The position numbers and the translations under genes were made by a program. A DNA stretch of 64,000 bases from an uncultured Clostridia bacterium (GTDB lineage Bacteria; Bacillota; Clostridia; Christensenellales; Borkfalkiaceae), in NCBI GenBank assembly GCA_944354125.1, contig CALVPT010000001.1, forward strand, positions 124,001 to 188,000, read 5' to 3'. The notes below the pieces were generated by a model. That model made no database searches and had not been told where the DNA came from. It saw only the letters and a list, made by a program, of their open reading frames with translations. Of this stretch, positions 1 to 64,000 are shown in pieces (the stretch's first letter is position 1; every line of letters begins with the position of its first letter).

Positions 1-969
1 GTCTGAGTCGTCAAACTCTATGCATCTGGTTATGTCATAGGGCATCTTATCTATCGATGGATAGTTTATAAAGCCGAGTTTGCTCATTGCATAGCCGATA
101 AGAAGCGAGCCCTTGAGCGCCTGCGCAACCGTATGAGGTGCCATAAACAGTCCCTGATAGAAATACTGATAGCCGAACGCATACGAGCCGACTTCCAGCC
201 CTATCGAAGGCGCGGTCAGCCGTCTGCCTATCGCCTCGATATACTCACTCTTTCCGACAATATAACCGCCCGTGGGAGCAAGTCCGCCGCCCGCATTTTT
301 TATGAGCGACCCGACGCAGAGATCGGCGCCGACATCGGTGGGTTCAATCTTTTCGACAAACTCGCCGTAGCAATTATCGACAAATATACAACCCTTGAAG
401 CCGAGCGAGCGCACAAATTCGCAGGCTTTTCCTATCTCCTCGCAGGAAAAAGCATCGCGGAGTTCATAGCCTCTGGAGCGCTGTATATACACAACTTTAA
501 CGTTTTCAGAGAACTTTTCCCTTATTTCTGAAAAGTTCATCTTGCCGTTCTTGTCGAGGTCACAGCAGACAAAGTTTACGCCCATATCCTTCAAAGAGCC
601 GATATTCTCGCCGAGGATGACAGGTCTGATCGTATCGTACGGCATGCCGCTCAGACAAAACAGAGTATCGCCAGACTTAAGAAGTCCGAACAGAGCGACT
701 GAAAGCGAATGCGTACCCGAAAGAAGGTGAGGCGAAACAATGCCTGCCTCCGCATTGAACACGTCGGCATAGAGCTTGCCGAGAGTGTCCCTTCCCTCGT
801 CGCCGTAACCATATCCCGTAGTCCCGACAAAATGTCTTACCGCGATGCGGTTATTTCTGAATGCCGACAATACCTTAACCTGATTATGGTATGCAATGTC
901 GTCTGTCTGAGCAAATTTGCCCTTTAAATGCCTTTCGCATTCTTCAATAAAATCAAGATTGGTTGTCAT
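1..969 (-). CDS. Methionine gamma-lyase / aluminium-resistance family PLP enzyme (3' end off window)
   Basis: The first 323 codons of a minus-strand gene that runs off the left edge. The translation is a fold-type I PLP enzyme of the family annotated as cystathionine beta-lyase involved in aluminium resistance. Visible features are the N-terminal stretch RHFVGTTGYGYGDEGRDTL, a HLLSGTHS segment, the aspartate loop FVDNCYGEFVE and the PLP lysine in GSLIKNAGGG. The ATG at 967-969 overlaps the miaA stop by 17 bp, so the two are translationally coupled. In related Clostridia this gene commonly follows miaA or hfq. The substrate is not established for the family, and the aluminium phenotype does not define the reaction. 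Confidence 0.85.
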   Translation of the reverse strand, partial: MTTNLDFIEECERHLKGKFAQTDDIAYHNQVKVLSAFRNNRIAVRHFVGTTGYGYGDEGRDTLGKLYADVFNAEAGIVSPHLLSGTHSLSVALFGLLKSGDTLFCLSGMPYDTIRPVILGENIGSLKDMGVNFVCCDLDKNGKMNFSEIREKFSENVKVVYIQRSRGYELRDAFSCEEIGKACEFVRSLGFKGCIFVDNCYGEFVEKIEPTDVGADLCVGSLIKNAGGGLAPTGGYIVGKSEYIEAIGRRLTAPSIGLEVGSYAFGYQYFYQGLFMAPHTVAQALKGSLLIGYAMSKLGFINYPSIDKMPYDITRCIEFDDSD

Positions 970-1864
970 TATATAACTCCAGAACATTGTCAGCCGTCGC
1001 TTCCTGAGGCTTCAACCAATGTATTCCCTTTAATTTTTTGAAAAAAGTAAGCTGCCTTTTTGCATAATGACGGGTATTTTGCTTTATTATGTCACGCATA
1101 GTACTATCATTAAGCTTATTTTTTAAGCCTTCACATACTTCTTTGTAGCCGATTGCCTGAAAACACTGATAAGAAGTGTCTATGCCCCTATCCATAAGTT
1201 CCCTGACCTCTTCTACAAGGCCGCGCTCAAACATCTCGTCTACCCTTGCATCGATTCGTCTGTAGAGCTCGTCCCGAGGAAAATCGATGGCAAAGGCCTC
1301 ATATGCATAGCGAGGCACAAGCTCGTCGCGCTGGTCAGATTTTTTTCTGCCCGTGACATCGAATATTTCAAGAGCCCTTATCACCCTTTTGGTGTCGTTG
1401 GGGTGAAGCACGGCAGCCGTTTCGGGGTCCGCCTCACTAAGCAGGGAAAAAAGGTGGTCTTTGCCTTCGGTTGCAAGAATATTTTCGTACTTACGGCGTA
1501 CGTTCACATCCGAGCCCGTCTTGCCGTAACCTAATTTATATAATATGGAATTGATATAAAAACCAGTGCCTCCGCATATTACAGGCGTCTTGTCCTCTCC
1601 AAGCAACCTGTCTGCTATCGGAAGCGCGCGTTCTTCATACTCGGATACGGAAAAACTGTCTTCAGGCGAGATTATGTCTATCATGTGATGCATAACCCCC
1701 TGCATTTCAGCCTGCGCAGGCTTAGCCGTTCCGATATTCAATCCCCTGTAAATGAGCTGGGAATCGGCGGAAATTATTTCGCTGTCAAGTTTTTTAGCGC
1801 ATTCTACGGCAAGCGCCGTCTTGCCCGTAGCCGTCGCGCCGCATATCACAAGCAACCTTTTCAA
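953..1864 (-). CDS. miaA: tRNA dimethylallyltransferase MiaA
   Basis: Transfers a dimethylallyl group to N6 of A37 in tRNAs reading UNN codons; MiaB, encoded in the same operon, then methylthiolates the product. The 303-residue protein has the P-loop GATATGKT near residue 9, the SADSQLIYRGLNIGTAKP substrate motif and GGTGFYINSILY, and its length is normal. The start is TTG at 1862-1864, one base after the mutL stop, with AGAGGA upstream inside the mutL end. The 3' end overlaps the next gene. Family assignment is secure. Confidence 0.96.
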   Translation of the reverse strand: MKRLLVICGATATGKTALAVECAKKLDSEIISADSQLIYRGLNIGTAKPAQAEMQGVMHHMIDIISPEDSFSVSEYEERALPIADRLLGEDKTPVICGGTGFYINSILYKLGYGKTGSDVNVRRKYENILATEGKDHLFSLLSEADPETAAVLHPNDTKRVIRALEIFDVTGRKKSDQRDELVPRYAYEAFAIDFPRDELYRRIDARVDEMFERGLVEEVRELMDRGIDTSYQCFQAIGYKEVCEGLKNKLNDSTMRDIIKQNTRHYAKRQLTFFKKLKGIHWLKPQEATADNVLELYNDNQS

Positions 1865-1865
1865 T

Positions 1866-3854
1866 TTACACTATCCTCTTGAACATCTTTTCGATAGCAC
1901 TCTTTGAAAGTTTGACGCAAATCGGTCTGCCGTGCGGGCACTTAAGCCCCATGTCGCCCTGCAACATCTCCATGAGCTTTTCCCTCTCGCCTTCGGTCAG
2001 AGAATCTCCGCCCTTTACGGCGTGTTTGCAGGCGGTCTGGGCAATTTTATCCTTCATTATGTCCGCAAGCTTTACATTTTTGAGCTCGCTGACGTCCGAC
2101 AAAAGCTCGGTAAAGAAGCTTTCAAGGTTGATTGATGCCAAATCTGTAGGCACCTCATTGACCCTGTAAGAGTTGGAGCCGAACGGCTCGACCGAAAATC
2201 CCATATCCCATATGAGCGAGAGATTGTCCTCTATAAACCGCTTTTCTTCGGCATTGACCATGAAGATATACGGAACCAGCATGCCCTGCTTGGAAATCGA
2301 CCTTTGCCTGAATTTCTGCATAAGGTCGTCATAGATCAGTCTTTCGTGCGCGGCGTGCTGGTCTATTATGTATACCTCGTCCTGTATTTCGTACAAGAGA
2401 TAAGTATTGAATAAAACGCCCCTGTATTTGCAGCTCTTGTAGTCGATAAGCTCCTGTTGGGCGCGCTTATTGCTCTCTATCGTGCCTACCGATTCAGCTT
2501 TTACTGCGTCCTGTCTTCCGCTGCAAAATGTCATTGTAGTTTCGGGCACGGGCTCTGCCGAGCGCCTGAAATACTGACTTATGGGTATGCTTTCCTCGGC
2601 GTTCTCCTCTTTTGGCGGCTCATAATTTTCAAATGCGCTGAGGTCGACTTTAAGCTCTGCGGATGCTCCGTTATTTGACGGCTTTATATCGGTTTCAGGT
2701 TTTTTCTTAGTAAACTGCTCTATTCCGGCGACGTCCGAAAAATCGCTGTCATAGACCTTCTGAGTCTGCACGAATTCAGCGGCATAGATGCTGTTGGAGC
2801 GGGTTGAATTGCCTGAAGTAGACTTGATTTCGGGAACTATAGTGCTGTCTACCACAAATTCAGCCGCCTTTGCGCTGCCGTCGAGAATGGACGAAACGAC
2901 CTTGTATACCGTGCCGTATATCAGTCCGCTGTCGACAAAGCGGACATCCGCCTTGTTGGGATGAACGTTTACGTCGACCATATCTTCGGGCACTTCAATA
3001 TTGAGCACGTAGAAGGGATATTGTCTCTTCATCGTGTATGCGGAGTAGGCATTGGCAATAGCCGTAGAAATTACGTTATTGACGATGTATCGGCCGTTTA
3101 AAAATATGCTCTGATATGTCTTGTTCGCCTTGAAAAAGTTCTGATTACCTATGAAACCGCTTATTTTAATGTCGTTTCTGTCCGCGCTTATCTTGAAGCA
3201 TTGAGGCAGATAATTTGCGCCGTATACCTGCGCAATCGCCTCTTCAAGACCTCCGCCGTATGACTGAAGCGCAAGTTTACCGTCGATATAGTACCTGAAC
3301 GAGATGTTCGGGTTGCCGAGAATGTAGCGCGTGACGAAAGAGGTTATGTCGCTCTCCTCCTTCTTGTCCGTCTTCATGAACTTGAACCTTACGGGCGTAT
3401 TGAAGAAGAGATTCCTGACCGTAACCTGAGTACCCTTGGGAGCGACCGTCGGCTGGACTTTGCCTATATATTCATCTTCGCGCTCGACCTTGTTTGCCTC
3501 CTGTCCCTCGACAGCGCTGACAAGTTCTACCTGCGAAACAGAAAATATGGTTGCAAGGGCTTCGCCCCTGAATCCGAGCGTGTGGATATGGTCAATATCG
3601 TCGATAGTCGAAATTTTGCTCGTCGCGTGCGCAAAGAATGCCGCTCTCATATCGTCCTTTTCTATGCCGCAACCGTTATCTACTACCTTGATGAGCTGTT
3701 TACCGCCGCGTTCGATGTAGATTTCTATCTCGTCGGCGCCCGCATCTATTGAATTTTCGACGAGTTCCTTGACTACCGAATAGGGTCTGTCGATTACCTC
3801 GCCTGCCGATATTCTGTTACAGATTTCGGCGGACAGCAGATTGATTTTTCCCAT
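1866..3854 (-). CDS. mutL: DNA mismatch repair protein MutL (endonuclease type)
   Basis: Couples MutS mismatch recognition to strand incision. The 662-residue protein has an N-terminal GHKL ATPase (ELVENSIDAGA, DNGCGI, TLGFRGEALATI, KGTQVTVRNLFFNTPVR), a low-complexity linker around residues 350-440 and a C-terminal dimerisation/endonuclease domain. The nuclease motif reads DQHAAHERLIYD, so the last acidic position of DQHAxxExxxxE is Asp instead of Glu. The zinc-binding ACKHAVKGGD and CPHGRP motifs are present. This is the self-nicking MutL expected where MutH is absent. Its ATG directly follows the mutS TAA with no gap. Confidence 0.96.
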   Translation of the reverse strand: MGKINLLSAEICNRISAGEVIDRPYSVVKELVENSIDAGADEIEIYIERGGKQLIKVVDNGCGIEKDDMRAAFFAHATSKISTIDDIDHIHTLGFRGEALATIFSVSQVELVSAVEGQEANKVEREDEYIGKVQPTVAPKGTQVTVRNLFFNTPVRFKFMKTDKKEESDITSFVTRYILGNPNISFRYYIDGKLALQSYGGGLEEAIAQVYGANYLPQCFKISADRNDIKISGFIGNQNFFKANKTYQSIFLNGRYIVNNVISTAIANAYSAYTMKRQYPFYVLNIEVPEDMVDVNVHPNKADVRFVDSGLIYGTVYKVVSSILDGSAKAAEFVVDSTIVPEIKSTSGNSTRSNSIYAAEFVQTQKVYDSDFSDVAGIEQFTKKKPETDIKPSNNGASAELKVDLSAFENYEPPKEENAEESIPISQYFRRSAEPVPETTMTFCSGRQDAVKAESVGTIESNKRAQQELIDYKSCKYRGVLFNTYLLYEIQDEVYIIDQHAAHERLIYDDLMQKFRQRSISKQGMLVPYIFMVNAEEKRFIEDNLSLIWDMGFSVEPFGSNSYRVNEVPTDLASINLESFFTELLSDVSELKNVKLADIMKDKIAQTACKHAVKGGDSLTEGEREKLMEMLQGDMGLKCPHGRPICVKLSKSAIEKMFKRIV

Positions 3855-6431
3855 TTACTTCACCTTTTCGACCAGATCGCTGAGCACAATAAGCGCCTGC
3901 ATCGGCGACATGTCGTTTATGTTGATGTCCTTTAATATGCGTTCGACCTCGCTCGGCTGACGCTCTTCCTCGGTCTTTTCTTCAACCGCGCCGCTGAAAG
4001 TCATATCTCCGCTTTCAATTGCGGACAGAATGACTTTGGCCCTCTTTGTGACCTCGGCAGGAACGCCTGCAAGCGAGGCGACCTCGATGCCGAAACTGCG
4101 GTTGGCTCCTCCGCGCATTATCTTCCTTAAGAATATTATCTCCCCGTTGAATTCCTTTACGGCAATTTTGTAGTTCTTTACGCCATCCATCCGCTTTTCG
4201 AGCTCTAAGAGTTCGTGATAGTGTGTAGCAAACAGCGTCTTTGCGCCTATTTTCTGTGTAATGTGCTCGATTACCGCCCAAGCAATGCTAAGGCCGTCGT
4301 AAGTGCTCGTACCCCTTCCGACCTCGTCCAGAATGAGCAGGCTATCCTTTGTAGCGTTCTGCAATATGCTTGCAACTTCTATCATTTCGACCATGAAAGT
4401 CGATTGGTCGAGTATGAGATTGTCGCTTGCCCCGACCCTTGTGAACACCCTGTCTATGAGAGGAATCTGCGCCGATTTTGCAGGCACGAAACAGCCGAGA
4501 TGTGCCATTATGGCGATTATTGCGTTCTGGCGCATATAGGTACTCTTGCCTGCCATATTGGGACCTGTTATGATTGCAGTGCGGTTTTCGCCCTCGTCGA
4601 GATAGGTATCGTTCGCCACAAACTTATCCTTGGAAATAGCCTCGACGACGGGGTGACGCCCCTCCTTTATTATCATCGGCTGATTGCTTTCTACGATTGT
4701 CGGGCGACAATATTTATTCTTCTTGGAGACTTCGGCAAAGGACACTAAAATATCTAGCTTTGCGATGCATTCGGAAATGCTCTTGAGCTTATTTATGCAG
4801 GATACAAGCGTATTCTTTATGTCGGCATATATCTGCGCTTCGAGCTTTAATGCCATATCCTCGCTGGAAAGCACTTTCTCTTCGAGCTCTTTTAGCTCCT
4901 CGGTCGTGTACCTTTCGCTGTTTGCCAGCGTCTGTCTGCGCTGATAGTGCGTGGGAACGCTGTCCTTAAACGACTTCGAGACCTCGATATAGTAACCGAA
5001 AACGCGGTTATAGCGAATTTTCAGAGTTCGTATTCCCGTCGCGTCTCTCTCCCTCGTCTCCATTTCGAGCATGAGGTTTGCAGCATTTTCCTTGACGACG
5101 CGCAACTCGTCGAGACGGCTGTTGAATCCGCTCTTTATGTATCCGCCCTCCTTCAACGTGTTGGGTGTATCCTTGTCCTCTATGGCAGAATTGAGCAAAT
5201 CGGCGATATCCGAGAGGTCGAAAAGTCCCTTTTCGGTATCTTTAAGCACCGCCGAAGTAAACCCCGCAAGGCGGAATTTGATGTTGGGAATGACGAGCAG
5301 CGACTGGGCAAGCGCAAGGCAATCTCTCGGCATTATGTTGTCGTTGGATATTTTGCCCGACAGCCTCTCTATATCCCTTACCTGTTTCAGAAGCTCCTCT
5401 ATGCTTACCCTGACGACGGTCGAATTGAACAGCTCCTCTACGCCGTCGAGGCGATAATTTATCGCATCAATGTCGTGCAGGGGCGACAAAATTATATTCG
5501 AAAGCAATCTTGCGCCCATGGCCGTACTCGTCTTGTCCAGAAGCCAGACGAGCGACCCGTATTTCTTTCCGCTGCCGAGCGTCCTCACAAGCTCGAGGTT
5601 TTTGATTGCCGCGGTATCGAGCTGCATGTAGTTTTCGGAGCTGACATATTTTACGCCGTCCATATTGGGAAGCGCGTGCTTTTGGGTCTCCTTCAGGTAC
5701 TGAATGAGCGCGCCCAGCGCACACACGGCGTCGTCTTTGCCGTAAACAGAAAATGCCGAAAGCGATTTTGCGTTGAGCTGCTCGCACAGCGTCTTTTCTG
5801 CCGCCGCGTAGCTGAAAGTCCAGGCAAGATATGAGGAAAATTTAGGCAGAAGATTGCGCTTTACCTCTGGCAGATCCTTGCTCGAAAAGAGCATATCGTC
5901 GTTGCATATTATCTCGCTCACGCTCAGCTTGAGCATTTCGGCTATGGCATTTTTTACGCAATCTGCGCCCGAATACTGCGTTGCGCACAGCTCGCCCGTA
6001 GTTATGTCCGCCCACGCCATGCCTACCGTCTGACCGTTTTTGCATACCGCGCAGATATAATTATTGGTCTTTTCGTCCAGCACTTCGCTGTCAGTCTGCG
6101 TTCCCGCGGTAACTACCCTTATTACGTCCCTGTCGACCATGCCCTTGGCGGTTGCAGGGTCTTCAAGCTGTTCGCATATGGCAACCTTTTCGCCGAGCGA
6201 TACGAGTTTGGCGATATACGAGTCGGCGGCGTGAAAGGGCACTCCGCACATCGGCGCCCTCTGCTCGAGTCCGCAGTCGCGCCCCGTCAGAGTCAGTCCG
6301 AGGAGTTCGGACGCCTTCTTTGCATCGTCGAAGAACATCTCGTAAAAGTCGCCGAGCCTGTAAAAGATAATACAGTCCTTGTATTTATCCTTAATGCTCA
6401 TATAGTGCTGCATCATGGGTGAAAGTGCCAT
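3855..6431 (-). CDS. mutS: DNA mismatch repair protein MutS
   Basis: Recognises mismatches and small loops and recruits MutL. The 858 residues match MutS1 in length. The mismatch-reading motif is in YRLGDFYEMFFDDA near the N terminus. The C-terminal ABC ATPase has Walker A TGPNMAGKST, the LDEVGRGTSTYDG Walker B and signature segment, and the ATHYHEL switch. The gene sits between miaB (11 bp upstream) and mutL (abutting), an arrangement common in Clostridia. Confidence 0.97.
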   Translation of the reverse strand: MALSPMMQHYMSIKDKYKDCIIFYRLGDFYEMFFDDAKKASELLGLTLTGRDCGLEQRAPMCGVPFHAADSYIAKLVSLGEKVAICEQLEDPATAKGMVDRDVIRVVTAGTQTDSEVLDEKTNNYICAVCKNGQTVGMAWADITTGELCATQYSGADCVKNAIAEMLKLSVSEIICNDDMLFSSKDLPEVKRNLLPKFSSYLAWTFSYAAAEKTLCEQLNAKSLSAFSVYGKDDAVCALGALIQYLKETQKHALPNMDGVKYVSSENYMQLDTAAIKNLELVRTLGSGKKYGSLVWLLDKTSTAMGARLLSNIILSPLHDIDAINYRLDGVEELFNSTVVRVSIEELLKQVRDIERLSGKISNDNIMPRDCLALAQSLLVIPNIKFRLAGFTSAVLKDTEKGLFDLSDIADLLNSAIEDKDTPNTLKEGGYIKSGFNSRLDELRVVKENAANLMLEMETRERDATGIRTLKIRYNRVFGYYIEVSKSFKDSVPTHYQRRQTLANSERYTTEELKELEEKVLSSEDMALKLEAQIYADIKNTLVSCINKLKSISECIAKLDILVSFAEVSKKNKYCRPTIVESNQPMIIKEGRHPVVEAISKDKFVANDTYLDEGENRTAIITGPNMAGKSTYMRQNAIIAIMAHLGCFVPAKSAQIPLIDRVFTRVGASDNLILDQSTFMVEMIEVASILQNATKDSLLILDEVGRGTSTYDGLSIAWAVIEHITQKIGAKTLFATHYHELLELEKRMDGVKNYKIAVKEFNGEIIFLRKIMRGGANRSFGIEVASLAGVPAEVTKRAKVILSAIESGDMTFSGAVEEKTEEERQPSEVERILKDININDMSPMQALIVLSDLVEKVK

Positions 6432-6442
6432 ATAAAATTACC

Positions 6443-7756
6443 TCAGACCTTATCTCCGTACAGCGAAACGCCGTTCGCCTGATTTATCTTTATGTCAACG
6501 AAATTGCCCCTTTCGTCCGTATCGCTTGTGAAATATCCCATACGACCGTACTCGTTTCTGCCCAGGTACAGTCCGCGCTTCGAATCATAGTCCTCGCAGA
6601 GAATTTCCGTGGTTTTGCCGACATATTTTGCCGAATGCACGCGAGTCTGGGCATTGACGAGGTCGACAAGTTCCATAATCCTGCGCTTGGATACGTCCTC
6701 GGGTATCTGGTCGGGCATCGTTGCCGCCTTTGTACCCTCTCTCCTTGAATAGACAAACGTGAACGCCGACGAGAAGTCGACTTTCTTCACGAGATCCAAA
6801 GTTGCCTGAAAATCTTCCTCCGTTTCACCGGGGAATCCGACGATGAGGTCGGTAGTTATCTCGCAGTCGGGGATATACTTTTTCAAAATATCTACTTTTT
6901 TGAGATAGTCGGACGAGGTGTAGCGCCTGTTCATTGCCTGGAGTATTCTGTCTGAACCGCTCTGGACGGGCAGGTGCAGAAGATGGCATATCTTATCGCT
7001 CTCGGACATGACCTTTGCAAGCTCTTCGGAAAAATCTTTGGGATGACTGGTCATAAACCGTATTCTGAATTTGCCGTCTATTTCGGAAATCTGTTTGAGA
7101 AGCCTGGGGAAAGAGACGTCCCCTCCGCCGTTGCCGTAGGAATTTACGTTCTGCCCGAGCAGAGTAATTTCCTTATATCCGTCAGCGACGAGCGATTTTA
7201 CCTCGCTGAGTATGTTTTGGGACTTTCTGCTCCTTTCCCTGCCCCTGACATAGGGCACTATGCAATAAGAACAGAAGTTATTGCAGCCGTACATTATGTT
7301 GACCCAGGCGTTGGGGTAACTCGTGCGGAGGGGCTTTTCGTCCTCGCAGATGTCGCCTTCCTTCTCCTCTATTTGGATTATCGGCTTTTTCCTCTTCTGT
7401 TTTTCGATTATGTAATCTTTGAGCTTATTGAGATTGTGAGTGCCGAAAATTATGTCGACATACGGAAACTTTTCGTGAAGATTTTCGGCCTTGTTCATCT
7501 GCTGGGGCAGGCAACCGCCGACGGCGATTATCTTGTCGCGGTTTTCCGCCTTGAGTTTTTTGAGCATGCCGATGTTGCCGTATGCGTGATTTTCGGCATT
7601 TTCTCTTATACAGCAGGTGTTGAAAACGACGATATCCGCGCTTTCGATTTCGTCGCAGCTTTCATATCCGAGTTCGTGCAGAATGCCAGCTATCTTTTCT
7701 GATTCGTGCACATTCATCTGACAGCCATAGGTTACAATGTGAAATAACTTACTCAT
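6443..7756 (-). CDS. miaB: tRNA-2-methylthio-N6-dimethylallyladenosine synthase MiaB
   Basis: Radical SAM methylthiotransferase that adds the 2-methylthio group to i6A37 made by MiaA. The 437 residues show the UPF0004 auxiliary-cluster cysteines C12, C48 and C82, the radical SAM triad C158-x3-C162-x2-C165 in YGCNNFCSYCIVPYVRGRERSR, and a C-terminal TRAM domain. It is the first gene of the miaB-mutS-mutL-miaA operon. Its promoter -10 box ends only 8 bases before the ATG and there is no SD, so the message may be essentially leaderless. Confidence 0.96.
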   Translation of the reverse strand: MSKLFHIVTYGCQMNVHESEKIAGILHELGYESCDEIESADIVVFNTCCIRENAENHAYGNIGMLKKLKAENRDKIIAVGGCLPQQMNKAENLHEKFPYVDIIFGTHNLNKLKDYIIEKQKRKKPIIQIEEKEGDICEDEKPLRTSYPNAWVNIMYGCNNFCSYCIVPYVRGRERSRKSQNILSEVKSLVADGYKEITLLGQNVNSYGNGGGDVSFPRLLKQISEIDGKFRIRFMTSHPKDFSEELAKVMSESDKICHLLHLPVQSGSDRILQAMNRRYTSSDYLKKVDILKKYIPDCEITTDLIVGFPGETEEDFQATLDLVKKVDFSSAFTFVYSRREGTKAATMPDQIPEDVSKRRIMELVDLVNAQTRVHSAKYVGKTTEILCEDYDSKRGLYLGRNEYGRMGYFTSDTDERGNFVDIKINQANGVSLYGDKV

Positions 7757-7764
7757 ACCATATT

Positions 7765-7793
7765 ATTATAACTTTTTCAGGACATTTTTTCAA
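7765..7793 (-). promoter_or_regulatory. Sigma-A promoter of miaB, almost leaderless
   Basis: On the minus strand TTGAAA (7788-7793), a 17-base spacer and TATAAT (7765-7770). Eight bases separate the -10 box from the miaB ATG, so a start about 7 bases after the box would leave a leader of 0-2 bases. No SD precedes the ATG. Confidence 0.7.
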
Positions 7794-7798
7794 ATGAT

Positions 7799-7828
7799 TT
7801 GCAAGAAATATTTTATTTTATAGATACT
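7799..7828 (+). promoter_or_regulatory. Candidate promoter of the PBP gene, possibly leaderless
   Basis: TTGCAA (7799-7804), an 18-base spacer and GATACT (7823-7828), a weaker match than the divergent miaB promoter. The predicted start falls at about 7835, next to the ATG at 7836, and no SD is visible. The two -35 boxes lie back to back, 5 bases apart. Confidence 0.4.
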
Positions 7829-7835
7829 AATTTAG

Positions 7836-10052
7836 ATGGCAAAGTGTGTAAAGATAATTTCGATAATTCTCATTATAATGTTGACCGCGATTCTTGCGGC
7901 GATTGCAAGCTATTTCATAGTAACTTCGGGAACCCGTCTCGACCCCGAAAAACTTGAGGCAGGACGGCGCGTCGTGACTATTTACGACAAGGACGGAAAC
8001 CGCCTTGAAAACGCTTCGGTTTCAGACCAGCGAGTCAACATAGACGCAAACGACCTGCACGACTATACGAAAAACGCTTTCATTGCATCCGAGGACAGAG
8101 ACTTTTACAGGCATAACGGGCTGAATTATAAGCGCATGCTCAAGGCGCTGTACAGGAACGTTACCTCCTTCAGATTCAGGGAAGGCGCCTCAACGATAAG
8201 CCAGCAGCTCATAAAAAACACTCACCTTACGGGCGATAAGACCATTTCGCGCAAGCTCAAGGAGATAAGACTGACCCGTCAACTCGAAAAGAAATACGAT
8301 AAAGATACCATACTCAGCATGTATCTGAATACAATCTATTTCGGACACAACTGTTACGGACTTGACAGCGCCGCCCACTTCTATTTCAACGTAGACGCCG
8401 AAGACCTTACGTTAAACCAGAGCGCGACGATTGCGGGACTCTTGTCGTCGCCAAACAACTATTCGCCCTTTAAAAATGCAGAAAAAAGCAAAGCTCGCCG
8501 CGATTTAGTGCTGAAAAGCATGCTTGAATGCGGCTACATCAGCGAGGACGAGTACAATGAGAATGTCAGGATGCCGATAGGAGCCGTCGAAAACAGGCCG
8601 AAATCGAGATACGGAGATTACATCTCGGCTATGTTTGACGAGCTCGGCGGGCTGGACATTGACCCGTATTCTACAGACGAACAGCTCAACGTCTATACCT
8701 GCCTTGACAGAGATTTGCAGCTCAGCGTCGAAGAAATGCAATTCGACTGTGACAACGCCGTGATAGTCAGAAACAGAGAAGGCGGCATAGAGGCGTTCAA
8801 GTCGACCATAGGTCAGGCAAAACGTCAGATAGGCTCGACGGCGAAACCGATATTTGTCTATGCTCCCGCAATAGATAGCTCTAAAATTCACCTGTTTACG
8901 AGAATAGAGGACGCACCCGTAAATTACGGCGGCTATTCACCCGAAAATTACGATAAAAAGTATCACGGAACGGTCACAGCCGAGGAGAGCATCATATACA
9001 GCTACAATATTCCTGCCGTAAAAGTTCTCAACGCCACGGGTGTAGACAATGCGGCAAAGTATGCCGAAAAAATGGAAATAACTCTCTCAGACGACGACAA
9101 AAATCTTGCGCTTGCCCTCGGCGGAATGAAAAGCGGACTTGATTTAAGACAGCTTACGGACTGCTACTCCGCTCTCCAGAACGACGGAAATTTCAGCAAT
9201 TCATATATCATTGCAAAAGTCACAAGTCAGAGCGGAAAGGTGCTATACGAGAGAAGCGGCGGAAAAAGAAAAGTATTTTCGGAGGGCACCGCGCACCTTA
9301 TGACGGACGCTCTTATCAAGACCAACGAACAGGGAACGGGAAAATATCTCAAAGAACGTGGTTATCAGCTTGCCACCAAGACGGGCACGTGCGGAAACCA
9401 GGACGGCAACACCGACGCCTATGCCGTAAGCTATACGACAGAGCACTGCATAGCCGTATGGCTGGGCGACAAGGACAACAAAAGACTTGAAATAACAGGC
9501 GGAAATGACTGCTGCAAAAAAATGAAGGAGATACTTGACAACCTGTATGCGGGCACAACTCCACCGCCGTTCGACACGAATGCAGGCACAAAAGAAATCG
9601 AAATCGACAGACAGGAATATGAGATGTGCGGCAATGTTCTCCTTTCGGACGACCATTCGCCCATCCTGAACAGGCTAAAAGTCAAATGCCTTTCGACAAA
9701 TATACCAAAGGTTAAAAGCAACAATTTCAGTAAACCAAGCATAAAAAAACCGTCAATTTTAGTCGATAATAGCAAGATTTGCATAGTATTATGTCAGACA
9801 AAGTACTATGAGTATTTGATTTATAGACAAAACGATAAGGGCAAAGAATTGATTTATGACGGAAAATGGCAAGAAAAAATTGAAGATTGCCCGTCTGACG
9901 GCTCATACCTCTATTCGGTAGTAGCTTACTACGATGACGGAAAAAATAAGTTTGTCGGAGACGAAATTGTCTTGCCTCAAGTAAAGGTAAGCTCCGCCAC
10001 CACCCGTCAAACTTTGCCTGATATTGTAAACCGCGACTGGTGCAGCGAATAA
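7836..10052 (+). CDS. Class A penicillin-binding protein (glycosyltransferase and transpeptidase)
   Basis: Bifunctional peptidoglycan polymerase anchored by one N-terminal membrane segment (about residues 6-30). The GT51 domain has catalytic Glu86 in SEDRDFYRHNG, the GASTISQQLIKN motif, RKLKEIRLTRQLE and ILSMYLNTIYFG. The transpeptidase domain has S334-x-x-K337 in GSTAKP, an SYN motif in IIYSYNIPAVK and KTGT in LATKTGTCG. About 150 residues follow the KTG region, probably a small extracellular beta domain. Monocistronic and divergent from miaB. It is PBP1A-like, but the exact orthologue cannot be fixed from the sequence alone. Confidence 0.93.
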   Translation: MAKCVKIISIILIIMLTAILAAIASYFIVTSGTRLDPEKLEAGRRVVTIYDKDGNRLENASVSDQRVNIDANDLHDYTKNAFIASEDRDFYRHNGLNYKRMLKALYRNVTSFRFREGASTISQQLIKNTHLTGDKTISRKLKEIRLTRQLEKKYDKDTILSMYLNTIYFGHNCYGLDSAAHFYFNVDAEDLTLNQSATIAGLLSSPNNYSPFKNAEKSKARRDLVLKSMLECGYISEDEYNENVRMPIGAVENRPKSRYGDYISAMFDELGGLDIDPYSTDEQLNVYTCLDRDLQLSVEEMQFDCDNAVIVRNREGGIEAFKSTIGQAKRQIGSTAKPIFVYAPAIDSSKIHLFTRIEDAPVNYGGYSPENYDKKYHGTVTAEESIIYSYNIPAVKVLNATGVDNAAKYAEKMEITLSDDDKNLALALGGMKSGLDLRQLTDCYSALQNDGNFSNSYIIAKVTSQSGKVLYERSGGKRKVFSEGTAHLMTDALIKTNEQGTGKYLKERGYQLATKTGTCGNQDGNTDAYAVSYTTEHCIAVWLGDKDNKRLEITGGNDCCKKMKEILDNLYAGTTPPPFDTNAGTKEIEIDRQEYEMCGNVLLSDDHSPILNRLKVKCLSTNIPKVKSNNFSKPSIKKPSILVDNSKICIVLCQTKYYEYLIYRQNDKGKELIYDGKWQEKIEDCPSDGSYLYSVVAYYDDGKNKFVGDEIVLPQVKVSSATTRQTLPDIVNRDWCSE

Positions 10053-10195
10053 ACTTTAATGTTTTCTGATTCAAGCCAGATTCACTAAGCTATTGCACGT
10101 GCGAAATTTTTAATACAGAGCATCACTTTATATCTTTAAATTCTGGTATGGATTTGATTAAATTACGGCTGATAAATTGAAAGAGCAAAATCGGC

Positions 10196-10243
10196 GATTA
10201 TGAATAGGTGTTGTATTACTCGATTATGAATAGATTATGAATA
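10196..10243 (+). repeat. Three exact copies of GATTATGAATA
   Basis: The 11-mer GATTATGAATA occurs at 10196-10206, 10222-10232 and 10233-10243. The last two are directly adjacent, and copies 1 and 3 are followed by RGTG. No gene abuts them. They could be protein-binding sites or simple slippage products. Confidence 0.7.
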
Positions 10244-10795
10244 AGTGCTTTATCAATAATATGCTTTTTATTAAGATTGCTCACCCTCGGCATATCGAAC
10301 AATTAAAATTACAGTGGAAATGAAATCTTTTATATGAGCGTATTTTATCAGAGCTCCTGCCATTCGCCCAGAAATTCATTCAAGATATGAGGTATAAATT
10401 ATTAGAATCGGTCTCATCCGCTTTTTATTATAATTGGTCTTATGCGCTTTTGCCTGCACTTTTAAATTTTACGTGCGCATTGAATTTGCCTGTCTTTTAA
10501 ATTTTACTTGCGCATTAAATTTTGCTCGAGCGTTGAATTTTATTAAGCTCAAAATTTTACTCCCATTCAGCCGCATACTGACAAAAGCTTACCTGTTATT
10601 TTGCCTTAAAACTTTGCAAACCACTAATCAATTTACTGACTGATAAAGACTACTGCTTTCTCAAATTAAAAAGTTACTCGGACATTTCTGATTTCAGATT
10701 TTTGGCGCGTAATTACGCCCAGAAATTATGAGCTCATAAATCGTGTGTTTTTTAAATTGTAGTTTTAATGTTTGGTTGACGGCGTTTTATTGTTT

Positions 10796-10847
10796 AACGT
10801 AGATCAATATTTAATTTGATTAACAAAGATCAAAATTAAAATTTAAG
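10796..10847 (+). repeat. Degenerate 26-bp tandem repeat
   Basis: Two units beginning at 10796 and 10822 share AAC-AGATCAA-AT-T-AA-TT spacing. The units are imperfect and AT-rich, and no function is evident. Confidence 0.45.
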
Positions 10848-10904
10848 TGTCAGACAGGTTATAATTATTAGAGCAACTCGTTACGCGCAGATAATGAAAT
10901 ACTA

Positions 10905-10953
10905 TTTTAAGGTATGTGCAAACCACCAGTTGTTTGCACATTGTTCCTTAAAA
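10905..10953. other. Two-stem inverted repeat (possible structured RNA or element relic)
   Basis: An outer stem TTTTAAGG/CCTTAAAA (10905-10912 with 10946-10953) encloses a perfect 10-bp stem ATGTGCAAAC/GTTTGCACAT (10914-10923 with 10932-10941) and an 8-base loop. Neither strand has a U-tract after it, so it is not a standard terminator. Confidence 0.6.
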
Positions 10954-11206
10954 ACGTGCTGGTTAATCTGATATAAGACAGTCAGCAAAGGAATATATGA
11001 TAAATGACCAGATAACCAGTAAACGGGCATCGTTTTTAATATTGCTTCCTATTGCACGACATACCTGTAAAACAGATTTCATCGTACTATAATGGAACTA
11101 AATTTTCAATTGCAATAATGCAATTGCCTTAATTATTAGTTTGCTAAAGCAATTTTTTATCTTCCCCTCGGTAAAACCAGGGGGTATGCCAGTTATAGCG
11201 CAAATT

Positions 11207-11255
11207 AAAAATTCCGTGCGACACAGACTTTGTGCAACACGGAATTTTTTTATTT
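11207..11255 (-). terminator. Intrinsic terminator of the sbcD-to-PHP operon (usable on both strands)
   Basis: A 12-bp stem AAAAATTCCGTG/CACGGAATTTTT (11207-11218 with 11238-11249) with an internal hairpin in the loop. T-runs follow on both strands. It lies about 150 bases past the stop of the last minus-strand gene and is also downstream of the PBP gene. Confidence 0.75.
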
Positions 11256-11313
11256 TAGTACATATAAATAACCTGATTTTTGTTATCTTGAGCCAACACA
11301 AATTTTGGTATGA

Positions 11314-11403
11314 AAGTACAATGTAAACGATTCAATCAGAAATAAGAATGTCAAGGTCAAAGGTGCTGACGTAAATATTGTAGGCATCAGTTCTTATATA
11401 TAA
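11314..11403 (+). pseudogene. Possible C-terminal coding remnant
   Basis: Twenty-nine codons between an upstream in-frame TGA and a TAA at 11401-11403 read KYNVNDSIRNKNVKVKGADV and continue to NIVGISSYI. The composition is protein-like and less AT-rich than the flanks, but there is no start codon or SD. It could be the end of a deleted surface or binding protein, or chance. Low confidence. Confidence 0.2.
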
Positions 11404-12210
11404 TCAGCTCATTGAAATTATCGGATAAGCTATGGGATTGCGATCCTTAAAATATACCAGTTCCTTTACGCCCTTTTCGCTTAAAAAACTTTCAAGTTGC
11501 GAGCTTTTACGCATAAAGTCCGTTGCCCTGTGCGCATCGCTTCCGAAAGAAATAAGTTTTCCGCCGAGGGCGAGATACCTTTCAATTATGCTCTCGTCCG
11601 GCAGAAATCGGCTTCCGCACGTTCCGCTGGATGTATTTATTTCAAGACATTTACCCCTTTCGATTATTGCTGAAAGTATATCGTCCAGAATGTCCGAATA
11701 TTTTGAATAGCACAGCCTTACTTTTTCACCTTTTTTGTATCGCGCGACATAGCCAATATGCCCGACGACATCAAAGTCAAGGTTTGAAGTTACACTCTCC
11801 AAGACGCCTTTGAGATAATCTCTGTACGCATCTTCAAGCGTTCTGCCCTCAAAGAAAGCGGAATGATAGCAATCTCCCCTGCCCTTTAATGTATGCACGC
11901 TGTTTATTACGTAGTCAAACCTGAACTTTGCAGAAAGCTCATTATAGTGCTCAATCGCCTCTTTTCGGTAACCGAATTCAATGCCGAAAAGCATATCAAC
12001 GCCGTCAGTTTTGAGACTTTTAAAGCTCTTATGATAATTTGCAATATCGCACAGCGTTACATCCTTCGCCCCGTCCAGATAGGCATCGTAATCGTAGTGC
12101 TCGGAAAAACCAAACCTGTCCGCCCCTAGCATTTTTGCCGCTTCGACATACGCCGCCGGCTCTTCGTTGCTGTCGAAGGAAAATTTGCTGTGCAGGTGAA
12201 TATCCACCAT
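11404..12210 (-). CDS. PHP-domain phosphoesterase, histidinol-phosphatase-like
   Basis: A 268-residue PHP hydrolase of the HisK-like group. Metal-binding motifs are MVDIHLHSKFS at the N terminus, FSEHYDY, FGIEFGYR, INSVHTLKG, VVGHIGY and GSDAHRATDF. The start is the ATG at 12208-12210, one base after the rpiB stop; a longer frame upstream overlaps rpiB and is unlikely to be translated. Histidinol-phosphatase activity is a family guess, since no his genes are nearby. Last gene of the long minus-strand operon. Confidence 0.85.
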   Translation of the reverse strand: MVDIHLHSKFSFDSNEEPAAYVEAAKMLGADRFGFSEHYDYDAYLDGAKDVTLCDIANYHKSFKSLKTDGVDMLFGIEFGYRKEAIEHYNELSAKFRFDYVINSVHTLKGRGDCYHSAFFEGRTLEDAYRDYLKGVLESVTSNLDFDVVGHIGYVARYKKGEKVRLCYSKYSDILDDILSAIIERGKCLEINTSSGTCGSRFLPDESIIERYLALGGKLISFGSDAHRATDFMRKSSQLESFLSEKGVKELVYFKDRNPIAYPIISMS

Positions 12211-12211
12211 T

Positions 12212-12661
12212 TTATTTACCGTATTTCTTTTCAATTGCCGTGATTTTATCCACGCGCCTTGAGTGCCTTCCGCCCTCGAATTCGGTCGTAAGGAAAGTCT
12301 CCACAATCTCGAGAGCATATCCAACGCCCACAACCTTTTCGCCCATGGCGAGCATATTTGCGTTATTGTGCAGGCGCGTATACTTTGCACAATAGCTGTC
12401 GTGGCAGTGAGCGCATCTTATTCCCGGAACCTTATTTGCGACAATAGAAACGCCTATACCCGTCGAGCAGATTACGATGCCTCTGTCGCATTTTCCCTCC
12501 GCAACGGCCTCAGCCGCGGGAAGCGCATAGTCGGGATAGTCGCAGCTGTCCTTAGTGTAGCAGCCGAAGTCCTCATATTCATAGTTATGAGCCTTAAGAT
12601 ATTCGATTACGGCTGTCTTTAAATTGAGTCCGCCGTGGTCGCAGGCAAGTGCAATTTTCAT
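12212..12661 (-). CDS. rpiB: Ribose-5-phosphate isomerase B
   Basis: Interconverts ribulose 5-phosphate and ribose 5-phosphate. The 149-residue protein begins MKIALACDHGG and contains DFGCYTKDSCDYPDYA, the GIVICSTGIGVSI loop with its catalytic cysteine region, and HNNANMLAMGEK. The ATG at 12661 is chosen over an upstream TTG because GAGGAG sits 7 bases ahead of it, inside the last codons of the phosphatase gene. Family members can act on other aldoses, but the sequence looks like a normal RpiB. Confidence 0.93.
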   Translation of the reverse strand: MKIALACDHGGLNLKTAVIEYLKAHNYEYEDFGCYTKDSCDYPDYALPAAEAVAEGKCDRGIVICSTGIGVSIVANKVPGIRCAHCHDSYCAKYTRLHNNANMLAMGEKVVGVGYALEIVETFLTTEFEGGRHSRRVDKITAIEKKYGK

Positions 12662-12665
12662 TTTT

Positions 12666-13112
12666 TTACTCCTCAAATTTTAAAATGTAGTCTTCAATTA
12701 TTCTCTTGCAGGCATATTCGATCGCCTGATAAGTTGCCCTGTAATCCTCTATGCTTCCGCCATACGGGTCGGGAACATCGAAGCCGCAAAACGATGCTAT
12801 ACTGCACACGTTTCCGCAGCCCTCCAGAAGCATACGCTGCCTTTCGGTCATGGTTATTACCAGAGTGCTGCGCTCTATGAGCTTTTGCGTCAGCCTTTTC
12901 GCCCTGAACTTTTCACACGGAATTTTATTTTCTCCGAGCACGAAAGCCGAATAAGAACTCATGGGACTGTCTGTCACCGCGTCGATTCCGCACGAAGTGA
13001 CATCCCACCATCTGATTTTATGCGTCTTTATGAGATTGCGCAAAATGGCTTCAGCCATCGGACTGCGGCAGGTATTGCCCGTACACACAAAGAGAATTCT
13101 TTTCCTTTTCAT
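12666..13112 (-). CDS. Low-molecular-weight protein-tyrosine phosphatase family protein
   Basis: A 148-residue LMW-PTP with the P-loop CTGNTCRS near residue 10 (Cys-x5-Arg) and the general-acid loop DVPDPYGGS. Its ATG overlaps the tsaC stop by one base (TGATG), giving tight coupling. The set tsaC, LMW-PTP, rpiB is a recurrent Bacillota neighbourhood. LMW-PTPs may act on protein phosphotyrosine or phosphoarginine; the substrate here is unknown. Confidence 0.92.
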   Translation of the reverse strand: MKRKRILFVCTGNTCRSPMAEAILRNLIKTHKIRWWDVTSCGIDAVTDSPMSSYSAFVLGENKIPCEKFRAKRLTQKLIERSTLVITMTERQRMLLEGCGNVCSIASFCGFDVPDPYGGSIEDYRATYQAIEYACKRIIEDYILKFEE

Positions 13113-14101
13113 CAGCCGAACGCCTTCCTCATTCTGTTCATTACCCCGACCATGACTCCGTCCTGTTTTTCGGGGGCAACGGCTACTATTATATCGGCAA
13201 CGGTCTCGCCCTCCCTGAGTTTATCGTAGAGATTGGCGGCAATCTGCCTTTCGTCCTTGCCGAGATTGAGTATGTTTTGGGGGTGAAATTCCTTAAATAT
13301 GCCGTCGTCGCACATAAAATATGCTCTTCTGCCTTCATTAAGGAGCTTATTATATTCCTCAAACGCCTTACTTCTTTCAGCGTATTCAAAGAGTACCGTC
13401 TGGCAGTTTGGCGAATAATGCTTGTATTTCATTCCAGGGGAACGCACTTTTTCGCCCTCTTTCATGACGTATTCGTGGCACTCGCCGACGACCTGCGCTA
13501 TCATATCTGCGGTGACAAGTCCGCTTCTGAGCACGCAGGGAATATCACCCGTACAATCGAGCACTGTGCTCTCTATGCCGCCAGAGCATTTACCTCCGTC
13601 AAGCACGAGCTCAACCCTGCCTTTCAGATCGTCGTAGACGTGCTGAGCGGTCACGGGGCTGACGTGCTTTGAGATATTGGCGCTGGGAGCGGCTATGGGC
13701 AAGTCGAGATATTTCAGAAACTGCTGCGCGCCGCCGTGCGACGGAACGCGGATTGCAAGCGTATCCAATCCGCAGGAAACAGCCGCACTGACCTTGTTGT
13801 GGCTTTCATAGACCATTGTGAGAGGCCCCGGCAAAAATGCCTTTGCAAGCAGTTTAGTATATTCCGGAATGCGCGAAACGAGCTTTGTTATGTCATAGCC
13901 TGCATGCACGTGCACTATGAGCGGATTATCCGAAGGCCTGCCCTTAATTGCAAAAATATTTCTTACCGCCGCGTCGTCAAATGCGTTAGCGCCCAGTCCG
14001 TACACCGTTTCCGTAGGAAATGCGACGGCGCCGCCGCGTTCAATTATGCTCTTTGACAGCGCGAGCGAGTCTTTATCGATTGGTAAAATTTTAGTTTCCA
14101 T
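13112..14101 (-). CDS. tsaC: L-threonylcarbamoyladenylate synthase (TsaC/Sua5 type)
   Basis: Makes threonylcarbamoyl-AMP from threonine, bicarbonate and ATP for t6A37 tRNA modification. The 329 residues comprise the YrdC-like domain (GGAVAFPTETVYGLGANA, KGRPSDNPLIVH, FLPGPLTMVY, PSHGGAQQFL) followed by the C-terminal Sua5 domain, so this is the long Sua5 form. The stop of dnaB lies 5 bp upstream of its ATG. Confidence 0.94.
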   Translation of the reverse strand: METKILPIDKDSLALSKSIIERGGAVAFPTETVYGLGANAFDDAAVRNIFAIKGRPSDNPLIVHVHAGYDITKLVSRIPEYTKLLAKAFLPGPLTMVYESHNKVSAAVSCGLDTLAIRVPSHGGAQQFLKYLDLPIAAPSANISKHVSPVTAQHVYDDLKGRVELVLDGGKCSGGIESTVLDCTGDIPCVLRSGLVTADMIAQVVGECHEYVMKEGEKVRSPGMKYKHYSPNCQTVLFEYAERSKAFEEYNKLLNEGRRAYFMCDDGIFKEFHPQNILNLGKDERQIAANLYDKLREGETVADIIVAVAPEKQDGVMVGVMNRMRKAFG

Positions 14102-14106
14102 ATTAG

Positions 14107-15570
14107 TTAAAACGGCGGCAATTCGTCGTCTGAAATGTCCTCCGCAATAAAAGTTTCTCCCGATTCGGGCGGGATATCTTCAGGGGGCGGCGGCAGACTG
14201 TTATAGTCGGGTTCGACGATATCGTCCTGCGGTTCGGGGTTGACGAATTTGGTGAGTTCACCCTTGAAGCGCAGTTTTATTCTGTCAAGTCCGCCGTTAC
14301 GGTGCTTTGCTATGATAAGGTCGGCCATGCCCTTGACGATATTTCCCTTTTTCAGCTCCTCTTCGGTAGCCGTAACGTCGGGACGGTTGATGAACATGAC
14401 TATGTCCGCATCCTGCTCTATCGCGCCTGATTCCCTCAGGTCAGAGAGCTGCGGCTCCTTGGTCTGCATACGCCTGAGCTGTGACAGCGCGATTACAGGC
14501 ACGTCCAGCTCCTTTGCCATTATCTTAAGTTCCCTGGTGATATCCGCAACTTCCTGCGTTCTGTTCTGTTCGGCGTTCTTCTTTCCGCTGGACATCAGCT
14601 GGATATAGTCTATCATGACAAGGTCAAGCTGACCGTTGTTCTTGGACTGAATTCTGCGGCACTTTGACAGAATTTCTGCAGGCGTTACCCTTGAAGAATC
14701 GTCTATATAGATTCTGCTTTTCTTGAGCTGTTCGCTACCCTTTGCAAGCTTTTTCCAGTCATTGGGGGTAAGTTTGCCCGAAAGCGCATCCGACATTGAT
14801 ACCTTGGCAAATCCGCACAGGAGCCTTTGAATTATCTGAATTTCAGGCATTTCCAGCGAGAACACGGCGCAAACTTTGTTGTTGTTGAGCGCGGCGTTTT
14901 CGACTATGTTCATTGCAAGCGACGTCTTACCCATACCTGGACGGGCGGCAAGAACTATGAGGTCCGATTTCTGCAGGCCGTTAGTGAGGTTATCGAGTTT
15001 TGTAAAGCCCGTCGGAACGCCCCTGAACGCGTCCTTGTTGCTGTCGAGCTTCTGGAACTTTTCCATTACGGCATCGACGCCGTCGCTCTCCCTTATGTCC
15101 TTCATTGACGAGGTGTCGTTGTTCTTGGATATCGCGTAGACCAGTTCTTCGGCATACTGCACGCTCTTGACGTTGTCGTCGCTCGTACGGGCATATTTTA
15201 TGATATCCTGTGCGGCGCGGATGAGCTTTCTGTTTGTGCAGTCCCTTCTGATTATGTCGAAGTAATGCTGATAGTTTGCTGACGACGGCGTAACCTGCGT
15301 AAGAAAGGTCAGATAATTGAGTCCGCCGGCATTGCTCAGATTGCCCTCCGTGTCGAGCTTATCCGCAAGCGTAACGAGGTCAAGCGGCTTATGTTCGGCA
15401 AATACGAGCTTCATCGCCGACAGTATGAAGCGGTGAGATTCCTGATAAAAATCGTCCTCGGTAAGCCTTTCAATCACGTCGGCAAGAATTTCGTTATCTA
15501 TCAGCATGCAGCCGAGCAACGCCTGTTCAGCATCAAGATTGTTGGGCATCACATTGTTATTGTCTGCCAT
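14107..15570 (-). CDS. dnaB: Replicative DNA helicase DnaB (B. subtilis DnaC equivalent)
   Basis: Hexameric 5'-3' helicase that drives the fork. The 487 residues have the N-terminal domain (NLDAEQALLGCMLIDNE) and a RecA-like motor with Walker A AARPGMGKTSLAMN, FSLEMPEIQI, Walker B LVMIDYIQLM and ALSQLRR. The last about 50 residues are acidic and proline-rich. Its loaders may be the two genes at 25309-27302. The stop of pepF is 4 bp upstream. Confidence 0.97.
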   Translation of the reverse strand: MADNNNVMPNNLDAEQALLGCMLIDNEILADVIERLTEDDFYQESHRFILSAMKLVFAEHKPLDLVTLADKLDTEGNLSNAGGLNYLTFLTQVTPSSANYQHYFDIIRRDCTNRKLIRAAQDIIKYARTSDDNVKSVQYAEELVYAISKNNDTSSMKDIRESDGVDAVMEKFQKLDSNKDAFRGVPTGFTKLDNLTNGLQKSDLIVLAARPGMGKTSLAMNIVENAALNNNKVCAVFSLEMPEIQIIQRLLCGFAKVSMSDALSGKLTPNDWKKLAKGSEQLKKSRIYIDDSSRVTPAEILSKCRRIQSKNNGQLDLVMIDYIQLMSSGKKNAEQNRTQEVADITRELKIMAKELDVPVIALSQLRRMQTKEPQLSDLRESGAIEQDADIVMFINRPDVTATEEELKKGNIVKGMADLIIAKHRNGGLDRIKLRFKGELTKFVNPEPQDDIVEPDYNSLPPPPEDIPPESGETFIAEDISDDELPPF

Positions 15571-15574
15571 AGTG

Positions 15575-17350
15575 TTAAATTCCCATTAATTTTTCAAATT
15601 GTGTAAGAGTATCTTCGAACTCCTTCATCGCTATGTCGAAAGGTTCGGACGAGGCGAGATCTACGCCCGCAAGCTTTAAGAGCGAAACGGGGTCGGCAGA
15701 CGAACCGCCCGATAAGAATTTAAAGTAGTCGTCTACCGCGCTCTGCCCTTCTGAAAGTATGCGGTGAACTATGTTTATCGCCGCAGTTATTCCCGTAGCA
15801 TACTTATAAACGTAGAACGACGAATAGAAATGAGGTATTCTTGCCCATTCGCAGGATATCTCGTAGTCGTGTTCTATTGCGTCGCCGTAATACCTCTTTC
15901 CGATTTCGGCATACAGCTGGCAGAGGTTCTGTCTGGTCAGAGGTTCGCCCTCCTCGACTTTCTTGTGCGCGAGATATTCAAACTCTGCAAACATAGTCTG
16001 TCTGTGAAGAGTTGCCCTGATCGAATCGAGATAATAGTTGAGAAGATACTTCTTGAAGTTGTCATCGTCGGACTTTGCGAGCATGCTCTTTAACAGCAGA
16101 ACCTCGTTTACCGTGCTTGCAACTTCCGCGACGAATATCTTATAATCGCTCTTCGCGTAGGGCTGATTTTTCTGCGAGAAATAGGTATGAAGCGAATGGC
16201 CCATCTCGTGAGCAATCGTGAACACGTCGTTTATCGCAGGCTTATAATTTAAAAGTACGAACGGATGAATGCCGTAAGCGCGCGCCGAATATGCGCCGTT
16301 GCGCTTGCCCTCCGTCTCCTCGACGTCAATCCATCTCTCGTCCCTGCCCTTTTTTAAGAGCGCCTGATAGTCCTTGCCGAGCGCGGAGAGGCCGTCAATG
16401 ACATAGTCGTAAGCCTCGTCAAAGCTGAGCTCGAACTTTACGTCCGAAACCAAGGGCGCATATATGTCGTAGAAGTACATCTTGTCATAGCCGAGAATCT
16501 TTTTTCTGTCGGCTATATATCTGTGCATGGAGGCGCTGTTGCGCTCCACGCTGGAAAGCAGGTTATCGTATACCTTTTTGTCGACGTCCTCATTAAACAG
16601 CGCCTGGTCGAGGCAACTGTCGAATTTATACACCTTGGAAAGGAATACATCCTTCTTTACGTTGCCGTAATAGTTGGCAGTCAGGGTATTCAGAAGTCCG
16701 ATATATGCGGCATAGTATTTTGTATATGCCTCCTTTCTCTTCTCCCTGTCCGCAGAGTGAAGCATAACGCCGTAAAGTCCGTGGGTGAGTTTGACCTTTT
16801 TGCCGTCGAGTTCGATTTCGGGGAGGGGCAGATCGGCGTTGTCTATCATTCCGAAAATATCGGCGAAAGAGCTTAATGTCTCGCTTGCGAGCGCTATAAG
16901 TCTGCTTTCCGCCTCGGAAGGTACATGCGCCTTGCCGTCTATGAGTCTTTTTATCTGATAGTCATAGTCGGAAAACTGCTTGTCCTCAATCAGCGAATTT
17001 AAATACGAATCGTCGAGCGAGGCGAGCTCGGGCTCATAAAAAGCCACTTCAGAGCAATAGCGCGAATAGAGCATCTGCGCCTTACCCTCGTAAGAGGTAT
17101 ACTTGGCAACCCTTGTATCCTCGTCGTGCTTCATATGGGCATAGCCGAAAAGCCTTTCAAGGTCTACGCCGTACTCGTCATTCTTCTTTAAAAATTCAAG
17201 CAATTTCGCTCTGTCGGAAAGCTGTCCCTTGTACTTTGCAAAGTCGAGCCCTGCCGACATCTTATCGTAGAATTTCTCCCACTCCTCGTCGCTCGGGAAT
17301 ATGTCCTCAAGCTTCCAGGTATTGTTCTTGTTTACTTCACTTCTCTGCAT
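15575..17350 (-). CDS. pepF: Oligoendopeptidase F (M3B metallopeptidase)
   Basis: Cytoplasmic zinc endopeptidase that cuts short peptides. The 591 residues carry the HExxH motif in TIAHEMGHSLHTYFS with the downstream glutamate region FVAEVASTVNEVLLL. There is no signal peptide, and the length is typical. It lies within the long operon, 15 bp after the UPF0210 gene. Confidence 0.95.
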   Translation of the reverse strand: MQRSEVNKNNTWKLEDIFPSDEEWEKFYDKMSAGLDFAKYKGQLSDRAKLLEFLKKNDEYGVDLERLFGYAHMKHDEDTRVAKYTSYEGKAQMLYSRYCSEVAFYEPELASLDDSYLNSLIEDKQFSDYDYQIKRLIDGKAHVPSEAESRLIALASETLSSFADIFGMIDNADLPLPEIELDGKKVKLTHGLYGVMLHSADREKRKEAYTKYYAAYIGLLNTLTANYYGNVKKDVFLSKVYKFDSCLDQALFNEDVDKKVYDNLLSSVERNSASMHRYIADRKKILGYDKMYFYDIYAPLVSDVKFELSFDEAYDYVIDGLSALGKDYQALLKKGRDERWIDVEETEGKRNGAYSARAYGIHPFVLLNYKPAINDVFTIAHEMGHSLHTYFSQKNQPYAKSDYKIFVAEVASTVNEVLLLKSMLAKSDDDNFKKYLLNYYLDSIRATLHRQTMFAEFEYLAHKKVEEGEPLTRQNLCQLYAEIGKRYYGDAIEHDYEISCEWARIPHFYSSFYVYKYATGITAAINIVHRILSEGQSAVDDYFKFLSGGSSADPVSLLKLAGVDLASSEPFDIAMKEFEDTLTQFEKLMGI

Positions 17351-17365
17351 TGATAACTCCGATAA

Positions 17366-18721
17366 TTAATTTTTGTTTGAATGTATGGGAGCAGGTATGA
17401 GTCCGCCCCTCGATATGAATTTTATGCTCGACTTGTCGTGCACGGGCATTATGGGCGCCCTGCCCAGAAGTCCGCCGAAATTGACGCTGTCGCCCACCTT
17501 CTTGCCGGGAGCGGGAATGACCCTTACGGCCGTCGTCTTGTTGTTAATCATTCCGATAGCCGCCTCGTCGGCGATTATTGCGCTTATAGTCGCGGCAGAT
17601 GTGTCGCCCGGTATGGCTATCATATCCAGTCCGACCGAGCAGACCGCCGTCATAGCCTCGAGCTTGTCTATGTTTATGTCGCCGCGCTCTGCAGCCTCTA
17701 TCATTCCTATATCCTCGGATACGGGAATGAATGCGCCAGAAAGACCTCCGACCCTCGAACTTGCCATTACGCCGCCCTTTTTGACGGCATCGTTGAGCAT
17801 GGCAAGGCAGGCGGTCGTGCCGTGCGTGCCGACGCTTTCCAGTCCCATCTCCTCAAGAATCTGCGCTACAGAATCGCCGCGCGCGGGCGTGGGAGCGAGC
17901 GACAGGTCGACTATGCCGAAACTTGCATTGAGGCGCTTTGCTGCCTCGTTTGCTATGAGCTGACCTGCCCTGGTAATCTTGAACGCCGTGCGCTTGATCA
18001 TCTCGGCTACTTCGGCAAGGTCGGCATCTGGAATTGCCTCCAGCGCGTGCTGAACGACGCCGGGGCCTGATACCCCGACGTTTATCACGGCATCCTTTTC
18101 GCCGACGCCGTGGAATGCGCCCGCCATGAAGGGGTTGTCCTCGACCGCATTGCAGAACACGACGAGTTTAGCGCAGCCGAATCCGTCCCTGTCCGCCGTA
18201 ATTTCCGCCGTCTTTTTGACGATTTCGCCCATAAGACGGACGGCATCCATATTTATGCCCGACTTTGAAGAGCCGACGTTTACCGACGAACAGAGTTTTT
18301 CTGTCGTGGCAAGCACTTCGGGAATGGTTTCGAGGAAGCGCCTTTCATAGTCCGCCATGCCCTTGTGCACGAGCGCGGAATATCCGCCGAGGAAATCTAT
18401 GCCGAGAGTGTTTGCCGCCCTGTCGAGCGCGCGCCCGACGAGCGCAGACTTTTCGGGGAACGCCGCCGTAATGAGGCTTACGGGCGTCACCGACACCCTC
18501 TTGTTGACAATGGGTATGCCGTATTCCTTGGAAAGTTCTGCGGCGACCTTGACTATATTTTCTGCACGCTTCGTGACAGTTTCATATACCGCGTCCGCCG
18601 TAGCTTTTGCGTCCGAGCGTATGCAGGGAAGGAGCGATATGCCCATCGTTACCGTTCTGATGTCGAGGTGTTCTCTCTCCACCATGTTGATAGTTTCAAG
18701 AACGTCTGTATAATTGAACAT
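17366..18721 (-). CDS. UPF0210/PFL family protein (DUF711)
   Basis: A 451-residue protein of the DUF711 family, structurally related to the PFL/ribonucleotide reductase fold but of unproven function. Typical segments are MGISLLPCI near the start, [28 protein letters not shown] and the C-terminal [14 protein letters not shown]. It is paired with the ACT-domain gene 12 bp upstream, the usual arrangement for this family. A function in metabolite sensing has been suggested only from context. Confidence 0.9.
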
Positions 18722-18733
18722 CTCTGTCTCCTC

Positions 18734-19003
18734 TTACACGCTGTGCATGGCGTTGAAGATGTCCTCGTGCTGAATGTGGATGGACATGCCTATCTTTTCG
18801 CCCATTTTCCTGCAATCTTCGGCAAGGTCGGCGAGCTTCTCGCTCGCGTTGGCAAGGTCCACCATCATAATCATGGCAAAGTAATCCTGCATGATAGTCT
18901 GACTAATGTCGAGGATATTTACGTCCCTTTCCGCAAGGAATGTGCTGACCTTGGCAATTATGCCCGTCTTATCCTTTCCTACTACTGTTACAACAGCTCG
19001 CAT
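18734..19003 (-). CDS. ACT-domain protein (UPF0237)
   Basis: An 89-residue stand-alone ACT domain beginning MRAVVTVVGKDKTGIIAKVS, likely a small-molecule (amino-acid-like) sensor. The ATG at 19003 is preferred because GGGAG lies 9 bases upstream and 89-90 residues is the family length; the longer frame would overlap lepB. It is probably the partner of the UPF0210 protein, since the two co-occur widely. Confidence 0.9.
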   Translation of the reverse strand: MRAVVTVVGKDKTGIIAKVSTFLAERDVNILDISQTIMQDYFAMIMMVDLANASEKLADLAEDCRKMGEKIGMSIHIQHEDIFNAMHSV

Positions 19004-19032
19004 AAAAGTAAACTCCCGTAAAATTATTTTTA

Positions 19033-19638
19033 TCACCTGAACAGGTCAGGAAGAGTAAATTCGAAAAAAGTATTGAACGCCGTTACCGCGTCCTTGAAAT
19101 CGAGCGACCATTCCGCCGCAATGCCTATTATGCTTTCGACGGACATACAGCCGTAAGAGCTGCGGCTGTCAACGCTGTTATCCCTGTTGTCGCCCATGCA
19201 GAACACGTGACCTTCGGGAACCCTGACGGGCGCAAAGGTATTCACGGGCTTGTTCGGGTCATTGTTTTCAGGCGAGATGTAGGGCTCTTCGGTAAGCGTT
19301 CCGTTGAGGTAAAGCTTGCCGTGGTCGAGAGCAACTTCGTCCCCCGCAAGTCCGATTACTCGCTTGATTATGACCTTATCCTCCGTCTGAATGACGACAA
19401 TGTCCCCTCTTTCGGGCTTGATGAATCTGTGAACGTAGATGAAATCGCCGCCGCTGACGTCGCTGGCAACCGCCCCCGTGAGCGTATCGTTCATAGACGA
19501 ACCGACGATATATATCCTTAGGTACAGCGAATTGAAGAGCACGTTGAAAAAGAGGATTACCGCAAGGACTATGCACAATATTAACGAAAAGGGCAGTCCC
19601 TGCTTTTCCCTTTTCAGAATTATGGGAAATTCTGTCAT
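19033..19638 (-). CDS. lepB: Signal peptidase I
   Basis: Removes signal peptides from secreted proteins at the outer face of the membrane. The 201 residues have one N-terminal membrane segment (about 17-45), catalytic Ser48 in GSSMNDTL, the lysine in VIIKRVIGLAGDE and the GDNRDNSVDSRSYG-like box E. It is a single-pass form as in Gram-positives. The ATG follows the hydrolase stop by one base. Confidence 0.95.
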   Translation of the reverse strand: MTEFPIILKREKQGLPFSLILCIVLAVILFFNVLFNSLYLRIYIVGSSMNDTLTGAVASDVSGGDFIYVHRFIKPERGDIVVIQTEDKVIIKRVIGLAGDEVALDHGKLYLNGTLTEEPYISPENNDPNKPVNTFAPVRVPEGHVFCMGDNRDNSVDSRSSYGCMSVESIIGIAAEWSLDFKDAVTAFNTFFEFTLPDLFR

Positions 19639-19639
19639 A

Positions 19640-21313
19640 TCAAAGCCAGATTAGGTTGTTGAGGGCATATTTTTTATCGCATATAACGGTAATAGTCCTG
19701 CAACCGTCAAAGTTTTCAAGGGCTATGCCTTCGGAGTTTTTGAAGAACTTGCTTTCAAGCACTATCTTCTGCCAAACGCCGCCGACCAGCCTTATAATCG
19801 CGCTGTAACAGACCGCCTTTTCTCCGCTTACGAGGTAAACCTTGCATATGCCGTCCTCCTCTGGGCAGATATCGAAACGCAGAATGCTGTCCCCGTCGGG
19901 CGCAAACTGAGGGCTGTAAGAGCGCGTAGTGAAAAGTCCGTAGGGCGAATATATGCCCTTGAGACCGTTTTCGGTAATTATTGTCGGCTCATAGTCAGAA
20001 TCGGTCATAAACATGCCGCCGACTGCACGCGAAGAAAGGTCCGCCGCGCCGAAGCTGTTGCTGCCGCGCACGGAATAGAGAATCTTGCTCTTCGTTCGGC
20101 TGTTGCGGAACTTACCGCTGACCTTTTTTACGGCAAGTTTTGACCACATAGTAAAGCCGTTGGAATATACGGCATAGCCGAGCACGAACAAAAGCTTGGT
20201 ATTTTCGTACAGGTTCATGAAGAACTCGCGACAATTTTCGCCTAAATTGCGCTTGAAGGGAATTTTTGCCCAGCTGCGCAGAGCCGACTCCACGCAGTCC
20301 TCGGCGACATATACGCCGCACTCCTCCAGAACGCCCTTTTCGTCGCACTCCGCCCTTATGACGAGGTTGAACTCCTCGTCGACGACTACGCTTATGTCTA
20401 CGGGCTTGGGAATGAACACCTGCCTGCCCTTGACGAATCCGTCGAGGTACATAAACATATCCTTGGTAGAGCGGTTGTCTATGCGGCAATCGCAGTTAAC
20501 CGAATAGGTTATCGCGCTCTGCACCTGATAGTCGGGATTTATTCTCGAGAAGGTATCGTATGCCCTGTCGTAGTCGAACGCATAATCGTTTGTAGTGCAG
20601 AGCATGAGAACGGGACACCTTATATAGGGCGCATATGCCTGAGAATCGATTCCGGCTACGAATCTGTAACGCTCGTCGTCGAACTGGGGCGGCTCGGCAT
20701 TGGAGAATTTGCCGTAGCCCTCGTATGCCTTCCAGCCGCAGGCGCTGACCACAACGGCGCAGGCAAACTTTTCGGCAACAGCCAGCTTCCAGGCGATTTC
20801 TCCGCCGTCGCGTATGCCCACAAGTCCGATATTGTCGTTGCCGAGGCGCGCGGCGAGATATTTCCTCGCATAGATTCCCACCGCCGTCCATTCATACCAC
20901 GCCGTCTTATCGGCGCTTTCGTCGACGTACTGCTTATAGCGCGAACTCTGCGCGTCGTTAGCATACGAAACTACCGAAGGATAGCGCGTATACTCTTCCG
21001 CCCCCTCGCGCTCGCCGGCATAGTCAACCTGCAAAACGGTATAGCCCTTTTCGACGAATAGTTTTAAAAGGTCCTCTCTTATGGGTTGTCTGCTGTCGCC
21101 GAGAATGAGCACGCCGTCCAGCGAGGGCGCGGCGGCGGTCGACGCGAGCACGCCGAATATGGTCACTCTGCCTTCGCCCGTGTCCCTGCCTGCAAAACTC
21201 ACCCTTTCATACCTTATGCCGTCCTCTATCTTTTCGCCGAGCGAACGGTGCATAAGGGTAAGGCTCGAGTCAAAATTTTTCCATATGGCAAGAGGTGTTA
21301 AGATGTTTGACAA
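19640..21313 (-). CDS. Alpha/beta-hydrolase-like protein with degenerate catalytic site
   Basis: A 557-residue protein. Residues about 30-300 resemble the acetyl-xylan-esterase/PhoPQ-regulated branch of alpha/beta hydrolases, and the C-terminal about 250 residues look like beta-rich accessory domains. At the nucleophile elbow the sequence is LVGIRDGGE, placing Arg168 where Ser stands in GxSxG. The acid-like TTNDYAFDYDR is kept (Asp243). The usual N-x-x-H near residue 276 reads NCDCRI, with no histidine. It may be a pseudo-enzyme. The start is TTG at 21311-21313 with AAGGAG 6 bases upstream. No signal peptide. Biological role unknown. Confidence 0.6.
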   Translation of the reverse strand: MSNILTPLAIWKNFDSSLTLMHRSLGEKIEDGIRYERVSFAGRDTGEGRVTIFGVLASTAAAPSLDGVLILGDSRQPIREDLLKLFVEKGYTVLQVDYAGEREGAEEYTRYPSVVSYANDAQSSRYKQYVDESADKTAWYEWTAVGIYARKYLAARLGNDNIGLVGIRDGGEIAWKLAVAEKFACAVVVSACGWKAYEGYGKFSNAEPPQFDDERYRFVAGIDSQAYAPYIRCPVLMLCTTNDYAFDYDRAYDTFSRINPDYQVQSAITYSVNCDCRIDNRSTKDMFMYLDGFVKGRQVFIPKPVDISVVVDEEFNLVIRAECDEKGVLEECGVYVAEDCVESALRSWAKIPFKRNLGENCREFFMNLYENTKLLFVLGYAVYSNGFTMWSKLAVKKVSGKFRNSRTKSKILYSVRGSNSFGAADLSSRAVGGMFMTDSDYEPTIITENGLKGIYSPYGLFTTRSYSPQFAPDGDSILRFDICPEEDGICKVYLVSGEKAVCYSAIIRLVGGVWQKIVLESKFFKNSEGIALENFDGCRTITVICDKKYALNNLIWL

Positions 21314-21323
21314 CTTATACTCC

Positions 21324-23993
21324 TTATACCGAAACCGTTACGGTTGAACCGTGCGTTTCGGTAGCTTTGTTTACTGTAATTTTACTGTCTATCCTGTGTT
21401 TGAGTTCCTCCACGTGGCTGATTATGCCTATCGTGAAGTCCGAACTTCTCAGCTTTTCTAGCGTATCCATGACCGTATCGACCAGACTTTCGTCCAGCGT
21501 TCCGAATCCCTCGTCAAGGAAGAAGAACTCAATCGAGCGCATAGAACTTCTGCATATCGAGGAGGACAGCGCCAGAGCGAGCGAAAGCGAAACGAGGAAC
21601 GTCTCGCCGCCCGAAAGGGTATTTACTCCCCTCAGTTTTCCGCCGTTGAAGTTGTCGGCTACGTAGAACGTATCGGTATATGTAAGATAATACCTGCCCT
21701 GCGTGAGTTTGAGGAGCATTGCAGATGCCGACTTGGAGATATCCGAAAGATATTCGCCTGCAATGTATTCGAGGAATTTGTTGCCCTTTACCAGCTCTTT
21801 GAGCTGCGATACAAGCTCCTTCCTTCTGAGCTTTTTGTTGAGTTCGACCTCTATGAGCTTCTTTCTCTCCAGCTTTTTTCTGCTCTCCGACAGTCTGGCC
21901 TCCACGACTTTCTGCTCAGCGTGGCGCTCCTTGACCTGCTCTTTGAGTTCCCTCTGCCGAGATAAGGCCGCGTTAAGCTGTTCCTCGGTTACCGTGTCCG
22001 CGCCCTTTTTGAGCAGAAGTTCGTCCCTCCTCGAAGAAAGGGCAATCTTCTTTTCGTCATATGCCTTCAGCTCTGCCTCGGCATCGCCGTATGCGGAAAT
22101 CTCCGCGACGATTGCGCGGCAAGCAGCTATGTCCGCGTATCCGCCTTCACTGAGCGCCTTGTCGATTTCCTCTTGAATGGTCTTTATCTCCTCTTCGGAA
22201 GATGCGAGTTTTGTACGGCACTCGCTGAGCGATATCTGCGTGTTCTGCACGTCCTTTCTCGCCTTGTCGACTATCTGAATCTGTTCGTCGCGTTCGCGCC
22301 TTGCACGTGAAAGGCCGCTCTTAAGCTTTTCTATTTCGCCGCCGTAGTCGCTCACGCCCTCTCCGAAAACGCTCCCGAGCTTCTTTTTTATTGCGCTCAG
22401 CCGTTCGGACGCCTGTTCGCCCTCTCTCTTTATGGCTTCGCAGTCTCCCGATGCTATGGCAAGTTCCTTTTCGGACACAGCCAATGCGTCCTTTGCTTTA
22501 TCGCGCTGAGCAGTCAGCTTTTCCTTAAGTTTCGACAGTCTGTCTACCTCTTCGAGCTCCTTTTTGACGTCGAAGCTGACTATGCAGGTCGAACTTATGA
22601 GCGTCTTATAGTAGTTCATTCTGTCCGTAAGTTCTTCCCTTACGTAGGCATACAGCGGACTCTTGTCGTCGTAGCCCTTTATGCTCTCCCTGAGCTCTCC
22701 CAGATACACGAGCTGGGAGGTATATTCATTTCTTAATATTCCCGGCTTGAAACGTCCCTCGATTATGTCCGCAAGTTCGGGGACCCGACAGTTATCCAGC
22801 TCGCCCTGCGCTGCCGCAAGCTGACTTTCGGCGCGCTCTCTCTTTTCCCTAACCGACTTAGACCTCATCGCCGCGCGCTGATAGTCGTCCCTGAGCTTTT
22901 TAAGCTTTGACTCTGCCGCCCTGAGTTCTTCCAGGTCGCCCAGCGCCGAATTGAACACGGCAAGCTTTGCGGTGAGTTGCTCTATCAGCTTGTCGCTTTC
23001 CGCCCTTTTGTCCTGTTTTATGAGCTCGTCGAGCGCGTTTTCAGCGTTTTTAAGCTGACTTTCAAGCACAGAACGCCTCTTATCCTCCTGCGTACGCGCG
23101 TCGGTCAGGCGGTTGCGCTTTGCATCGAGTTCGCAGATATGCCTGCAGGACGGCGCGCTCTTTATCACAGAGCGGAGCTTCTCCATCTCTGCGCTCCTCG
23201 CTTGGCTTTCAGAAAGTTTCTTTTCGACGGATGCAAGCTCGGCTATGACCTCGTACGCCGCCTTAAGCTTATCGGCAAGTTTATCGGCCGCCTCCGACTC
23301 CTTTTCGAGTGCTATAAGTTGCTCCGAAAGCCGGCTGCAACTCTCTGAAAGTGAGCCTATTAGCTCCTCTGTGACCTCCGAAAGTACGTCGTATTGCGCC
23401 TTTACGGCATTTAAATCGCTGTCGGCGGCGCTTTCTGCGGCGTTAATTTTATCCCTCAGTCCGTCGCCGAACCTCCCGAGGGAAAACAGCCTTTCGATGA
23501 GTTTGAAACGCTCGGCAGGCGAACTTTTGACGAACTGCGCGAATTCGCCCTGGGGAAGGGCTATGCACTTTCTGAAATCTTCCGCGCTGAGCCCCAGAAT
23601 GTTCTCTATTTTTGCGTTCACGGAAGTCGTGTTGTCGGCAATGCATCGCTCGCCGTCGCCGTCTTTGACGTAGAGCATAGCCTTGCCGAGACCGCTCTTT
23701 TTCTTGATGGAGCGCTCGACCCTGTACACTTCGCGTTTGCCGTTTATGAGTATGTTGAACGAGAACTCGACCTCAGCCTGCTCACAGTTATAGTTTATTA
23801 TATCCGTCTTTTTTTTGCTTCTGTCGACGTCGCCGTACAGGGCAAAATTGATGCTGTCCAAAATGGTGCTCTTACCGCTGCCCGTATCGCCGAAAATGCC
23901 GAAAAGGCCGCCTGCGGTGAGCTTTTCGAAGTCAATTACCGCCGTAGAGGAAAAGCTGTTGACTCCGTTGAATTTTAACTTTAAAGGCTTCAT
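21324..23993 (-). CDS. sbcC: SbcC/Rad50-type nuclease ATPase subunit
   Basis: SMC-like partner of SbcD that opens hairpins and processes DNA ends. The 889 residues have Walker A GIFGDTGSGKSTILDSIN, long coiled coils rich in E, K and R, the signature LSGGETFLVSLSLALALSSS and Walker B FFFLDEGFGTLDES. The apex (about residues 400-480) lacks the CxxC zinc hook and instead has a less charged segment. The ATG overlaps the sbcD stop by 4 bp. It is shorter than typical SbcC (about 1000-1100). Confidence 0.92.
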   Translation of the reverse strand: MKPLKLKFNGVNSFSSTAVIDFEKLTAGGLFGIFGDTGSGKSTILDSINFALYGDVDRSKKKTDIINYNCEQAEVEFSFNILINGKREVYRVERSIKKKSGLGKAMLYVKDGDGERCIADNTTSVNAKIENILGLSAEDFRKCIALPQGEFAQFVKSSPAERFKLIERLFSLGRFGDGLRDKINAAESAADSDLNAVKAQYDVLSEVTEELIGSLSESCSRLSEQLIALEKESEAADKLADKLKAAYEVIAELASVEKKLSESQARSAEMEKLRSVIKSAPSCRHICELDAKRNRLTDARTQEDKRRSVLESQLKNAENALDELIKQDKRAESDKLIEQLTAKLAVFNSALGDLEELRAAESKLKKLRDDYQRAAMRSKSVREKRERAESQLAAAQGELDNCRVPELADIIEGRFKPGILRNEYTSQLVYLGELRESIKGYDDKSPLYAYVREELTDRMNYYKTLISSTCIVSFDVKKELEEVDRLSKLKEKLTAQRDKAKDALAVSEKELAIASGDCEAIKREGEQASERLSAIKKKLGSVFGEGVSDYGGEIEKLKSGLSRARRERDEQIQIVDKARKDVQNTQISLSECRTKLASSEEEIKTIQEEIDKALSEGGYADIAACRAIVAEISAYGDAEAELKAYDEKKIALSSRRDELLLKKGADTVTEEQLNAALSRQRELKEQVKERHAEQKVVEARLSESRKKLERKKLIEVELNKKLRRKELVSQLKELVKGNKFLEYIAGEYLSDISKSASAMLLKLTQGRYYLTYTDTFYVADNFNGGKLRGVNTLSGGETFLVSLSLALALSSSICRSSMRSIEFFFLDEGFGTLDESLVDTVMDTLEKLRSSDFTIGIISHVEELKHRIDSKITVNKATETHGSTVTVSV

Positions 23994-25138
23994 TCCTGCT
24001 CCGTAAGCTCAAGGAAAAGCGCCTTGAGTTCGTCTGTCGGAAGACAGCCGAATCTTAATTTATAGTATCCGTCGAACAGCTCGGATGCACTCTTGTCCTT
24101 TCTTGACTCCGTATAGCTGTCCGCCATACTGTCCTCCACCTGAGTCTTCAAGGAAATGAGATTGTCGCACTTATGCAGCTCCACCGTCTGGGAGTGGGTG
24201 AGCGGCTGAGAAAGGTTTAAAGTCAGCTCGGCATAGTCCGAGGGATACTTTTTTAAAAGCTCTATGCCCTCTTCCGCCGAATTTGCCTGAATCTTTACGA
24301 GATTTTTTATGCTCGTCAGCGCAATCTGTCTGAAATCTTTGACGCCGCCAGTGCCTAAGTCGAACACGTTTACTGACTTTTCGGCATTGCTCTCGTCGAA
24401 CGAAAAGCGCATAATTGCGCCGCTGTAATATGCGTTATCGCCTATCTTCTGTCTCTTGTGCAGGTGTCCGAGCGCACAATAGCTCTTGCTAGGCAACAGC
24501 TCTTTGGGCACGAGCCTGGCTCCACCCAGGTCAATCTCCCTCTCGGTATCGCCTGCCTTGCCGCCTGCAACGAATATGTGCGAAAGAAAGATTGACGGCA
24601 ACCCGTCCGCATTTCCCCTTTCGCCGAACTCTATCCATCTCTTCATTCTGTCGGAAAAGCTTTCGTCCGTCTTTTCCTCCTTAAAACGCGCCTCGTTGGG
24701 ATAGGGAAGAGTATTGACATATACCCTTTCGCCGACTGAATTTTCAAATATGACGTATCCCTTATCCGACTCAACGGGATAGCAGTTGCCCCTCCTCTGA
24801 CAGTCGACCTTTACCAGATTGTTGCCTATGATGTAAACGTTGTGCTTTTCGGCAAGCACTCTGCTCGCTGTAAGCCTTACATAGTCGTCGTGGTTGCCGC
24901 TTATTATGAGCACCGCGCATACCTCGGACAGTCTTTCCACCGCACTAAAAAATATTTCCTCGGCTTCGGCAGACGGCGTATAGGTGTCATAGACATCGCC
25001 TGCAACCAGACAGAGTTCTACCCCTTGATCGCGGCAGATTTGATATATTTCGTTGGTTGCGGCGCGGAACTCGTCATACCTGTCCCGTCCCATCAGTTTT
25101 TTGCCGATGTGCCAATCGGATGTGTGCAGTATCTTCAT
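23990..25138 (-). CDS. sbcD: SbcD/Mre11-type exonuclease subunit
   Basis: Metallophosphoesterase nuclease that works with SbcC. The 382 residues have the motifs LHTSDWHIGKKL, AGDVYDTYTP, ISGNHDDYV, LSHIFVAGG and ALGHLHKRQ, so the metal site looks intact. It is the first gene of the 13.7-kb operon ending at 11404, driven by the minus-strand promoter about 70 bp upstream. Confidence 0.95.
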   Translation of the reverse strand: MKILHTSDWHIGKKLMGRDRYDEFRAATNEIYQICRDQGVELCLVAGDVYDTYTPSAEAEEIFFSAVERLSEVCAVLIISGNHDDYVRLTASRVLAEKHNVYIIGNNLVKVDCQRRGNCYPVESDKGYVIFENSVGERVYVNTLPYPNEARFKEEKTDESFSDRMKRWIEFGERGNADGLPSIFLSHIFVAGGKAGDTEREIDLGGARLVPKELLPSKSYCALGHLHKRQKIGDNAYYSGAIMRFSFDESNAEKSVNVFDLGTGGVKDFRQIALTSIKNLVKIQANSAEEGIELLKKYPSDYAELTLNLSQPLTHSQTVELHKCDNLISLKTQVEDSMADSYTESRKDKSASELFDGYYKLRFGCLPTDELKALFLELTEQE

Positions 25139-25180
25139 TATGATATTAAAAATCAGAAATATTTATTTCAGTCAATGTAA

Positions 25181-25209
25181 TTGATTTTTTCTGCCCTTTG
25201 GCGTATAAT
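25181..25209 (+). promoter_or_regulatory. Sigma-A promoter of the dnaD-like gene
   Basis: TTGATT (25181-25186), a 17-base spacer and TATAAT (25204-25209), giving a leader of about 90 bases before the ATG at 25309. The -10 box sits in the same 18-bp palindrome as the opposite promoter, so RNA polymerase cannot occupy both at once. Confidence 0.75.
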
Positions 25210-25237
25210 TATATACGCTCTTTCAAGCAGGCGACAA
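25208..25237 (-). promoter_or_regulatory. Promoter of the sbcD operon, overlapping the divergent dnaD promoter
   Basis: Minus strand: TTGTCG (25232-25237), an 18-base spacer and TATAAT (25208-25213). The -10 region lies inside the palindrome GCGTATAATTATATACGC (25201-25218), which also supplies the -10 box of the divergent gene. Confidence 0.6.
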
Positions 25238-25308
25238 TATTCACTCTGACAAATATTATAGCCCACTTTTTGAGATAAATCAAGCATTACACGGGAGTTT
25301 TAGTCTTT

Positions 25309-26718
25309 ATGCCCTTTATTACGGTAGAGGATGAACTTGTAAAAAAGTCCGTCACGGACGTCGGAAATAAATTCATAACCAGGTATCTGCCCGAACTTGA
25401 CGCCATGGCGGTAAAAGTCTACCTGTTCGCCCTCTACATCTGCCAGAACGGGCAGAATTACTATACTTTCGGCGACTTTGCAAAAAAACTTAATATGGAC
25501 GAGGAGCAACTTGCAAAGTACTTCGAATACCTGGACGAATTTGAACTGATAGCCATTACCTCCTACACGCCGTTCGAAATAAAAATTCTGGATATCGACA
25601 ACCTCAGCGGCAAGCCCAAACGCCTGCATCCCGAAAAATATGAGGGACTTTATGAGGAGATTCAGGCGCTGATTGCAGGAAGAATGGTATCCCAGAACGA
25701 GTTCAGGGACTATCTGGTGCTTTTGGAGGACTACTCCTTCGAGAGAAATGCCCTCGTCATGATAATTTCATACTGCGTAAACTTAAAGGGCGACAAGATT
25801 TCGCCGGCATACATAAAAAAGGTGGCAACAAGCTTCGAACAGGAAGGTTGCACGACGGTTGCAAAAGTAGAGGAAAAACTCTCCTCCTACACCAACGCAA
25901 CGTCGGCACTTATTAGGCTGTTTGCCGTAATGGGAATAAAGAGACAGCCCGCCGTCGAGGACGGCGAACTCTACAACAAGTGGACGGGTCTGGGATTTTC
26001 CGACGACGCGCTCCTGTGCGCCGCTAAAATATTTAAGGCAAAATCACCAGAAAAGCTTGACAGAACAGTTCTCGAGCTGTACAAGAACAAGAAATTCGAC
26101 CCCGTGGAGATAGACGACTACCGCAAAAGCAGAGACTCGCTGTACAACGCGACTTACAGGATTGCGCGTTGCCTGGGCGTATATATGGAAGACCCCTCTC
26201 CCTATGTCGAAAATTATACGGTAAAGTGGTATTCCTATGGATTCGATGCCGAAACGCTTGAAAAGATTGCGACCTATTGTTTCCTTAACGGGCACAATAG
26301 TTTTGAAAAGACGGACGAATTCATATCAAAGCTGTATGAGGACGGCGTAGTCGACGACGACAGCGTAGCCGACCTCCTTGAGCGCCTTGCCGAGGACGAT
26401 AAGTTCATACGCAGAATTTTCTCCGCGTGCGGCCTCACGAGAAAGATCATTCCTCACGACAGACAGTTGCTTTCGCTGTGGCGTGGCTGGGGTTTCGGAG
26501 ACGATATGATTTTAGCCGCCGCACAGCGCGCGACTTCGGCAGGCAACCCCGTGGCATATATGAATAATATACTCTCTTCGTGGAAGAATTCGGGCATATT
26601 TACCTATGACAATATTCCGCCAGTTTGTCCGTCGCACAAAAATAAAAATAGAAATCTCGAGGAAGAATGGAGAGAGACACTTGCGTCTCTTAACATAACT
26701 TCCGAAAATAAGGATTGA
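25309..26718 (+). CDS. DnaD-family primosome protein with three DnaD-type repeats
   Basis: A 469-residue replication-initiation protein. The N-terminal part (about 1-130) looks like a winged-helix DnaD domain (KVYLFALYICQNG, TFGDFAKKLNM). It is followed by three repeats of the DnaD C-terminal type, recognisable as YNKWTGLGFSDDALLCAA, VKWYSYGFDAETLEKIA and LLSLWRGWGFGDDMILAAA. DnaD proteins remodel origin DNA and help load the helicase. GGGAG lies 11 bases before the ATG. The next gene follows 2 bp after the stop. Confidence 0.85.
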   Translation: MPFITVEDELVKKSVTDVGNKFITRYLPELDAMAVKVYLFALYICQNGQNYYTFGDFAKKLNMDEEQLAKYFEYLDEFELIAITSYTPFEIKILDIDNLSGKPKRLHPEKYEGLYEEIQALIAGRMVSQNEFRDYLVLLEDYSFERNALVMIISYCVNLKGDKISPAYIKKVATSFEQEGCTTVAKVEEKLSSYTNATSALIRLFAVMGIKRQPAVEDGELYNKWTGLGFSDDALLCAAKIFKAKSPEKLDRTVLELYKNKKFDPVEIDDYRKSRDSLYNATYRIARCLGVYMEDPSPYVENYTVKWYSYGFDAETLEKIATYCFLNGHNSFEKTDEFISKLYEDGVVDDDSVADLLERLAEDDKFIRRIFSACGLTRKIIPHDRQLLSLWRGWGFGDDMILAAAQRATSAGNPVAYMNNILSSWKNSGIFTYDNIPPVCPSHKNKNRNLEEEWRETLASLNITSENKD

Positions 26719-26720
26719 TT

Positions 26721-27302
26721 ATGACTCCATTAACCCCTGAAGATATCTTAACATATATATATAAAATTCAACTAAATTTTGATAACTCCTATCAAACAAG
26801 TAGTATTAATGAACGGAAACTTTTAATTTCAAGCTGGTATGAAATTCTTTGCAAATATCCGAAGGAAATATGCGACAAAGCAATAACAAATACACTTCGA
26901 AAGGCAAGTTTTGCCCCACGCATTGGCGATATAGTTAACGAGATTGAAAACATTCTCAATGCCGACTCGAAGAGCGACGAAGAGCTGTGGGCTGAACTTA
27001 TGAATGTGACGGCGAAAGTCTATGACATATCGAGGTATCTGAAATACGAACAGTACTTCAAAAATGCGACGTCAAAACTCCGCGATATCTATGAAGGGCT
27101 GAGCGGCGAACTTAAGCTGTATGTGGTCAACATCTCCACCCTCATTGAAATTTCAGAATTGCCCCGTGAAAGTCTGCCCTATGAAAAGGCGAGATTTTTT
27201 AAACAGATGCCAGTGCTAAGGCGGCATGCCGAGGAAAAACAGACGGCAAAAAAGCTTCTTGAAAGCATCTCAGAGGTCAAAAAATTGCCCGACAATAAGT
27301 AG
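26721..27302 (+). CDS. G39P-like helicase loader/inhibitor protein
   Basis: A 193-residue protein whose N-terminal region (WYEILCKYPKEICDKAI, then RIGDIVNEIENIL) resembles the phage SPP1 G39P loader-and-inhibitor family that binds replicative helicase. The C-terminal half is helical and unassigned. The ATG at 26721 is chosen over the TTG at 26715 because AAGGA ends 6 bases before it. It lies in the position where Clostridia usually encode the AAA+ loader after dnaD, and no P-loop is present. Family assignment is moderate. Confidence 0.65.
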   Translation: MTPLTPEDILTYIYKIQLNFDNSYQTSSINERKLLISSWYEILCKYPKEICDKAITNTLRKASFAPRIGDIVNEIENILNADSKSDEELWAELMNVTAKVYDISRYLKYEQYFKNATSKLRDIYEGLSGELKLYVVNISTLIEISELPRESLPYEKARFFKQMPVLRRHAEEKQTAKKLLESISEVKKLPDNK

Positions 27303-27312
27303 TCGCAAGCTC

Positions 27313-27395
27313 TATGGCAGGGAATTTCCCTGCCATAATATCGTGCGGCAAGGCGCATTTATCCATATTATTCAGGCGCCTTTCGGCTTTGTTTT
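27313..27395 (+). terminator. Hairpins after the dnaD-loader operon
   Basis: A 25-bp palindrome (27313-27337, TATGGCAGGGAA and its complement around one T) has no U-tract. A second stem AAGGCGC/GCGCCTT (27350-27356 with 27376-27382) is followed by a T-rich run ending GTTTT. Together they probably end the transcript, though neither is a strong textbook terminator. Confidence 0.45.
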
Positions 27396-27445
27396 ATAGG
27401 TTAAAAAATAAGTCGCAAAATTTTGATTTTCCCCATTAAAATGAA

Positions 27446-27474
27446 TTGACAATATACGGGATTTTAAATATAAT
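27446..27474 (+). promoter_or_regulatory. Consensus sigma-A promoter of tRNA-Thr
   Basis: TTGACA (27446-27451), exactly 17 bases, TATAAT (27469-27474): a perfect consensus promoter 18 bases before the tRNA 5' end. Confidence 0.9.
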
Positions 27475-27492
27475 ATTTGAGTAAGTTGAAAC

Positions 27493-27568
<76 letters not shown>

Positions 27569-27573
27569 TTATA

Positions 27574-27608
27574 ACCCTTCTGTAACAAAATACAGAAGGG
27601 TATTTTCT
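27574..27608 (+). terminator. Terminator of tRNA-Thr
   Basis: An 11-bp stem ACCCTTCTGTA/TACAGAAGGGT (27574-27584 with 27591-27601) followed by ATTTTCTT. Confidence 0.9.
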
Positions 27609-27716
27609 TAGCTGCTCACCGTATCACCGAAATGACGTGACGCTATTGCGCCTGCGGCGAACAATAGCTGTTCCGTCGCTGCGCTCCTTACAAATCCGGT
27701 TAGCAGCTCCATTATA

Positions 27717-27752
27717 ACCCTTCTGTAAAAAAATACAGAAGGGTCTTTTTTT
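27717..27752 (+). terminator. Duplicated copy of the tRNA-Thr terminator
   Basis: The same 11-bp stem in the second 143-bp unit (27717-27744), here followed by CTTTTTTT, a better U-tract than in the first copy. Confidence 0.85.
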
Positions 27753-27905
27753 AGCTGCTCACCGTATCACCGAAATGACGTGACGCTATTGCGCCTGCGG
27801 CGAACAATAGCTGTTCCGTCGCTTGTGCTCCATAAAATCCCGCTCTGAATAAGATTGCGGTGCGGCTAATTGTCCTGTAGACTGAGAAAATCGATATAAA
27901 ATGAT

Positions 27906-27932
27906 GGCGCCGTGACCTTGGGTCACGGCGCC
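27906..27932 (-). terminator. Terminator of the repeat-protein gene
   Basis: A perfect 12-bp stem GGCGCCGTGACC/GGTCACGGCGCC with a 3-base loop, 20 bases past the minus-strand stop codon. The U-tract on the minus strand is short (ATTTTATA). Confidence 0.75.
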
Positions 27933-27951
27933 TGTTATTGACTTTACACAT

Positions 27952-28530
27952 TTACTGAGGTCTCTTGCGGCGAGCGATTGCTATCCTTATTTTCTTGCTC
28001 TCAGGCTTTTCCTCAACTTGCTGAACGGACGATTCTCCCTCTATCCTGAGCACTTCCTCAGGCTTGTCTATCCTGGGAACCTCTTCGGGTTTATCTATCC
28101 TGAGCACCTCGTCGGGTTTATCGATTCGCAGAACCTCCTGAGGTTTATCGAGACGCAACACATCCTGCGACTGAGTGAGTTCAGCCATTGCCGCATCCCC
28201 GGCAGAGGTTCCGACGGCCTCCTCTCCGTCGCCGTCAGTCTCCTGACCGCTCAGGGAATTATCCTCAGGTTTATCCTTTTCGGATGCAATAGTATAATTG
28301 CCACCTTCGCCATTCTTCATGTTGATGTAAGCGACCGCGCACGGCGTAAGCCCTTCCTTGGTGCATCCCTTGCAGAAAGGCGCAAATTCGCCGCACATAT
28401 CCCTTCCGTTTACAACGCTGCTGACATACTTATCGGCATCGAGCGCTTCCTGCAGACGCGCAAGATCTTCGCCCGAAAGCTGCTCGGGCATGCTCTTCAA
28501 CAATTCAAGACAAGCGTTTTCGTTCCACAT
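27952..28530 (-). CDS. Unknown protein with a Cys cluster and five nonapeptide repeats
   Basis: 192 residues of no recognised family. Residues 46-64 hold four cysteines spaced C-x6-C-x2-C-x7-C, a possible zinc or Fe-S site. Residues about 80-120 are acidic and disordered. Residues 122-166 are five 9-residue repeats of consensus EEVLRIDKP (DNA 28033-28167, 27-bp units). The tail KKIRIAIARRKR is strongly basic. There is no signal peptide or membrane segment. It has its own promoter and terminator, so it is probably a real monocistronic gene. Confidence 0.7.
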   Translation of the reverse strand: MWNENACLELLKSMPEQLSGEDLARLQEALDADKYVSSVVNGRDMCGEFAPFCKGCTKEGLTPCAVAYINMKNGEGGNYTIASEKDKPEDNSLSGQETDGDGEEAVGTSAGDAAMAELTQSQDVLRLDKPQEVLRIDKPDEVLRIDKPEEVPRIDKPEEVLRIEGESSVQQVEEKPESKKIRIAIARRKRPQ

Positions 28531-28565
28531 TTTTTCAAACCTTCTTCCATTCAGATATCAATGTC

Positions 28566-28594
28566 ATTTTATCACAGATAAGCCGCAAAATCAA
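28566..28594 (-). promoter_or_regulatory. Promoter of the repeat-protein gene
   Basis: Minus strand: TTGATT (28589-28594), a 17-base spacer and TAAAAT (28566-28571), with the ATG at 28530 about 29 bases past the likely start of the transcript. Confidence 0.7.
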
Positions 28595-28603
28595 GTACCC
28601 TTG

Positions 28604-29527
28604 TCAGATTTCTTTGACAATGAGCGAGGGAAGAAGTTCCTCATACTTTTCCTTGTCGAACGATATGCTGTCGGGTAGCGTGACTGCCGCCGTGCCTGCC
28701 GCAACTCCGCTCAGCAGTATGTCCTTAATGTCCTTGCCCTCCGTAAGCGCCTTTGTGGCAGCCGCCACCATGGCATCGCCCGCGCCTGCGGTTGAATTCA
28801 TTGCGACGTTCATTGACACGCAGTAATATCTCTTCTGGCCGTCGGTTATGACGGCTCCCTTCTTGCCCAGCGACAGAAGCACCCTCTTTGCGCCCATATC
28901 TATCAGCGCGTTGCACGCCTTAAGCATGCTCTCCTTGTCGGTAATCCTGACATTGAGAGTGCGCTGGAGCTCGTCAAGATTGGGCTTTACGAGGTCGGCA
29001 CCGTATTTCAACGAGCCTGTAAGCTTCTTGCCCTCGGTATCTATTACCTTCATTGCGTTGCCGTTCACGGACGACACGACCTTTTCGAAATAATCGTCGC
29101 TCAGACCACCTGCAACGTCGCCCGATATGACAACCGCCTTACAGTCAGACGACAGATCATTTACATATTCGAGAAGCTGGTCAGCCTTATCCGAGCCGAT
29201 GTCCGACGCCTCGTCGACGACTTCGGTGAGCATCGAGCGCCTGTCTACGAATTTATAGACCTCCTTAACTCTGCCGTCGACCCACACGAATTTATATGTA
29301 ACGCCCTCTTTATGAAGTTCCTGCTCGAACAGCCTGCCATTGTCCTCATACATAAAGCCCGTAGCCAGAGAATCGGCGCCCAGCCTTGAAAGGCCGATTG
29401 CCACGTTCAGACTCTTGCCCGTAAAAAATGTACGCTTGCTCCTCACCCTGTGCGACATGCCGACGGTGAGGGAGTCTACCTCGACATTTATTTCAAGGCA
29501 CGGACTTAAACTTACGCATAATATCAT
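28604..29527 (-). CDS. PfkB-family sugar kinase, 1-phosphofructokinase-like
   Basis: A 307-residue ribokinase-fold kinase with GKSLNVAIGLSRLGA near the N terminus and the catalytic NSTAGAGDAMVAAAT. It is closest in pattern to 1-phosphofructokinase/tagatose-6-phosphate kinase. There is no PTS fructose gene or regulator nearby, so the substrate is uncertain. The ATG at 29525-29527 is preferred to an upstream TTG. It follows pfkA, but an intrinsic terminator stands 28 bases before its start codon. Confidence 0.8.
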   Translation of the reverse strand: MILCVSLSPCLEINVEVDSLTVGMSHRVRSKRTFFTGKSLNVAIGLSRLGADSLATGFMYEDNGRLFEQELHKEGVTYKFVWVDGRVKEVYKFVDRRSMLTEVVDEASDIGSDKADQLLEYVNDLSSDCKAVVISGDVAGGLSDDYFEKVVSSVNGNAMKVIDTEGKKLTGSLKYGADLVKPNLDELQRTLNVRITDKESMLKACNALIDMGAKRVLLSLGKKGAVITDGQKRYYCVSMNVAMNSTAGAGDAMVAAATKALTEGKDIKDILLSGVAAGTAAVTLPDSISFDKEKYEELLPSLIVKEI

Positions 29528-29554
29528 TAAATTTCCCAACCTGTTGTTTTTTGC

Positions 29555-29584
29555 ATAAAAAAACCGCTCATTGTAAGCGGTTTT
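29555..29584 (-). terminator. Intrinsic terminator between pfkA and the PfkB kinase
   Basis: Minus strand: a stem of 9 bp, AAAACCGCT/AGCGGTTTT (29560-29568 with 29576-29584), running into a T7 tract. It ends pfkA and lies directly ahead of the kinase start, so the latter depends on read-through or an internal promoter. Confidence 0.85.
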
Positions 29585-29602
29585 ATCTGATGTATTCAGA
29601 GA

Positions 29603-30565
29603 TTACATGGATATCATCTGAAGCGTTTCATAGAGTTCGTAGTTGAACTTCTTCTTCATGCTGACCGCTTCGATAATGTCCATATCGATTATCTCGTTCT
29701 TGTGTATGCCGACAACCCTGTTGCCTATGCCGTCCTTGAGAAGTCTTACGGCCTTGTTGCCGAACTGGGCAGCCAACATTCTGTCCGCCATGGAAGGCGA
29801 GCCGCCTCTCTGAATATGGCCGATAGTCGTAGGACGAACGGAATATGTAGTCACCGACTGGAGCTGCTTTGCAAACTCGTCGGCAGAACATACGCCCTCG
29901 GCAACGACTACTATGTTGGAGTGCTTGCCGTTTGCCCTCGAACGGTTGATTCTCATGACGATGTCGTCAAGGTCGAACACGACTTCGGGAACGACTATGA
30001 TTTCAGCGCCGCTCGCAATGCCTGCGTACAGCGCGATGTCGCCGCAACGCCTGCCCATAACTTCCACTACCGAAATACGTTCGTGCGAGGTCATGGTATC
30101 TCTGAGCTTGTTGATGACGTCGATACAAGTATTTACCGCCGTATCGAAACCGAGAGTATAGTCTGTATACTCAAGGTCATTGTCTATAGTGCCGGGAATG
30201 CCGATGGTGGGAATTCCGTAGTCCTCCGAAAGACACTTAGCGCCCCTGAAGGAACCGTCACCGCCTATGACGACCAAACCTTCGATATTCCTGGACTCCA
30301 GCGTCTTGACTGCCCTCTTCTGACCTTCTTTCGTCAGCATTTCAAGGCAACGGGCAGTTCTGAGCTTGGTACCGCCCCTCTGCACGATATCCGATACCGA
30401 ACGCATTTCCATGGGAATCATATCGTCGTCGATAAGTCCCTGATATCCGCGCTCGATGCCGTAAACTTCCATACCGTAATAGAGAGCCGTCCTAACAACC
30501 GCCCTTATGCAGGCATTCATGCCGGGAGCATCGCCACCACTTGTCAGCAAACCGATCCTTTTCAT
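29603..30565 (-). CDS. pfkA: ATP-dependent 6-phosphofructokinase
   Basis: Committing step of glycolysis. The 320 residues match bacterial PfkA: MKRIGLLTSGGDAPGMNACI (ATP site), GGDGSFRGAK, GTIDNDLEYTDYTLGFDTA (catalytic Asp in the TIDND motif), VVEVMGRRCGDIA and QRGGSPSMADR. The ATG at 30563-30565 has AGAGGAGA 8 bases upstream; an extended upstream frame is not supported. It has its own promoter. Confidence 0.97.
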   Translation of the reverse strand: MKRIGLLTSGGDAPGMNACIRAVVRTALYYGMEVYGIERGYQGLIDDDMIPMEMRSVSDIVQRGGTKLRTARCLEMLTKEGQKRAVKTLESRNIEGLVVIGGDGSFRGAKCLSEDYGIPTIGIPGTIDNDLEYTDYTLGFDTAVNTCIDVINKLRDTMTSHERISVVEVMGRRCGDIALYAGIASGAEIIVVPEVVFDLDDIVMRINRSRANGKHSNIVVVAEGVCSADEFAKQLQSVTTYSVRPTTIGHIQRGGSPSMADRMLAAQFGNKAVRLLKDGIGNRVVGIHKNEIIDMDIIEAVSMKKKFNYELYETLQMISM

Positions 30566-30644
30566 AAAAAAATCTCCTCTCAATATTTCAAACGGACGCC
30601 CCCTTGATATCCGATTGAAACACATACTTGTTTACTCTTTTAAT

Positions 30645-30673
30645 ATTATAACAGAACAATTTAATAATTACAA
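30645..30673 (-). promoter_or_regulatory. Promoter of pfkA
   Basis: Minus strand: TTGTAA (30668-30673), a 17-base spacer and TATAAT (30645-30650), giving a leader of about 72 bases. Confidence 0.75.
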
Positions 30674-30702
30674 CTTATTTGTGAAAAATATTTTATTTCT
30701 TT

Positions 30703-33700
30703 TTATTCAACAAATTTTATGTCCTTTTCGTACAGATAGCCCCTCAGCTCGGCAATGAGTCCCCTGCAATAGTTTATGCCGGATGGCAGACGGTACTTTT
30801 TATTGCCCCTTACTATCGCGCACAGCGTTTCGCCCTCGTAATTTGTAAGCACGCCGACAATTTCGTCGAAGTCCTCGTCCGAAAGTTCGCTTGCATTGAG
30901 CCACAGAGTGGCTTTGCGCTGTTTTACGGTGTTTGCCTTGGCATTGGCGCTGTCGAAGCCGTCACGGTCAAATTCCTTGACCGTATCTAAAATTATCGTC
31001 GGCTCGTCGGGCTTGGAAAGGTCGAGCTTACCCTTAATCGAGACAATTTTGTCAACGGCTATCGCCGCCTTTGACCGCTCGTAAATTGCGGGGAACGCGA
31101 CGCACTCAACCGAACCGTAGACATCCTCGAGCGTGAGGAATGCCATGGTTGCGCCGGAACTTCTCGTCGTCGTCCTCTTGTATGCCGAGATGATTCCGCC
31201 CATATTTACCGCCATTCCGTCGGTTATGCTGTTGTACGTCCTGTTGCCGTCCTCGTCCTCATTGAAGTCGGAAATAAGCGAACAGTTAAAGTTGCACTCC
31301 CTGAACGCCGCCATGTACTTCTCGAAGGGGTGACCGCTGACATAAACGCCGAGCACCTGCTTTTCGCGCGACAGCTTTTCCATGAGTTCGTATTCGGGCA
31401 GGTCGGGATAGTCGACCACCAGCTTTTCCTCTTCAATGATATCCCCGAAAAGGCTGAGCTGATTGCTGTTTTTCTGCTTGTTTATGGCAACGGCGCGCGA
31501 ATAGAGTTCGTCGTAGACGGCATAGAGCTGGGAACGCCTTACGCCCATCGAATCGAACGCGCCGGCTAAGATAAGTCCCTCTATAATTCTCTTGTTGACG
31601 ACGCCCGCGCAGCGCATAATGAAGTCGGGGAAATCGACGAACGGTCCGTTTTCCGTCCTCTCCTTTATTACTTCGTCTATCGCAGCTTGTCCGCTGCCCT
31701 TAAGAGCCGAAAGGCCGAAACGGATACCGTCGTTTTCTACGGCGAAAGCCGTCTTGGACTTATTTATGTCGGGAGGGAACAGCTTCATTCCCTTTTCCTT
31801 TATATATAATACGTACTTGGTAATTTCGTCTATTTTGTTGAGACGGTTATTCAGGAGCGCGCATATGAACTCCTTGCAGTAATAGCGCTTGAGCCATGCC
31901 GTCTGGTACGCAAGCGTTGCATATGCCGCCGCGTGCGACTTATTGAACGCATAGGAGGCAAATCCCTCCATGTTGGCAAATATCTTTGCCGCGACGTCCG
32001 CCGAAATGCCGTTATTGACGCAGCCGACAATCTTGCTGCCGTTGGTATCGCTGATGCCGCCGTTTATGAATTTCTCCTTCTGCGCCATCAGCGTCTTTTT
32101 ATCCTTCTTGCCCATCGCCCTTCTGACGAGGTCTGCCTCGCCGAGCGAGAAGCCTGCAAGGAACTGGAAGATCTGCATGACCTGTTCCTGGTAGACGGGA
32201 ATGCCGTAGGTGACCTTAAGTATCTTCTCCTCTTCGGGACAGTCGTAGGTTATGGGCTCTTCGCCGTGCTTTCTCTTGCAGAAACTGTCTATGAACTTCA
32301 TGGGACCGGGACGATAGAGCGATATGCCCGCTATCAGGTCTTCGAGAGTATCCGGCTTGAGCGTCTTCATGAACCTCTTCATGCCGCCCTGTTCAAGCTG
32401 GAACACGCCGTCGGTGTCGCCGTCGGAAATGAGTCCGTACGCGCCCGCATCGGTATATCCTATCTTGGTGAAATCGACTACAAATCCCGTATCCTCTTTT
32501 ATATAGTCGACGCACTTTTTGATATCGGTCAGAGTGACCAGCGCAAGGAAGTCCATCTTGAGCATTCCCAGCGCCTCTATTTCCTTTGCCACGAACTGCG
32601 TCGTTATGTCCTCGCCGTTGCGCGACAAGGGAACGTTATCCGCAATCTTTTTGCGGCATATGACGACGCCTGCCGCGTGCATGCCCGTCTGTCTGGGCAT
32701 ACCCTCGAGCTGGAGAGCCATGTCTATTACTCTCTTAAGCGTCTGGTCGGTCTCGTATATCTCGCAGAACTCGGCATTTCTCGCACTCTTGAGCTCGTTG
32801 AGTTTGCCCCTGATTTCCTCCTTCTTGTCGGGGTCGCTTTCGGCGTTCATCTTCTTTTCGGTAGACTGTATTCTTCTGCCAAGAAGGTCGCCTATCGACG
32901 TCTTTCCGTCCATTATCTTTGTAAGTCTGTCGGTTTCCGAATAGGGAACGCGCATGACTCTGCCGACGTCCTTTATGGCGTTCTTTGCCGCCATTGTGCC
33001 GAAAGTGACTATCTGACAGACGTTTTCTGGATGGTATTTCTGTCTTACGTACTCAATTGTCTCCTCGCGCCTGTCCGTGCAGAAGTCGATATCGAAGTCC
33101 GGCATGGATACTCGGTCGGGATTTAAGAAACGCTCGAAGAGAAGGTCGTACTGCAACGGCTCGACATCGGTTATGCCTATCGAATATGCGACTATCGAAC
33201 TTACGCCCGAGCCTCTGCCGGGACCTACGGGAATGCCGTTTTCCTTGGACCAGTTTATGAAGTCCCAGACAATGAGATAGTATTCTGCATAGCCCATGCG
33301 GCAGATTACGTCGAGTTCATAGTCCGCCCTGTCCCTTTCCCTCTTTGTGACAGTGCCGTACCTTCTGACAAGCCCTTCGTCGGTAAGTTTCCTTAAGTAT
33401 TGTTCGGGGGTAGAACCGTCGGGCGGAGTGTAGCCGGGGATAAGGGTCATATCTCTTATGGGATATCCCTTTTTATCGAGGTTGAACGCAGGTTCGACCA
33501 CTTTGTCGGCAATTACCCTGGTGTTGCTTATGGCTTTGGGCAGATTGGGGAAGAGCGCCGCCATCTCGTCGCCCGACTTGAAGTAGAATTCGTCCGTGTC
33601 GAACTTCATTCTCTTGGGATCGTCGAGCGTTTTTTTGGTCTGTATGCACAAGAGCACGTCGTGCATTTCGGCATCTTCTTTCTTGAGATAATGCACGTCG

Positions 33701-34299
33701 TTGGTGGCTACAATCTCGACGCCTATCTCGTCGGCGAGCTTTACGAGAAGGGGCAGAACTCTCCTCTCCTCGGGTATGCCGTGGTCCTGAATTTCAATAT
33801 AGAAATCTTCGCCGAATATGTCCTTAAGGTTGAGCGCCATCTCCCTTGCGCCCTCGTAATCGCCGTTTAAAAGACGCCTGGGAATGCCGCCCGCAAGGCA
33901 CGCCGAAAGGCAGATTACGCCCTCCGAATGTTCCCTGAGAACGTTATAATCTATCTTAGCCTTATAGTAAAAGCCGTCGACAAACGCCATCGAGTCGAGC
34001 TGTACGAGATTCTTATACCCTGCCTTGTTTTTTGCAAGAAGTATGAGGTGCTCGGCGGTGTTGCCCTCATGCTTGTACATATCCTTGGTGAGGTAGAATT
34101 CACAGCCTATTATGTACTTTATGCCTGCAATCGCCGCCTTTTCGGCAAAATGCAGAGTGCCGTACATATTGCCGTGGTCGGTGATGCATACGGTGTCTAC
34201 GCCGTTATTTTTACAGTAATCAATTAAATTGTCAATTTTGCAGGCACCGTCCAACAGCGAATATTCCGTATGGAGGTGCAGATGCACGAAATCTGTCAT
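30703..34299 (-). CDS. dnaE: DNA polymerase III alpha subunit DnaE
   Basis: Replicative DNA polymerase of 1198 residues. The N-terminal PHP domain keeps all nine expected metal ligands: H8 and H10 (HLHTEYS), D17, H42 (TDHGN), E67 (GCEFY), H84 (HLILLAKN), C134 (LSACLAGG), D201 and H203 (ATNDVHY). The polymerase has GPGRGSGVSSIVAY, PDFDIDF (400-406) and KMDFLAL. A tandem HhH and an OB domain (MGGIISAYKRTTTR) follow. It lies in a PHP-whiA-dnaE operon. Because the polC locus here lacks a polymerase, this may be the main replicase. Confidence 0.97.
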   Translation of the reverse strand: MTDFVHLHLHTEYSLLDGACKIDNLIDYCKNNGVDTVCITDHGNMYGTLHFAEKAAIAGIKYIIGCEFYLTKDMYKHEGNTAEHLILLAKNKAGYKNLVQLDSMAFVDGFYYKAKIDYNVLREHSEGVICLSACLAGGIPRRLLNGDYEGAREMALNLKDIFGEDFYIEIQDHGIPEERRVLPLLVKLADEIGVEIVATNDVHYLKKEDAEMHDVLLCIQTKKTLDDPKRMKFDTDEFYFKSGDEMAALFPNLPKAISNTRVIADKVVEPAFNLDKKGYPIRDMTLIPGYTPPDGSTPEQYLRKLTDEGLVRRYGTVTKRERDRADYELDVICRMGYAEYYLIVWDFINWSKENGIPVGPGRGSGVSSIVAYSIGITDVEPLQYDLLFERFLNPDRVSMPDFDIDFCTDRREETIEYVRQKYHPENVCQIVTFGTMAAKNAIKDVGRVMRVPYSETDRLTKIMDGKTSIGDLLGRRIQSTEKKMNAESDPDKKEEIRGKLNELKSARNAEFCEIYETDQTLKRVIDMALQLEGMPRQTGMHAAGVVICRKKIADNVPLSRNGEDITTQFVAKEIEALGMLKMDFLALVTLTDIKKCVDYIKEDTGFVVDFTKIGYTDAGAYGLISDGDTDGVFQLEQGGMKRFMKTLKPDTLEDLIAGISLYRPGPMKFIDSFCKRKHGEEPITYDCPEEEKILKVTYGIPVYQEQVMQIFQFLAGFSLGEADLVRRAMGKKDKKTLMAQKEKFINGGISDTNGSKIVGCVNNGISADVAAKIFANMEGFASYAFNKSHAAAYATLAYQTAWLKRYYCKEFICALLNNRLNKIDEITKYVLYIKEKGMKLFPPDINKSKTAFAVENDGIRFGLSALKGSGQAAIDEVIKERTENGPFVDFPDFIMRCAGVVNKRIIEGLILAGAFDSMGVRRSQLYAVYDELYSRAVAINKQKNSNQLSLFGDIIEEEKLVVDYPDLPEYELMEKLSREKQVLGVYVSGHPFEKYMAAFRECNFNCSLISDFNEDEDGNRTYNSITDGMAVNMGGIISAYKRTTTRSSGATMAFLTLEDVYGSVECVAFPAIYERSKAAIAVDKIVSIKGKLDLSKPDEPTIILDTVKEFDRDGFDSANAKANTVKQRKATLWLNASELSDEDFDEIVGVLTNYEGETLCAIVRGNKKYRLPSGINYCRGLIAELRGYLYEKDIKFVE

Positions 34300-34329
34300 G
34301 TATGTCCGTTCCTTATCTCAAAAGGTATT

Positions 34330-35280
34330 TCAGAGCAGCTGTGAGGATATCTCAAATATCTTCCTCATACGGTGATTTATGCAGCTCTTGGTTATGGATA
34401 GTCTGTCGGCAAGCTCCCTCATCGAGGCATTGGGGTCGGCAAGGCGCGCTTCGGCAACTTCGAACAGATTTTTGTCCAGGCTCTGAAGTCCTATCGTCTG
34501 CGATATTACCTCTATCGCCTTAATCTGCGCCACGGATGCCGTTACCGCCTTGTCGATATTTGAAACCGAACAGTTTGCCACCCTGTTAGAGTTATTGCTC
34601 TTGTCCTTGTATTCGACTATTTTGTTTAGCTTGTCGAGCGAGTCGGGCACATCCATCTGATTGAGAAGGTCTGAAATAACCTCCTTGCTCTTGACGTACA
34701 CGACCGCGCTGTCCTTTCGTCCGACGAGCTTTGCCAGAACCTCGAAATCGCACAGAAGTTCGCAGAAATCGCCGGCCGTAATGCGGTTGGAAAAAAACAC
34801 TTCGAAATGGTAGCCCGTGCGGCTGTAAGTCTGCTCGTCGGGAAGAGTGCAACTTCCTCCGCCCAGAAATGCGCCTTTAAGGTATGCCGAACGACGGGCA
34901 TCGCCCTCCGTCAGCACTTTATCTATGCCGAACCGCAGAGAAACTCCCTCCTCGTCGCAGGCGACGACGCCCATCTTTTCCAGAAGTTTAAGAGCCCCGT
35001 CTCCCACACAGTCTAAAATAAACTTGTCCCTGCCGCTGAGCATATCCAGCTGCGGGTCTACCCTCTGAACGTCGAGCGAAAATATCTTCTCGATTATATC
35101 GACGACATAGCTTGCAGTCTGCTCGTTTTCGGTGACTATCTCAAAGCCGAACTTGCCGCCGCTTGAAACTATTGAACCGCTCGTTCTGACAAATGCCGAC
35201 AAAAAAGCCAGCGCGCACCCCTCGTCTTCGGGTGCCGTCCTCATTATTTCAGCCTTGATCTCTTCGGTAAAGTTTGCCAT
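34330..35280 (-). CDS. whiA: DNA-binding protein WhiA
   Basis: A Gram-positive regulator with a degenerate LAGLIDADG homing-endonuclease domain (KGAFLGGGSCTLPDEQT, YHFEVFF) and a C-terminal helix-turn-helix (ELADRLSITKSCINHRMRKI). 316 residues, normal length. In Bacillota it affects cell division and chromosome segregation; in actinobacteria it controls sporulation. The ATG abuts the stop of the upstream PHP gene. The usual neighbours rapZ and yvcK are not here. Confidence 0.96.
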   Translation of the reverse strand: MANFTEEIKAEIMRTAPEDEGCALAFLSAFVRTSGSIVSSGGKFGFEIVTENEQTASYVVDIIEKIFSLDVQRVDPQLDMLSGRDKFILDCVGDGALKLLEKMGVVACDEEGVSLRFGIDKVLTEGDARRSAYLKGAFLGGGSCTLPDEQTYSRTGYHFEVFFSNRITAGDFCELLCDFEVLAKLVGRKDSAVVYVKSKEVISDLLNQMDVPDSLDKLNKIVEYKDKSNNSNRVANCSVSNIDKAVTASVAQIKAIEVISQTIGLQSLDKNLFEVAEARLADPNASMRELADRLSITKSCINHRMRKIFEISSQLL

Positions 35281-36054
35281 CTAAATGCCCTTTTTATACT
35301 TCTGGAATCTGAATGACGGCAACCTGCCGTCGATGTTGTCTATCTGCCCAAGGGGAATGTCAGCCTCGGCGAGGAGCTCGTCCGCAATGGCGGTGTCACC
35401 CACCCTCGATGCCGAATGTGCGTCCGAATCTATGACAAATCTGACGCCGGTAGCCGCCATAACCCTGAGCTCTTCGGGAGAAATATGCCGCTTTTTGGTG
35501 TTTATCTCAATATATGTGCCGTACTCCGCGCAGACGGCTGCAACCGCTTCAAGGTCGCAACAGCACTTGAAATTTATGTGGGTTATTATGTCTATGGGGT
35601 TGTTTTTTACCGCATTTATATATGCCTCGGTCGTGGCGTCAACTATCTTTTGCGACGGCCTTTTGCCCTTTGTGTAGGCAATGTAGTTGGCAAACATTAT
35701 GCGGTGCATGTCCTTTACAGACTTATATCTGAGAACGGTATGAATGCCTGCCAGATAGATATCGAATTTATCGAGGTCGGAAGGTTTCATATCCGTTTCG
35801 CCGTCGACGGAAATCAGGTTACTCTCCATGCCCATAAGGACTTTGACGCCCGTGATTTTTTCAGCCTCTTCAATCTCCCGTCTCAGCGCCCCGAGTTTTC
35901 TGCGCTTTAGCCCGAAGAGCAGATGATTGAACCCGTGGTCGGTTATGGCAATCTGCTTAAGTCCCTTTTCCTTTGCCGCAACGGCGTTTTCAAGGACGGT
36001 ATTTTTTCCGTGGGAATACGGAGTATGAGTGTGATAATCGCCCGTTAAAATCAT
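35281..36054 (-). CDS. PHP-domain phosphoesterase, YcdX-like
   Basis: A 257-residue stand-alone PHP protein with metal motifs GDYHTHTPYSHG, AITDHGFNH, MGMESNLI, AGIHTVL, ITHINFK and DSDAHSASRVGD. Substrate unknown. It is coupled directly to whiA (stop and start adjacent) and preceded by two promoter-like elements. This PHP-whiA pairing occurs in Clostridia. Confidence 0.88.
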   Translation of the reverse strand: MILTGDYHTHTPYSHGKNTVLENAVAAKEKGLKQIAITDHGFNHLLFGLKRRKLGALRREIEEAEKITGVKVLMGMESNLISVDGETDMKPSDLDKFDIYLAGIHTVLRYKSVKDMHRIMFANYIAYTKGKRPSQKIVDATTEAYINAVKNNPIDIITHINFKCCCDLEAVAAVCAEYGTYIEINTKKRHISPEELRVMAATGVRFVIDSDAHSASRVGDTAIADELLAEADIPLGQIDNIDGRLPSFRFQKYKKGI

Positions 36055-36212
36055 TAAATTCTCCTATGTATGCAGATATTAAGTCAACTACAGCGTAAAC
36101 AACAGCGCGTCGGCAGAGTAAAACGGTGACAAAATAAACCGACAATCGCAGGAATTATGGTCAAGGTACAGTCCGACATTATATTTTACAGCCGAAAGAT
36201 TTTATCTGAAAA

Positions 36213-36240
36213 ATTATAGTTGCAAAGCCCGATCAGACAA
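36213..36240 (-). promoter_or_regulatory. Proximal promoter of the PHP-whiA-dnaE operon
   Basis: Minus strand: TTGTCT (36235-36240), a 16-base spacer and TATAAT (36213-36218). Confidence 0.6.
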
Positions 36241-36321
36241 AACCAAGTCAATCTCTCAAACAGCGAAGGTTTCTCAACTTACCGCAATGCCATACCCTGC
36301 CTTTCATATGCGCTACAATAA

Positions 36322-36350
36322 ACTATATTCAACCGAACAGACAAAGTCAA
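36322..36350 (-). promoter_or_regulatory. Distal promoter of the PHP-whiA-dnaE operon
   Basis: Minus strand: TTGACT (36345-36350), a 17-base spacer and TATAGT (36322-36327), just past the murB stop. Confidence 0.65.
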
Positions 36351-36417
36351 AGCAACGTAAAATCAACTGAAAAATTTAAGCCTTTAAATAATGTTTACAA
36401 GACTGACGACGCAAAAT

Positions 36418-37320
36418 TTACCTTTCAAAGTCGCCGAAATATATGACCTCTTCCTCAAGGGTCACGCCGAATCTGAGTTTGACTTCCTCTCTTACCAGCG
36501 ATATAAGTCTGAACACGTCCGACGCGCTGCCGCCGTCGTTTATGATAAAGTTGGCGTGTTCGTCTGAGACAAACGCTCCGCCAATTCTTCTGCCCTTTAA
36601 ACCTGCCTTTTCTATGAGCCGCGCGGCATAGTCGCCCGCGGGATTTTTAAAAACGCATCCGCAACTTTTTCCCTTGGGAAGGTTGCGCCTTCGTCGGGAA
36701 AACTCCTTTATCCTTTCCTCCACGACCGACCGCTCAGACACATCAACTTTAAGCAATATTGACAATATTATTGCATTTATGTCACGCATAGTACTATGTT
36801 TATAGCTATAATGACAGGCATAATTGCTTAATTTAACTGTTTTACCGTTATAAAGCGTGACACTTACGACATTTTCGCCTATGTATTTTCCTGCCGCCCC
36901 ACCATTCATATAAGCTATTCCACCGATGGTTGCAGGTATGTTTACAAGGTACTCAAGGCCGCCTAAGCCACGCAATCTGCAATAATTCAGAAGGGTTGAC
37001 ACCTTTGTTCCTGCCAGGCAAAAGAGCCTGTCATCCGCCACCCTCACTATGCCTGTAAGCTTTTTAGTGCAGATAATTTCTCTCATGCAGCCACCGTCAG
37101 CCGCCAGAATGTCAGAACCGTTGCCAAGCACGAGCGGCGGCGAGCCGTGAGACAATGCTACAGAATACGCGCTCTTTGCCTCATACAAATTTTTGGGGAA
37201 ATAGATTTCAGCTCCCCCACCGAGGCCGTAAGTCGTGAGCTCTTTAAGCTGTCTTACCTCGGGCGCAATCGAATTATTTATCTTGATTTTGTGCGGAACT
37301 CCACCTTTATATAATACCAT
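36418..37320 (-). CDS. murB: UDP-N-acetylenolpyruvoylglucosamine reductase MurB
   Basis: Reduces UDP-GlcNAc-enolpyruvate to UDP-MurNAc in peptidoglycan synthesis. The FAD domain shows TTYGLGGGAEIYFPKN, LGNGSDILAADGG and NIPATIGGIAYMNGGAAGKY. The substrate domain has KSCGCVFKNPAGDYAARLIE, with Cys at the usual proton-donor Ser position, a variant seen in other MurBs. 300 residues. The ATG has no SD, and a promoter -10 box overlaps the first codons, so the exact start is uncertain. Confidence 0.93.
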   Translation of the reverse strand: MVLYKGGVPHKIKINNSIAPEVRQLKELTTYGLGGGAEIYFPKNLYEAKSAYSVALSHGSPPLVLGNGSDILAADGGCMREIICTKKLTGIVRVADDRLFCLAGTKVSTLLNYCRLRGLGGLEYLVNIPATIGGIAYMNGGAAGKYIGENVVSVTLYNGKTVKLSNYACHYSYKHSTMRDINAIILSILLKVDVSERSVVEERIKEFSRRRRNLPKGKSCGCVFKNPAGDYAARLIEKAGLKGRRIGGAFVSDEHANFIINDGGSASDVFRLISLVREEVKLRFGVTLEEEVIYFGDFER

Positions 37321-37339
37321 TTTTTTAGTCTTTTATCAA
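37311..37339 (-). promoter_or_regulatory. Promoter-like element overlapping the murB start codon
   Basis: Minus strand: TTGATA (37334-37339), a 17-base spacer and TATTAT (37311-37316). The spacer contains the murB ATG. A purine run AAAGGTGGAG follows. If active, its transcript would begin inside the reading frame. Confidence 0.45.
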
Positions 37340-38251
37340 TTACTTTAAGAGATTTTTTATTTTATTTATGTCGCCTGACGGAGCTGCATTTTTAAGCTGC
37401 GATATGTAATCTTCGGAACAATACGATGTAAGCCTGTAAGAATATTCCGCCGCGGCAAGATTTGCCATGCTTTGGTTGTCGTCGTAGACGGTATTGCCGC
37501 TGAAAAGCCCCAGAGATTTTACATTATTATTTTCCACCAGATAATCAATAAAAATTTCGGCGGCGGCGCAACGCTCTTTATCATGTGTCAGCACGGATAT
37601 ATTCTGATATAGGTCGTTGAAGCCCGTAAGCGGCTTTACGCTGTATTCGACTTTGCGCGAGATAAAGCGGTAAATATCCCTCTGCGTGCCGAGAAGATAC
37701 CTGTAACTGCCGTCCAGAAGTTTCAAATAGGCGTTTACCGAACTTTCCCTTGCAGCACCGCCAAGGCCTGCAACAGCCGCGGCAACTTCAACAAGATTAT
37801 CTTTGCCTGCATTGATAACGGTATTCTGCAAATTTACATCGCTGAAATCTGCCGAAGCGTCGAGCGCAATAATACAATATGCGCCGTTGCACCAGGTCGT
37901 ATATCCGAAACTCTGATTTACATAGTTTTCTATTCCCGAAAAACCTGCGTTATATGATATTAAATCGGGCTTATGTCCGAGCGCTAAATTTTCCCTTGCC
38001 GCAGTTGCGCTCAGAGAAGTGACGTTGAAATAGATATTCTTCCCGCTGAAACACTTCTTTGCCGCATCGGAAAGGAATTTCGCCCTTGAGCCCTTTCCGC
38101 CCTCAAAACCGTCAATCTGCCACAGCTCTATGAGCATTACGTCGTCAGTTCCGCGCTCTTCGGTCTTATGCGTCAAAATGTACGCTATCGGCGTCATTAC
38201 CGCCACAATGACTATGACCATTATAAGCGCCGCTATCCTTTTTATGTGCAT
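37340..38251 (-). CDS. Membrane-anchored solute-binding-like protein (orphan)
   Basis: 303 residues with an N-terminal membrane segment (about 6-27) and no lipobox cysteine. The rest resembles periplasmic-binding-protein-like folds (KPDLISYNAGFSGIENYV, GYTTWCNGAYCIIALD, AAAEIFIDYLVENNNVKSLGLF), the last being typical of the C-terminal part of class-1 solute-binding proteins. No ABC permease or ATPase is adjacent; murB follows after 20 bp. A sensing role or a transporter encoded elsewhere are both possible. A TATAAT lies 2 bases before the ATG. Confidence 0.6.
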   Translation of the reverse strand: MHIKRIAALIMVIVIVAVMTPIAYILTHKTEERGTDDVMLIELWQIDGFEGGKGSRAKFLSDAAKKCFSGKNIYFNVTSLSATAARENLALGHKPDLISYNAGFSGIENYVNQSFGYTTWCNGAYCIIALDASADFSDVNLQNTVINAGKDNLVEVAAAVAGLGGAARESSVNAYLKLLDGSYRYLLGTQRDIYRFISRKVEYSVKPLTGFNDLYQNISVLTHDKERCAAAEIFIDYLVENNNVKSLGLFSGNTVYDDNQSMANLAAAEYSYRLTSYCSEDYISQLKNAAPSGDINKIKNLLK

Positions 38252-38286
38252 ACATTATAATATAGCTTTGCCCATCAAAAAATACA

Positions 38287-38320
38287 TAGGGGAATATCCC
38301 CCGTCGGAAATATTCCCCTA
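38287..38320 (-). terminator. Terminator-like hairpin after the small ORF
   Basis: A perfect 11-bp stem TAGGGGAATAT/ATATTCCCCTA (38287-38297 with 38310-38320), followed on the minus strand by TGTATTTTTTG. It ends a short transcription unit that begins near 38625. Confidence 0.7.
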
Positions 38321-38456
38321 TACCGCCTCGTTCACCGCAAATTTTTGTGCCTCGGCTATATATAAAGCGCATGTGCTTGCAAGATTATATTGAGCATAAA
38401 TCGCAATATTATGCGCCGTTTTGCAGTCAGATGCATATTTAATGTTTATCGAGCAA

Positions 38457-38564
38457 TCATTCGCCGAAAAGTTTCGGTATTAAACGCACCAAATTTCGCG
38501 TAAGTAAAGACGCGTCATACCAAGTCGTATGTAAACTGAAAGTATCATTGTTTTTGTTTTTCAA
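38457..38564 (-). CDS. 35-residue small protein with TTG start (unknown)
   Basis: A perfect AGGAGG (38571-38576) lies 6 bases before a TTG at 38562-38564. The frame reads MKNKNNDTFSLHTTWYDASL and continues to LTRNLVRLIPKLFGE before TGA. The second half could form an amphipathic helix (LLTRNLVRLIPKLF). A promoter, a leader hairpin (38594-38618) and a terminator hairpin frame it, which argues for a real transcript. I recognise no family. It could instead be a leader peptide or part of a small RNA. Confidence 0.5.
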   Translation of the reverse strand: MKNKNNDTFSLHTTWYDASLLTRNLVRLIPKLFGE

Positions 38565-38593
38565 TGATGACCTCCTGTGTACTTGATTGTTTG

Positions 38594-38618
38594 GCTAAAG
38601 AGCCTCGCTCAGTTTAGC
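38594..38618 (-). promoter_or_regulatory. Leader hairpin upstream of the small ORF
   Basis: Stem GCTAAA/TTTAGC with an inner GAGC/GCTC (38594-38603 with 38607-38618, a 2-base bulge), located 18 bases upstream of the AGGAGG. It could control translation of the small ORF or stabilise its mRNA. Confidence 0.45.
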
Positions 38619-38630
38619 ACATAGAAGATT

Positions 38631-38659
38631 TTTATATATTAAACAAGCTTGGGCGACAA
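38631..38659 (-). promoter_or_regulatory. Candidate promoter of the small ORF
   Basis: Minus strand: TTGTCG (38654-38659), a 17-base spacer and TATAAA (38631-38636). Confidence 0.5.
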
Positions 38660-38709
38660 AAGCCATCAGATTGCCACTGACATATTCAGTAGTTTTTTCT
38701 TTATAAGAA

Positions 38710-38750
38710 AATGCGCTCACGAAAGTTAAAAAAACTTTCGCGAGCGCATT
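38710..38750 (-). terminator. Terminator after yebC
   Basis: An 18-bp stem with one mismatch, AATGCGCTCACGAAAGTT with its partner (38710-38727 and 38733-38750), followed on the minus strand by TTCTTATAA. It lies 87 bases past the yebC stop and ends the infC-to-yebC operon. Confidence 0.75.
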
Positions 38751-38836
38751 ACAAGTTCGGTATCGTAGATTAAATCGGCAACTTGCCTTTTAGTTGGATA
38801 TACAGGCGAATTACATATCCGTTATCGCCGTATAAA

Positions 38837-39577
38837 TCAGTCCTCGTCGTCCTCTTCGGGGAGCTCTACGTTGTGGTATACGTTCTGTACGTCGTCGAGC
38901 TCTTCGAGCCTGTCGATCATCTTCTGGAAGGTTGCAAGCTTGTCTTCGGGAAGAGTTACATAGTTCTGGGGAATCATCTTTATTTCTGCCTCGAGGAAGT
39001 TTACGCCCTTATCCTCGAAGAACTTACGCACTTCCGAGAACTTTTCGGGAGTCGTATAGACTTCGTATGCGTCCTCACCGGGCACGAAATCCTCTGCCTC
39101 GGCTTCGAGACAATACTCCATCATTGTATCCTCGTCGAGCGCAACCGTCTTTTCGATTACAATTACGCCCTTGTTGTCAAACTGATAGCTTACGCAGCCG
39201 GGCTTACCCATCTGACCGCCGCACTTCGACATTGTCGAGCTTATGTCGCCCGAAGTCCTGTTTACGTTGTCGGTAAGAGTCTTGATGATTACCGCAGAAC
39301 CTGCCACGCCGTAACCTTCATAGGTAAGTTCCTTATAGTCCTTGCCGCTGAGTTCGCCTGCAGCCCTTGCAATAGACCTCTTGATGTTGTCGTTGGGCAT
39401 ATTTGCAGCCTTAGCCTTAGCTATGACGTCGGCGAGCTTGCTGTTGGTTTCGGGATTGGGGTTGGACTTTGCAGCAACTGCAAGTTCCCTGCCTATCTTA
39501 GTGAATATTGCGCCGCGGGCTGCGTCTGTCTTGCCCTTCTTAGCGGCTATGTTATGCCATTTTGAATGTCCTGACAT
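38837..39577 (-). CDS. yebC: YebC/PmpR family protein
   Basis: 246 residues starting MSGHSKWHNIAAKKGKTDAA, with the conserved GGQMGKPGCVSYQFDNKGVI and a very acidic C terminus (ELPEEDDED). YebC proteins were long annotated as transcription regulators. More recent work on the YebC/TACO1 family links them to translation of proline-rich stretches. Position in an operon after infC-rpmI-rplT and an rRNA methyltransferase fits a translation role. Confidence 0.95.
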   Translation of the reverse strand: MSGHSKWHNIAAKKGKTDAARGAIFTKIGRELAVAAKSNPNPETNSKLADVIAKAKAANMPNDNIKRSIARAAGELSGKDYKELTYEGYGVAGSAVIIKTLTDNVNRTSGDISSTMSKCGGQMGKPGCVSYQFDNKGVIVIEKTVALDEDTMMEYCLEAEAEDFVPGEDAYEVYTTPEKFSEVRKFFEDKGVNFLEAEIKMIPQNYVTLPEDKLATFQKMIDRLEELDDVQNVYHNVELPEEDDED

Positions 39578-39588
39578 GATTATTTCTC

Positions 39589-40317
39589 CTATATTTTATT
39601 GTTCTTCAGCGCATACATCGCAATTGCCGCGGAAACGCCTGCATTCAGGCTTTCGCACGTAGGGCGCATGGGTATTTTTACGGTAAATTCTGAAAGCGCC
39701 TTTATCCTGTCGCTTACTCCGCCGCCCTCATTTCCTATGCACAGACAAAATTTTTCGGGTGCGTTGAACGTGAATATATTCTCTCCGCCCATGTCGGCCG
39801 TGATTACGGGGACATCCCCCAGCATACTCAGTGCGTCGTCCAAAGTACAGTCATAGATATTTACGAAAAATATTCCGCTCATGCTGGCCCTTACGACCTT
39901 TGGCGAATAGGCATCGACGCAGTTGACCGCATAGATATCCTCATACCCTGCGGCATTTGCCGTCCTGATAATCGTGCCTAGGTTTCCCGGGTCCTGTATT
40001 CTGTCGAGGAGAAGACATTGCCCTTTGGGAGGTTTTGCATTAAGCCTTGGAATCTCAACCGTGGCAAGCACGCCCTGCGGCGTCTTTTCGTTGGAAATAT
40101 ACTCAAAAATCCCGTCCGAAAGCAATACCGCGCCATTATACTTTTCTGCGTACTGCTCCGTGCAATAGACGGCGGTTATTTTGCAACCTGCCGCAATGCA
40201 TTCATCTACGCTCTTAATGCCCTCGACGATATATTCGCCGTATTCGCGCCTGTACTTCTTTTCGGCAAGCGAGACCAGCTTTTTAACCGTCGGATTTGCC
40301 CGTGATGTAATAAGCAT
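39589..40317 (-). CDS. TrmH/SpoU family RNA 2'-O-methyltransferase
   Basis: A SPOUT methyltransferase of 242 residues. It has an N-terminal substrate-binding domain and the three knot motifs DPGNLGTIIRTANAAG, CIGNEGGGVSDRI and SLNAGVSAAIAMYAL. It probably modifies 23S rRNA (TsnR/RlmB-like); the target nucleotide cannot be told from the sequence. It lies between rplT and yebC, 11 bp before the latter. Confidence 0.9.
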   Translation of the reverse strand: MLITSRANPTVKKLVSLAEKKYRREYGEYIVEGIKSVDECIAAGCKITAVYCTEQYAEKYNGAVLLSDGIFEYISNEKTPQGVLATVEIPRLNAKPPKGQCLLLDRIQDPGNLGTIIRTANAAGYEDIYAVNCVDAYSPKVVRASMSGIFFVNIYDCTLDDALSMLGDVPVITADMGGENIFTFNAPEKFCLCIGNEGGGVSDRIKALSEFTVKIPMRPTCESLNAGVSAAIAMYALKNNKI

Positions 40318-40346
40318 ACTGAAATTTTACCCGCTTAAAATGGTCA

Positions 40347-40366
40347 GGGTAGCGCAAGCGCTACCC
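40347..40366 (-). terminator. Hairpin between rplT and the methyltransferase gene
   Basis: A 9-bp stem GGGTAGCGC/GCGCTACCC (40347-40355 with 40358-40366). On the minus strand it is followed by TGACCATTTTAA, a poor U-tract, so it may terminate partially or protect the 3' end of the ribosomal-protein mRNA. Confidence 0.5.
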
Positions 40367-40382
40367 CGAAATAAGCTGTGTA

Positions 40383-40733
40383 TTAAACAGCTGCCTTAGC
40401 CTTCTCGGCAAGTGCAGCGAACGCCGCAGCGTCGTTTACCGCAAGGTCAGCAAGTACTTTTCTGTTGAGGTTGATGCCTGCAACCTTGAGTCCGTGCATG
40501 AACTTGGAATAGGAAAGACCGTTTACCCTTGCTGCAGCGTTGATACGTGCGATCCAGAGCGAACGCATGTCGCGCTTTCTCAGCCTTCTGCCGACGAAAG
40601 CGTAGTTTAAGGACTTCATTACCGCTTCGCGGGCGATTCTGTAGTTCTTGGACTTGTTTCCGAAATAACCTTTTGCAAGGCGCATTATCTTTCTGCGCTT
40701 CTTTAAAGCGTTTACCGTTCTCTTAATACGCAT
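40383..40733 (-). CDS. rplT: 50S ribosomal protein L20
   Basis: 116 residues beginning [20 protein letters not shown], with the L20 core [20 protein letters not shown]. It binds 23S rRNA early in assembly and, in Bacillota, represses its own infC-rpmI-rplT operon through the leader. 14 bp after rpmI. Confidence 0.98.
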
Positions 40734-40747
40734 TATTCAATCCTCCT

Positions 40748-40948
40748 TTACGCCTTATAGGGAATCATAGACTTGACTGTAGATTCCTGAGTGCTGGAAA
40801 CGAGCGTGTTCTGACGCAAATTTCTCTTTCTCTTTCTGTTCTTGGTTTCAGCTTTGTGGTTCTTGCCGCCGTGAGGTCTCTGAACCTTGCCGCTTGCGGT
40901 AAGCCAGAAGCGCTTCTTAGAACCGCTGTGTGATTTCTGCTTAGGCAT
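40748..40948 (-). CDS. rpmI: 50S ribosomal protein L35
   Basis: 66 residues beginning MPKQKSHSGSKKRFWLTASG. The ATG at 40946-40948 has GGAGG 8 bases upstream, so the upstream in-frame TTG is rejected. Confidence 0.97.
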   Translation of the reverse strand: MPKQKSHSGSKKRFWLTASGKVQRPHGGKNHKAETKNRKRKRNLRQNTLVSSTQESTVKSMIPYKA

Positions 40949-40985
40949 ATTTTTATCCTCCAATGAATATTTTACAAATTTAAAT

Positions 40986-41504
40986 TCAGGCCTTTGCGGG
41001 GGAAAGCATCATGGTTATCATCCTGCCTTCCGCAACGGGCTTTTTATCCTGGACGGCCTTGCCGCCGAGCCCTTCGAAAAAGTCCTGCATGACCTTGACA
41101 CCCTGATAGGAACGGGCATTTTCCCTGCCCTTCATCCTTATGGATACCTTTACTTTGTTGCCCGCTTCAAGGAATTTGAGGCACTGCTTTGTCTTTACCG
41201 CAATATCGCCCACGTCGATCGTCATCGAAAGGCGTATTTCCTTGATTTCGATCTGTGTCTGATTCTTGCGGTTTTCCTTGTCCTTTTTTGCCTGCTCGTA
41301 CTTGAACTTGGAATAGTCCATTATTTTGCAGACGGGCGGAACGGCATTGGGCGAAATCTTGACGAGGTCGAGGTCGGCCTCTTCGGCGAGCTTTAACGCC
41401 TGGAAAGACGACATGACGCCCACCATATTTCCGTCAGCACCTATGACCCTGACTTCCTTGTCCCTGATTGCCTCGTTTACCTGATATAACTCTTTTATAA
41501 CCAT
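40986..41504 (-). CDS. infC: Translation initiation factor IF-3
   Basis: 172 residues from the ATG at 41502-41504. It has the N-terminal domain (YQVNEAIRDKEVRVIG), linker (PPVCKIMDYSKFKYEQAKK) and C-terminal domain (VKVSIRMKGRENARS, KPVAEGRMITMMLSP). The nearest SD-like GAGG leaves only 3-4 bases before this ATG, while an ATA two codons later (41496-41498) has normal spacing. infC genes often use rare starts for autoregulation, so the true start is open. Confidence 0.95.
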   Translation of the reverse strand: MVIKELYQVNEAIRDKEVRVIGADGNMVGVMSSFQALKLAEEADLDLVKISPNAVPPVCKIMDYSKFKYEQAKKDKENRKNQTQIEIKEIRLSMTIDVGDIAVKTKQCLKFLEAGNKVKVSIRMKGRENARSYQGVKVMQDFFEGLGGKAVQDKKPVAEGRMITMMLSPAKA

Positions 41505-41647
41505 ATACCTCTCTTGATTTATGACAACAAAATATCGGGTTACGCAAAAGTAACCCGATAAATGCATTGCGCCGTTATTGCGGCGAACTTTACATTATTA
41601 GCGCTTGCATACTCTACGCAAGGCGAAAGGGGTTATCCTTTGCTTAC
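41505..41647 (-). promoter_or_regulatory. L20-type leader with attenuator hairpin
   Basis: The leader of infC-rpmI-rplT, about 143 bases. It contains AAGGATAACCCCTTTCG-like and GC-rich segments and ends in an 11-bp stem TATCGGGTTAC/GTAACCCGATA (41533-41543 with 41550-41560) followed on the minus strand by TATTTTGTTGT. Operon position and a terminator before infC match the L20 autoregulatory leader of Bacillota. The L20-binding pseudoknot was not verified. Confidence 0.6.
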
Positions 41648-41653
41648 TCATAT

Positions 41654-41682
41654 ATAATACAACTATTTTGCCGCGAAGTCAA
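41654..41682 (-). promoter_or_regulatory. Promoter of the infC-rpmI-rplT operon
   Basis: Minus strand: TTGACT (41677-41682), a 17-base spacer and TATTAT (41654-41659), directly after the thrS stop codon. Confidence 0.8.
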
Positions 41683-41691
41683 CTGATTTAA

Positions 41692-43647
41692 TCAGAAAAT
41701 TACCTTTTTTCTGTCTTCGCGGACGACTAAGTTCTCGAAATCTTCCTTGGACATGGTAGTCTTTTCCTCTACTCCGCGCTTGTTGACGTTGACGGTGCCT
41801 TCCTCGGCCTCCTTATCGCCGACAACGAGGATATAGGGAATTTTATCGAGCTTGGCTTCCCTTATCTTGTAGCCGATTTTTTCGTTCCTGCCGTCGACTT
41901 CCGCACGTATTCCGAGCTCTGAAAGATCTGCGCATACCTTGTCGGCATATTCCTTTGTCCTGTCGGTGATGGGAAGCACCTTGACCTGGGTAGGGCACAT
42001 CCAGAGAGGGAACGCTCCGCCGTACTTTTCGATGAGGAAAGCAAGCGTCCTTTCATAGCAGCCGATCGAGCTCCTGTGAATGACATAGGGCGTACGCTTG
42101 GTTCCGTCGACGTCGATATACTGCATCTCGAAGCTTTCGCCTGCCGCAAAGTCAATCTGAATGGTGATTAAGGTATCTTCCTTGCCGTGAACGTTCTTTA
42201 TCTGCACGTCGAGCTTGGGTCCGTAGAAAGCCGCCTCGTCGTCTGCTTCGACATAGTCTATGCCGAGGTCGTCGAGGATATACTTCATCATTGCCTCTGT
42301 CTTGGTCCACGCCTCGTCGTTGTCGATGTACTTATCCGACTTGGACGCGCCCCTCTTGGAGAAACGATAGGTTACGTCGTTGCGCATTCCGAGGCAATCG
42401 AGAATGTAATACGACAGGTCGAGGCAACGCTTGAACTCGTCCTCCACCTGCTCCTTGGTGCAGATGATGTGACCGTCAGAAAGCGTGAACTGACGTATTC
42501 TTATGAGGCCGTGCATCTCGCCCGAAGCTTCCTTTCTGAATTCGGTAGCCGTCTCGGAATAGCGGCAGGGAAGGTCGCGGTAGGACTTGAGGCCGTTCTT
42601 ATAAATCTGATACTGGAAAGGACAGGTCATGGGGCGCAGAGCCATAATCTCTTCGCCGTTGAGAGATTCGCCCTTTTCGTCGAGGTCGCCGAGCACGAAC
42701 ATCTTGTCGCGATAGTGATCCCAGTGGCCTGAAATCTTATAGAGGTCGGATTTTGCCATGAGGGGGGTCTTGGTAATCATGAATCCCCTCTTTGCCTCTT
42801 CGTCTTCTACAAAGCGCGAGAGAATCTGAAGAATCTTTGCGCCCTTGGGCATCAGAATGGGCAGACCCTGGCCGATTACGTCGCTGGTCATGAATATTCC
42901 AAGCTCTCTGCCGAGCTTGTTGTGGTCGCGCTTTTTAGCCTCTTCGACTGCGGCGAGGTACTCTTCCATCTGGCTCTTCTTTTCGAATGCGGTGCCGTAG
43001 ATACGGGTGAGCATCTTATTCTTTTCGCTGCCCCTCCAGTATGCGCCCGTAAGCGATATGAGCTTGAACGCCTTGATTTTGCCCGTCGAGGGAAGATGAG
43101 GTCCCTTGCAGAGGTCGGTAAATGAACCCTGCTTATAGAAGGAGATTACCGCGTCTTCGGGAAGATCCTCAATGAGCTCTACCTTATACTTTTCCTTGTA
43201 CTTGGTCATGAGCTCGATTGCCTCCTTTCTGGGGAGTTCGAAGCGCTCTATGGGAGTATTGGCCTTGATTATCTTTGCCATTTCGCTCTCTATCTTTTCA
43301 AAGTCGTCCTGCGTTATGGGCGTCTTGAAGTCGATGTCGTAATAGAAACCGTTTTCGATTACGGGACCGATTGCGAGATTGCAGGTAGGATAGATGGTCT
43401 TTACTGCCTGTGCGAGCACGTGCGCGCAGGTATGACGATATACGTCGAGTCCCTCTTTATCCTTAAGCGTCACGATTTCAACCGTATCGCCGTCCGAAAG
43501 ATGCGTCCTTATGTCGACGAGTTTGCCGTTGACCTTTGCAGCTACGGCATTTCTTGCAAGGCCGTCGGAGATTGCCGCCGCGCATCTGAGGCAGTCGGCG
43601 CCCTCTTCCAGGCTGAGCTGTTCACCGTTTTTAAGTAAAATGTTCAT
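41692..43647 (-). CDS. thrS: Threonyl-tRNA synthetase
   Basis: 651 residues with TGS domain, editing domain (YRHTCAHVLAQAVKTIYP and the HxxxH region), class II core (motif 2 around MTCPFQYQIYKN, RYSETATEFRKE, GLIRIRQFTLSDGHI; motif 3 HRSSIGCYERTLAFL) and the anticodon-binding domain. Normal length. SD AAGGAG precedes the ATG. Controlled by the T-box leader just upstream. Confidence 0.98.
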   Translation of the reverse strand: MNILLKNGEQLSLEEGADCLRCAAAISDGLARNAVAAKVNGKLVDIRTHLSDGDTVEIVTLKDKEGLDVYRHTCAHVLAQAVKTIYPTCNLAIGPVIENGFYYDIDFKTPITQDDFEKIESEMAKIIKANTPIERFELPRKEAIELMTKYKEKYKVELIEDLPEDAVISFYKQGSFTDLCKGPHLPSTGKIKAFKLISLTGAYWRGSEKNKMLTRIYGTAFEKKSQMEEYLAAVEEAKKRDHNKLGRELGIFMTSDVIGQGLPILMPKGAKILQILSRFVEDEEAKRGFMITKTPLMAKSDLYKISGHWDHYRDKMFVLGDLDEKGESLNGEEIMALRPMTCPFQYQIYKNGLKSYRDLPCRYSETATEFRKEASGEMHGLIRIRQFTLSDGHIICTKEQVEDEFKRCLDLSYYILDCLGMRNDVTYRFSKRGASKSDKYIDNDEAWTKTEAMMKYILDDLGIDYVEADDEAAFYGPKLDVQIKNVHGKEDTLITIQIDFAAGESFEMQYIDVDGTKRTPYVIHRSSIGCYERTLAFLIEKYGGAFPLWMCPTQVKVLPITDRTKEYADKVCADLSELGIRAEVDGRNEKIGYKIREAKLDKIPYILVVGDKEAEEGTVNVNKRGVEEKTTMSKEDFENLVVREDRKKVIF

Positions 43648-43696
43648 GATATTTGCTCCTTATCCGCCCTTAGTTCAGGCGCGGAATGGTGTTTTT

Positions 43697-43920
43697 ACAT
43701 TAAAAAAACGCCCTTAAACTTAAATAAAGCTTAAGGACGCATTGTATTGCGTGGTTCCACCCTAATTGCCGCGCATATGCGCAGCCACTTTTTTTATCGT
43801 CCGCGTTTTTAAAAGTGGTTTCCCGTTATCCCTTGACCATGCTCCCCTTTCAGCCGAGGGGGCGCTCTCTGCAAAAGCCGCAGGCGGTACTTGTCTTTTT
43901 ACGGACACGATTTATTTACT
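43697..43920 (-). promoter_or_regulatory. T-box riboswitch (threonine) ahead of thrS
   Basis: The minus strand carries the T-box AGGGTGGAACCACGC (43749-43763) and, after it, a terminator stem GCGTCCTTAA/TTAAGGGCG with a T7 run (about 43702-43740). Upstream, CGTGTCCG and CGCGGACG can close stem I. An ACC (Thr) triplet at 43817-43819 on the 3' side of stem I is a specifier candidate and would pair with the GGT anticodon of the tRNA-Thr in this window; another ACC lies at 43886-43888. Uncharged tRNA would favour read-through into thrS. Confidence 0.9.
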
Positions 43921-43926
43921 AAGTCT

Positions 43927-43955
43927 ATCTTATTACTTTTTTCGGCATTTGTCAA
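43927..43955 (-). promoter_or_regulatory. Promoter of the thrS T-box leader
   Basis: Minus strand: TTGACA (43950-43955), a 17-base spacer and TAAGAT (43927-43932). Confidence 0.85.
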
Positions 43956-43986
43956 CGGCTTTGAGGGTAAAATCTTTTTATTTTAT

Positions 43987-44016
43987 TTGCCAAATTGCTT
44001 TATTATAATGTATAAT
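43987..44016 (+). promoter_or_regulatory. Promoter of leuS
   Basis: TTGCCA (43987-43992), an 18-base spacer and TATAAT (44011-44016). The leader is about 23 bases with AGGAAG as SD. There is no T-box, unlike the divergent thrS. Confidence 0.7.
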
Positions 44017-44045
44017 AAAATTCGATTAAATTCAGGAAGTTTGAT

Positions 44046-46454
44046 ATGGCTTATACTAATTTTAATGAAGTTGAAAAGAAGTGGGCAGAATACTGGGAAA
44101 AGAACGCTACCTTCCACACCGATCTGCACGATTTTTCCAAGCCCAAGTACTATGTACTCGACATGTTCCCCTACCCTTCCGGCGCAGGACTGCACGTAGG
44201 CCATCCAGAAGGCTATACGGCAACCGACGTAATCTCCCGCATGAAGAGAATGCAGGGCTATAACGTACTGCACCCCATCGGCTTTGACAGCTTCGGTCTG
44301 CCTGCCGAACAGTATGCAATAAAGACGGGCAACCACCCCGGCGGCTTTACGCAGAGAAACATTCAGACATTCACCAACCAGCTCAAGATGCTCGGTCTTT
44401 CCTATGACTGGGATCAGACCATTTCCACCTGCGACCCCTCCTATTACAAGTGGACGCAGTGGATATTCAAAAAACTTTACGAGGCCGGACTTGCAAGGTA
44501 TGTCGAGACGCCCGTCAACTGGTGCGAAGAGTTGGGAACTGTGCTCGCAAACGACGAGATAATCGACGGCAAGAGCGAACGCGGCGGCTATCCCGTAGTG
44601 CGCAAGAACATGAAGCAGTGGGTCATAGACATAAATAAATATGCCGAAAGACTGCTGGACGGACTCAACGAGCTTGACTGGCCCGAGGCGTCAAAGACAG
44701 CCCAGCGCAACTGGATAGGCAAATCGGTCGGCGCAAACATCGACTTCAAAGTCGACGGCACCGACTATTCCTTCACCGTATTCACGACGCGCTGCGACAC
44801 GCTTTTCGGCGCAACTTACTGCGTACTCGCCCCCGAACACGCGCTCATAGACAAGATTACGACGGACGCACAGAGAGAGACAATAGAGGCATACAAGGCT
44901 ATGTGCGCAAGCAAGTCCGAGATGGAGCGCACGGAGCTGAATAAGGATAAGACGGGCGCGTTTACGGGCGCATATGCAATAAATCCCGTCAACGGCAACA
45001 AGCTGCCCATATATATTTCCGACTACGTGCTCACGACCTACGGCACGGGCGCAATCATGGCAGTACCCGCACACGACGAGAGAGACTACGCCTTTGCAAA
45101 GAAATTCAAATTGCCTATAGTTGAGGTGCTTGCAGGCGGCGACATAGAAAAAGAGGCATATACAGCTGACGGCGTGCACGTAAACAGCGGTTTCCTTGAC
45201 GGACTCAACAAGCAGAAAGCAATCGACAAGATGATTGACTGGCTGGTAAAAAACGGATGCGGCAAAAAGGCGATAAGCTATAAGCTGCGCGAATGGATAT
45301 TTGCACGCCAGAGATATTGGGGCGAACCCATACCCGTCGTTCACCTTGAAAACGGCAAGGACGTACTCCTTCCCGACAGCGAACTTCCCCTCATTCTTCC
45401 CGAAATGGACGACTACAAGGCACACGGAGGAAACGCTCCGCTTGAAAATGCCACCGACTGGGTAAACGTTGAAATAGGCGGCGTAAAGGGCAAGCGCGAG
45501 ACGACGACTATGCCCGGTTCCGCCGGTTCGAGCTGGTACTTCCTGCGCTACTGCGACCCCCACGACGACGAAAAGTTTGCAGACTATGACCTTTTGAAGT
45601 ACTGGATGCCCGTAGACTTCTACTGCGGCGGCAAGGAACATCTTGTGGGGCATCTGCTCTACTCGCGTTTCTGGAACAATTTCCTCTACGACAAAGGCTA
45701 CGTTCCCTATAAGGAGCCGTTCAAAAAGCTCTTCCATCAGGGCATGATACTCGGCGAGGACGGAAACAAGATGTCCAAGTCGCTGGGCAATGTAATAAAC
45801 CCCGACGACGTCGTAAAACAGTACGGCGCGGATGTTCTGAGAATGTACGAGATGTTCATGGGCCCCGTTGCCGACACCAAGCCCTGGAACACCGCAAATA
45901 TCGAGGGCGTAAAGAAATTCATAGACAGGGTTTACAGGATATATATGGAGAGCGACGTCATCTCTGACGAGCCAAACAAAAACCTTGAAAAGCTGTATCA
46001 TCAGACGGTAAAGAAGGTCGGCGAGGACTATATGGCAATGAAGATAAATACCGCCATATCCCAGATGATGATATTCGTAAACGCCGTATACAAGGAGATT
46101 GCCGAGGGCAGAAAGTTCCCCGTAGAGTATGCAGAAGGGCTTATAAAGCTATTAAACCCCGTCATCCCCTTCGTCACCGAGGAAATTTGGAATACGGCGC
46201 TCGGCCACAACGGCACCATTGCCTATGAAAAGTGGCCCGAATACGACAATTCCAAGTGTGGCGAGGACACATTCGAATACGCCGTTCAGATTAACAACAA
46301 GATTAAGAAAAAGATGAACATTGACGCTACCGCCGACGCCAAGACCATTGAGAGCATCGTCAGAGCCGACGAGGAAATTGCCGCCCTTTTGGATGGCAAG
46401 CAGGTAAAGAAATTTATCGTCGTTCCCAAGCGCCTTATAAATATCATCTTATAA
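44046..46454 (+). CDS. leuS: Leucyl-tRNA synthetase
   Basis: 802-residue class Ia synthetase. HIGH motif in [20 protein letters not shown], the CP1 editing domain in the middle ([39 protein letters not shown]) and KMSKS in [18 protein letters not shown]-terminal helical anticodon domain follows. Monocistronic, ended by a strong terminator. Confidence 0.98.
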
Positions 46455-46480
46455 TCTGACGCTTAGGCATAAAGTTTAAA

Positions 46481-46526
46481 AGCCGCCGCAGCTGCAAAAT
46501 TGCAGCTGCGGCGGCTATTTTATTTG
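46481..46526 (+). terminator. Bidirectional terminator between leuS and the DUF5662 gene
   Basis: A perfect 16-bp stem AGCCGCCGCAGCTGCA with its complement (46481-46496 and 46501-46516), loop AAAT, then ATTTTATTT. It serves convergent leuS and the long minus-strand operon. Confidence 0.92.
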
Positions 46527-46538
46527 CACTATTTAAAA

Positions 46539-47114
46539 TCAGCATTTATTTTTTGAAGGCTGAACTTTCTTTCCCACCTTTGCCCTCTTTTTGCTGTCCT
46601 TTACGTATTGCTTCAGGCGCGCAAACATCGCATCTTCGCCCTGCTCGCCGAGCATTGTAAGATAGTCCTCCAGAAGCTTGGCTGTCTCGGGGTGCATTCT
46701 TGCGTTGTCCTTTCTGCCCTGATAGTATTCGAGGGGCGAATAGTCGGTATAGTCCTTGCCCTTATAAGTCTTGCTTGCGGCAATTCTGTCGCATATCATC
46801 TCGGCGAAGTATTTCGGCGGCATTTTCACCGTTATGAATCCGCACTTCGCGTCCGAGTCGCTCCAGTACTCGAAGTGATGCTTATTTCTGCCCTTATGGT
46901 GCAGCCAGGCGGCGGAATATCCGAAGAGTTCCCTCTCCCTTGCCTGCGGACTCCTTGTGCCCTGATAGTACTTTACCCCGGGGAAAAATTCCGCAGGGCT
47001 GAATTTTGACAGGTCGTGCGTGAGCCCCTGCCAATAAAGCCCTACCCTGAAGCAGTGCTTTCTGACAAGCCGTCTGTGATGCATGACCGTCCTGAGATGT
47101 TTAAAGAAATTCAT
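46539..47114 (-). CDS. DUF5662 family protein
   Basis: A 191-residue protein of the uncharacterised DUF5662 family. It has conserved histidines and an HD pair, KHCFRVGLYWQGLTHDLSKF, and WLHHKGRNKHHFEYW, suggesting an HD-like metal site. The C-terminal tail is basic. Last gene of the rimP-led operon; its ATG is one base from the stop of the MBL hydrolase. Function unknown. Confidence 0.8.
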   Translation of the reverse strand: MNFFKHLRTVMHHRRLVRKHCFRVGLYWQGLTHDLSKFSPAEFFPGVKYYQGTRSPQARERELFGYSAAWLHHKGRNKHHFEYWSDSDAKCGFITVKMPPKYFAEMICDRIAASKTYKGKDYTDYSPLEYYQGRKDNARMHPETAKLLEDYLTMLGEQGEDAMFARLKQYVKDSKKRAKVGKKVQPSKNKC

Positions 47115-47115
47115 G

Positions 47116-47952
47116 TCAGATATCTATAACCATTCCGTCGTACGCCGCCGTTACGGAATACTCCTTTTCAATGGCAGCAAGTCTTTCGGGCGTGGGGTTT
47201 GCATTGTGGGAAAAATGAGTGATAACCGACCGCGTGCCGCCCGACATTACGCCTGCCGCAAGCAACCTTTCGCGTATGCCTGCAACCGTGGCAATGCACA
47301 TATGCCTTGTTCCGACTACGGGAGGGGCATCGAGAAATGTACAGTCGAATGAAACGACGTCTGCCTTTGCCCCTTTTTCAGCGAGGAAGGCTATTGCTTC
47401 CGAAGAAATTTCGCCCGTATCGTAGAGATGCAGATAGCCCTTGCCGCCGCGCTCTATATAGTAAAGGAGCGCCTCCTCCCTGGTACCGTGCAGCGCAGGG
47501 ATAGTAAGCACGCGGAAATCGCCTATTTTCAGCTCCTTGAACGCACCTATGGTATTCATCCTGACGTGAGTTCGAACCTCGCTCTTCATCTCCCTTGCCG
47601 TACATTCCGAAAACACCTTAGAAACTTCTGCATTGCCGTAAATTTCCAGCACGTCGCATTCAAGCGAGGCATACTTATATCCCCTCAGGATAAAGTCGTG
47701 CGCGTAGAAATGGTCCATATGCGAATGGGTAATGAGCGCATACCTGAGCGACGAGAGGTCTATTGCCTGCGACAGCGAATGACTGAACGCCTCAGGCGGA
47801 AAATCGACCGACAGGACGTCGTCGATTATTATCTGCGAACGGGTGCGGACATAGCCCTTGTAGTTCTCTCTTAAATTTTTACATATGGGACAGCTGCAGA
47901 ACATTGCAGGTACGCCTTCCGCCGCAGCTGTGCCTGAATACAATATCTTCAT
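47116..47952 (-). CDS. Metallo-beta-lactamase-fold hydrolase, PhnP-like
   Basis: 278 residues with the MBL signature THSHMDHFYAHDF and further ligands in PALHGTRE, LYDTGEIS and ITHFSHN. An N-terminal CSCPICKNL cysteine cluster resembles the structural zinc site of PhnP-type phosphodiesterases. A cyclic phosphodiesterase activity is plausible but unproven; no phosphonate genes are nearby. Confidence 0.8.
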   Translation of the reverse strand: MKILYSGTAAAEGVPAMFCSCPICKNLRENYKGYVRTRSQIIIDDVLSVDFPPEAFSHSLSQAIDLSSLRYALITHSHMDHFYAHDFILRGYKYASLECDVLEIYGNAEVSKVFSECTAREMKSEVRTHVRMNTIGAFKELKIGDFRVLTIPALHGTREEALLYYIERGGKGYLHLYDTGEISSEAIAFLAEKGAKADVVSFDCTFLDAPPVVGTRHMCIATVAGIRERLLAAGVMSGGTRSVITHFSHNANPTPERLAAIEKEYSVTAAYDGMVIDI

Positions 47953-47988
47953 ATAGCGAGACAGGGCGAACTTATGTCGCCCTGCATT

Positions 47989-48426
47989 TTAAATTTCCAT
48001 TATTATAGTAACGGGTCCGTCGTTGAGCTGATTTATCTTCATATCAGCCCCGAACACGCCCTTTTTTACGGTTATGCCCTCTTCCGACAGCTTTTTAACG
48101 CAGTATTCGTAGAGCTCGTTAGCCCTTTCAGGCAGCTCAGCCCCCGTAAAACTAGGTCTGTTGCCGTGCGTGCAGTCGCCGTACAGCGTAAACTGAGAGA
48201 CCATCAGCACCTCTTTGCCGACATCTTTGACCGACAGATTCATCTTGCCGTTATCGTCCTCGAATATTCTGAGACGGGCGATTTTGTACGCCAGCTTGTC
48301 GGCATTTGCCGTGCTGTCGCCTACGCCTACTCCCAAAAATACGCAGAGTCCGCCCTCTATGGATGAAATCAGCTGCCCGTCAACCGTCAAAGCAGTGTTT
48401 TTTACCCGTTGAATGACCGCCTTCAT
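47989..48426 (-). CDS. dtd: D-aminoacyl-tRNA deacylase
   Basis: 145 residues beginning MKAVIQRVKNTALTVDG, with the catalytic MVSQFTLYGD and the C-terminal NDGPVTI (the Gly-cisPro-type chirality filter region is present as in DTD). Removes D-amino acids and glycine from mischarged tRNAs. 11 bp after efp. Confidence 0.96.
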   Translation of the reverse strand: MKAVIQRVKNTALTVDGQLISSIEGGLCVFLGVGVGDSTANADKLAYKIARLRIFEDDNGKMNLSVKDVGKEVLMVSQFTLYGDCTHGNRPSFTGAELPERANELYEYCVKKLSEEGITVKKGVFGADMKINQLNDGPVTIIMEI

Positions 48427-48437
48427 ATGCCGTCAGC

Positions 48438-49013
48438 TTACTTGCCGACTCTGGACATATACTCGCCGGTACGCGTATCTATACGTATGGTTTCGCCCTC
48501 TTCGACGAACATGGGCACCTGAATGGTTGCGCCCGTCTCTACCTTTGCGTTCTTGAGAGCGTTGGTTGCAGTGTTACCCTTTACGCCGGGTTCGCACTCA
48601 ACGACCTTGAGTTCTACAAAGTTTTCGGGTTCTACGGAGAATGCCGTGCCGTGAAGGAACTTGATGGTTACGGTATCGTTCTCCTTGATGTATTTAAGGG
48701 CATCCTCTACCTGATCATAGTTGAGGGGAATGATTTCGAAGGTGTCGGGGTCCATGAAGTTATAGAACTCGCCGTCCGTGTAGGAATAAGTCATCTTCCT
48801 CGTTTCAACCTGAGCGGTTTCAAGCTTTGCGGTGGGGTTGAACGTAATGTCCGAAAGTACCTGTCCGGTAACAACGTTCTTAAGGGTTGCCCTTACGAAA
48901 GCTGCGCCCTTGCCGGGCTTAACGTGCTGGAATTCGGTAACGGTGTATACGCCCTTGCCATTGTACTCAAAAGTTACGCCCTTTCTGATATCGCCTGCTA
49001 AAATAGATGCCAT
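48438..49013 (-). CDS. efp: Elongation factor P
   Basis: 191 residues, three beta domains; begins [19 protein letters not shown]. The tip loop [10 protein letters not shown] places Lys35 at the modified position. Relieves ribosome stalling at proline runs. Located next to an M24 peptidase gene, a very common pairing. Confidence 0.97.
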
Positions 49014-49049
49014 ATATTTATACTCCTTAATAATTTGCTTATGAATAGG

Positions 49050-50105
49050 TTATAATATCAACAATTTTTTGTCAGAGTCCGTAAGGCTTACCACCTTGCC
49101 GTCCTTAAGCGTTACGCTGTCCTCTATCCTTATTCCGAGCTTGCCGGCAAGATAAATTCCCGGCTCGTCCGAGAATACCATTCCGTCCGCAAAGATGCTT
49201 TCGTCACCCGGCGAGAGCGTTGGCTTTTCATGGATATTGATGCCAAGGCTGTGGCCGAGCGAATGGGTGAAATACTTATCCAGCCCGTAGGACGCAAAGT
49301 AATCTCTTGCGATTGCATCGCCCTGCTTGCCCGTCATGCCCGAGACAAATTTTTCCTTGACGAGCATATGCGCCGTAAGCACCTTCTGATATATGTCCTT
49401 GAACTCAGTGTGGTTGCCGTCGTCGCCGAAAAGAAATGTCCTGGTGCAATCCGAACAATATCCGTTTATCTTGCAACCGAAATCTATGAGCACGGCATCG
49501 CCGAATTTAAGCGCGGTATTTCCCGTCTCGTGATGGGGAACGCTGCCGTTTGCGCCGAATGCGCATATCGTAGAAAAGCTTGTGCCGCTTGCGCCGTTCT
49601 TCCTCATGAGATATTCCAAAAGAGCGGCAACCTCATTTTCGGTCATGCCCTCCTTAATCTCGCCGAGAAGCGTCATATATGCCCTGTCGGTAGCAGCGCA
49701 GGCGAGCCTGATATTCTCTATTTCGTCCTCGCGCTTGACCGCCATTGCACTCTCGAACGAGCCAAGGCTGTCTTTGATTTCGTATCCGCCCTCTGTAAGC
49801 GAGAGATAATCGGAGGCAGATATCCTGCCGAGCGGCATCCCGAGCGACTTGTATCCCTTGAGAAGCTCGCCAAGTTTTGTGCGTCTGGGATATTCCTTTA
49901 CGGAAATTCCCTGACCTGCAAGCGACTTTTCAGCCGCCTCGAGATAGCGGCTGTCGGTATAGAAGCTTGCGCCGTCCTTATCCGCCACAACTATTCCGAA
50001 AGAACTGGAAAAGTGAGTGAGATAAAAGCGCAAATCGTCTTCCTTTACTACGAGCGCATCTGCGCCCACCGCATCATAAATCTTTCTTATCGTGTCTATT
50101 ACCAT
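49050..50105 (-). CDS. M24 family Xaa-Pro aminopeptidase
   Basis: 351 residues with an N-terminal creatinase-like domain and a pita-bread catalytic domain. Metal ligands appear in LIDFGCKINGYCSDCTR, THSLGHSLGINIHE, FSDEPGIYL and GIRIEDSV. Likely cleaves N-terminal residues before proline. It pairs with efp as in many Bacillota. Confidence 0.94.
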   Translation of the reverse strand: MVIDTIRKIYDAVGADALVVKEDDLRFYLTHFSSSFGIVVADKDGASFYTDSRYLEAAEKSLAGQGISVKEYPRRTKLGELLKGYKSLGMPLGRISASDYLSLTEGGYEIKDSLGSFESAMAVKREDEIENIRLACAATDRAYMTLLGEIKEGMTENEVAALLEYLMRKNGASGTSFSTICAFGANGSVPHHETGNTALKFGDAVLIDFGCKINGYCSDCTRTFLFGDDGNHTEFKDIYQKVLTAHMLVKEKFVSGMTGKQGDAIARDYFASYGLDKYFTHSLGHSLGINIHEKPTLSPGDESIFADGMVFSDEPGIYLAGKLGIRIEDSVTLKDGKVVSLTDSDKKLLIL

Positions 50106-50126
50106 ATTATTTTACCAAAAAAATAA

Positions 50127-50978
50127 TTATATGTCAACAGTATTGTATATTTGTTTCATTGCGGAGGCGTCCTCTGCCTGCGTTCCGTCCGATTCGCTGA
50201 CGATATAGGGCTCAAGCTTCAGCTCCCTGAGGGCGACGGCCAGCGGCATGAATTCAGGACCGTAGGTCATATCTTCGAAGGTGAGATGCTTTATCTCGCC
50301 CTTGCCGCCATACATAATCTTTGAAAAATGCACGTGAAAGTGCTTTACCCTTTCATAGCCGAGTTCGGCAATCATATATTCAAGTCGGCTCTTATAGTCC
50401 TCCACCGTCTTCAGACTGCCCTGCTCCCTGGCGTTGATGTGTCCGAAGTCGAGGCAGGGAACATAGATTTTATCTATCTTGCAGAAGGACACGATCTCTT
50501 CAAGCGTGCCGATCTGGGCAAGTTTACCCATGGTTTCGGGCGAATAGGTGACGTCCTCAAGATTGTTGAGATAGATATAGTCGGTCAGCCTTTTGATTCT
50601 GTCCGTAGTCAGCGCAACTGCATCCTCCCTGGACATCTTACCCTGCGTGGAAGGGTGAAAGACAAGACGTCTGCCGCCCATGAGCTTTAAAAACTTTGCG
50701 CTGTTCAATACGTAATTATATGACTTCTGCGCCGCCTCGTCGTCGGGGTTTGCAAAGTTTATAAAATAGGGGGCGTGAACGCTTATCTCCTTGTCAGCCG
50801 CCGCAAAGGCATTGCCTATCTCCTCCGCCTTGCCTTCGGACAAAGTTATTCCCCTGCCGAAGGAATATTCGAAACAGTCAAGGTCAAATTTATTGAGATA
50901 TTCGGGCGCCTGAGCAGTATGCTTGTAGCCCATTTCATAGAAACTTCTGCTGTTTCCGCTCGGTCCGAATTTAATCAA
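50127..50978 (-). CDS. Endonuclease IV family AP endonuclease
   Basis: A 283-residue TIM-barrel protein. Zinc ligands are seen in SVHAPYFIN, VFHPST, YSPETMGK, CLDFGHINA, HFHVHFSK and VSESDG. It should cut at abasic sites. The TTG start at 50976-50978 overlaps the last codons of ribF and has GGGAG 6-7 bases upstream; longer upstream frames merely overlap ribF. The sequence after the start, IKFGPSGNSRSFYEMGYKHT, matches family N termini. Confidence 0.88.
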   Translation of the reverse strand: MIKFGPSGNSRSFYEMGYKHTAQAPEYLNKFDLDCFEYSFGRGITLSEGKAEEIGNAFAAADKEISVHAPYFINFANPDDEAAQKSYNYVLNSAKFLKLMGGRRLVFHPSTQGKMSREDAVALTTDRIKRLTDYIYLNNLEDVTYSPETMGKLAQIGTLEEIVSFCKIDKIYVPCLDFGHINAREQGSLKTVEDYKSRLEYMIAELGYERVKHFHVHFSKIMYGGKGEIKHLTFEDMTYGPEFMPLAVALRELKLEPYIVSESDGTQAEDASAMKQIYNTVDI

Positions 50979-52161
50979 TTTGCTCTCCCTCTGCACTCTC
51001 TGTAAAAGCGCCTTCTTCTGCCTGTTCAGAAGTACTGTCAGACAGGTTTTCGCAAGGCTGAACTTCGCCGCTGACGGGCTCAACCGCATCTGCGGCTGTC
51101 TGCTCGTCTGCATTTTCGCCTGACGCGCATACGCCTTGTCCTTCTACCTTATCTGCCGTCTCTTCCGTATTATCGCTAACCTTTTCGCCGTCCGACGAAA
51201 AAGCCTCCGCAGCGCTCTCTCCGCTCTTAGGGGAAACGGCGGCAATTTTGTCCTCGGCTTGTGAAGCTTCTCCCCTTATGAACGCTATATCGCGTTCAAG
51301 CTGGGATGAAAGCTCGGCAACACTGTTAAAGCAGACGATATCCCTTATGTATCCGACAAAGTAGATAGTGAGCACCGCGCCGTAGAGGTCGCCGCTGAAT
51401 CCGTCGAAATACACTTCGAGCGCCACTCTGTCGTCGCCGAACGTGGGGCAATTGCCGTAGTTTGCAATGCCGAAGTACTTTGTGCCGTCTATGACGGAAT
51501 AGACCTTATATACACCCGGTTTGACGGGATATTTATCCTCGGGATAAACTATGTTTACGGTAGGGAAACCGACCTCTTCGCCGCCCCTGCCTGCGCCGTG
51601 CACCACCTCGCCCGTGACGTTGAAGTCGGAGCCGAGCAATCTGTCCGCCTTGCTGACGTCGCCGCCTTCAAGACAGGACTTTATGAGCGTAGTGCTGACC
51701 TTTTCGCCCTCGCAGAGGACGTCTTTCACAGACATGTACCATACGCCGTTCTCGTCGTCTTCGGCATAGCTTTTGAGCGTTGACGCCTTACCCTTTGCCT
51801 TTGCGCCGAAACGGAAATCCTTGCCGCTCATGTATGCCTTTACATTGATATAGTTCTCGATAGTAGCGAGAAAATCGAGGGGCGCGGTTGCCATAAACTC
51901 CTCGTTGAAGTCGATTGCAAGCACAAATTTGACGCCGAGAGTTTCCAGAATGCTCAGCCTTTCGTCGAAGGTGTACACCAACTTTCCGCCCTTGCCGTCG
52001 CGGAACATCATGACGCCGAGGTCGAGACCGTTGATCTTTGCCTGCAATTTAGCCTTCTTAATAAGTTCTCTGTGTCCCAGATGAATGGCATCGAAACACC
52101 CGAGAACGAGCAATGCGGGGAATGAATATTCGTCTTTTCCGTATTCTATAACCTTCAACAT
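50971..52161 (-). CDS. ribF: Bifunctional riboflavin kinase/FAD synthetase with acidic tail
   Basis: Makes FMN and FAD. Residues 1-160 are the adenylyltransferase (LVLGCFDAIHLGH, KDFRFGAKAKG, STTLIKSCLEGG). Residues 175-300 are the riboflavin kinase (GAGRGGEEVGFPTVNI, YFGIANYGNCPTF, LEVYFDGFSGDLYG). The remaining about 97 residues are an acidic, Ser/Ala/Glu-rich disordered tail not found in typical RibF (about 310 residues). Overlaps truB by 7 bp. Confidence 0.95.
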   Translation of the reverse strand: MLKVIEYGKDEYSFPALLVLGCFDAIHLGHRELIKKAKLQAKINGLDLGVMMFRDGKGGKLVYTFDERLSILETLGVKFVLAIDFNEEFMATAPLDFLATIENYINVKAYMSGKDFRFGAKAKGKASTLKSYAEDDENGVWYMSVKDVLCEGEKVSTTLIKSCLEGGDVSKADRLLGSDFNVTGEVVHGAGRGGEEVGFPTVNIVYPEDKYPVKPGVYKVYSVIDGTKYFGIANYGNCPTFGDDRVALEVYFDGFSGDLYGAVLTIYFVGYIRDIVCFNSVAELSSQLERDIAFIRGEASQAEDKIAAVSPKSGESAAEAFSSDGEKVSDNTEETADKVEGQGVCASGENADEQTAADAVEPVSGEVQPCENLSDSTSEQAEEGAFTESAEGEQID

Positions 52162-53003
52162 AGTTTAGTCCTTACCTTTATTGCGCCGTCTGTAACTTCG
52201 GCGAGACCGTAAAAACTTCCGTCCTCGCAGAATAATTTATATGTCCCGTCGCCGAGCGCACATTCGGCAGAAAGTCCGTTCAGAAGGCGCTTTTGCACCT
52301 TTCCCGATGCCGTAAAACTGTCAAACGGCAGAAGGCTCTCCGTGGGAATGATGTGCGCGGCGAGATTGTCTGCATTCAGTTCCTGAGTCGTTACCGAATT
52401 TTCGATGGTGAAAGGTCCGCTCGCCGTCCTTACAAGCGCGCTCATAGCCGCGACCGTGCCCAGCTTTTCAGCCATATCCCTTGCAACCGAACGCACATAT
52501 GTGCCACCTCCGCACTCGATTCCGAATACATATTCGGACACTCCGTCGAAGGATAACAGGTCAATGCCGTATATGCTTACCCTCTTGGGCGGAAGAGTGA
52601 AGTCCTCGCCGCTCCTTGCAAGCATATAGCCCCTCTTGCCGTTTACGCATTTAGCGCTGTACCTTGGGGGAATCTGGTCGATTTCGCCCGTAAGCGAAGG
52701 AAGTACAGCTAAAATTTCCTCCCGTGAGGGCACTCTTTTACCCTCGCTTATAAGATTTCCCGTCGTGTCGAGCGTATCGTAGTCGACGCCGAAACGGAAA
52801 GTCGCTACGTATTTCTTTCTCTTCGAGAGAAAATAATCAAACAGCCGCGCGGCATTGCCGATTGCAATCGGAAGCACGCCGCTTGCCATTGGGTCGAGAG
52901 TACCCATATGTCCGCAGGGCGTGCCGCTTATGCGCTTTATTATTCCGACTTCTCTTGCCGAACTTACGCCCGAAGCCTTGTTGACGTTTATGAACCCGTT
53001 CAT
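52155..53003 (-). CDS. truB: tRNA pseudouridine-55 synthase
   Basis: 282 residues. The catalytic aspartate is in GHMGTLDPMASGVLPIAIG; NKASGVSSAREV and the C-terminal PUA-like segment are present. Makes Psi55 in the T loop. Start overlaps the nrnA stop by 4 bp. Confidence 0.97.
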   Translation of the reverse strand: MNGFINVNKASGVSSAREVGIIKRISGTPCGHMGTLDPMASGVLPIAIGNAARLFDYFLSKRKKYVATFRFGVDYDTLDTTGNLISEGKRVPSREEILAVLPSLTGEIDQIPPRYSAKCVNGKRGYMLARSGEDFTLPPKRVSIYGIDLLSFDGVSEYVFGIECGGGTYVRSVARDMAEKLGTVAAMSALVRTASGPFTIENSVTTQELNADNLAAHIIPTESLLPFDSFTASGKVQKRLLNGLSAECALGDGTYKLFCEDGSFYGLAEVTDGAIKVRTKLC

Positions 53004-53968
53004 AACTGCTGATATACGGCGTACGTAAGTCTGTCTATGACCTCTTCGAGTTCGCCGAAGAGCATACAGCCGCTTGCCAGCACGTGACCGCCGCCGCCGA
53101 ATGTAGAAGCAACGGCGTTTACGTTTGCCTTTTTGCTCCTCAAAGACGCCTTATACTGATTCTTTCTGACCTCGAGAAGGGAAACGGAGACTTCCACCTC
53201 GTCGATTGACAGGGCATAGTCTACAAAACCTTCCGTATGACTCTTGTCCGTACCCGTATCCTCGAAATCTTTTTGAGTGATATTTATGAATGCAAGCTTG
53301 CCGTCGAGCGCAAAGCGAAGCCTTGAAAGAGCCTTGCCGAACAGAATAGCCCTGCCCCTCGTCTGACGGGTGAACATGAGATAGCCTATTCTGCAGGTAT
53401 CCGCACCCTTCGCCCTGAGCATTGACGCTACGGCAAAAGTCTTGGCGCTTACGTCATTATGCGAAAAATTGCCGCTGTCGGTCAACAGTCCCATGGCGAG
53501 CAGATTGGCAATTTCCTCGGTTATTTCAAAATTTGCCGCATTCAGCACCTCGGGAATAATCTCGCAGGTGGCAGTGCTGTCGGGCAGTACATAGTTATAC
53601 CTGCCGAATCCCTGATTGGATATGTGGTGGTCGATGTTGAGCGTCGTGCCCTTGAACGACACGTAATCGGATGCGAATACGCCCATTCTGGAAACGTCCG
53701 CAACGTCTACCGAAATGAAGAGATCGAGTTCGGCAAAGCTTACTGGGAGCGAACGGGAGACGAGCGACATTGCGGGGAATATGGCCAGCCTTTCGGGCAC
53801 TTCGTCCTCGCATATCATGTACGCCTCTTTGCCTGCGTTTCTGAGCGCAAGACACAGCGCAAGTCCGCTGCCGAGCGCATCGCCGTCGGGACGCACGTGG
53901 CAGGTTATTGCCGCTCTTTTGCACCTGTTCAATACCTTTGCTATCTCTTCAAGACCCGAATTAGTCAT
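53000..53968 (-). CDS. nrnA: DHH-family phosphoesterase NrnA
   Basis: 322 residues with the DHH motifs HVRPDGDALGSGLAL, SVDVADVSRMG, LNIDHHISNQGFG and LLTDSGNFSH, and the DHHA1 motif GGGGHVLASGCML. Degrades nanoRNA and dephosphorylates pAp. Sits between rbfA and truB as usual in Bacillota and overlaps rbfA by 8 bp. Confidence 0.95.
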   Translation of the reverse strand: MTNSGLEEIAKVLNRCKRAAITCHVRPDGDALGSGLALCLALRNAGKEAYMICEDEVPERLAIFPAMSLVSRSLPVSFAELDLFISVDVADVSRMGVFASDYVSFKGTTLNIDHHISNQGFGRYNYVLPDSTATCEIIPEVLNAANFEITEEIANLLAMGLLTDSGNFSHNDVSAKTFAVASMLRAKGADTCRIGYLMFTRQTRGRAILFGKALSRLRFALDGKLAFINITQKDFEDTGTDKSHTEGFVDYALSIDEVEVSVSLLEVRKNQYKASLRSKKANVNAVASTFGGGGHVLASGCMLFGELEEVIDRLTYAVYQQL

Positions 53969-54329
53969 CTTTTTCGCTCTTTTCTATCTTACTGAGTATA
54001 TTATCTATCCTTACGCCGTATTCCATGCTGCCGTCTGCGATAAATCTCAGTTCGGGAACTGTCCTTATGCGCAATACCTGGGCGAGCTGGTGGCGTATAT
54101 ACGCCGCATTCTCCCTGAGTATTTCAAAACTGCGCTCTTTTTTGGACTCGTTCGTGTCGTAAATGCTTACATATATCTTTGCGCTCTTGAGGTCGGGCGC
54201 AACGTCTGCTTCAGTAATGCTGATTATTGCGCTGAGTTCGGGATGTCTGTTCCGAAGATCAGTGGCAATGACGCGTGAAATTTCCTCTCTGAACTGGCTG
54301 GAAAGCCGTTCGCCTCTGACTCCTTTCAC
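53961..54329 (-). CDS. rbfA: Ribosome-binding factor A
   Basis: 122 residues, single KH-like domain: RLSSQFREEISRVIATDLRN and the conserved YVSIYD and IRTVPELRFIADGSMEYGVR segments. Needed for 16S rRNA maturation in the cold. The start is GTG at 54327-54329 with GGAGG 6 bases upstream. Confidence 0.95.
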   Translation of the reverse strand: MKGVRGERLSSQFREEISRVIATDLRNRHPELSAIISITEADVAPDLKSAKIYVSIYDTNESKKERSFEILRENAAYIRHQLAQVLRIRTVPELRFIADGSMEYGVRIDNILSKIEKSEKDD

Positions 54330-54344
54330 AAATTACCTCCAATT

Positions 54345-56957
54345 TTATGCCTTGGGCGCGATCTCCTCGACAGAATAGCACTCGATTATATCGCCGACCC
54401 TGATGTCGTTGAAGCCCTCAATCGCACAGCCGCACTCATAGCCGTAGTTGACTTCCTTGACGTCGTCCTTGAAGCGCTTGAGCTGCTGAACGTTGCCCTC
54501 TACCACGAGCACGTCGTCGCGGTAAATTCTCAGCTTGCCGCCCCTTACAATCTTGCCCTCGAGCACGTAGCAGCCTGCAATGTTGCCGACGCCCGTAATC
54601 TTGAATGTCTGGCGAACTTCGCACTTGCCGAGATATACGTCCTGATACTTGGGCGTGAGCATGCCCTTGAGCGCAGCCTCGACGTCGTCGAGAAGGTCGT
54701 ATATGATGCGGTATGTCCTTATGTCCACCTTGCTCCTCTCCGCCGTAGCCTTAGCCTTGGTGTCGGGACGGACGTTGAAGCCGAGTATGATTGCGTTTGA
54801 CGAATCGGCAAGCATTACGTCCGATTCATTTATTGCGCCTGCACCGCTGTGGATTACCTTAACCTGTACTTCCTCGTTGGAAAGCTTGACGACAGACTGC
54901 TTTACCGCCTCGACAGAGCCCTGAACGTCGCCCTTGATTATGAGGTTGAGCGTCTTTATGTTGCCCTCGGCAATCTTGCCGAATACGTCGTCGAGCGAAA
55001 TCTTGGAAGCCGCCTTGACCATTGCCTCGCTCTGCTTTCTCTTCCTCTCTTCGATAACCGACTTCATGAGGTCCTGAGATACGGCGAAAATAGAGTCGCC
55101 TGCATTGGGAACTTCCTCGAGACCGAGCACGAATACGGGCGTGGAAGGACCTGCCTGCTTTACAGTTCTGCCCCTGTCGTCTATCATTGCGCGGACGCGG
55201 CCGGTGATCGTGCCTGAAATTATGTTGTCGCCCGTATGCAGGGTACCGTTCTGAACGAGCACGGTTGCAAGGGGACCCTTGCCCTTGTCGAGCTGAGCCT
55301 CGATGATGGTGCCCCTTGCCTCTCTTTCGGGATTGGCGAGAAGTTCCTTCATCTCGGCGACGAGCAGGACGTTTTCAAGGAGTTCTGAAATGCCCTGACC
55401 TGTCTTGCAGGAGATGGGACATACAGGCGTATCGCCGCCCCACTCCTCGGGAACCAAACCGTAACCCGTCAGATCCTGCTTTATCTTTTCGGGATTTGCG
55501 CCCGGTTTATCCATCTTATTTATCGCAACTATTATGGATACGTTTGCCGCCTTGGCGTGGTTTATTGCCTCGATAGTCTGGGGCATTATGCCGTCGTCGG
55601 CTGCGACAACGAGTATTACGATATCGGTGACCTGCGCACCCCTAGCCCTCATTGCCGTGAATGCCTCGTGACCGGGAGTATCGATGAAGGTTATCGACTT
55701 GCCGTTTACGTTGACAGAATAAGCGCCGATATGCTGGGTTATGCCGCCCGCTTCGCCTGCCGCGAAATCGGTCTTTCTGATGTAGTCGAGAAGGGAAGTC
55801 TTGCCGTGGTCTACGTGACCCATTACGGTTACGACGGGCGCACGGGGAACGAGACTTTCAATCTCCTCCACCGTGTCGGCCTGCTTTTCGCTGAGTATCT
55901 CTTCCGCCGTCTTTTCGGGCTTATATTCGAGTTCTATGCCCATGCTTGCCGCAAGAAGCGCCGCCGTATCGTAGTCAATCGACTCGTTTACGGTCTTCAT
56001 GATGCCCTCTTTGAACAGCCACTTGGTGATTGCCACCGCCGACATTCCAATCTTTTCGGAGAGTACCTTAAGGGGTATTTCGTCGGTAGTTACGACTGCG
56101 TGCTCTATCTTTACGGTAGATACGGCAACCTGCTTTTTATCCTTCTTTACCCTGAGCTTTCTGTAACCGCTCTTGTCCTCGTCGAAATCCTCTACGGTAA
56201 CGCCCTGCTGCTTTGCAAGCGCACGCTTGGAGATTGCGTGTCTGTCCTTTTCGACATAGGTCTTTTCGAATCCCTTCTTCTTGTCGGGACCGAAATTTTT
56301 GCCCGAAGGCTTTACGGGCTGAGGTGCCGCAGGCGCAACGTATCTGGGCTGGGAGGCAGGGCGCTGTCCGTTGCCCCTCGTCTGGGAGGAATTGTTCCTG
56401 CCGCCCGTGCGGCCGTTTGCATCGCTGTTCACAAATGTCTTGGGAGGCAGAGAACTTGCTTTTGCGACGATGAACGAAGGCCTCTTGGGTTGAGCCGGCT
56501 GGGCTTTTGCCTCTTCCTTCTTTTCGCTTTCCTTGACTTCCTTGGTCTTTTCCTTTACCGCCTTTGCCGTTGCGGGCGCTTCGGATCTTACCTGACGGCT
56601 TGCCTGCTCAGCCTTTACCTCGGGCTTAACTTCAGCCTTTTCGGGCGCCGATGCAACCTCGGTCTTTTCCTCGGGCTTTTCTTCAGGCTTGACTTCTGCC
56701 GTCTTGCTCTCTACCGGCTCGACATTTTCAACTGCGGGTTCGGGTTGTTTTTCTGTAACCTCTTCGGGCTGAGGAGCTGCGCTTTCTTGCTCCTTTTCCT
56801 CTGCCTGTCTTGCCGCCATGTCTGCCTCGAGAGCGGAAAGTCTTTTAATGACGTCGTATGCCGACTTCTCTACCGACGAAATCTTCTTCGTAAGCTCGGT
56901 AAAGCTTCCGTCGGAGAGCATTTTGGATATATTTTCAATATTTTCGTATTTTGCCAT
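54345..56957 (-). CDS. infB: Translation initiation factor IF-2
   Basis: 870 residues. A long low-complexity N-terminal region (K, E, P, A rich, about 45-270), the IF2-N motif ([20 protein letters not shown]-like), then the G domain with [30 protein letters not shown] and NKMDKPGA, and the C-terminal fMet-tRNA-binding domains. Core of the nusA-infB operon. Confidence 0.98.
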
Positions 56958-56959
56958 AA

Positions 56960-57277
56960 TTACTGCCTCCCAGCATATAATTTGTAGTTGCCGCCAAGAT
57001 TATCGCATATTGCCTTGGCCAGATTTTCATCGCGCACAGCCGCAATTTTGCAACCTGCCTTATTTACGGAATTTTCAAGTCCGCTGTAACAGACTACGAG
57101 CGGACAGGAAAACCTGTTCTGATATTTTTGCGCCACTTTGAACGTGTTTTCGGACGCGGTCGAGCAGACGATTATGAGATAAACTCCCCTCTTGAGAAGG
57201 TCAATCGTGCCGCTGCCGAGGGCAATCTTCCTCGCCCTCAGACAAAAACCGAGGTAAGAGTCAACCTTTTCTGCCAA
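56960..57277 (-). CDS. L7Ae-family ribosomal/RNA-binding protein (YlxQ)
   Basis: A 105-residue L7Ae/L30e-fold protein starting at a TTG (57275-57277) that has GAGGAGG 6 bases upstream; the frame then reads AEKVDSYLGFCLRARKIALG. Overlaps ylxR by 17 bp. YlxQ proteins bind kink-turn RNA. It lies in its conserved place between ylxR and infB. Confidence 0.9.
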   Translation of the reverse strand: MAEKVDSYLGFCLRARKIALGSGTIDLLKRGVYLIIVCSTASENTFKVAQKYQNRFSCPLVVCYSGLENSVNKAGCKIAAVRDENLAKAICDNLGGNYKLYAGRQ

Positions 57278-57536
57278 GGTATTCCTCCTCAATCGCCGAA
57301 TATATGCCGTCGTCTATTCTGCAGGCGAACACCCTGTCGAGCAGACGACCTTTTTTAAGTTTTGCTATGCACTCCGCCTTGTCGCATATATATGCGCCCC
57401 TGCCCGCCGCCTTTGAGGAAAAGTCTATGAATACCTTTCCTTCGGCGTTCTTTACTATGCGGAGCATCTGACGTTTTTCCTTGAGCTCCCTGCAGGCTAT
57501 GCACTGTCTGAGCGGTATCTTCTTAGTTCCGGGCAT
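57261..57536 (-). CDS. ylxR: YlxR family RNA-binding protein
   Basis: 91 residues with IPLRQCIACRELKEKRQMLR and GRGAYICDKAECI, both hallmarks. Recently linked to RNase P in some Bacillota. Conserved position after nusA, 3 bp from its stop. Confidence 0.94.
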   Translation of the reverse strand: MPGTKKIPLRQCIACRELKEKRQMLRIVKNAEGKVFIDFSSKAAGRGAYICDKAECIAKLKKGRLLDRVFACRIDDGIYSAIEEEYLGRKG

Positions 57537-57539
57537 CTG

Positions 57540-58649
57540 TTACTCTTCTTCCTTACCCGTTTCCGTCTCTTGGTTTGCCTCTTCGAGGTCATGAACGCCA
57601 TAGCCGAGCTTTGCCGCCGCGCTCTCGCTCTTGACGTCTATCTTCCAGCCCGTAAGCCTTACTGCAAGGCGCGCGTTCTGACCGTCCTTGCCGATTGCAA
57701 GCGAAAGCTTGTCGTCGGGAACGACTGCCATTGCCGACTTTTCGCCGTCAAGCTGGGTGACGGAGATGACCTTTGCGGGCGAAAGCGCCTTGGCAATGAA
57801 CTCGAGGGGATTTTCGCTCCAGGGAATGATGTCTATCTTCTCGCCGTGAAGTTCTTCGACTACCGCGTTTACCCTGGAACCCTTGTTGCCGACGCACGCG
57901 CCGACGGCATCTACTCTGGGATCCTCCGAGCAGATTGCAATCTTCGTCCTTGCGCCTGCCTCGCGGCTGACTTCCTTTATGACTACGCTGCCCTGCTTGA
58001 TTTCGGGCACTTCTTCTTCGAAGAGCTTGCGCACAAGTCCTGCCGACGAACGGCTGACAAGCACCTGCGCACCCTTATAACCGCTCTTTACGCGCTTTAC
58101 GAAAACCTTTATCTTATCGTTTACGTTATACGTCTCTCCGGGAACCTGGTCGGAGGGCATCATGAGACCTTCAACCTGACCCTTGCCGAGCTCGACGTAT
58201 ACGTTTCTGGCATCTATCTTTCTTATGGTGCCCACTACGAGCTCGCCCTCCTTGTCGGAGAACTCGTTCATGGCAGCGTCCCTCTCGGTCTCGTGGAGCT
58301 TTTGCAGGATGACCTGCTTTGCCGTCTGTGCGGCAATACGGGAGAAATCCTTGGGCTTGAAGTTTTCGACTATCTTGTCGCCCACCTTATAGCTCTTCTT
58401 GATTTCCTGAGCCTCCTCGAGCGAGATTTCGGTATCCCTGTTTTCTACCTCTTCGACGACCGTCCTTACCGAGTAGAACTCTATGGTGCCCTTTTCAGGC
58501 GACAACTTCAGTTCGATTGCGCCTGCACCGCCCTGCTTTTTGCGCGCGGAAATTAAGGCATTCTGGAGCGCCTCTATAAATACTTCCTGGGGGATACCCT
58601 TCTGACTTTCAAGATCTGCAAGAGCAGCAAAAAAATCCTTATTGACCAT
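57540..58649 (-). CDS. nusA: Transcription termination/antitermination protein NusA
   Basis: 369 residues: an N-terminal RNA-polymerase-binding domain, an S1 domain (VGTIRKIDARNVYVELG) and two KH domains (GACVGNKGSRVNAVVEELHG, LAIGKDGQNARLAVRLTG). No acidic C-terminal repeats, as in other Bacillota. 57 bp after rimP. Confidence 0.97.
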   Translation of the reverse strand: MVNKDFFAALADLESQKGIPQEVFIEALQNALISARKKQGGAGAIELKLSPEKGTIEFYSVRTVVEEVENRDTEISLEEAQEIKKSYKVGDKIVENFKPKDFSRIAAQTAKQVILQKLHETERDAAMNEFSDKEGELVVGTIRKIDARNVYVELGKGQVEGLMMPSDQVPGETYNVNDKIKVFVKRVKSGYKGAQVLVSRSSAGLVRKLFEEEVPEIKQGSVVIKEVSREAGARTKIAICSEDPRVDAVGACVGNKGSRVNAVVEELHGEKIDIIPWSENPLEFIAKALSPAKVISVTQLDGEKSAMAVVPDDKLSLAIGKDGQNARLAVRLTGWKIDVKSESAAAKLGYGVHDLEEANQETETGKEEE

Positions 58650-58706
58650 TTTGATTTCTCCTAAAATATTATGTCTGATTGCGCGGTTTTCAAAGAGCGC
58701 CTTAAG

Positions 58707-59165
58707 TTATTCGAATTTGATAGCCTTGTTTATCTTGGCTATTCTGTTGCGGGGCACCTTGACGCTTTCGCCCTTGACGGCAAGAGTGACGCTGTTTTCG
58801 TCAAATTCCGAGAGAATGCCCTCGATGAGCTTTTTGCCCTTGAGAGGTGAATAGAGCTTAACCTCTACCTCCTTGCCGAGATTTCTTTCGAAGTCCCTTG
58901 TCGTTTTGAAAGGTCTGTCAAGCCCGGGGCTGGAGACGTTGAGCGTATAGGGGTCGCCGTAGCTGGGGTCGAGCTCGTCGATAGGCTCGGTAATTGCGTT
59001 ATGGAATTTTTCGCAGGTATCGAGGTCGACTCCGCTTTCGGTTTCTATGAATATCGTCAGTTCGCCCTGCTTTTCGTTTAAGGCAATATCGACGATTTCA
59101 ATGCCCATTGGCGCCGCTATTCCCTCGGCAAAACTCCATATCTCTTCCACAGATTTGAATTTCAT
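58707..59165 (-). CDS. rimP: Ribosome maturation factor RimP
   Basis: 152 residues from the ATG at 59163-59165 (GGAG 5 bases upstream); the upstream TTG frame runs through a hairpin and is rejected. Conserved segments: GIEIVDIALNEKQGELTIFI, YTLNVSSPGLDRPFKT and the SH3-like tail. Needed for 30S assembly. First gene of the long operon that runs to 46539, with its own promoter. Confidence 0.95.
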   Translation of the reverse strand: MKFKSVEEIWSFAEGIAAPMGIEIVDIALNEKQGELTIFIETESGVDLDTCEKFHNAITEPIDELDPSYGDPYTLNVSSPGLDRPFKTTRDFERNLGKEVEVKLYSPLKGKKLIEGILSEFDENSVTLAVKGESVKVPRNRIAKINKAIKFE

Positions 59166-59183
59166 ATTGCTCCATATATAAGG

Positions 59184-59211
59184 ATTGAGTGCCTTTGTCA
59201 AGGCACTCAAT
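59184..59211 (-). promoter_or_regulatory. Hairpin in the rimP leader
   Basis: A perfect 12-bp stem ATTGAGTGCCTT/AAGGCACTCAAT (59184-59195 with 59200-59211), loop of 4. It ends about 20 bases before the rimP ATG and has no U-tract. It occupies most of the 65-base leader. Confidence 0.7.
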
Positions 59212-59238
59212 CTTAAAACTAAGTATTAAGTCTTTTAC

Positions 59239-59267
59239 ATTATAACATACGACTTTCGATTTGGCAA
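59239..59267 (-). promoter_or_regulatory. Promoter of the rimP-nusA-infB operon
   Basis: Minus strand: TTGCCA (59262-59267), a 17-base spacer and TATAAT (59239-59244). It begins 3 bases past the stop of the PolC-derived exonuclease gene, separating that gene from the operon. Confidence 0.8.
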
Positions 59268-59270
59268 GTT

Positions 59271-60806
59271 TTAGCAGAGGTTTGGCAAAGATTTTTTTAT
59301 TTTTATAAGTTCTTTGAATATCTTTGCCGTGACCAGCGCATCGTCCGCCGCCCTGTGATGGTTGAAAGTTATGCCGAAATGGTTTGCAATGGTGTCCAGC
59401 TTATAGTTGGAAAGGCGCAGAAGCTGCTGCGCGAGGGGGAACGTGTCAAACAGCTTTCTCTCGAGCATATAGCCGCACTGCGAACAATAATAATCGACGA
59501 ACTTGAAGTCGAAGTTGGCGGCATTGTGGCCTACGAGATATGCCCCGTCGCAGAACTTGAAAAAGTCTGGCATTACTTCCTCGAAATCGGGGGCGTTGTC
59601 TACGTCCGACTGCACTATGCCCGTAAGTTTTACTATCTCCTCGGAGAGCTTGCGCCTGGGATTGACAAAGGTCGAGAACTTTTCGGTAATCTCTCCGCCG
59701 ACCATCCTGAACGCGCCTATCTCTATTATCCTGTCCATATTGCCTGCCGAGGGCGAACTGTTAAGACCCGTCGTCTCGAGGTCGAATATTACGAACACGT
59801 TGTCCTTAAGGCAGTCGGGAACGCTTCTGTCCGAAAACATGTCGTCCTGCGTGAATTCCTCGAAGGGCTGCGGACGAATGGTCTCGTAGTACTTCGGGAC
59901 GGGCTTGGACATGCGCTTTTCGGGCACGAACCCTTCGGGAACACTGCCGTAATCGATGAAGTTGGCAGTTGCCCTTACCATTCCGTTATAGGTATCCGTC
60001 TTGCAGGTCATGACTATGCTGTCCCCGACCTGTAGCTTCTTTATCTTTTCTATGCTCTTTTTGCGCGCAAAGTAGCTTATGCGCATAGACGCGGTCGTAT
60101 CGTTGAGCGTAAAGCTGAACATTGTGCGCTCCTTGCCCGTGCTGTTTTCGAAAGTTCGCTCCCTTATGTCCTCTATTTTGCCGCACACGACGACGTTTTC
60201 GCTTATGAAATTGAGGTCGCTTAAGTATACCGCCGTCTTTTTGCTCTCCGTGCTCTCTATGAAGGAGAAATCGGATATTTCAAACGTTCTGACGGGTATG
60301 ACGTACTCTATATTTTCGTGCTCTTCCTCGATTTCTATATTTTCTGCCTTGGAAGAGTCGGCAATGCACTTGCCCGAGAACTCGCCGCAGAAACACTTTT
60401 TCAGCTCTGCCGAAACAGCCGCTATGAAGTCGTTGGAGTAGGCATTGACGCTTATGACCTTTACGGTAAAGTAAAAGCCGTTCTGAACCTTCTCCACGGC
60501 GACGTCGCTTTCGCCTATGAACGCCGAAAGAGGACGGTTGACATTGGGAATTATCTCCAAGATTTTGCGCGCAACCATTCCCTCGTCCGGGGTGAGTTTG
60601 GAAATCTTTACCCTTACCGAAAAGAGGTCGGGCACGTATTGAGAAACTATCTCCTTTACTTCGGTCTCGTCGGCGGAGGTGAATGCCTTGTCCGTGACCA
60701 GGCTGACCTCTACGGCGTTTTCCGCCCTTACAAGCGTTACCGAAGTCAGAATAGCCGTGTTCATGTTGGCTATTCCCCTTATGTCGTCAATAAATTTTTC
60801 AGTCAT
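59271..60806 (-). CDS. PolC-derived protein: N-terminal and OB domains plus DEDDh exonuclease, no PHP or polymerase
   Basis: 511 residues at the ispG-rimP position where Bacillota carry polC (about 1430 residues). Residues 1-150 resemble the PolC N-terminal region. Residues about 200-288 match the PolC OB domain (VVVCGKIEDIRERTFENSTG, VGDSIVMTCKTDTYNGMVRA). After a linker, residues 335-503 are a DnaQ-like exonuclease with intact D342, E344 (FDLETTG), D433 (HNAANFDF), H484 and D489 (HHRAADDA). In PolC the exonuclease is inserted in a PHP domain; here neither PHP half nor the polymerase exists, and a clean TAA follows. ATG start, overlapping ispG by 8 bp. Proofreading or repair roles are inferred. 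Confidence 0.88.
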   Translation of the reverse strand: MTEKFIDDIRGIANMNTAILTSVTLVRAENAVEVSLVTDKAFTSADETEVKEIVSQYVPDLFSVRVKISKLTPDEGMVARKILEIIPNVNRPLSAFIGESDVAVEKVQNGFYFTVKVISVNAYSNDFIAAVSAELKKCFCGEFSGKCIADSSKAENIEIEEEHENIEYVIPVRTFEISDFSFIESTESKKTAVYLSDLNFISENVVVCGKIEDIRERTFENSTGKERTMFSFTLNDTTASMRISYFARKKSIEKIKKLQVGDSIVMTCKTDTYNGMVRATANFIDYGSVPEGFVPEKRMSKPVPKYYETIRPQPFEEFTQDDMFSDRSVPDCLKDNVFVIFDLETTGLNSSPSAGNMDRIIEIGAFRMVGGEITEKFSTFVNPRRKLSEEIVKLTGIVQSDVDNAPDFEEVMPDFFKFCDGAYLVGHNAANFDFKFVDYYCSQCGYMLERKLFDTFPLAQQLLRLSNYKLDTIANHFGITFNHHRAADDALVTAKIFKELIKIKKSLPNLC

Positions 60807-61857
60807 TTAGAAGTCCTTCCAGTTCGGCGAAAAATGCGCTCTCAGCATCCGCCGCGTCAACCTTTCTGATTATTTCGCCGCGTCTGAATATCACGCAATA
60901 GTCCTTTGACCCTGCAATTCCTATGTCGCAGTCCCTTGCCTCGCCCGGGCCGTTGACAACGCAGCCCATCACGGCGACTTTGAGCGGCTTACCTACCTTT
61001 TCTACGCGCGCCGATACCTTTTCGGCAAGGCCGACGACGTCCCATTGCGTTCTGCCGCAGGTCGGGCAGGAAATGACGTCCACGAAATTCTTATCCAGCC
61101 CTATGGCGCGCAGAAGGCGCTTTGCAGCATATATTTCCTTTACGGGGTCACCCGTTATGGATATGCGCATCGTGTCGCCTATGCCGTCAATTAATAGCGC
61201 GCCGAGCGCAGCGCTCGACTTGACTATCGCCATCTGCTCCGTCCCCGCCTCGGTGACGCCTATGTGCAGGGGGTAATCGCACCTCTTTGAAAGAAGCCTG
61301 TACGCGCCGACCGTCAGCCTTACGTCCGACGCCTTGACCGAGATGACTATGTCGCTTACGCCGTGTCTTTCTAAAATTGCGGCGTTATAGAGGGCGCTTT
61401 CGACCAGCGCCTCCCTGCTTCTGCCGTATTTTTCGGCAAACTGCTTTTCTATGCTGCCCGTATTCGCGCCCACCCTCACGGGTATTTTATGCGCCTTAAT
61501 GCAGTCGGCTACGATTGCAATTTCCCTCTCTCCGCCGATATTGCCGGGATTTATGCGCACCTTGTCGCATCCGCTTTCAATAGCCTTGACGGCAAGCTTA
61601 TAAGAAAAATGAATGTCCGCGACAACGGGCAGACCGCCACATTTGAGCTTTGCTATTGCCGCTGCGTCCGCCTCGTCGAGAACTGACACCCTTATTATGT
61701 CGCATCCCGCATCTTTGAGCGCGGCAATCTGCTTCAGCGTTGCCTCCGTATCAGCCGTGCGCGTCGTGCACATGGACTGGATTTTGACGCGTGATGCGCC
61801 GCCTATCTTGATATTTCCGCAGGTTACCTGCCTTGTGATTTTTGCAGTATTTTCCAT
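60799..61857 (-). CDS. ispG: 4-hydroxy-3-methylbut-2-enyl diphosphate synthase IspG (GcpE)
   Basis: Penultimate step of the MEP isoprenoid pathway. The 352 residues have the TIM-barrel part (GGASRVKIQSMCTTRTADTE, RINPGNIGG) and the 4Fe-4S C-terminal domain with SCPTCGRTQWD and CVVNGPGEARDCDIGIAGS. Other MEP genes usually precede it; here nrdR does, with a terminator between. No clear promoter was found, so read-through from nrdR is likely. Confidence 0.97.
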   Translation of the reverse strand: MENTAKITRQVTCGNIKIGGASRVKIQSMCTTRTADTEATLKQIAALKDAGCDIIRVSVLDEADAAAIAKLKCGGLPVVADIHFSYKLAVKAIESGCDKVRINPGNIGGEREIAIVADCIKAHKIPVRVGANTGSIEKQFAEKYGRSREALVESALYNAAILERHGVSDIVISVKASDVRLTVGAYRLLSKRCDYPLHIGVTEAGTEQMAIVKSSAALGALLIDGIGDTMRISITGDPVKEIYAAKRLLRAIGLDKNFVDVISCPTCGRTQWDVVGLAEKVSARVEKVGKPLKVAVMGCVVNGPGEARDCDIGIAGSKDYCVIFRRGEIIRKVDAADAESAFFAELEGLLND

Positions 61858-61873
61858 AGTCCGTCGAAATAAT

Positions 61874-61896
61874 AAAGGCAGCTTTCAACTGCCTTT
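61874..61896 (-). terminator. Hairpin between nrdR and ispG
   Basis: An 8-bp stem AAAGGCAG/CTGCCTTT (61874-61881 with 61889-61896) followed on the minus strand by ATTATTTCG. A moderate terminator only 16 bases before the ispG ATG. Confidence 0.6.
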
Positions 61897-61904
61897 AATC
61901 TGTT

Positions 61905-62363
61905 TTATTTTCTGTTTTCCATCATCTTCTGCAGCTCCTTCATGAAGCTGTCGATGTCGGTAAAGGAGCGGTATACGCTTGCATATCTGACATATGCGAC
62001 TTCGTCGAGATTTTTGAGCTCCTCCATGACCATCTCGCCTATTTCCTTGGAGGAAATTTCCTGGTCCATGGTGTTATATACCCGTTTGGTTATGTCGTCT
62101 ACCGCCTTGTCTATCTTTTCCATTGAGACGGGACGCTTCTCGCAAGCCTTTATTATGCCGTTTTTGACCTTCTGCGCATCGTACGCCTGGCGCGCTCCGC
62201 TGGACTTGACGACGAGCACGGGTGTGTCCTCGATAGTCTCGTAAGTAGTGAAACGCTTGCCGCAATTGACGCACTCCCTGCGCCTTCTTATCGTCCTGCC
62301 CTCATCGGCGGAACGGCTGTCGATAACCTTGCTGTCCTCGCATCCGCAAAATATGCACTTCAT
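61905..62363 (-). CDS. nrdR: Transcriptional repressor NrdR
   Basis: 152 residues: a zinc ribbon (CIFCGCEDSKVIDSR, CVNCGKRFTTYE) and an ATP cone (VLVVKSSGARQAYDAQKVKN). Represses ribonucleotide reductase genes when dATP is high. The ATG at 62361-62363 gives the family start MKCIFCG; an upstream in-frame alternative is not used. Its promoter contains a likely NrdR box. Confidence 0.96.
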   Translation of the reverse strand: MKCIFCGCEDSKVIDSRSADEGRTIRRRRECVNCGKRFTTYETIEDTPVLVVKSSGARQAYDAQKVKNGIIKACEKRPVSMEKIDKAVDDITKRVYNTMDQEISSKEIGEMVMEELKNLDEVAYVRYASVYRSFTDIDSFMKELQKMMENRK

Positions 62364-62393
62364 ATGCTGTCCTATCCCTTGTTGATTTATGGT

Positions 62394-62422
62394 ATTATAC
62401 CACAAAATATTGTGCTTGTAAA
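62394..62422 (-). promoter_or_regulatory. nrdR promoter with NrdR box in the spacer
   Basis: Minus strand: TTTACA (62417-62422), a 17-base spacer and TATAAT (62394-62399). The spacer holds CACAATATTTTGTG (62401-62414), one mismatch from the palindromic NrdR-box pattern CACAATATATTGTG. A second box at the usual spacing was not found. Confidence 0.7.
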
Positions 62423-62456
62423 GACCTAATTTTTAAATCGGCCAACCTTATTGCAA

Positions 62457-63275
62457 TTATCTGAGACTTGCCTTCATTACGTCCTCGAACTGAACGCCGT
62501 AGGGGTGATTGTCGCCCGTCGCCCTTATGCAGTCTGCGACAAATTTTCCTGCCGCACGGCAACTTTCGGCGTGCGACAAGCCGTTGAGCCAGTGCGCCGC
62601 ATAGGTAGCCGTGAAAATGTCGCCCGTGCCGTGGAAGAAACGGGGAAGCTTTTCGTCGAACACATATTCAATAGCGCCGCCGTTTTCGGGACTTGCAATC
62701 GCCTCGCCTATCTTTCCGTCCTCCTCTACGCCCGTAATTATTATCGTTCCCTCAGTAAGTCCTTTAAGCTTTTCCACGAGCTTTTCGACATATGCCTTGT
62801 CGCACCTTTCGGGGAAGGGAAGTCCGGCAAGGAAGCAGGCTTCGGTAATGTTGGGCACTATTACGTCGGCAAGAGAGATAAATTCCCTGACCGACTGTAC
62901 ATAATTTTCGTCAAAACCGGGATAGAGCTTGCCGTTGTCGCCGAATACGGGGTCTATTATTATCTTTGCTCCCTCTTCGGAGAACTCCCTGAATATCTTT
63001 TCGGACAGCTCCATATACTTTTTGCTGCCGAGATAGCCGAGCACGTAGCCGTTGAACTTTATGTCGTTGACCTTCCACGCATCGAACACGTTTTCAAATT
63101 CGGGAGCGAAGTCGAAATACGACCACTTTTTATACATGGTGTGATTAGATAGAATTGCCGTGGGCAGAATTGCCGTTTCCATGCCGAAGTGCGAGAGCAC
63201 GGGCAGAACCGCCGTTATGGAGCACTGCCCCACGCAGGAGATATCCTGTATAGCCAGAACTTTTTTTCCGTTCAT
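62457..63275 (-). CDS. Pyridoxal/pyridoxamine kinase family protein
   Basis: 272-residue ribokinase-fold kinase: AIQDISCVGQCSITAVLPVL near the N terminus, LGYLGSKKYME, DPVFGDNGKLYPG, VPNITEACFLAG and the catalytic FHGTGDIFTA. The pattern matches pyridoxamine kinases of Clostridia (PdxK/PdxY type), supplying PLP for enzymes such as the one at 1-969. SD AAAGGA precedes the ATG. Confidence 0.88.
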   Translation of the reverse strand: MNGKKVLAIQDISCVGQCSITAVLPVLSHFGMETAILPTAILSNHTMYKKWSYFDFAPEFENVFDAWKVNDIKFNGYVLGYLGSKKYMELSEKIFREFSEEGAKIIIDPVFGDNGKLYPGFDENYVQSVREFISLADVIVPNITEACFLAGLPFPERCDKAYVEKLVEKLKGLTEGTIIITGVEEDGKIGEAIASPENGGAIEYVFDEKLPRFFHGTGDIFTATYAAHWLNGLSHAESCRAAGKFVADCIRATGDNHPYGVQFEDVMKASLR

Positions 63276-63372
63276 ATTTATTTCCTTTTATATTTTATTG
63301 GCATAAAGAACGCTGATTTTTCAGCCGATCTTACGCCGACATATAATTTGCGCAATGTGCACTTTTAAATTC

Positions 63373-63394
63373 AGCCCGCTTTTTTACGGCGGGC
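63373..63394 (-). terminator. Hairpin after purL
   Basis: Stem GCCCGC/GCGGGC (63374-63379 with 63389-63394) 14 bases past the purL stop. On the minus strand it is followed by TGAATTTAAAA, a weak U-tract. Confidence 0.55.
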
Positions 63395-63407
63395 CGATTT
63401 TAACTTA

Positions 63408-64000
63408 TTATTTAAAGTACCTGACGCCGCTTTCGAATATCTTCATATCGAAATTGCCGTCATAGTTTTTATAGAGGTTGCTGCCTATACGCTCGCTGTG
63501 ACCCATCTTGCCGAGCACTCTGCCATCGGGAGATGTAATGCCCTCTATTGCCCACATGCTGCCGTTGGGATTGTAGGGGCTTACCATAGTAGGCTTGCCG
63601 TCGAGGTCGACATACTGCGTTGCAATCTGACCGCCCTTAAGCATCTTGTCGAGCTCGGCTTTATTTGCAACCACCTTGCCTTCGCCGTGCGATACGGGAA
63701 CGGCAAATACGTCGCCTACCTTGCACGCCGCAAGCCAGGGGCTGAGGTTGGAGGCAACCCTTATGTTGACCATGGTCGAGACGTGTCTGGAGATGTTGTT
63801 ATAAGTAAGCGTAGGCGAATTTTCGGTAAGCGGACTTACTTTGCCGTAGGGCACGAGTCCGAGCTTTATGAGCGCCTGGAAGCCGTTGCATATGCCGAGT
63901 ACGAGACCGTCCCTTTCGCCGAGCAGCTTCATTATTCTCTCTGCAACGGCAGGGTTCTTGAAGGTCGTGGCAATGAACTTGCCCGAACCGTCGGGTTCGT
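63408..64000 (-). CDS. purL: Phosphoribosylformylglycinamidine synthase, C-terminal glutaminase part (5' end off window)
   Basis: The last 197 codons of a minus-strand gene open at the right edge. It is a class I glutamine amidotransferase domain with nucleophile cysteine in LVLGICNGFQALIKLG and the catalytic His/Glu in KMGHSERIGSNLY, plus the typical GSMWAIEGITSPDGRVLG. This is the end of either large single-chain PurL or a separate PurQ; the pattern fits the large form used by many Clostridia. Fourth step of purine synthesis. Confidence 0.9.
   Translation of the reverse strand, partial: EPDGSGKFIATTFKNPAVAERIMKLLGERDGLVLGICNGFQALIKLGLVPYGKVSPLTENSPTLTYNNISRHVSTMVNIRVASNLSPWLAACKVGDVFAVPVSHGEGKVVANKAELDKMLKGGQIATQYVDLDGKPTMVSPYNPNGSMWAIEGITSPDGRVLGKMGHSERIGSNLYKNYDGNFDMKIFESGVRYFK

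Follow-up and report, generated by a model that had tools for sequence, protein, structure and literature searches.

A stand-alone exonuclease of PolC origin in the polC slot of Christensenellales genomes

Can the gene of a replicative polymerase lose its polymerase and still be kept? The question is raised by a locus of an uncultured Clostridia bacterium of the order Christensenellales, contained in a stretch of 64,000 nucleotides (positions 124,001 to 188,000 of contig CALVPT010000001.1, assembly GCA_944354125.1; hereafter the window). Between ispG and rimP, where polC would be expected, lies a frame of 511 residues, which the original prediction, made from the letters of this one stretch, took for a polC gene reduced to its N-domain, OB and exonuclease parts. 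The locus comprises the following features:

59271..60806, minus strand: stand-alone PolC-derived protein, NTD-OB-linker-Exo, 511 aa (open reading frame, domains, homologues)
60799..61857, minus strand: ispG, upstream neighbour, with an 8-bp overlap with the stand-alone gene (GcpE, E = 7e-134)
58707..59210, minus strand: rimP, downstream neighbour (RimP_N and DUF150_C)
59239..59267, minus strand: promoter-like site between the stand-alone gene and rimP (consensus match only, 11/12)

The open reading frame call confirmed a complete frame with a clean end: it opens with an ATG, contains no internal stop and shares the 8 bp from 60799 to 60806 with the end of ispG, as had been proposed. The promoter placed 3′ of the gene corresponds to a promoter-like TTGCCA-17-TATAAT at 59267–59239, identified by its 11 of 12 consensus matches only. 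Since no more than 60 bp separate the gene end from the listed rimP start, there is no space for polymerase remnants, in agreement with the earlier claim that none were left. The listed rimP start (TTG, 59210) is itself probably too early, an ATG at residue 16 fitting better; within the leader ahead of this ATG (window 59165–59271) are a strong promoter-like site and a hairpin of 13 bp (59212–59183).

The protein itself can be divided as follows:

60342..60806, minus strand: N-terminal domain (NTD), residues 1–155, tandem KH/BON-like fold, homologue of the PolC NTD (hhalign, model)
59931..60245, minus strand: OB domain, residues 188–292 (Pfam OB, E = 2.6e-7; hhalign)
59835..59849, minus strand: putative beta-clamp-binding motif QDDMF, residues 320–324, in a disordered linker (sequence, conservation)
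59298..59798, minus strand: DEDDh 3′–5′ exonuclease domain, residues 337–503 (Pfam RNase_T; 2p1j)

Pfam places RNase_T at residues 339–497 (E = 6e-40) and an OB fold at 205–277, and detects neither a PHP nor a polymerase domain, which agrees with the predicted presence of a PolC-like OB and absence of the rest. The exonuclease matches that of PolC (2p1j, E = 4e-36), and its five predicted catalytic residues (D342, E344, D433, H484 and D489) are unchanged in 30 aligned homologues. The NCBI PolC model (TIGR01405), which has a cut-off of 873 bits, scores the protein at 167 bits and aligns best over the exonuclease; the proteobacterial DnaQ equivalog (TIGR01406) gives 100 bits against 222.7. The Pfam models of the PolC N-domain do not match the protein, and linking its NTD to that of PolC required profile–profile comparison (hhalign, 97.4%, E = 1.2e-11 over 139 columns); the same method pairs the two OB domains at 99.5% (E = 3e-22). 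In the predicted structure (mean pLDDT 84; 85 for the NTD) the best PDB fold match is PolC 9qpc; epsilon structures are also among the top matches, and the DEDDh exonuclease fold is present. A PDB fold search with the NTD alone returned weak, mixed KH-like (KH-II) and BON-like matches and no PolC. As compared with PolC (TIGR01405), the stand-alone protein thus has homologous NTD, OB and exonuclease domains in the same order and in the same slot after ispG, but it lacks PHP-N, PHP-C, palm, fingers, thumb and HhH.

The history of the exonuclease was addressed by phylogeny. A first tree that included long-branch outgroups mixed long branches into the group, and these outgroups were then removed. 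In the resulting tree, 28 stand-alone exonucleases are monophyletic (100/98) and belong to a group of PolC and stand-alone sequences (100/99) that is set apart from other DnaQ-like enzymes. This rules out descent from DnaQ or DinG, a grouping that the original prediction had singled out as fatal to a PolC origin; both the exonuclease (tree) and the OB domain (hhalign) side with PolC. A position of the stand-alone clade inside PolC and one beside it are both compatible with the tree. A DnaE tree, built by quick search from 56 genomes (LG+G4, without bootstrap), splits genomes with PolC from genomes with the stand-alone gene with full support and calls for a single change.

A search of GTDB species genomes found 38 homologues, the nearest group being 50–91% identical and four remoter groups 28–38%. 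Candidatus Coproplasma is represented among the homologues, in keeping with the order Christensenellales. The gene is full length (508–513 aa) on 36 other contigs, while two further copies reach contig ends; because of these independent full-length copies an assembly join, suggested earlier as a possible cause of the short frame, is excluded. Throughout this set ispG lies directly upstream wherever the contig reaches it, and rimP-nusA-ylxR-infB follow where the contig allows, with the exception of one locus without rimP in its flank (L040). Among 151 genomes of the order, 80 encode the stand-alone form (approximately 470–550 aa; 74 found directly and six, in families f16 and f30, by slot inspection), 58 encode PolC and none encodes both; the other 13, mostly incomplete genomes, were assigned to neither form. 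Family f16 could have been taken to lack the gene, a reading that was discarded because a copy whose exonuclease has decayed sits in its slot. In genome G142, polC has a 515-aa exonuclease frame next to it; co-occurrence of the two forms was likewise rejected here, the N-terminal part of that frame being unrelated. When 20 loci of each kind were compared with their flanks, ispG preceded both kinds in nearly all, and the slot after it holds either a frame of approximately 500–550 aa or a PolC of approximately 1400 aa, usually followed by rimP-nusA. In one f6 genome, an insert of approximately 2 kb separates the stand-alone gene from rimP (L107, 9910–11924). In a class-wide sample (E ≤ 1e-45), stand-alone frames among the matches listed came only from the same order; the other matches have the exonuclease inside PolC-size frames or fragments of such frames.

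Synteny, domain homology and trees together support the proposed origin at the polC site between ispG and rimP. Because PolC occurs throughout the class, the simplest reading is an in-situ reduction of polC, dating to the ancestor shared by one large clade; at least two deletions would then be required, one of PHP-N and one of PHP-C with the polymerase. The reduced gene described from one genome is real, but it characterises an entire clade and not a single genome. The alternative, that an ancestral NTD-OB-Exo protein predated the polymerase of PolC, appears very improbable: the exonuclease tree does allow a placement outside every sampled PolC (p-AU 0.60), but PolC is spread across the class, the stand-alone form has been seen in one order only, it occupies the same slot as PolC, and the DnaE tree asks for a single switch. 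Hardly any credence can be given to an assembly artefact, to a pseudogene or to the insertion of a DnaQ/DinG gene here, in favour of which nothing was found, while the gene recurs in dozens of independent contigs, is under purifying selection, which rules out a pseudogene, and has an NTD and OB homologous to those of PolC.

What, then, replicates and proofreads the chromosome? The genome to which the window belongs (1.77 Mb, 97% complete) was searched for a full-length PolC, the check that had been proposed at the outset. The PolC model found no second PolC at E ≤ 1e-40, and the polymerase model found a single DnaE, located in the same window:

30703..34299, minus strand: dnaE, sole Pol III alpha of the genome, with an intact PHP site (HHDHEHCDH) and the clamp motif QLSLF

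These searches rule out a second PolC, including one without Exo. The stand-alone protein, when searched against its own genome, retrieved two weak DnaQ-like matches and nothing else, and the two other DnaQ-like proteins found in the genome both fall short of the epsilon model cut-offs. A small DnaQ-like exonuclease of 213 aa with uncharacterised neighbours, below the epsilon cut-offs, is encoded on contig C16 (L002, 1483–2124).

The linker between OB and exonuclease offers a hint as to how the protein might act. QDDMF lies in a segment that is disordered in the model (pLDDT below 50 at 319–325), and its Q320 and F324 show no variation across 30 sequences. The published clamp-binding consensus is QL[S/D]LF or QxxLF, positions 1, 4 and 5 being the most critical (PMC12309361), and the linker motif of locus L016, QADMF, is that of E. 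coli alpha (PMC4703070). Judging from its sequence, QDDMF is a putative beta-clamp-binding pentapeptide. When 77 sequences covering all families were compared, 56 of the 62 DEDDh-intact proteins had a strict Q-x-x-[LMIF]-F in the linker and none of the 15 exonuclease-dead ones did, a contrast that counts related sequences and amounts to approximately three independent losses; shuffled linkers would be expected to contain it in approximately 2% of cases. Three catalytically intact proteins (L248, L249 and L252) have a linker without the motif. PolCs differ in this respect: none of 41 has the motif between OB and Exo, and 36 of 41 have it in the last 25 residues, whereas the stand-alone protein has no C-terminal motif and carries its putative one in the OB-Exo linker. 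The joint loss of motif and catalysis in approximately three independent lineages suggests that the two work together. This candidate motif, which is new relative to the original prediction, adds an argument to its suggestion of a proofreading partner for DnaE.

The gene is clearly under purifying selection. Close pairs from the family of the window have a dN/dS of 0.04–0.14 for the whole protein, the lowest values, 0.02–0.08, being those of the exonuclease, and all five DEDDh residues are kept in 62 of the 77 homologues. Three lineages have lost most or all of them, namely f19 (L108, L110 and L235–L240), f16 (L229–L233 and L241–L245) and one genus of f32 (L109 and L246). These dead versions are intact frames of 495–550 aa, with a dN/dS of approximately 0.07–0.34 where computable, dS being near saturation; all three lineages are also without the strict motif, yet the gene is under purifying selection. 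Since the gene persists in them although its exonuclease is dead, exonuclease activity is not its sole selected function. The view that selection has maintained the gene is therefore borne out, but not that it did so for the exonuclease alone.

The architecture, the PolC origin of the domains, the mutual exclusion with PolC, the selection and the conserved motif are supported by the data. As to function, we favour, with some reserve, a PolC-derived, epsilon-like 3′–5′ exonuclease that would be tethered to the clamp and act in trans with DnaE. In the ancestor of the clade, PolC would have lost both PHP halves and the whole polymerase, leaving NTD, OB and exonuclease, and DnaE would have become the only replicative polymerase. 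The linker that replaced PHP-N would carry the clamp-binding pentapeptide, so that the protein could sit on the beta clamp beside DnaE and trim mismatched 3′ ends, as does E. coli epsilon. The OB domain may hold single-stranded DNA, and the NTD may contact the clamp loader, given that the PolC NTD is related to tau domain V (cited in a passage of PMC3919608). In three lineages the exonuclease would have died, leaving only the role of NTD and OB. As for the course of evolution as a whole, we lean slightly towards a scenario in which a replicative polymerase lost its polymerase part at the native site of its gene and became a proofreading subunit of its own, tethered to the clamp by a relocated motif, and in which decay to a non-catalytic replisome factor then followed three times.

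The proofreading assignment has to be weighed against the state of DnaE. Each of the 55 DnaEs whose frames were extracted correctly, drawn from all groups, has an intact metal site in its PHP domain (the 56th row was an extraction error and is not counted). Compensation for a dead DnaE PHP domain is thus unsupported, and DnaE may proofread by itself, which counts against the favoured explanation. Redundancy is normal in PolC-containing Clostridia, as these usually have several active proofreaders according to a survey (PMC12926913).

If proofreading needs no help, the protein may instead be a clamp-bound nuclease that trims 3′ ends in repair or recombination. Many clamp clients are repair proteins, and the intact PHP exonuclease site of DnaE fits such a role; the domains, however, come from a replicative proofreader, and the loss of PolC would remove a DEDDh proofreader of which this gene is the direct remnant, in the same slot and among housekeeping neighbours. 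We regard a repair role as unlikely. Less likely still is a mainly scaffolding function in the replisome, with the NTD on the clamp loader, the OB domain on single-stranded DNA or SSB, and the exonuclease as a dispensable relic. The versions without DEDDh in f16, f19 and the f32 genus, with their long frames and a dN/dS well below 1, speak for it, but the exonuclease is the most constrained part in the window's family, and 62 of the 77 homologues have a complete DEDDh set.

Several known systems resemble a clamp-tethered proofreader of this kind in part. Like E. coli DnaQ/epsilon, the stand-alone protein is a separate DEDDh 3′–5′ exonuclease with a presumptive clamp-binding peptide beside the domain, and the cell likewise has only one DnaE1; unlike epsilon, its exonuclease is of PolC type, the motif is N-terminal to the domain, NTD and OB are additional, and binding to DnaE is conjectural. 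PolCs without Exo, reported in a passage of PMC3919608 as 6% of PolCs and, with one exception, from Clostridia and Negativicutes, also show that exonuclease and polymerase are separable, but represent the reverse event, in which the polymerase was kept and the exonuclease lost. The DnaE1-only Clostridia of the same survey share the single DnaE1 and the absence of PolC, but the passage on them mentions no PolC remnant. PolX-like proteins without a polymerase region, as described in part of PMC12926913, have also kept a nuclease and lost a polymerase, but they belong to the X family and carry a PHP nuclease, whereas the stand-alone protein belongs to the C family and carries a DEDDh nuclease. 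Passages of these two C-family surveys (PMC3919608, PMC12926913) make no mention of a stand-alone NTD-OB-Exo protein, and text searches of the literature for a truncated PolC, or for PolC in Christensenellales, brought up no description. The domains and the job of a separate DEDDh proofreader are thus known, whereas the architecture and its origin appear to be new as far as the literature searched is concerned.

It would seem that a polymerase has become, in these bacteria, an error-checking subunit of its own. That a clade of gut bacteria dropped the polymerase of PolC and kept its proofreading half suggests that the exonuclease and its replisome contacts are harder to lose than synthesis. 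According to a passage of PMC3919608, clostridial replication with PolC and DnaE1 is experimentally uncharacterised, and the reason for keeping two polymerases is unexplained. The clade can be regarded as an experiment of nature: its sister group has PolC, its putative clamp motif can be tested, and some of its lineages are already catalytic knock-outs. One f11 genome (G039, L165), which the DnaE tree places on the PolC side, has yielded neither PolC nor the stand-alone gene and may have lost PolC independently. Inhibitors of PolC, ibezapolstat for example, are predicted to spare the clade that carries the stand-alone form.
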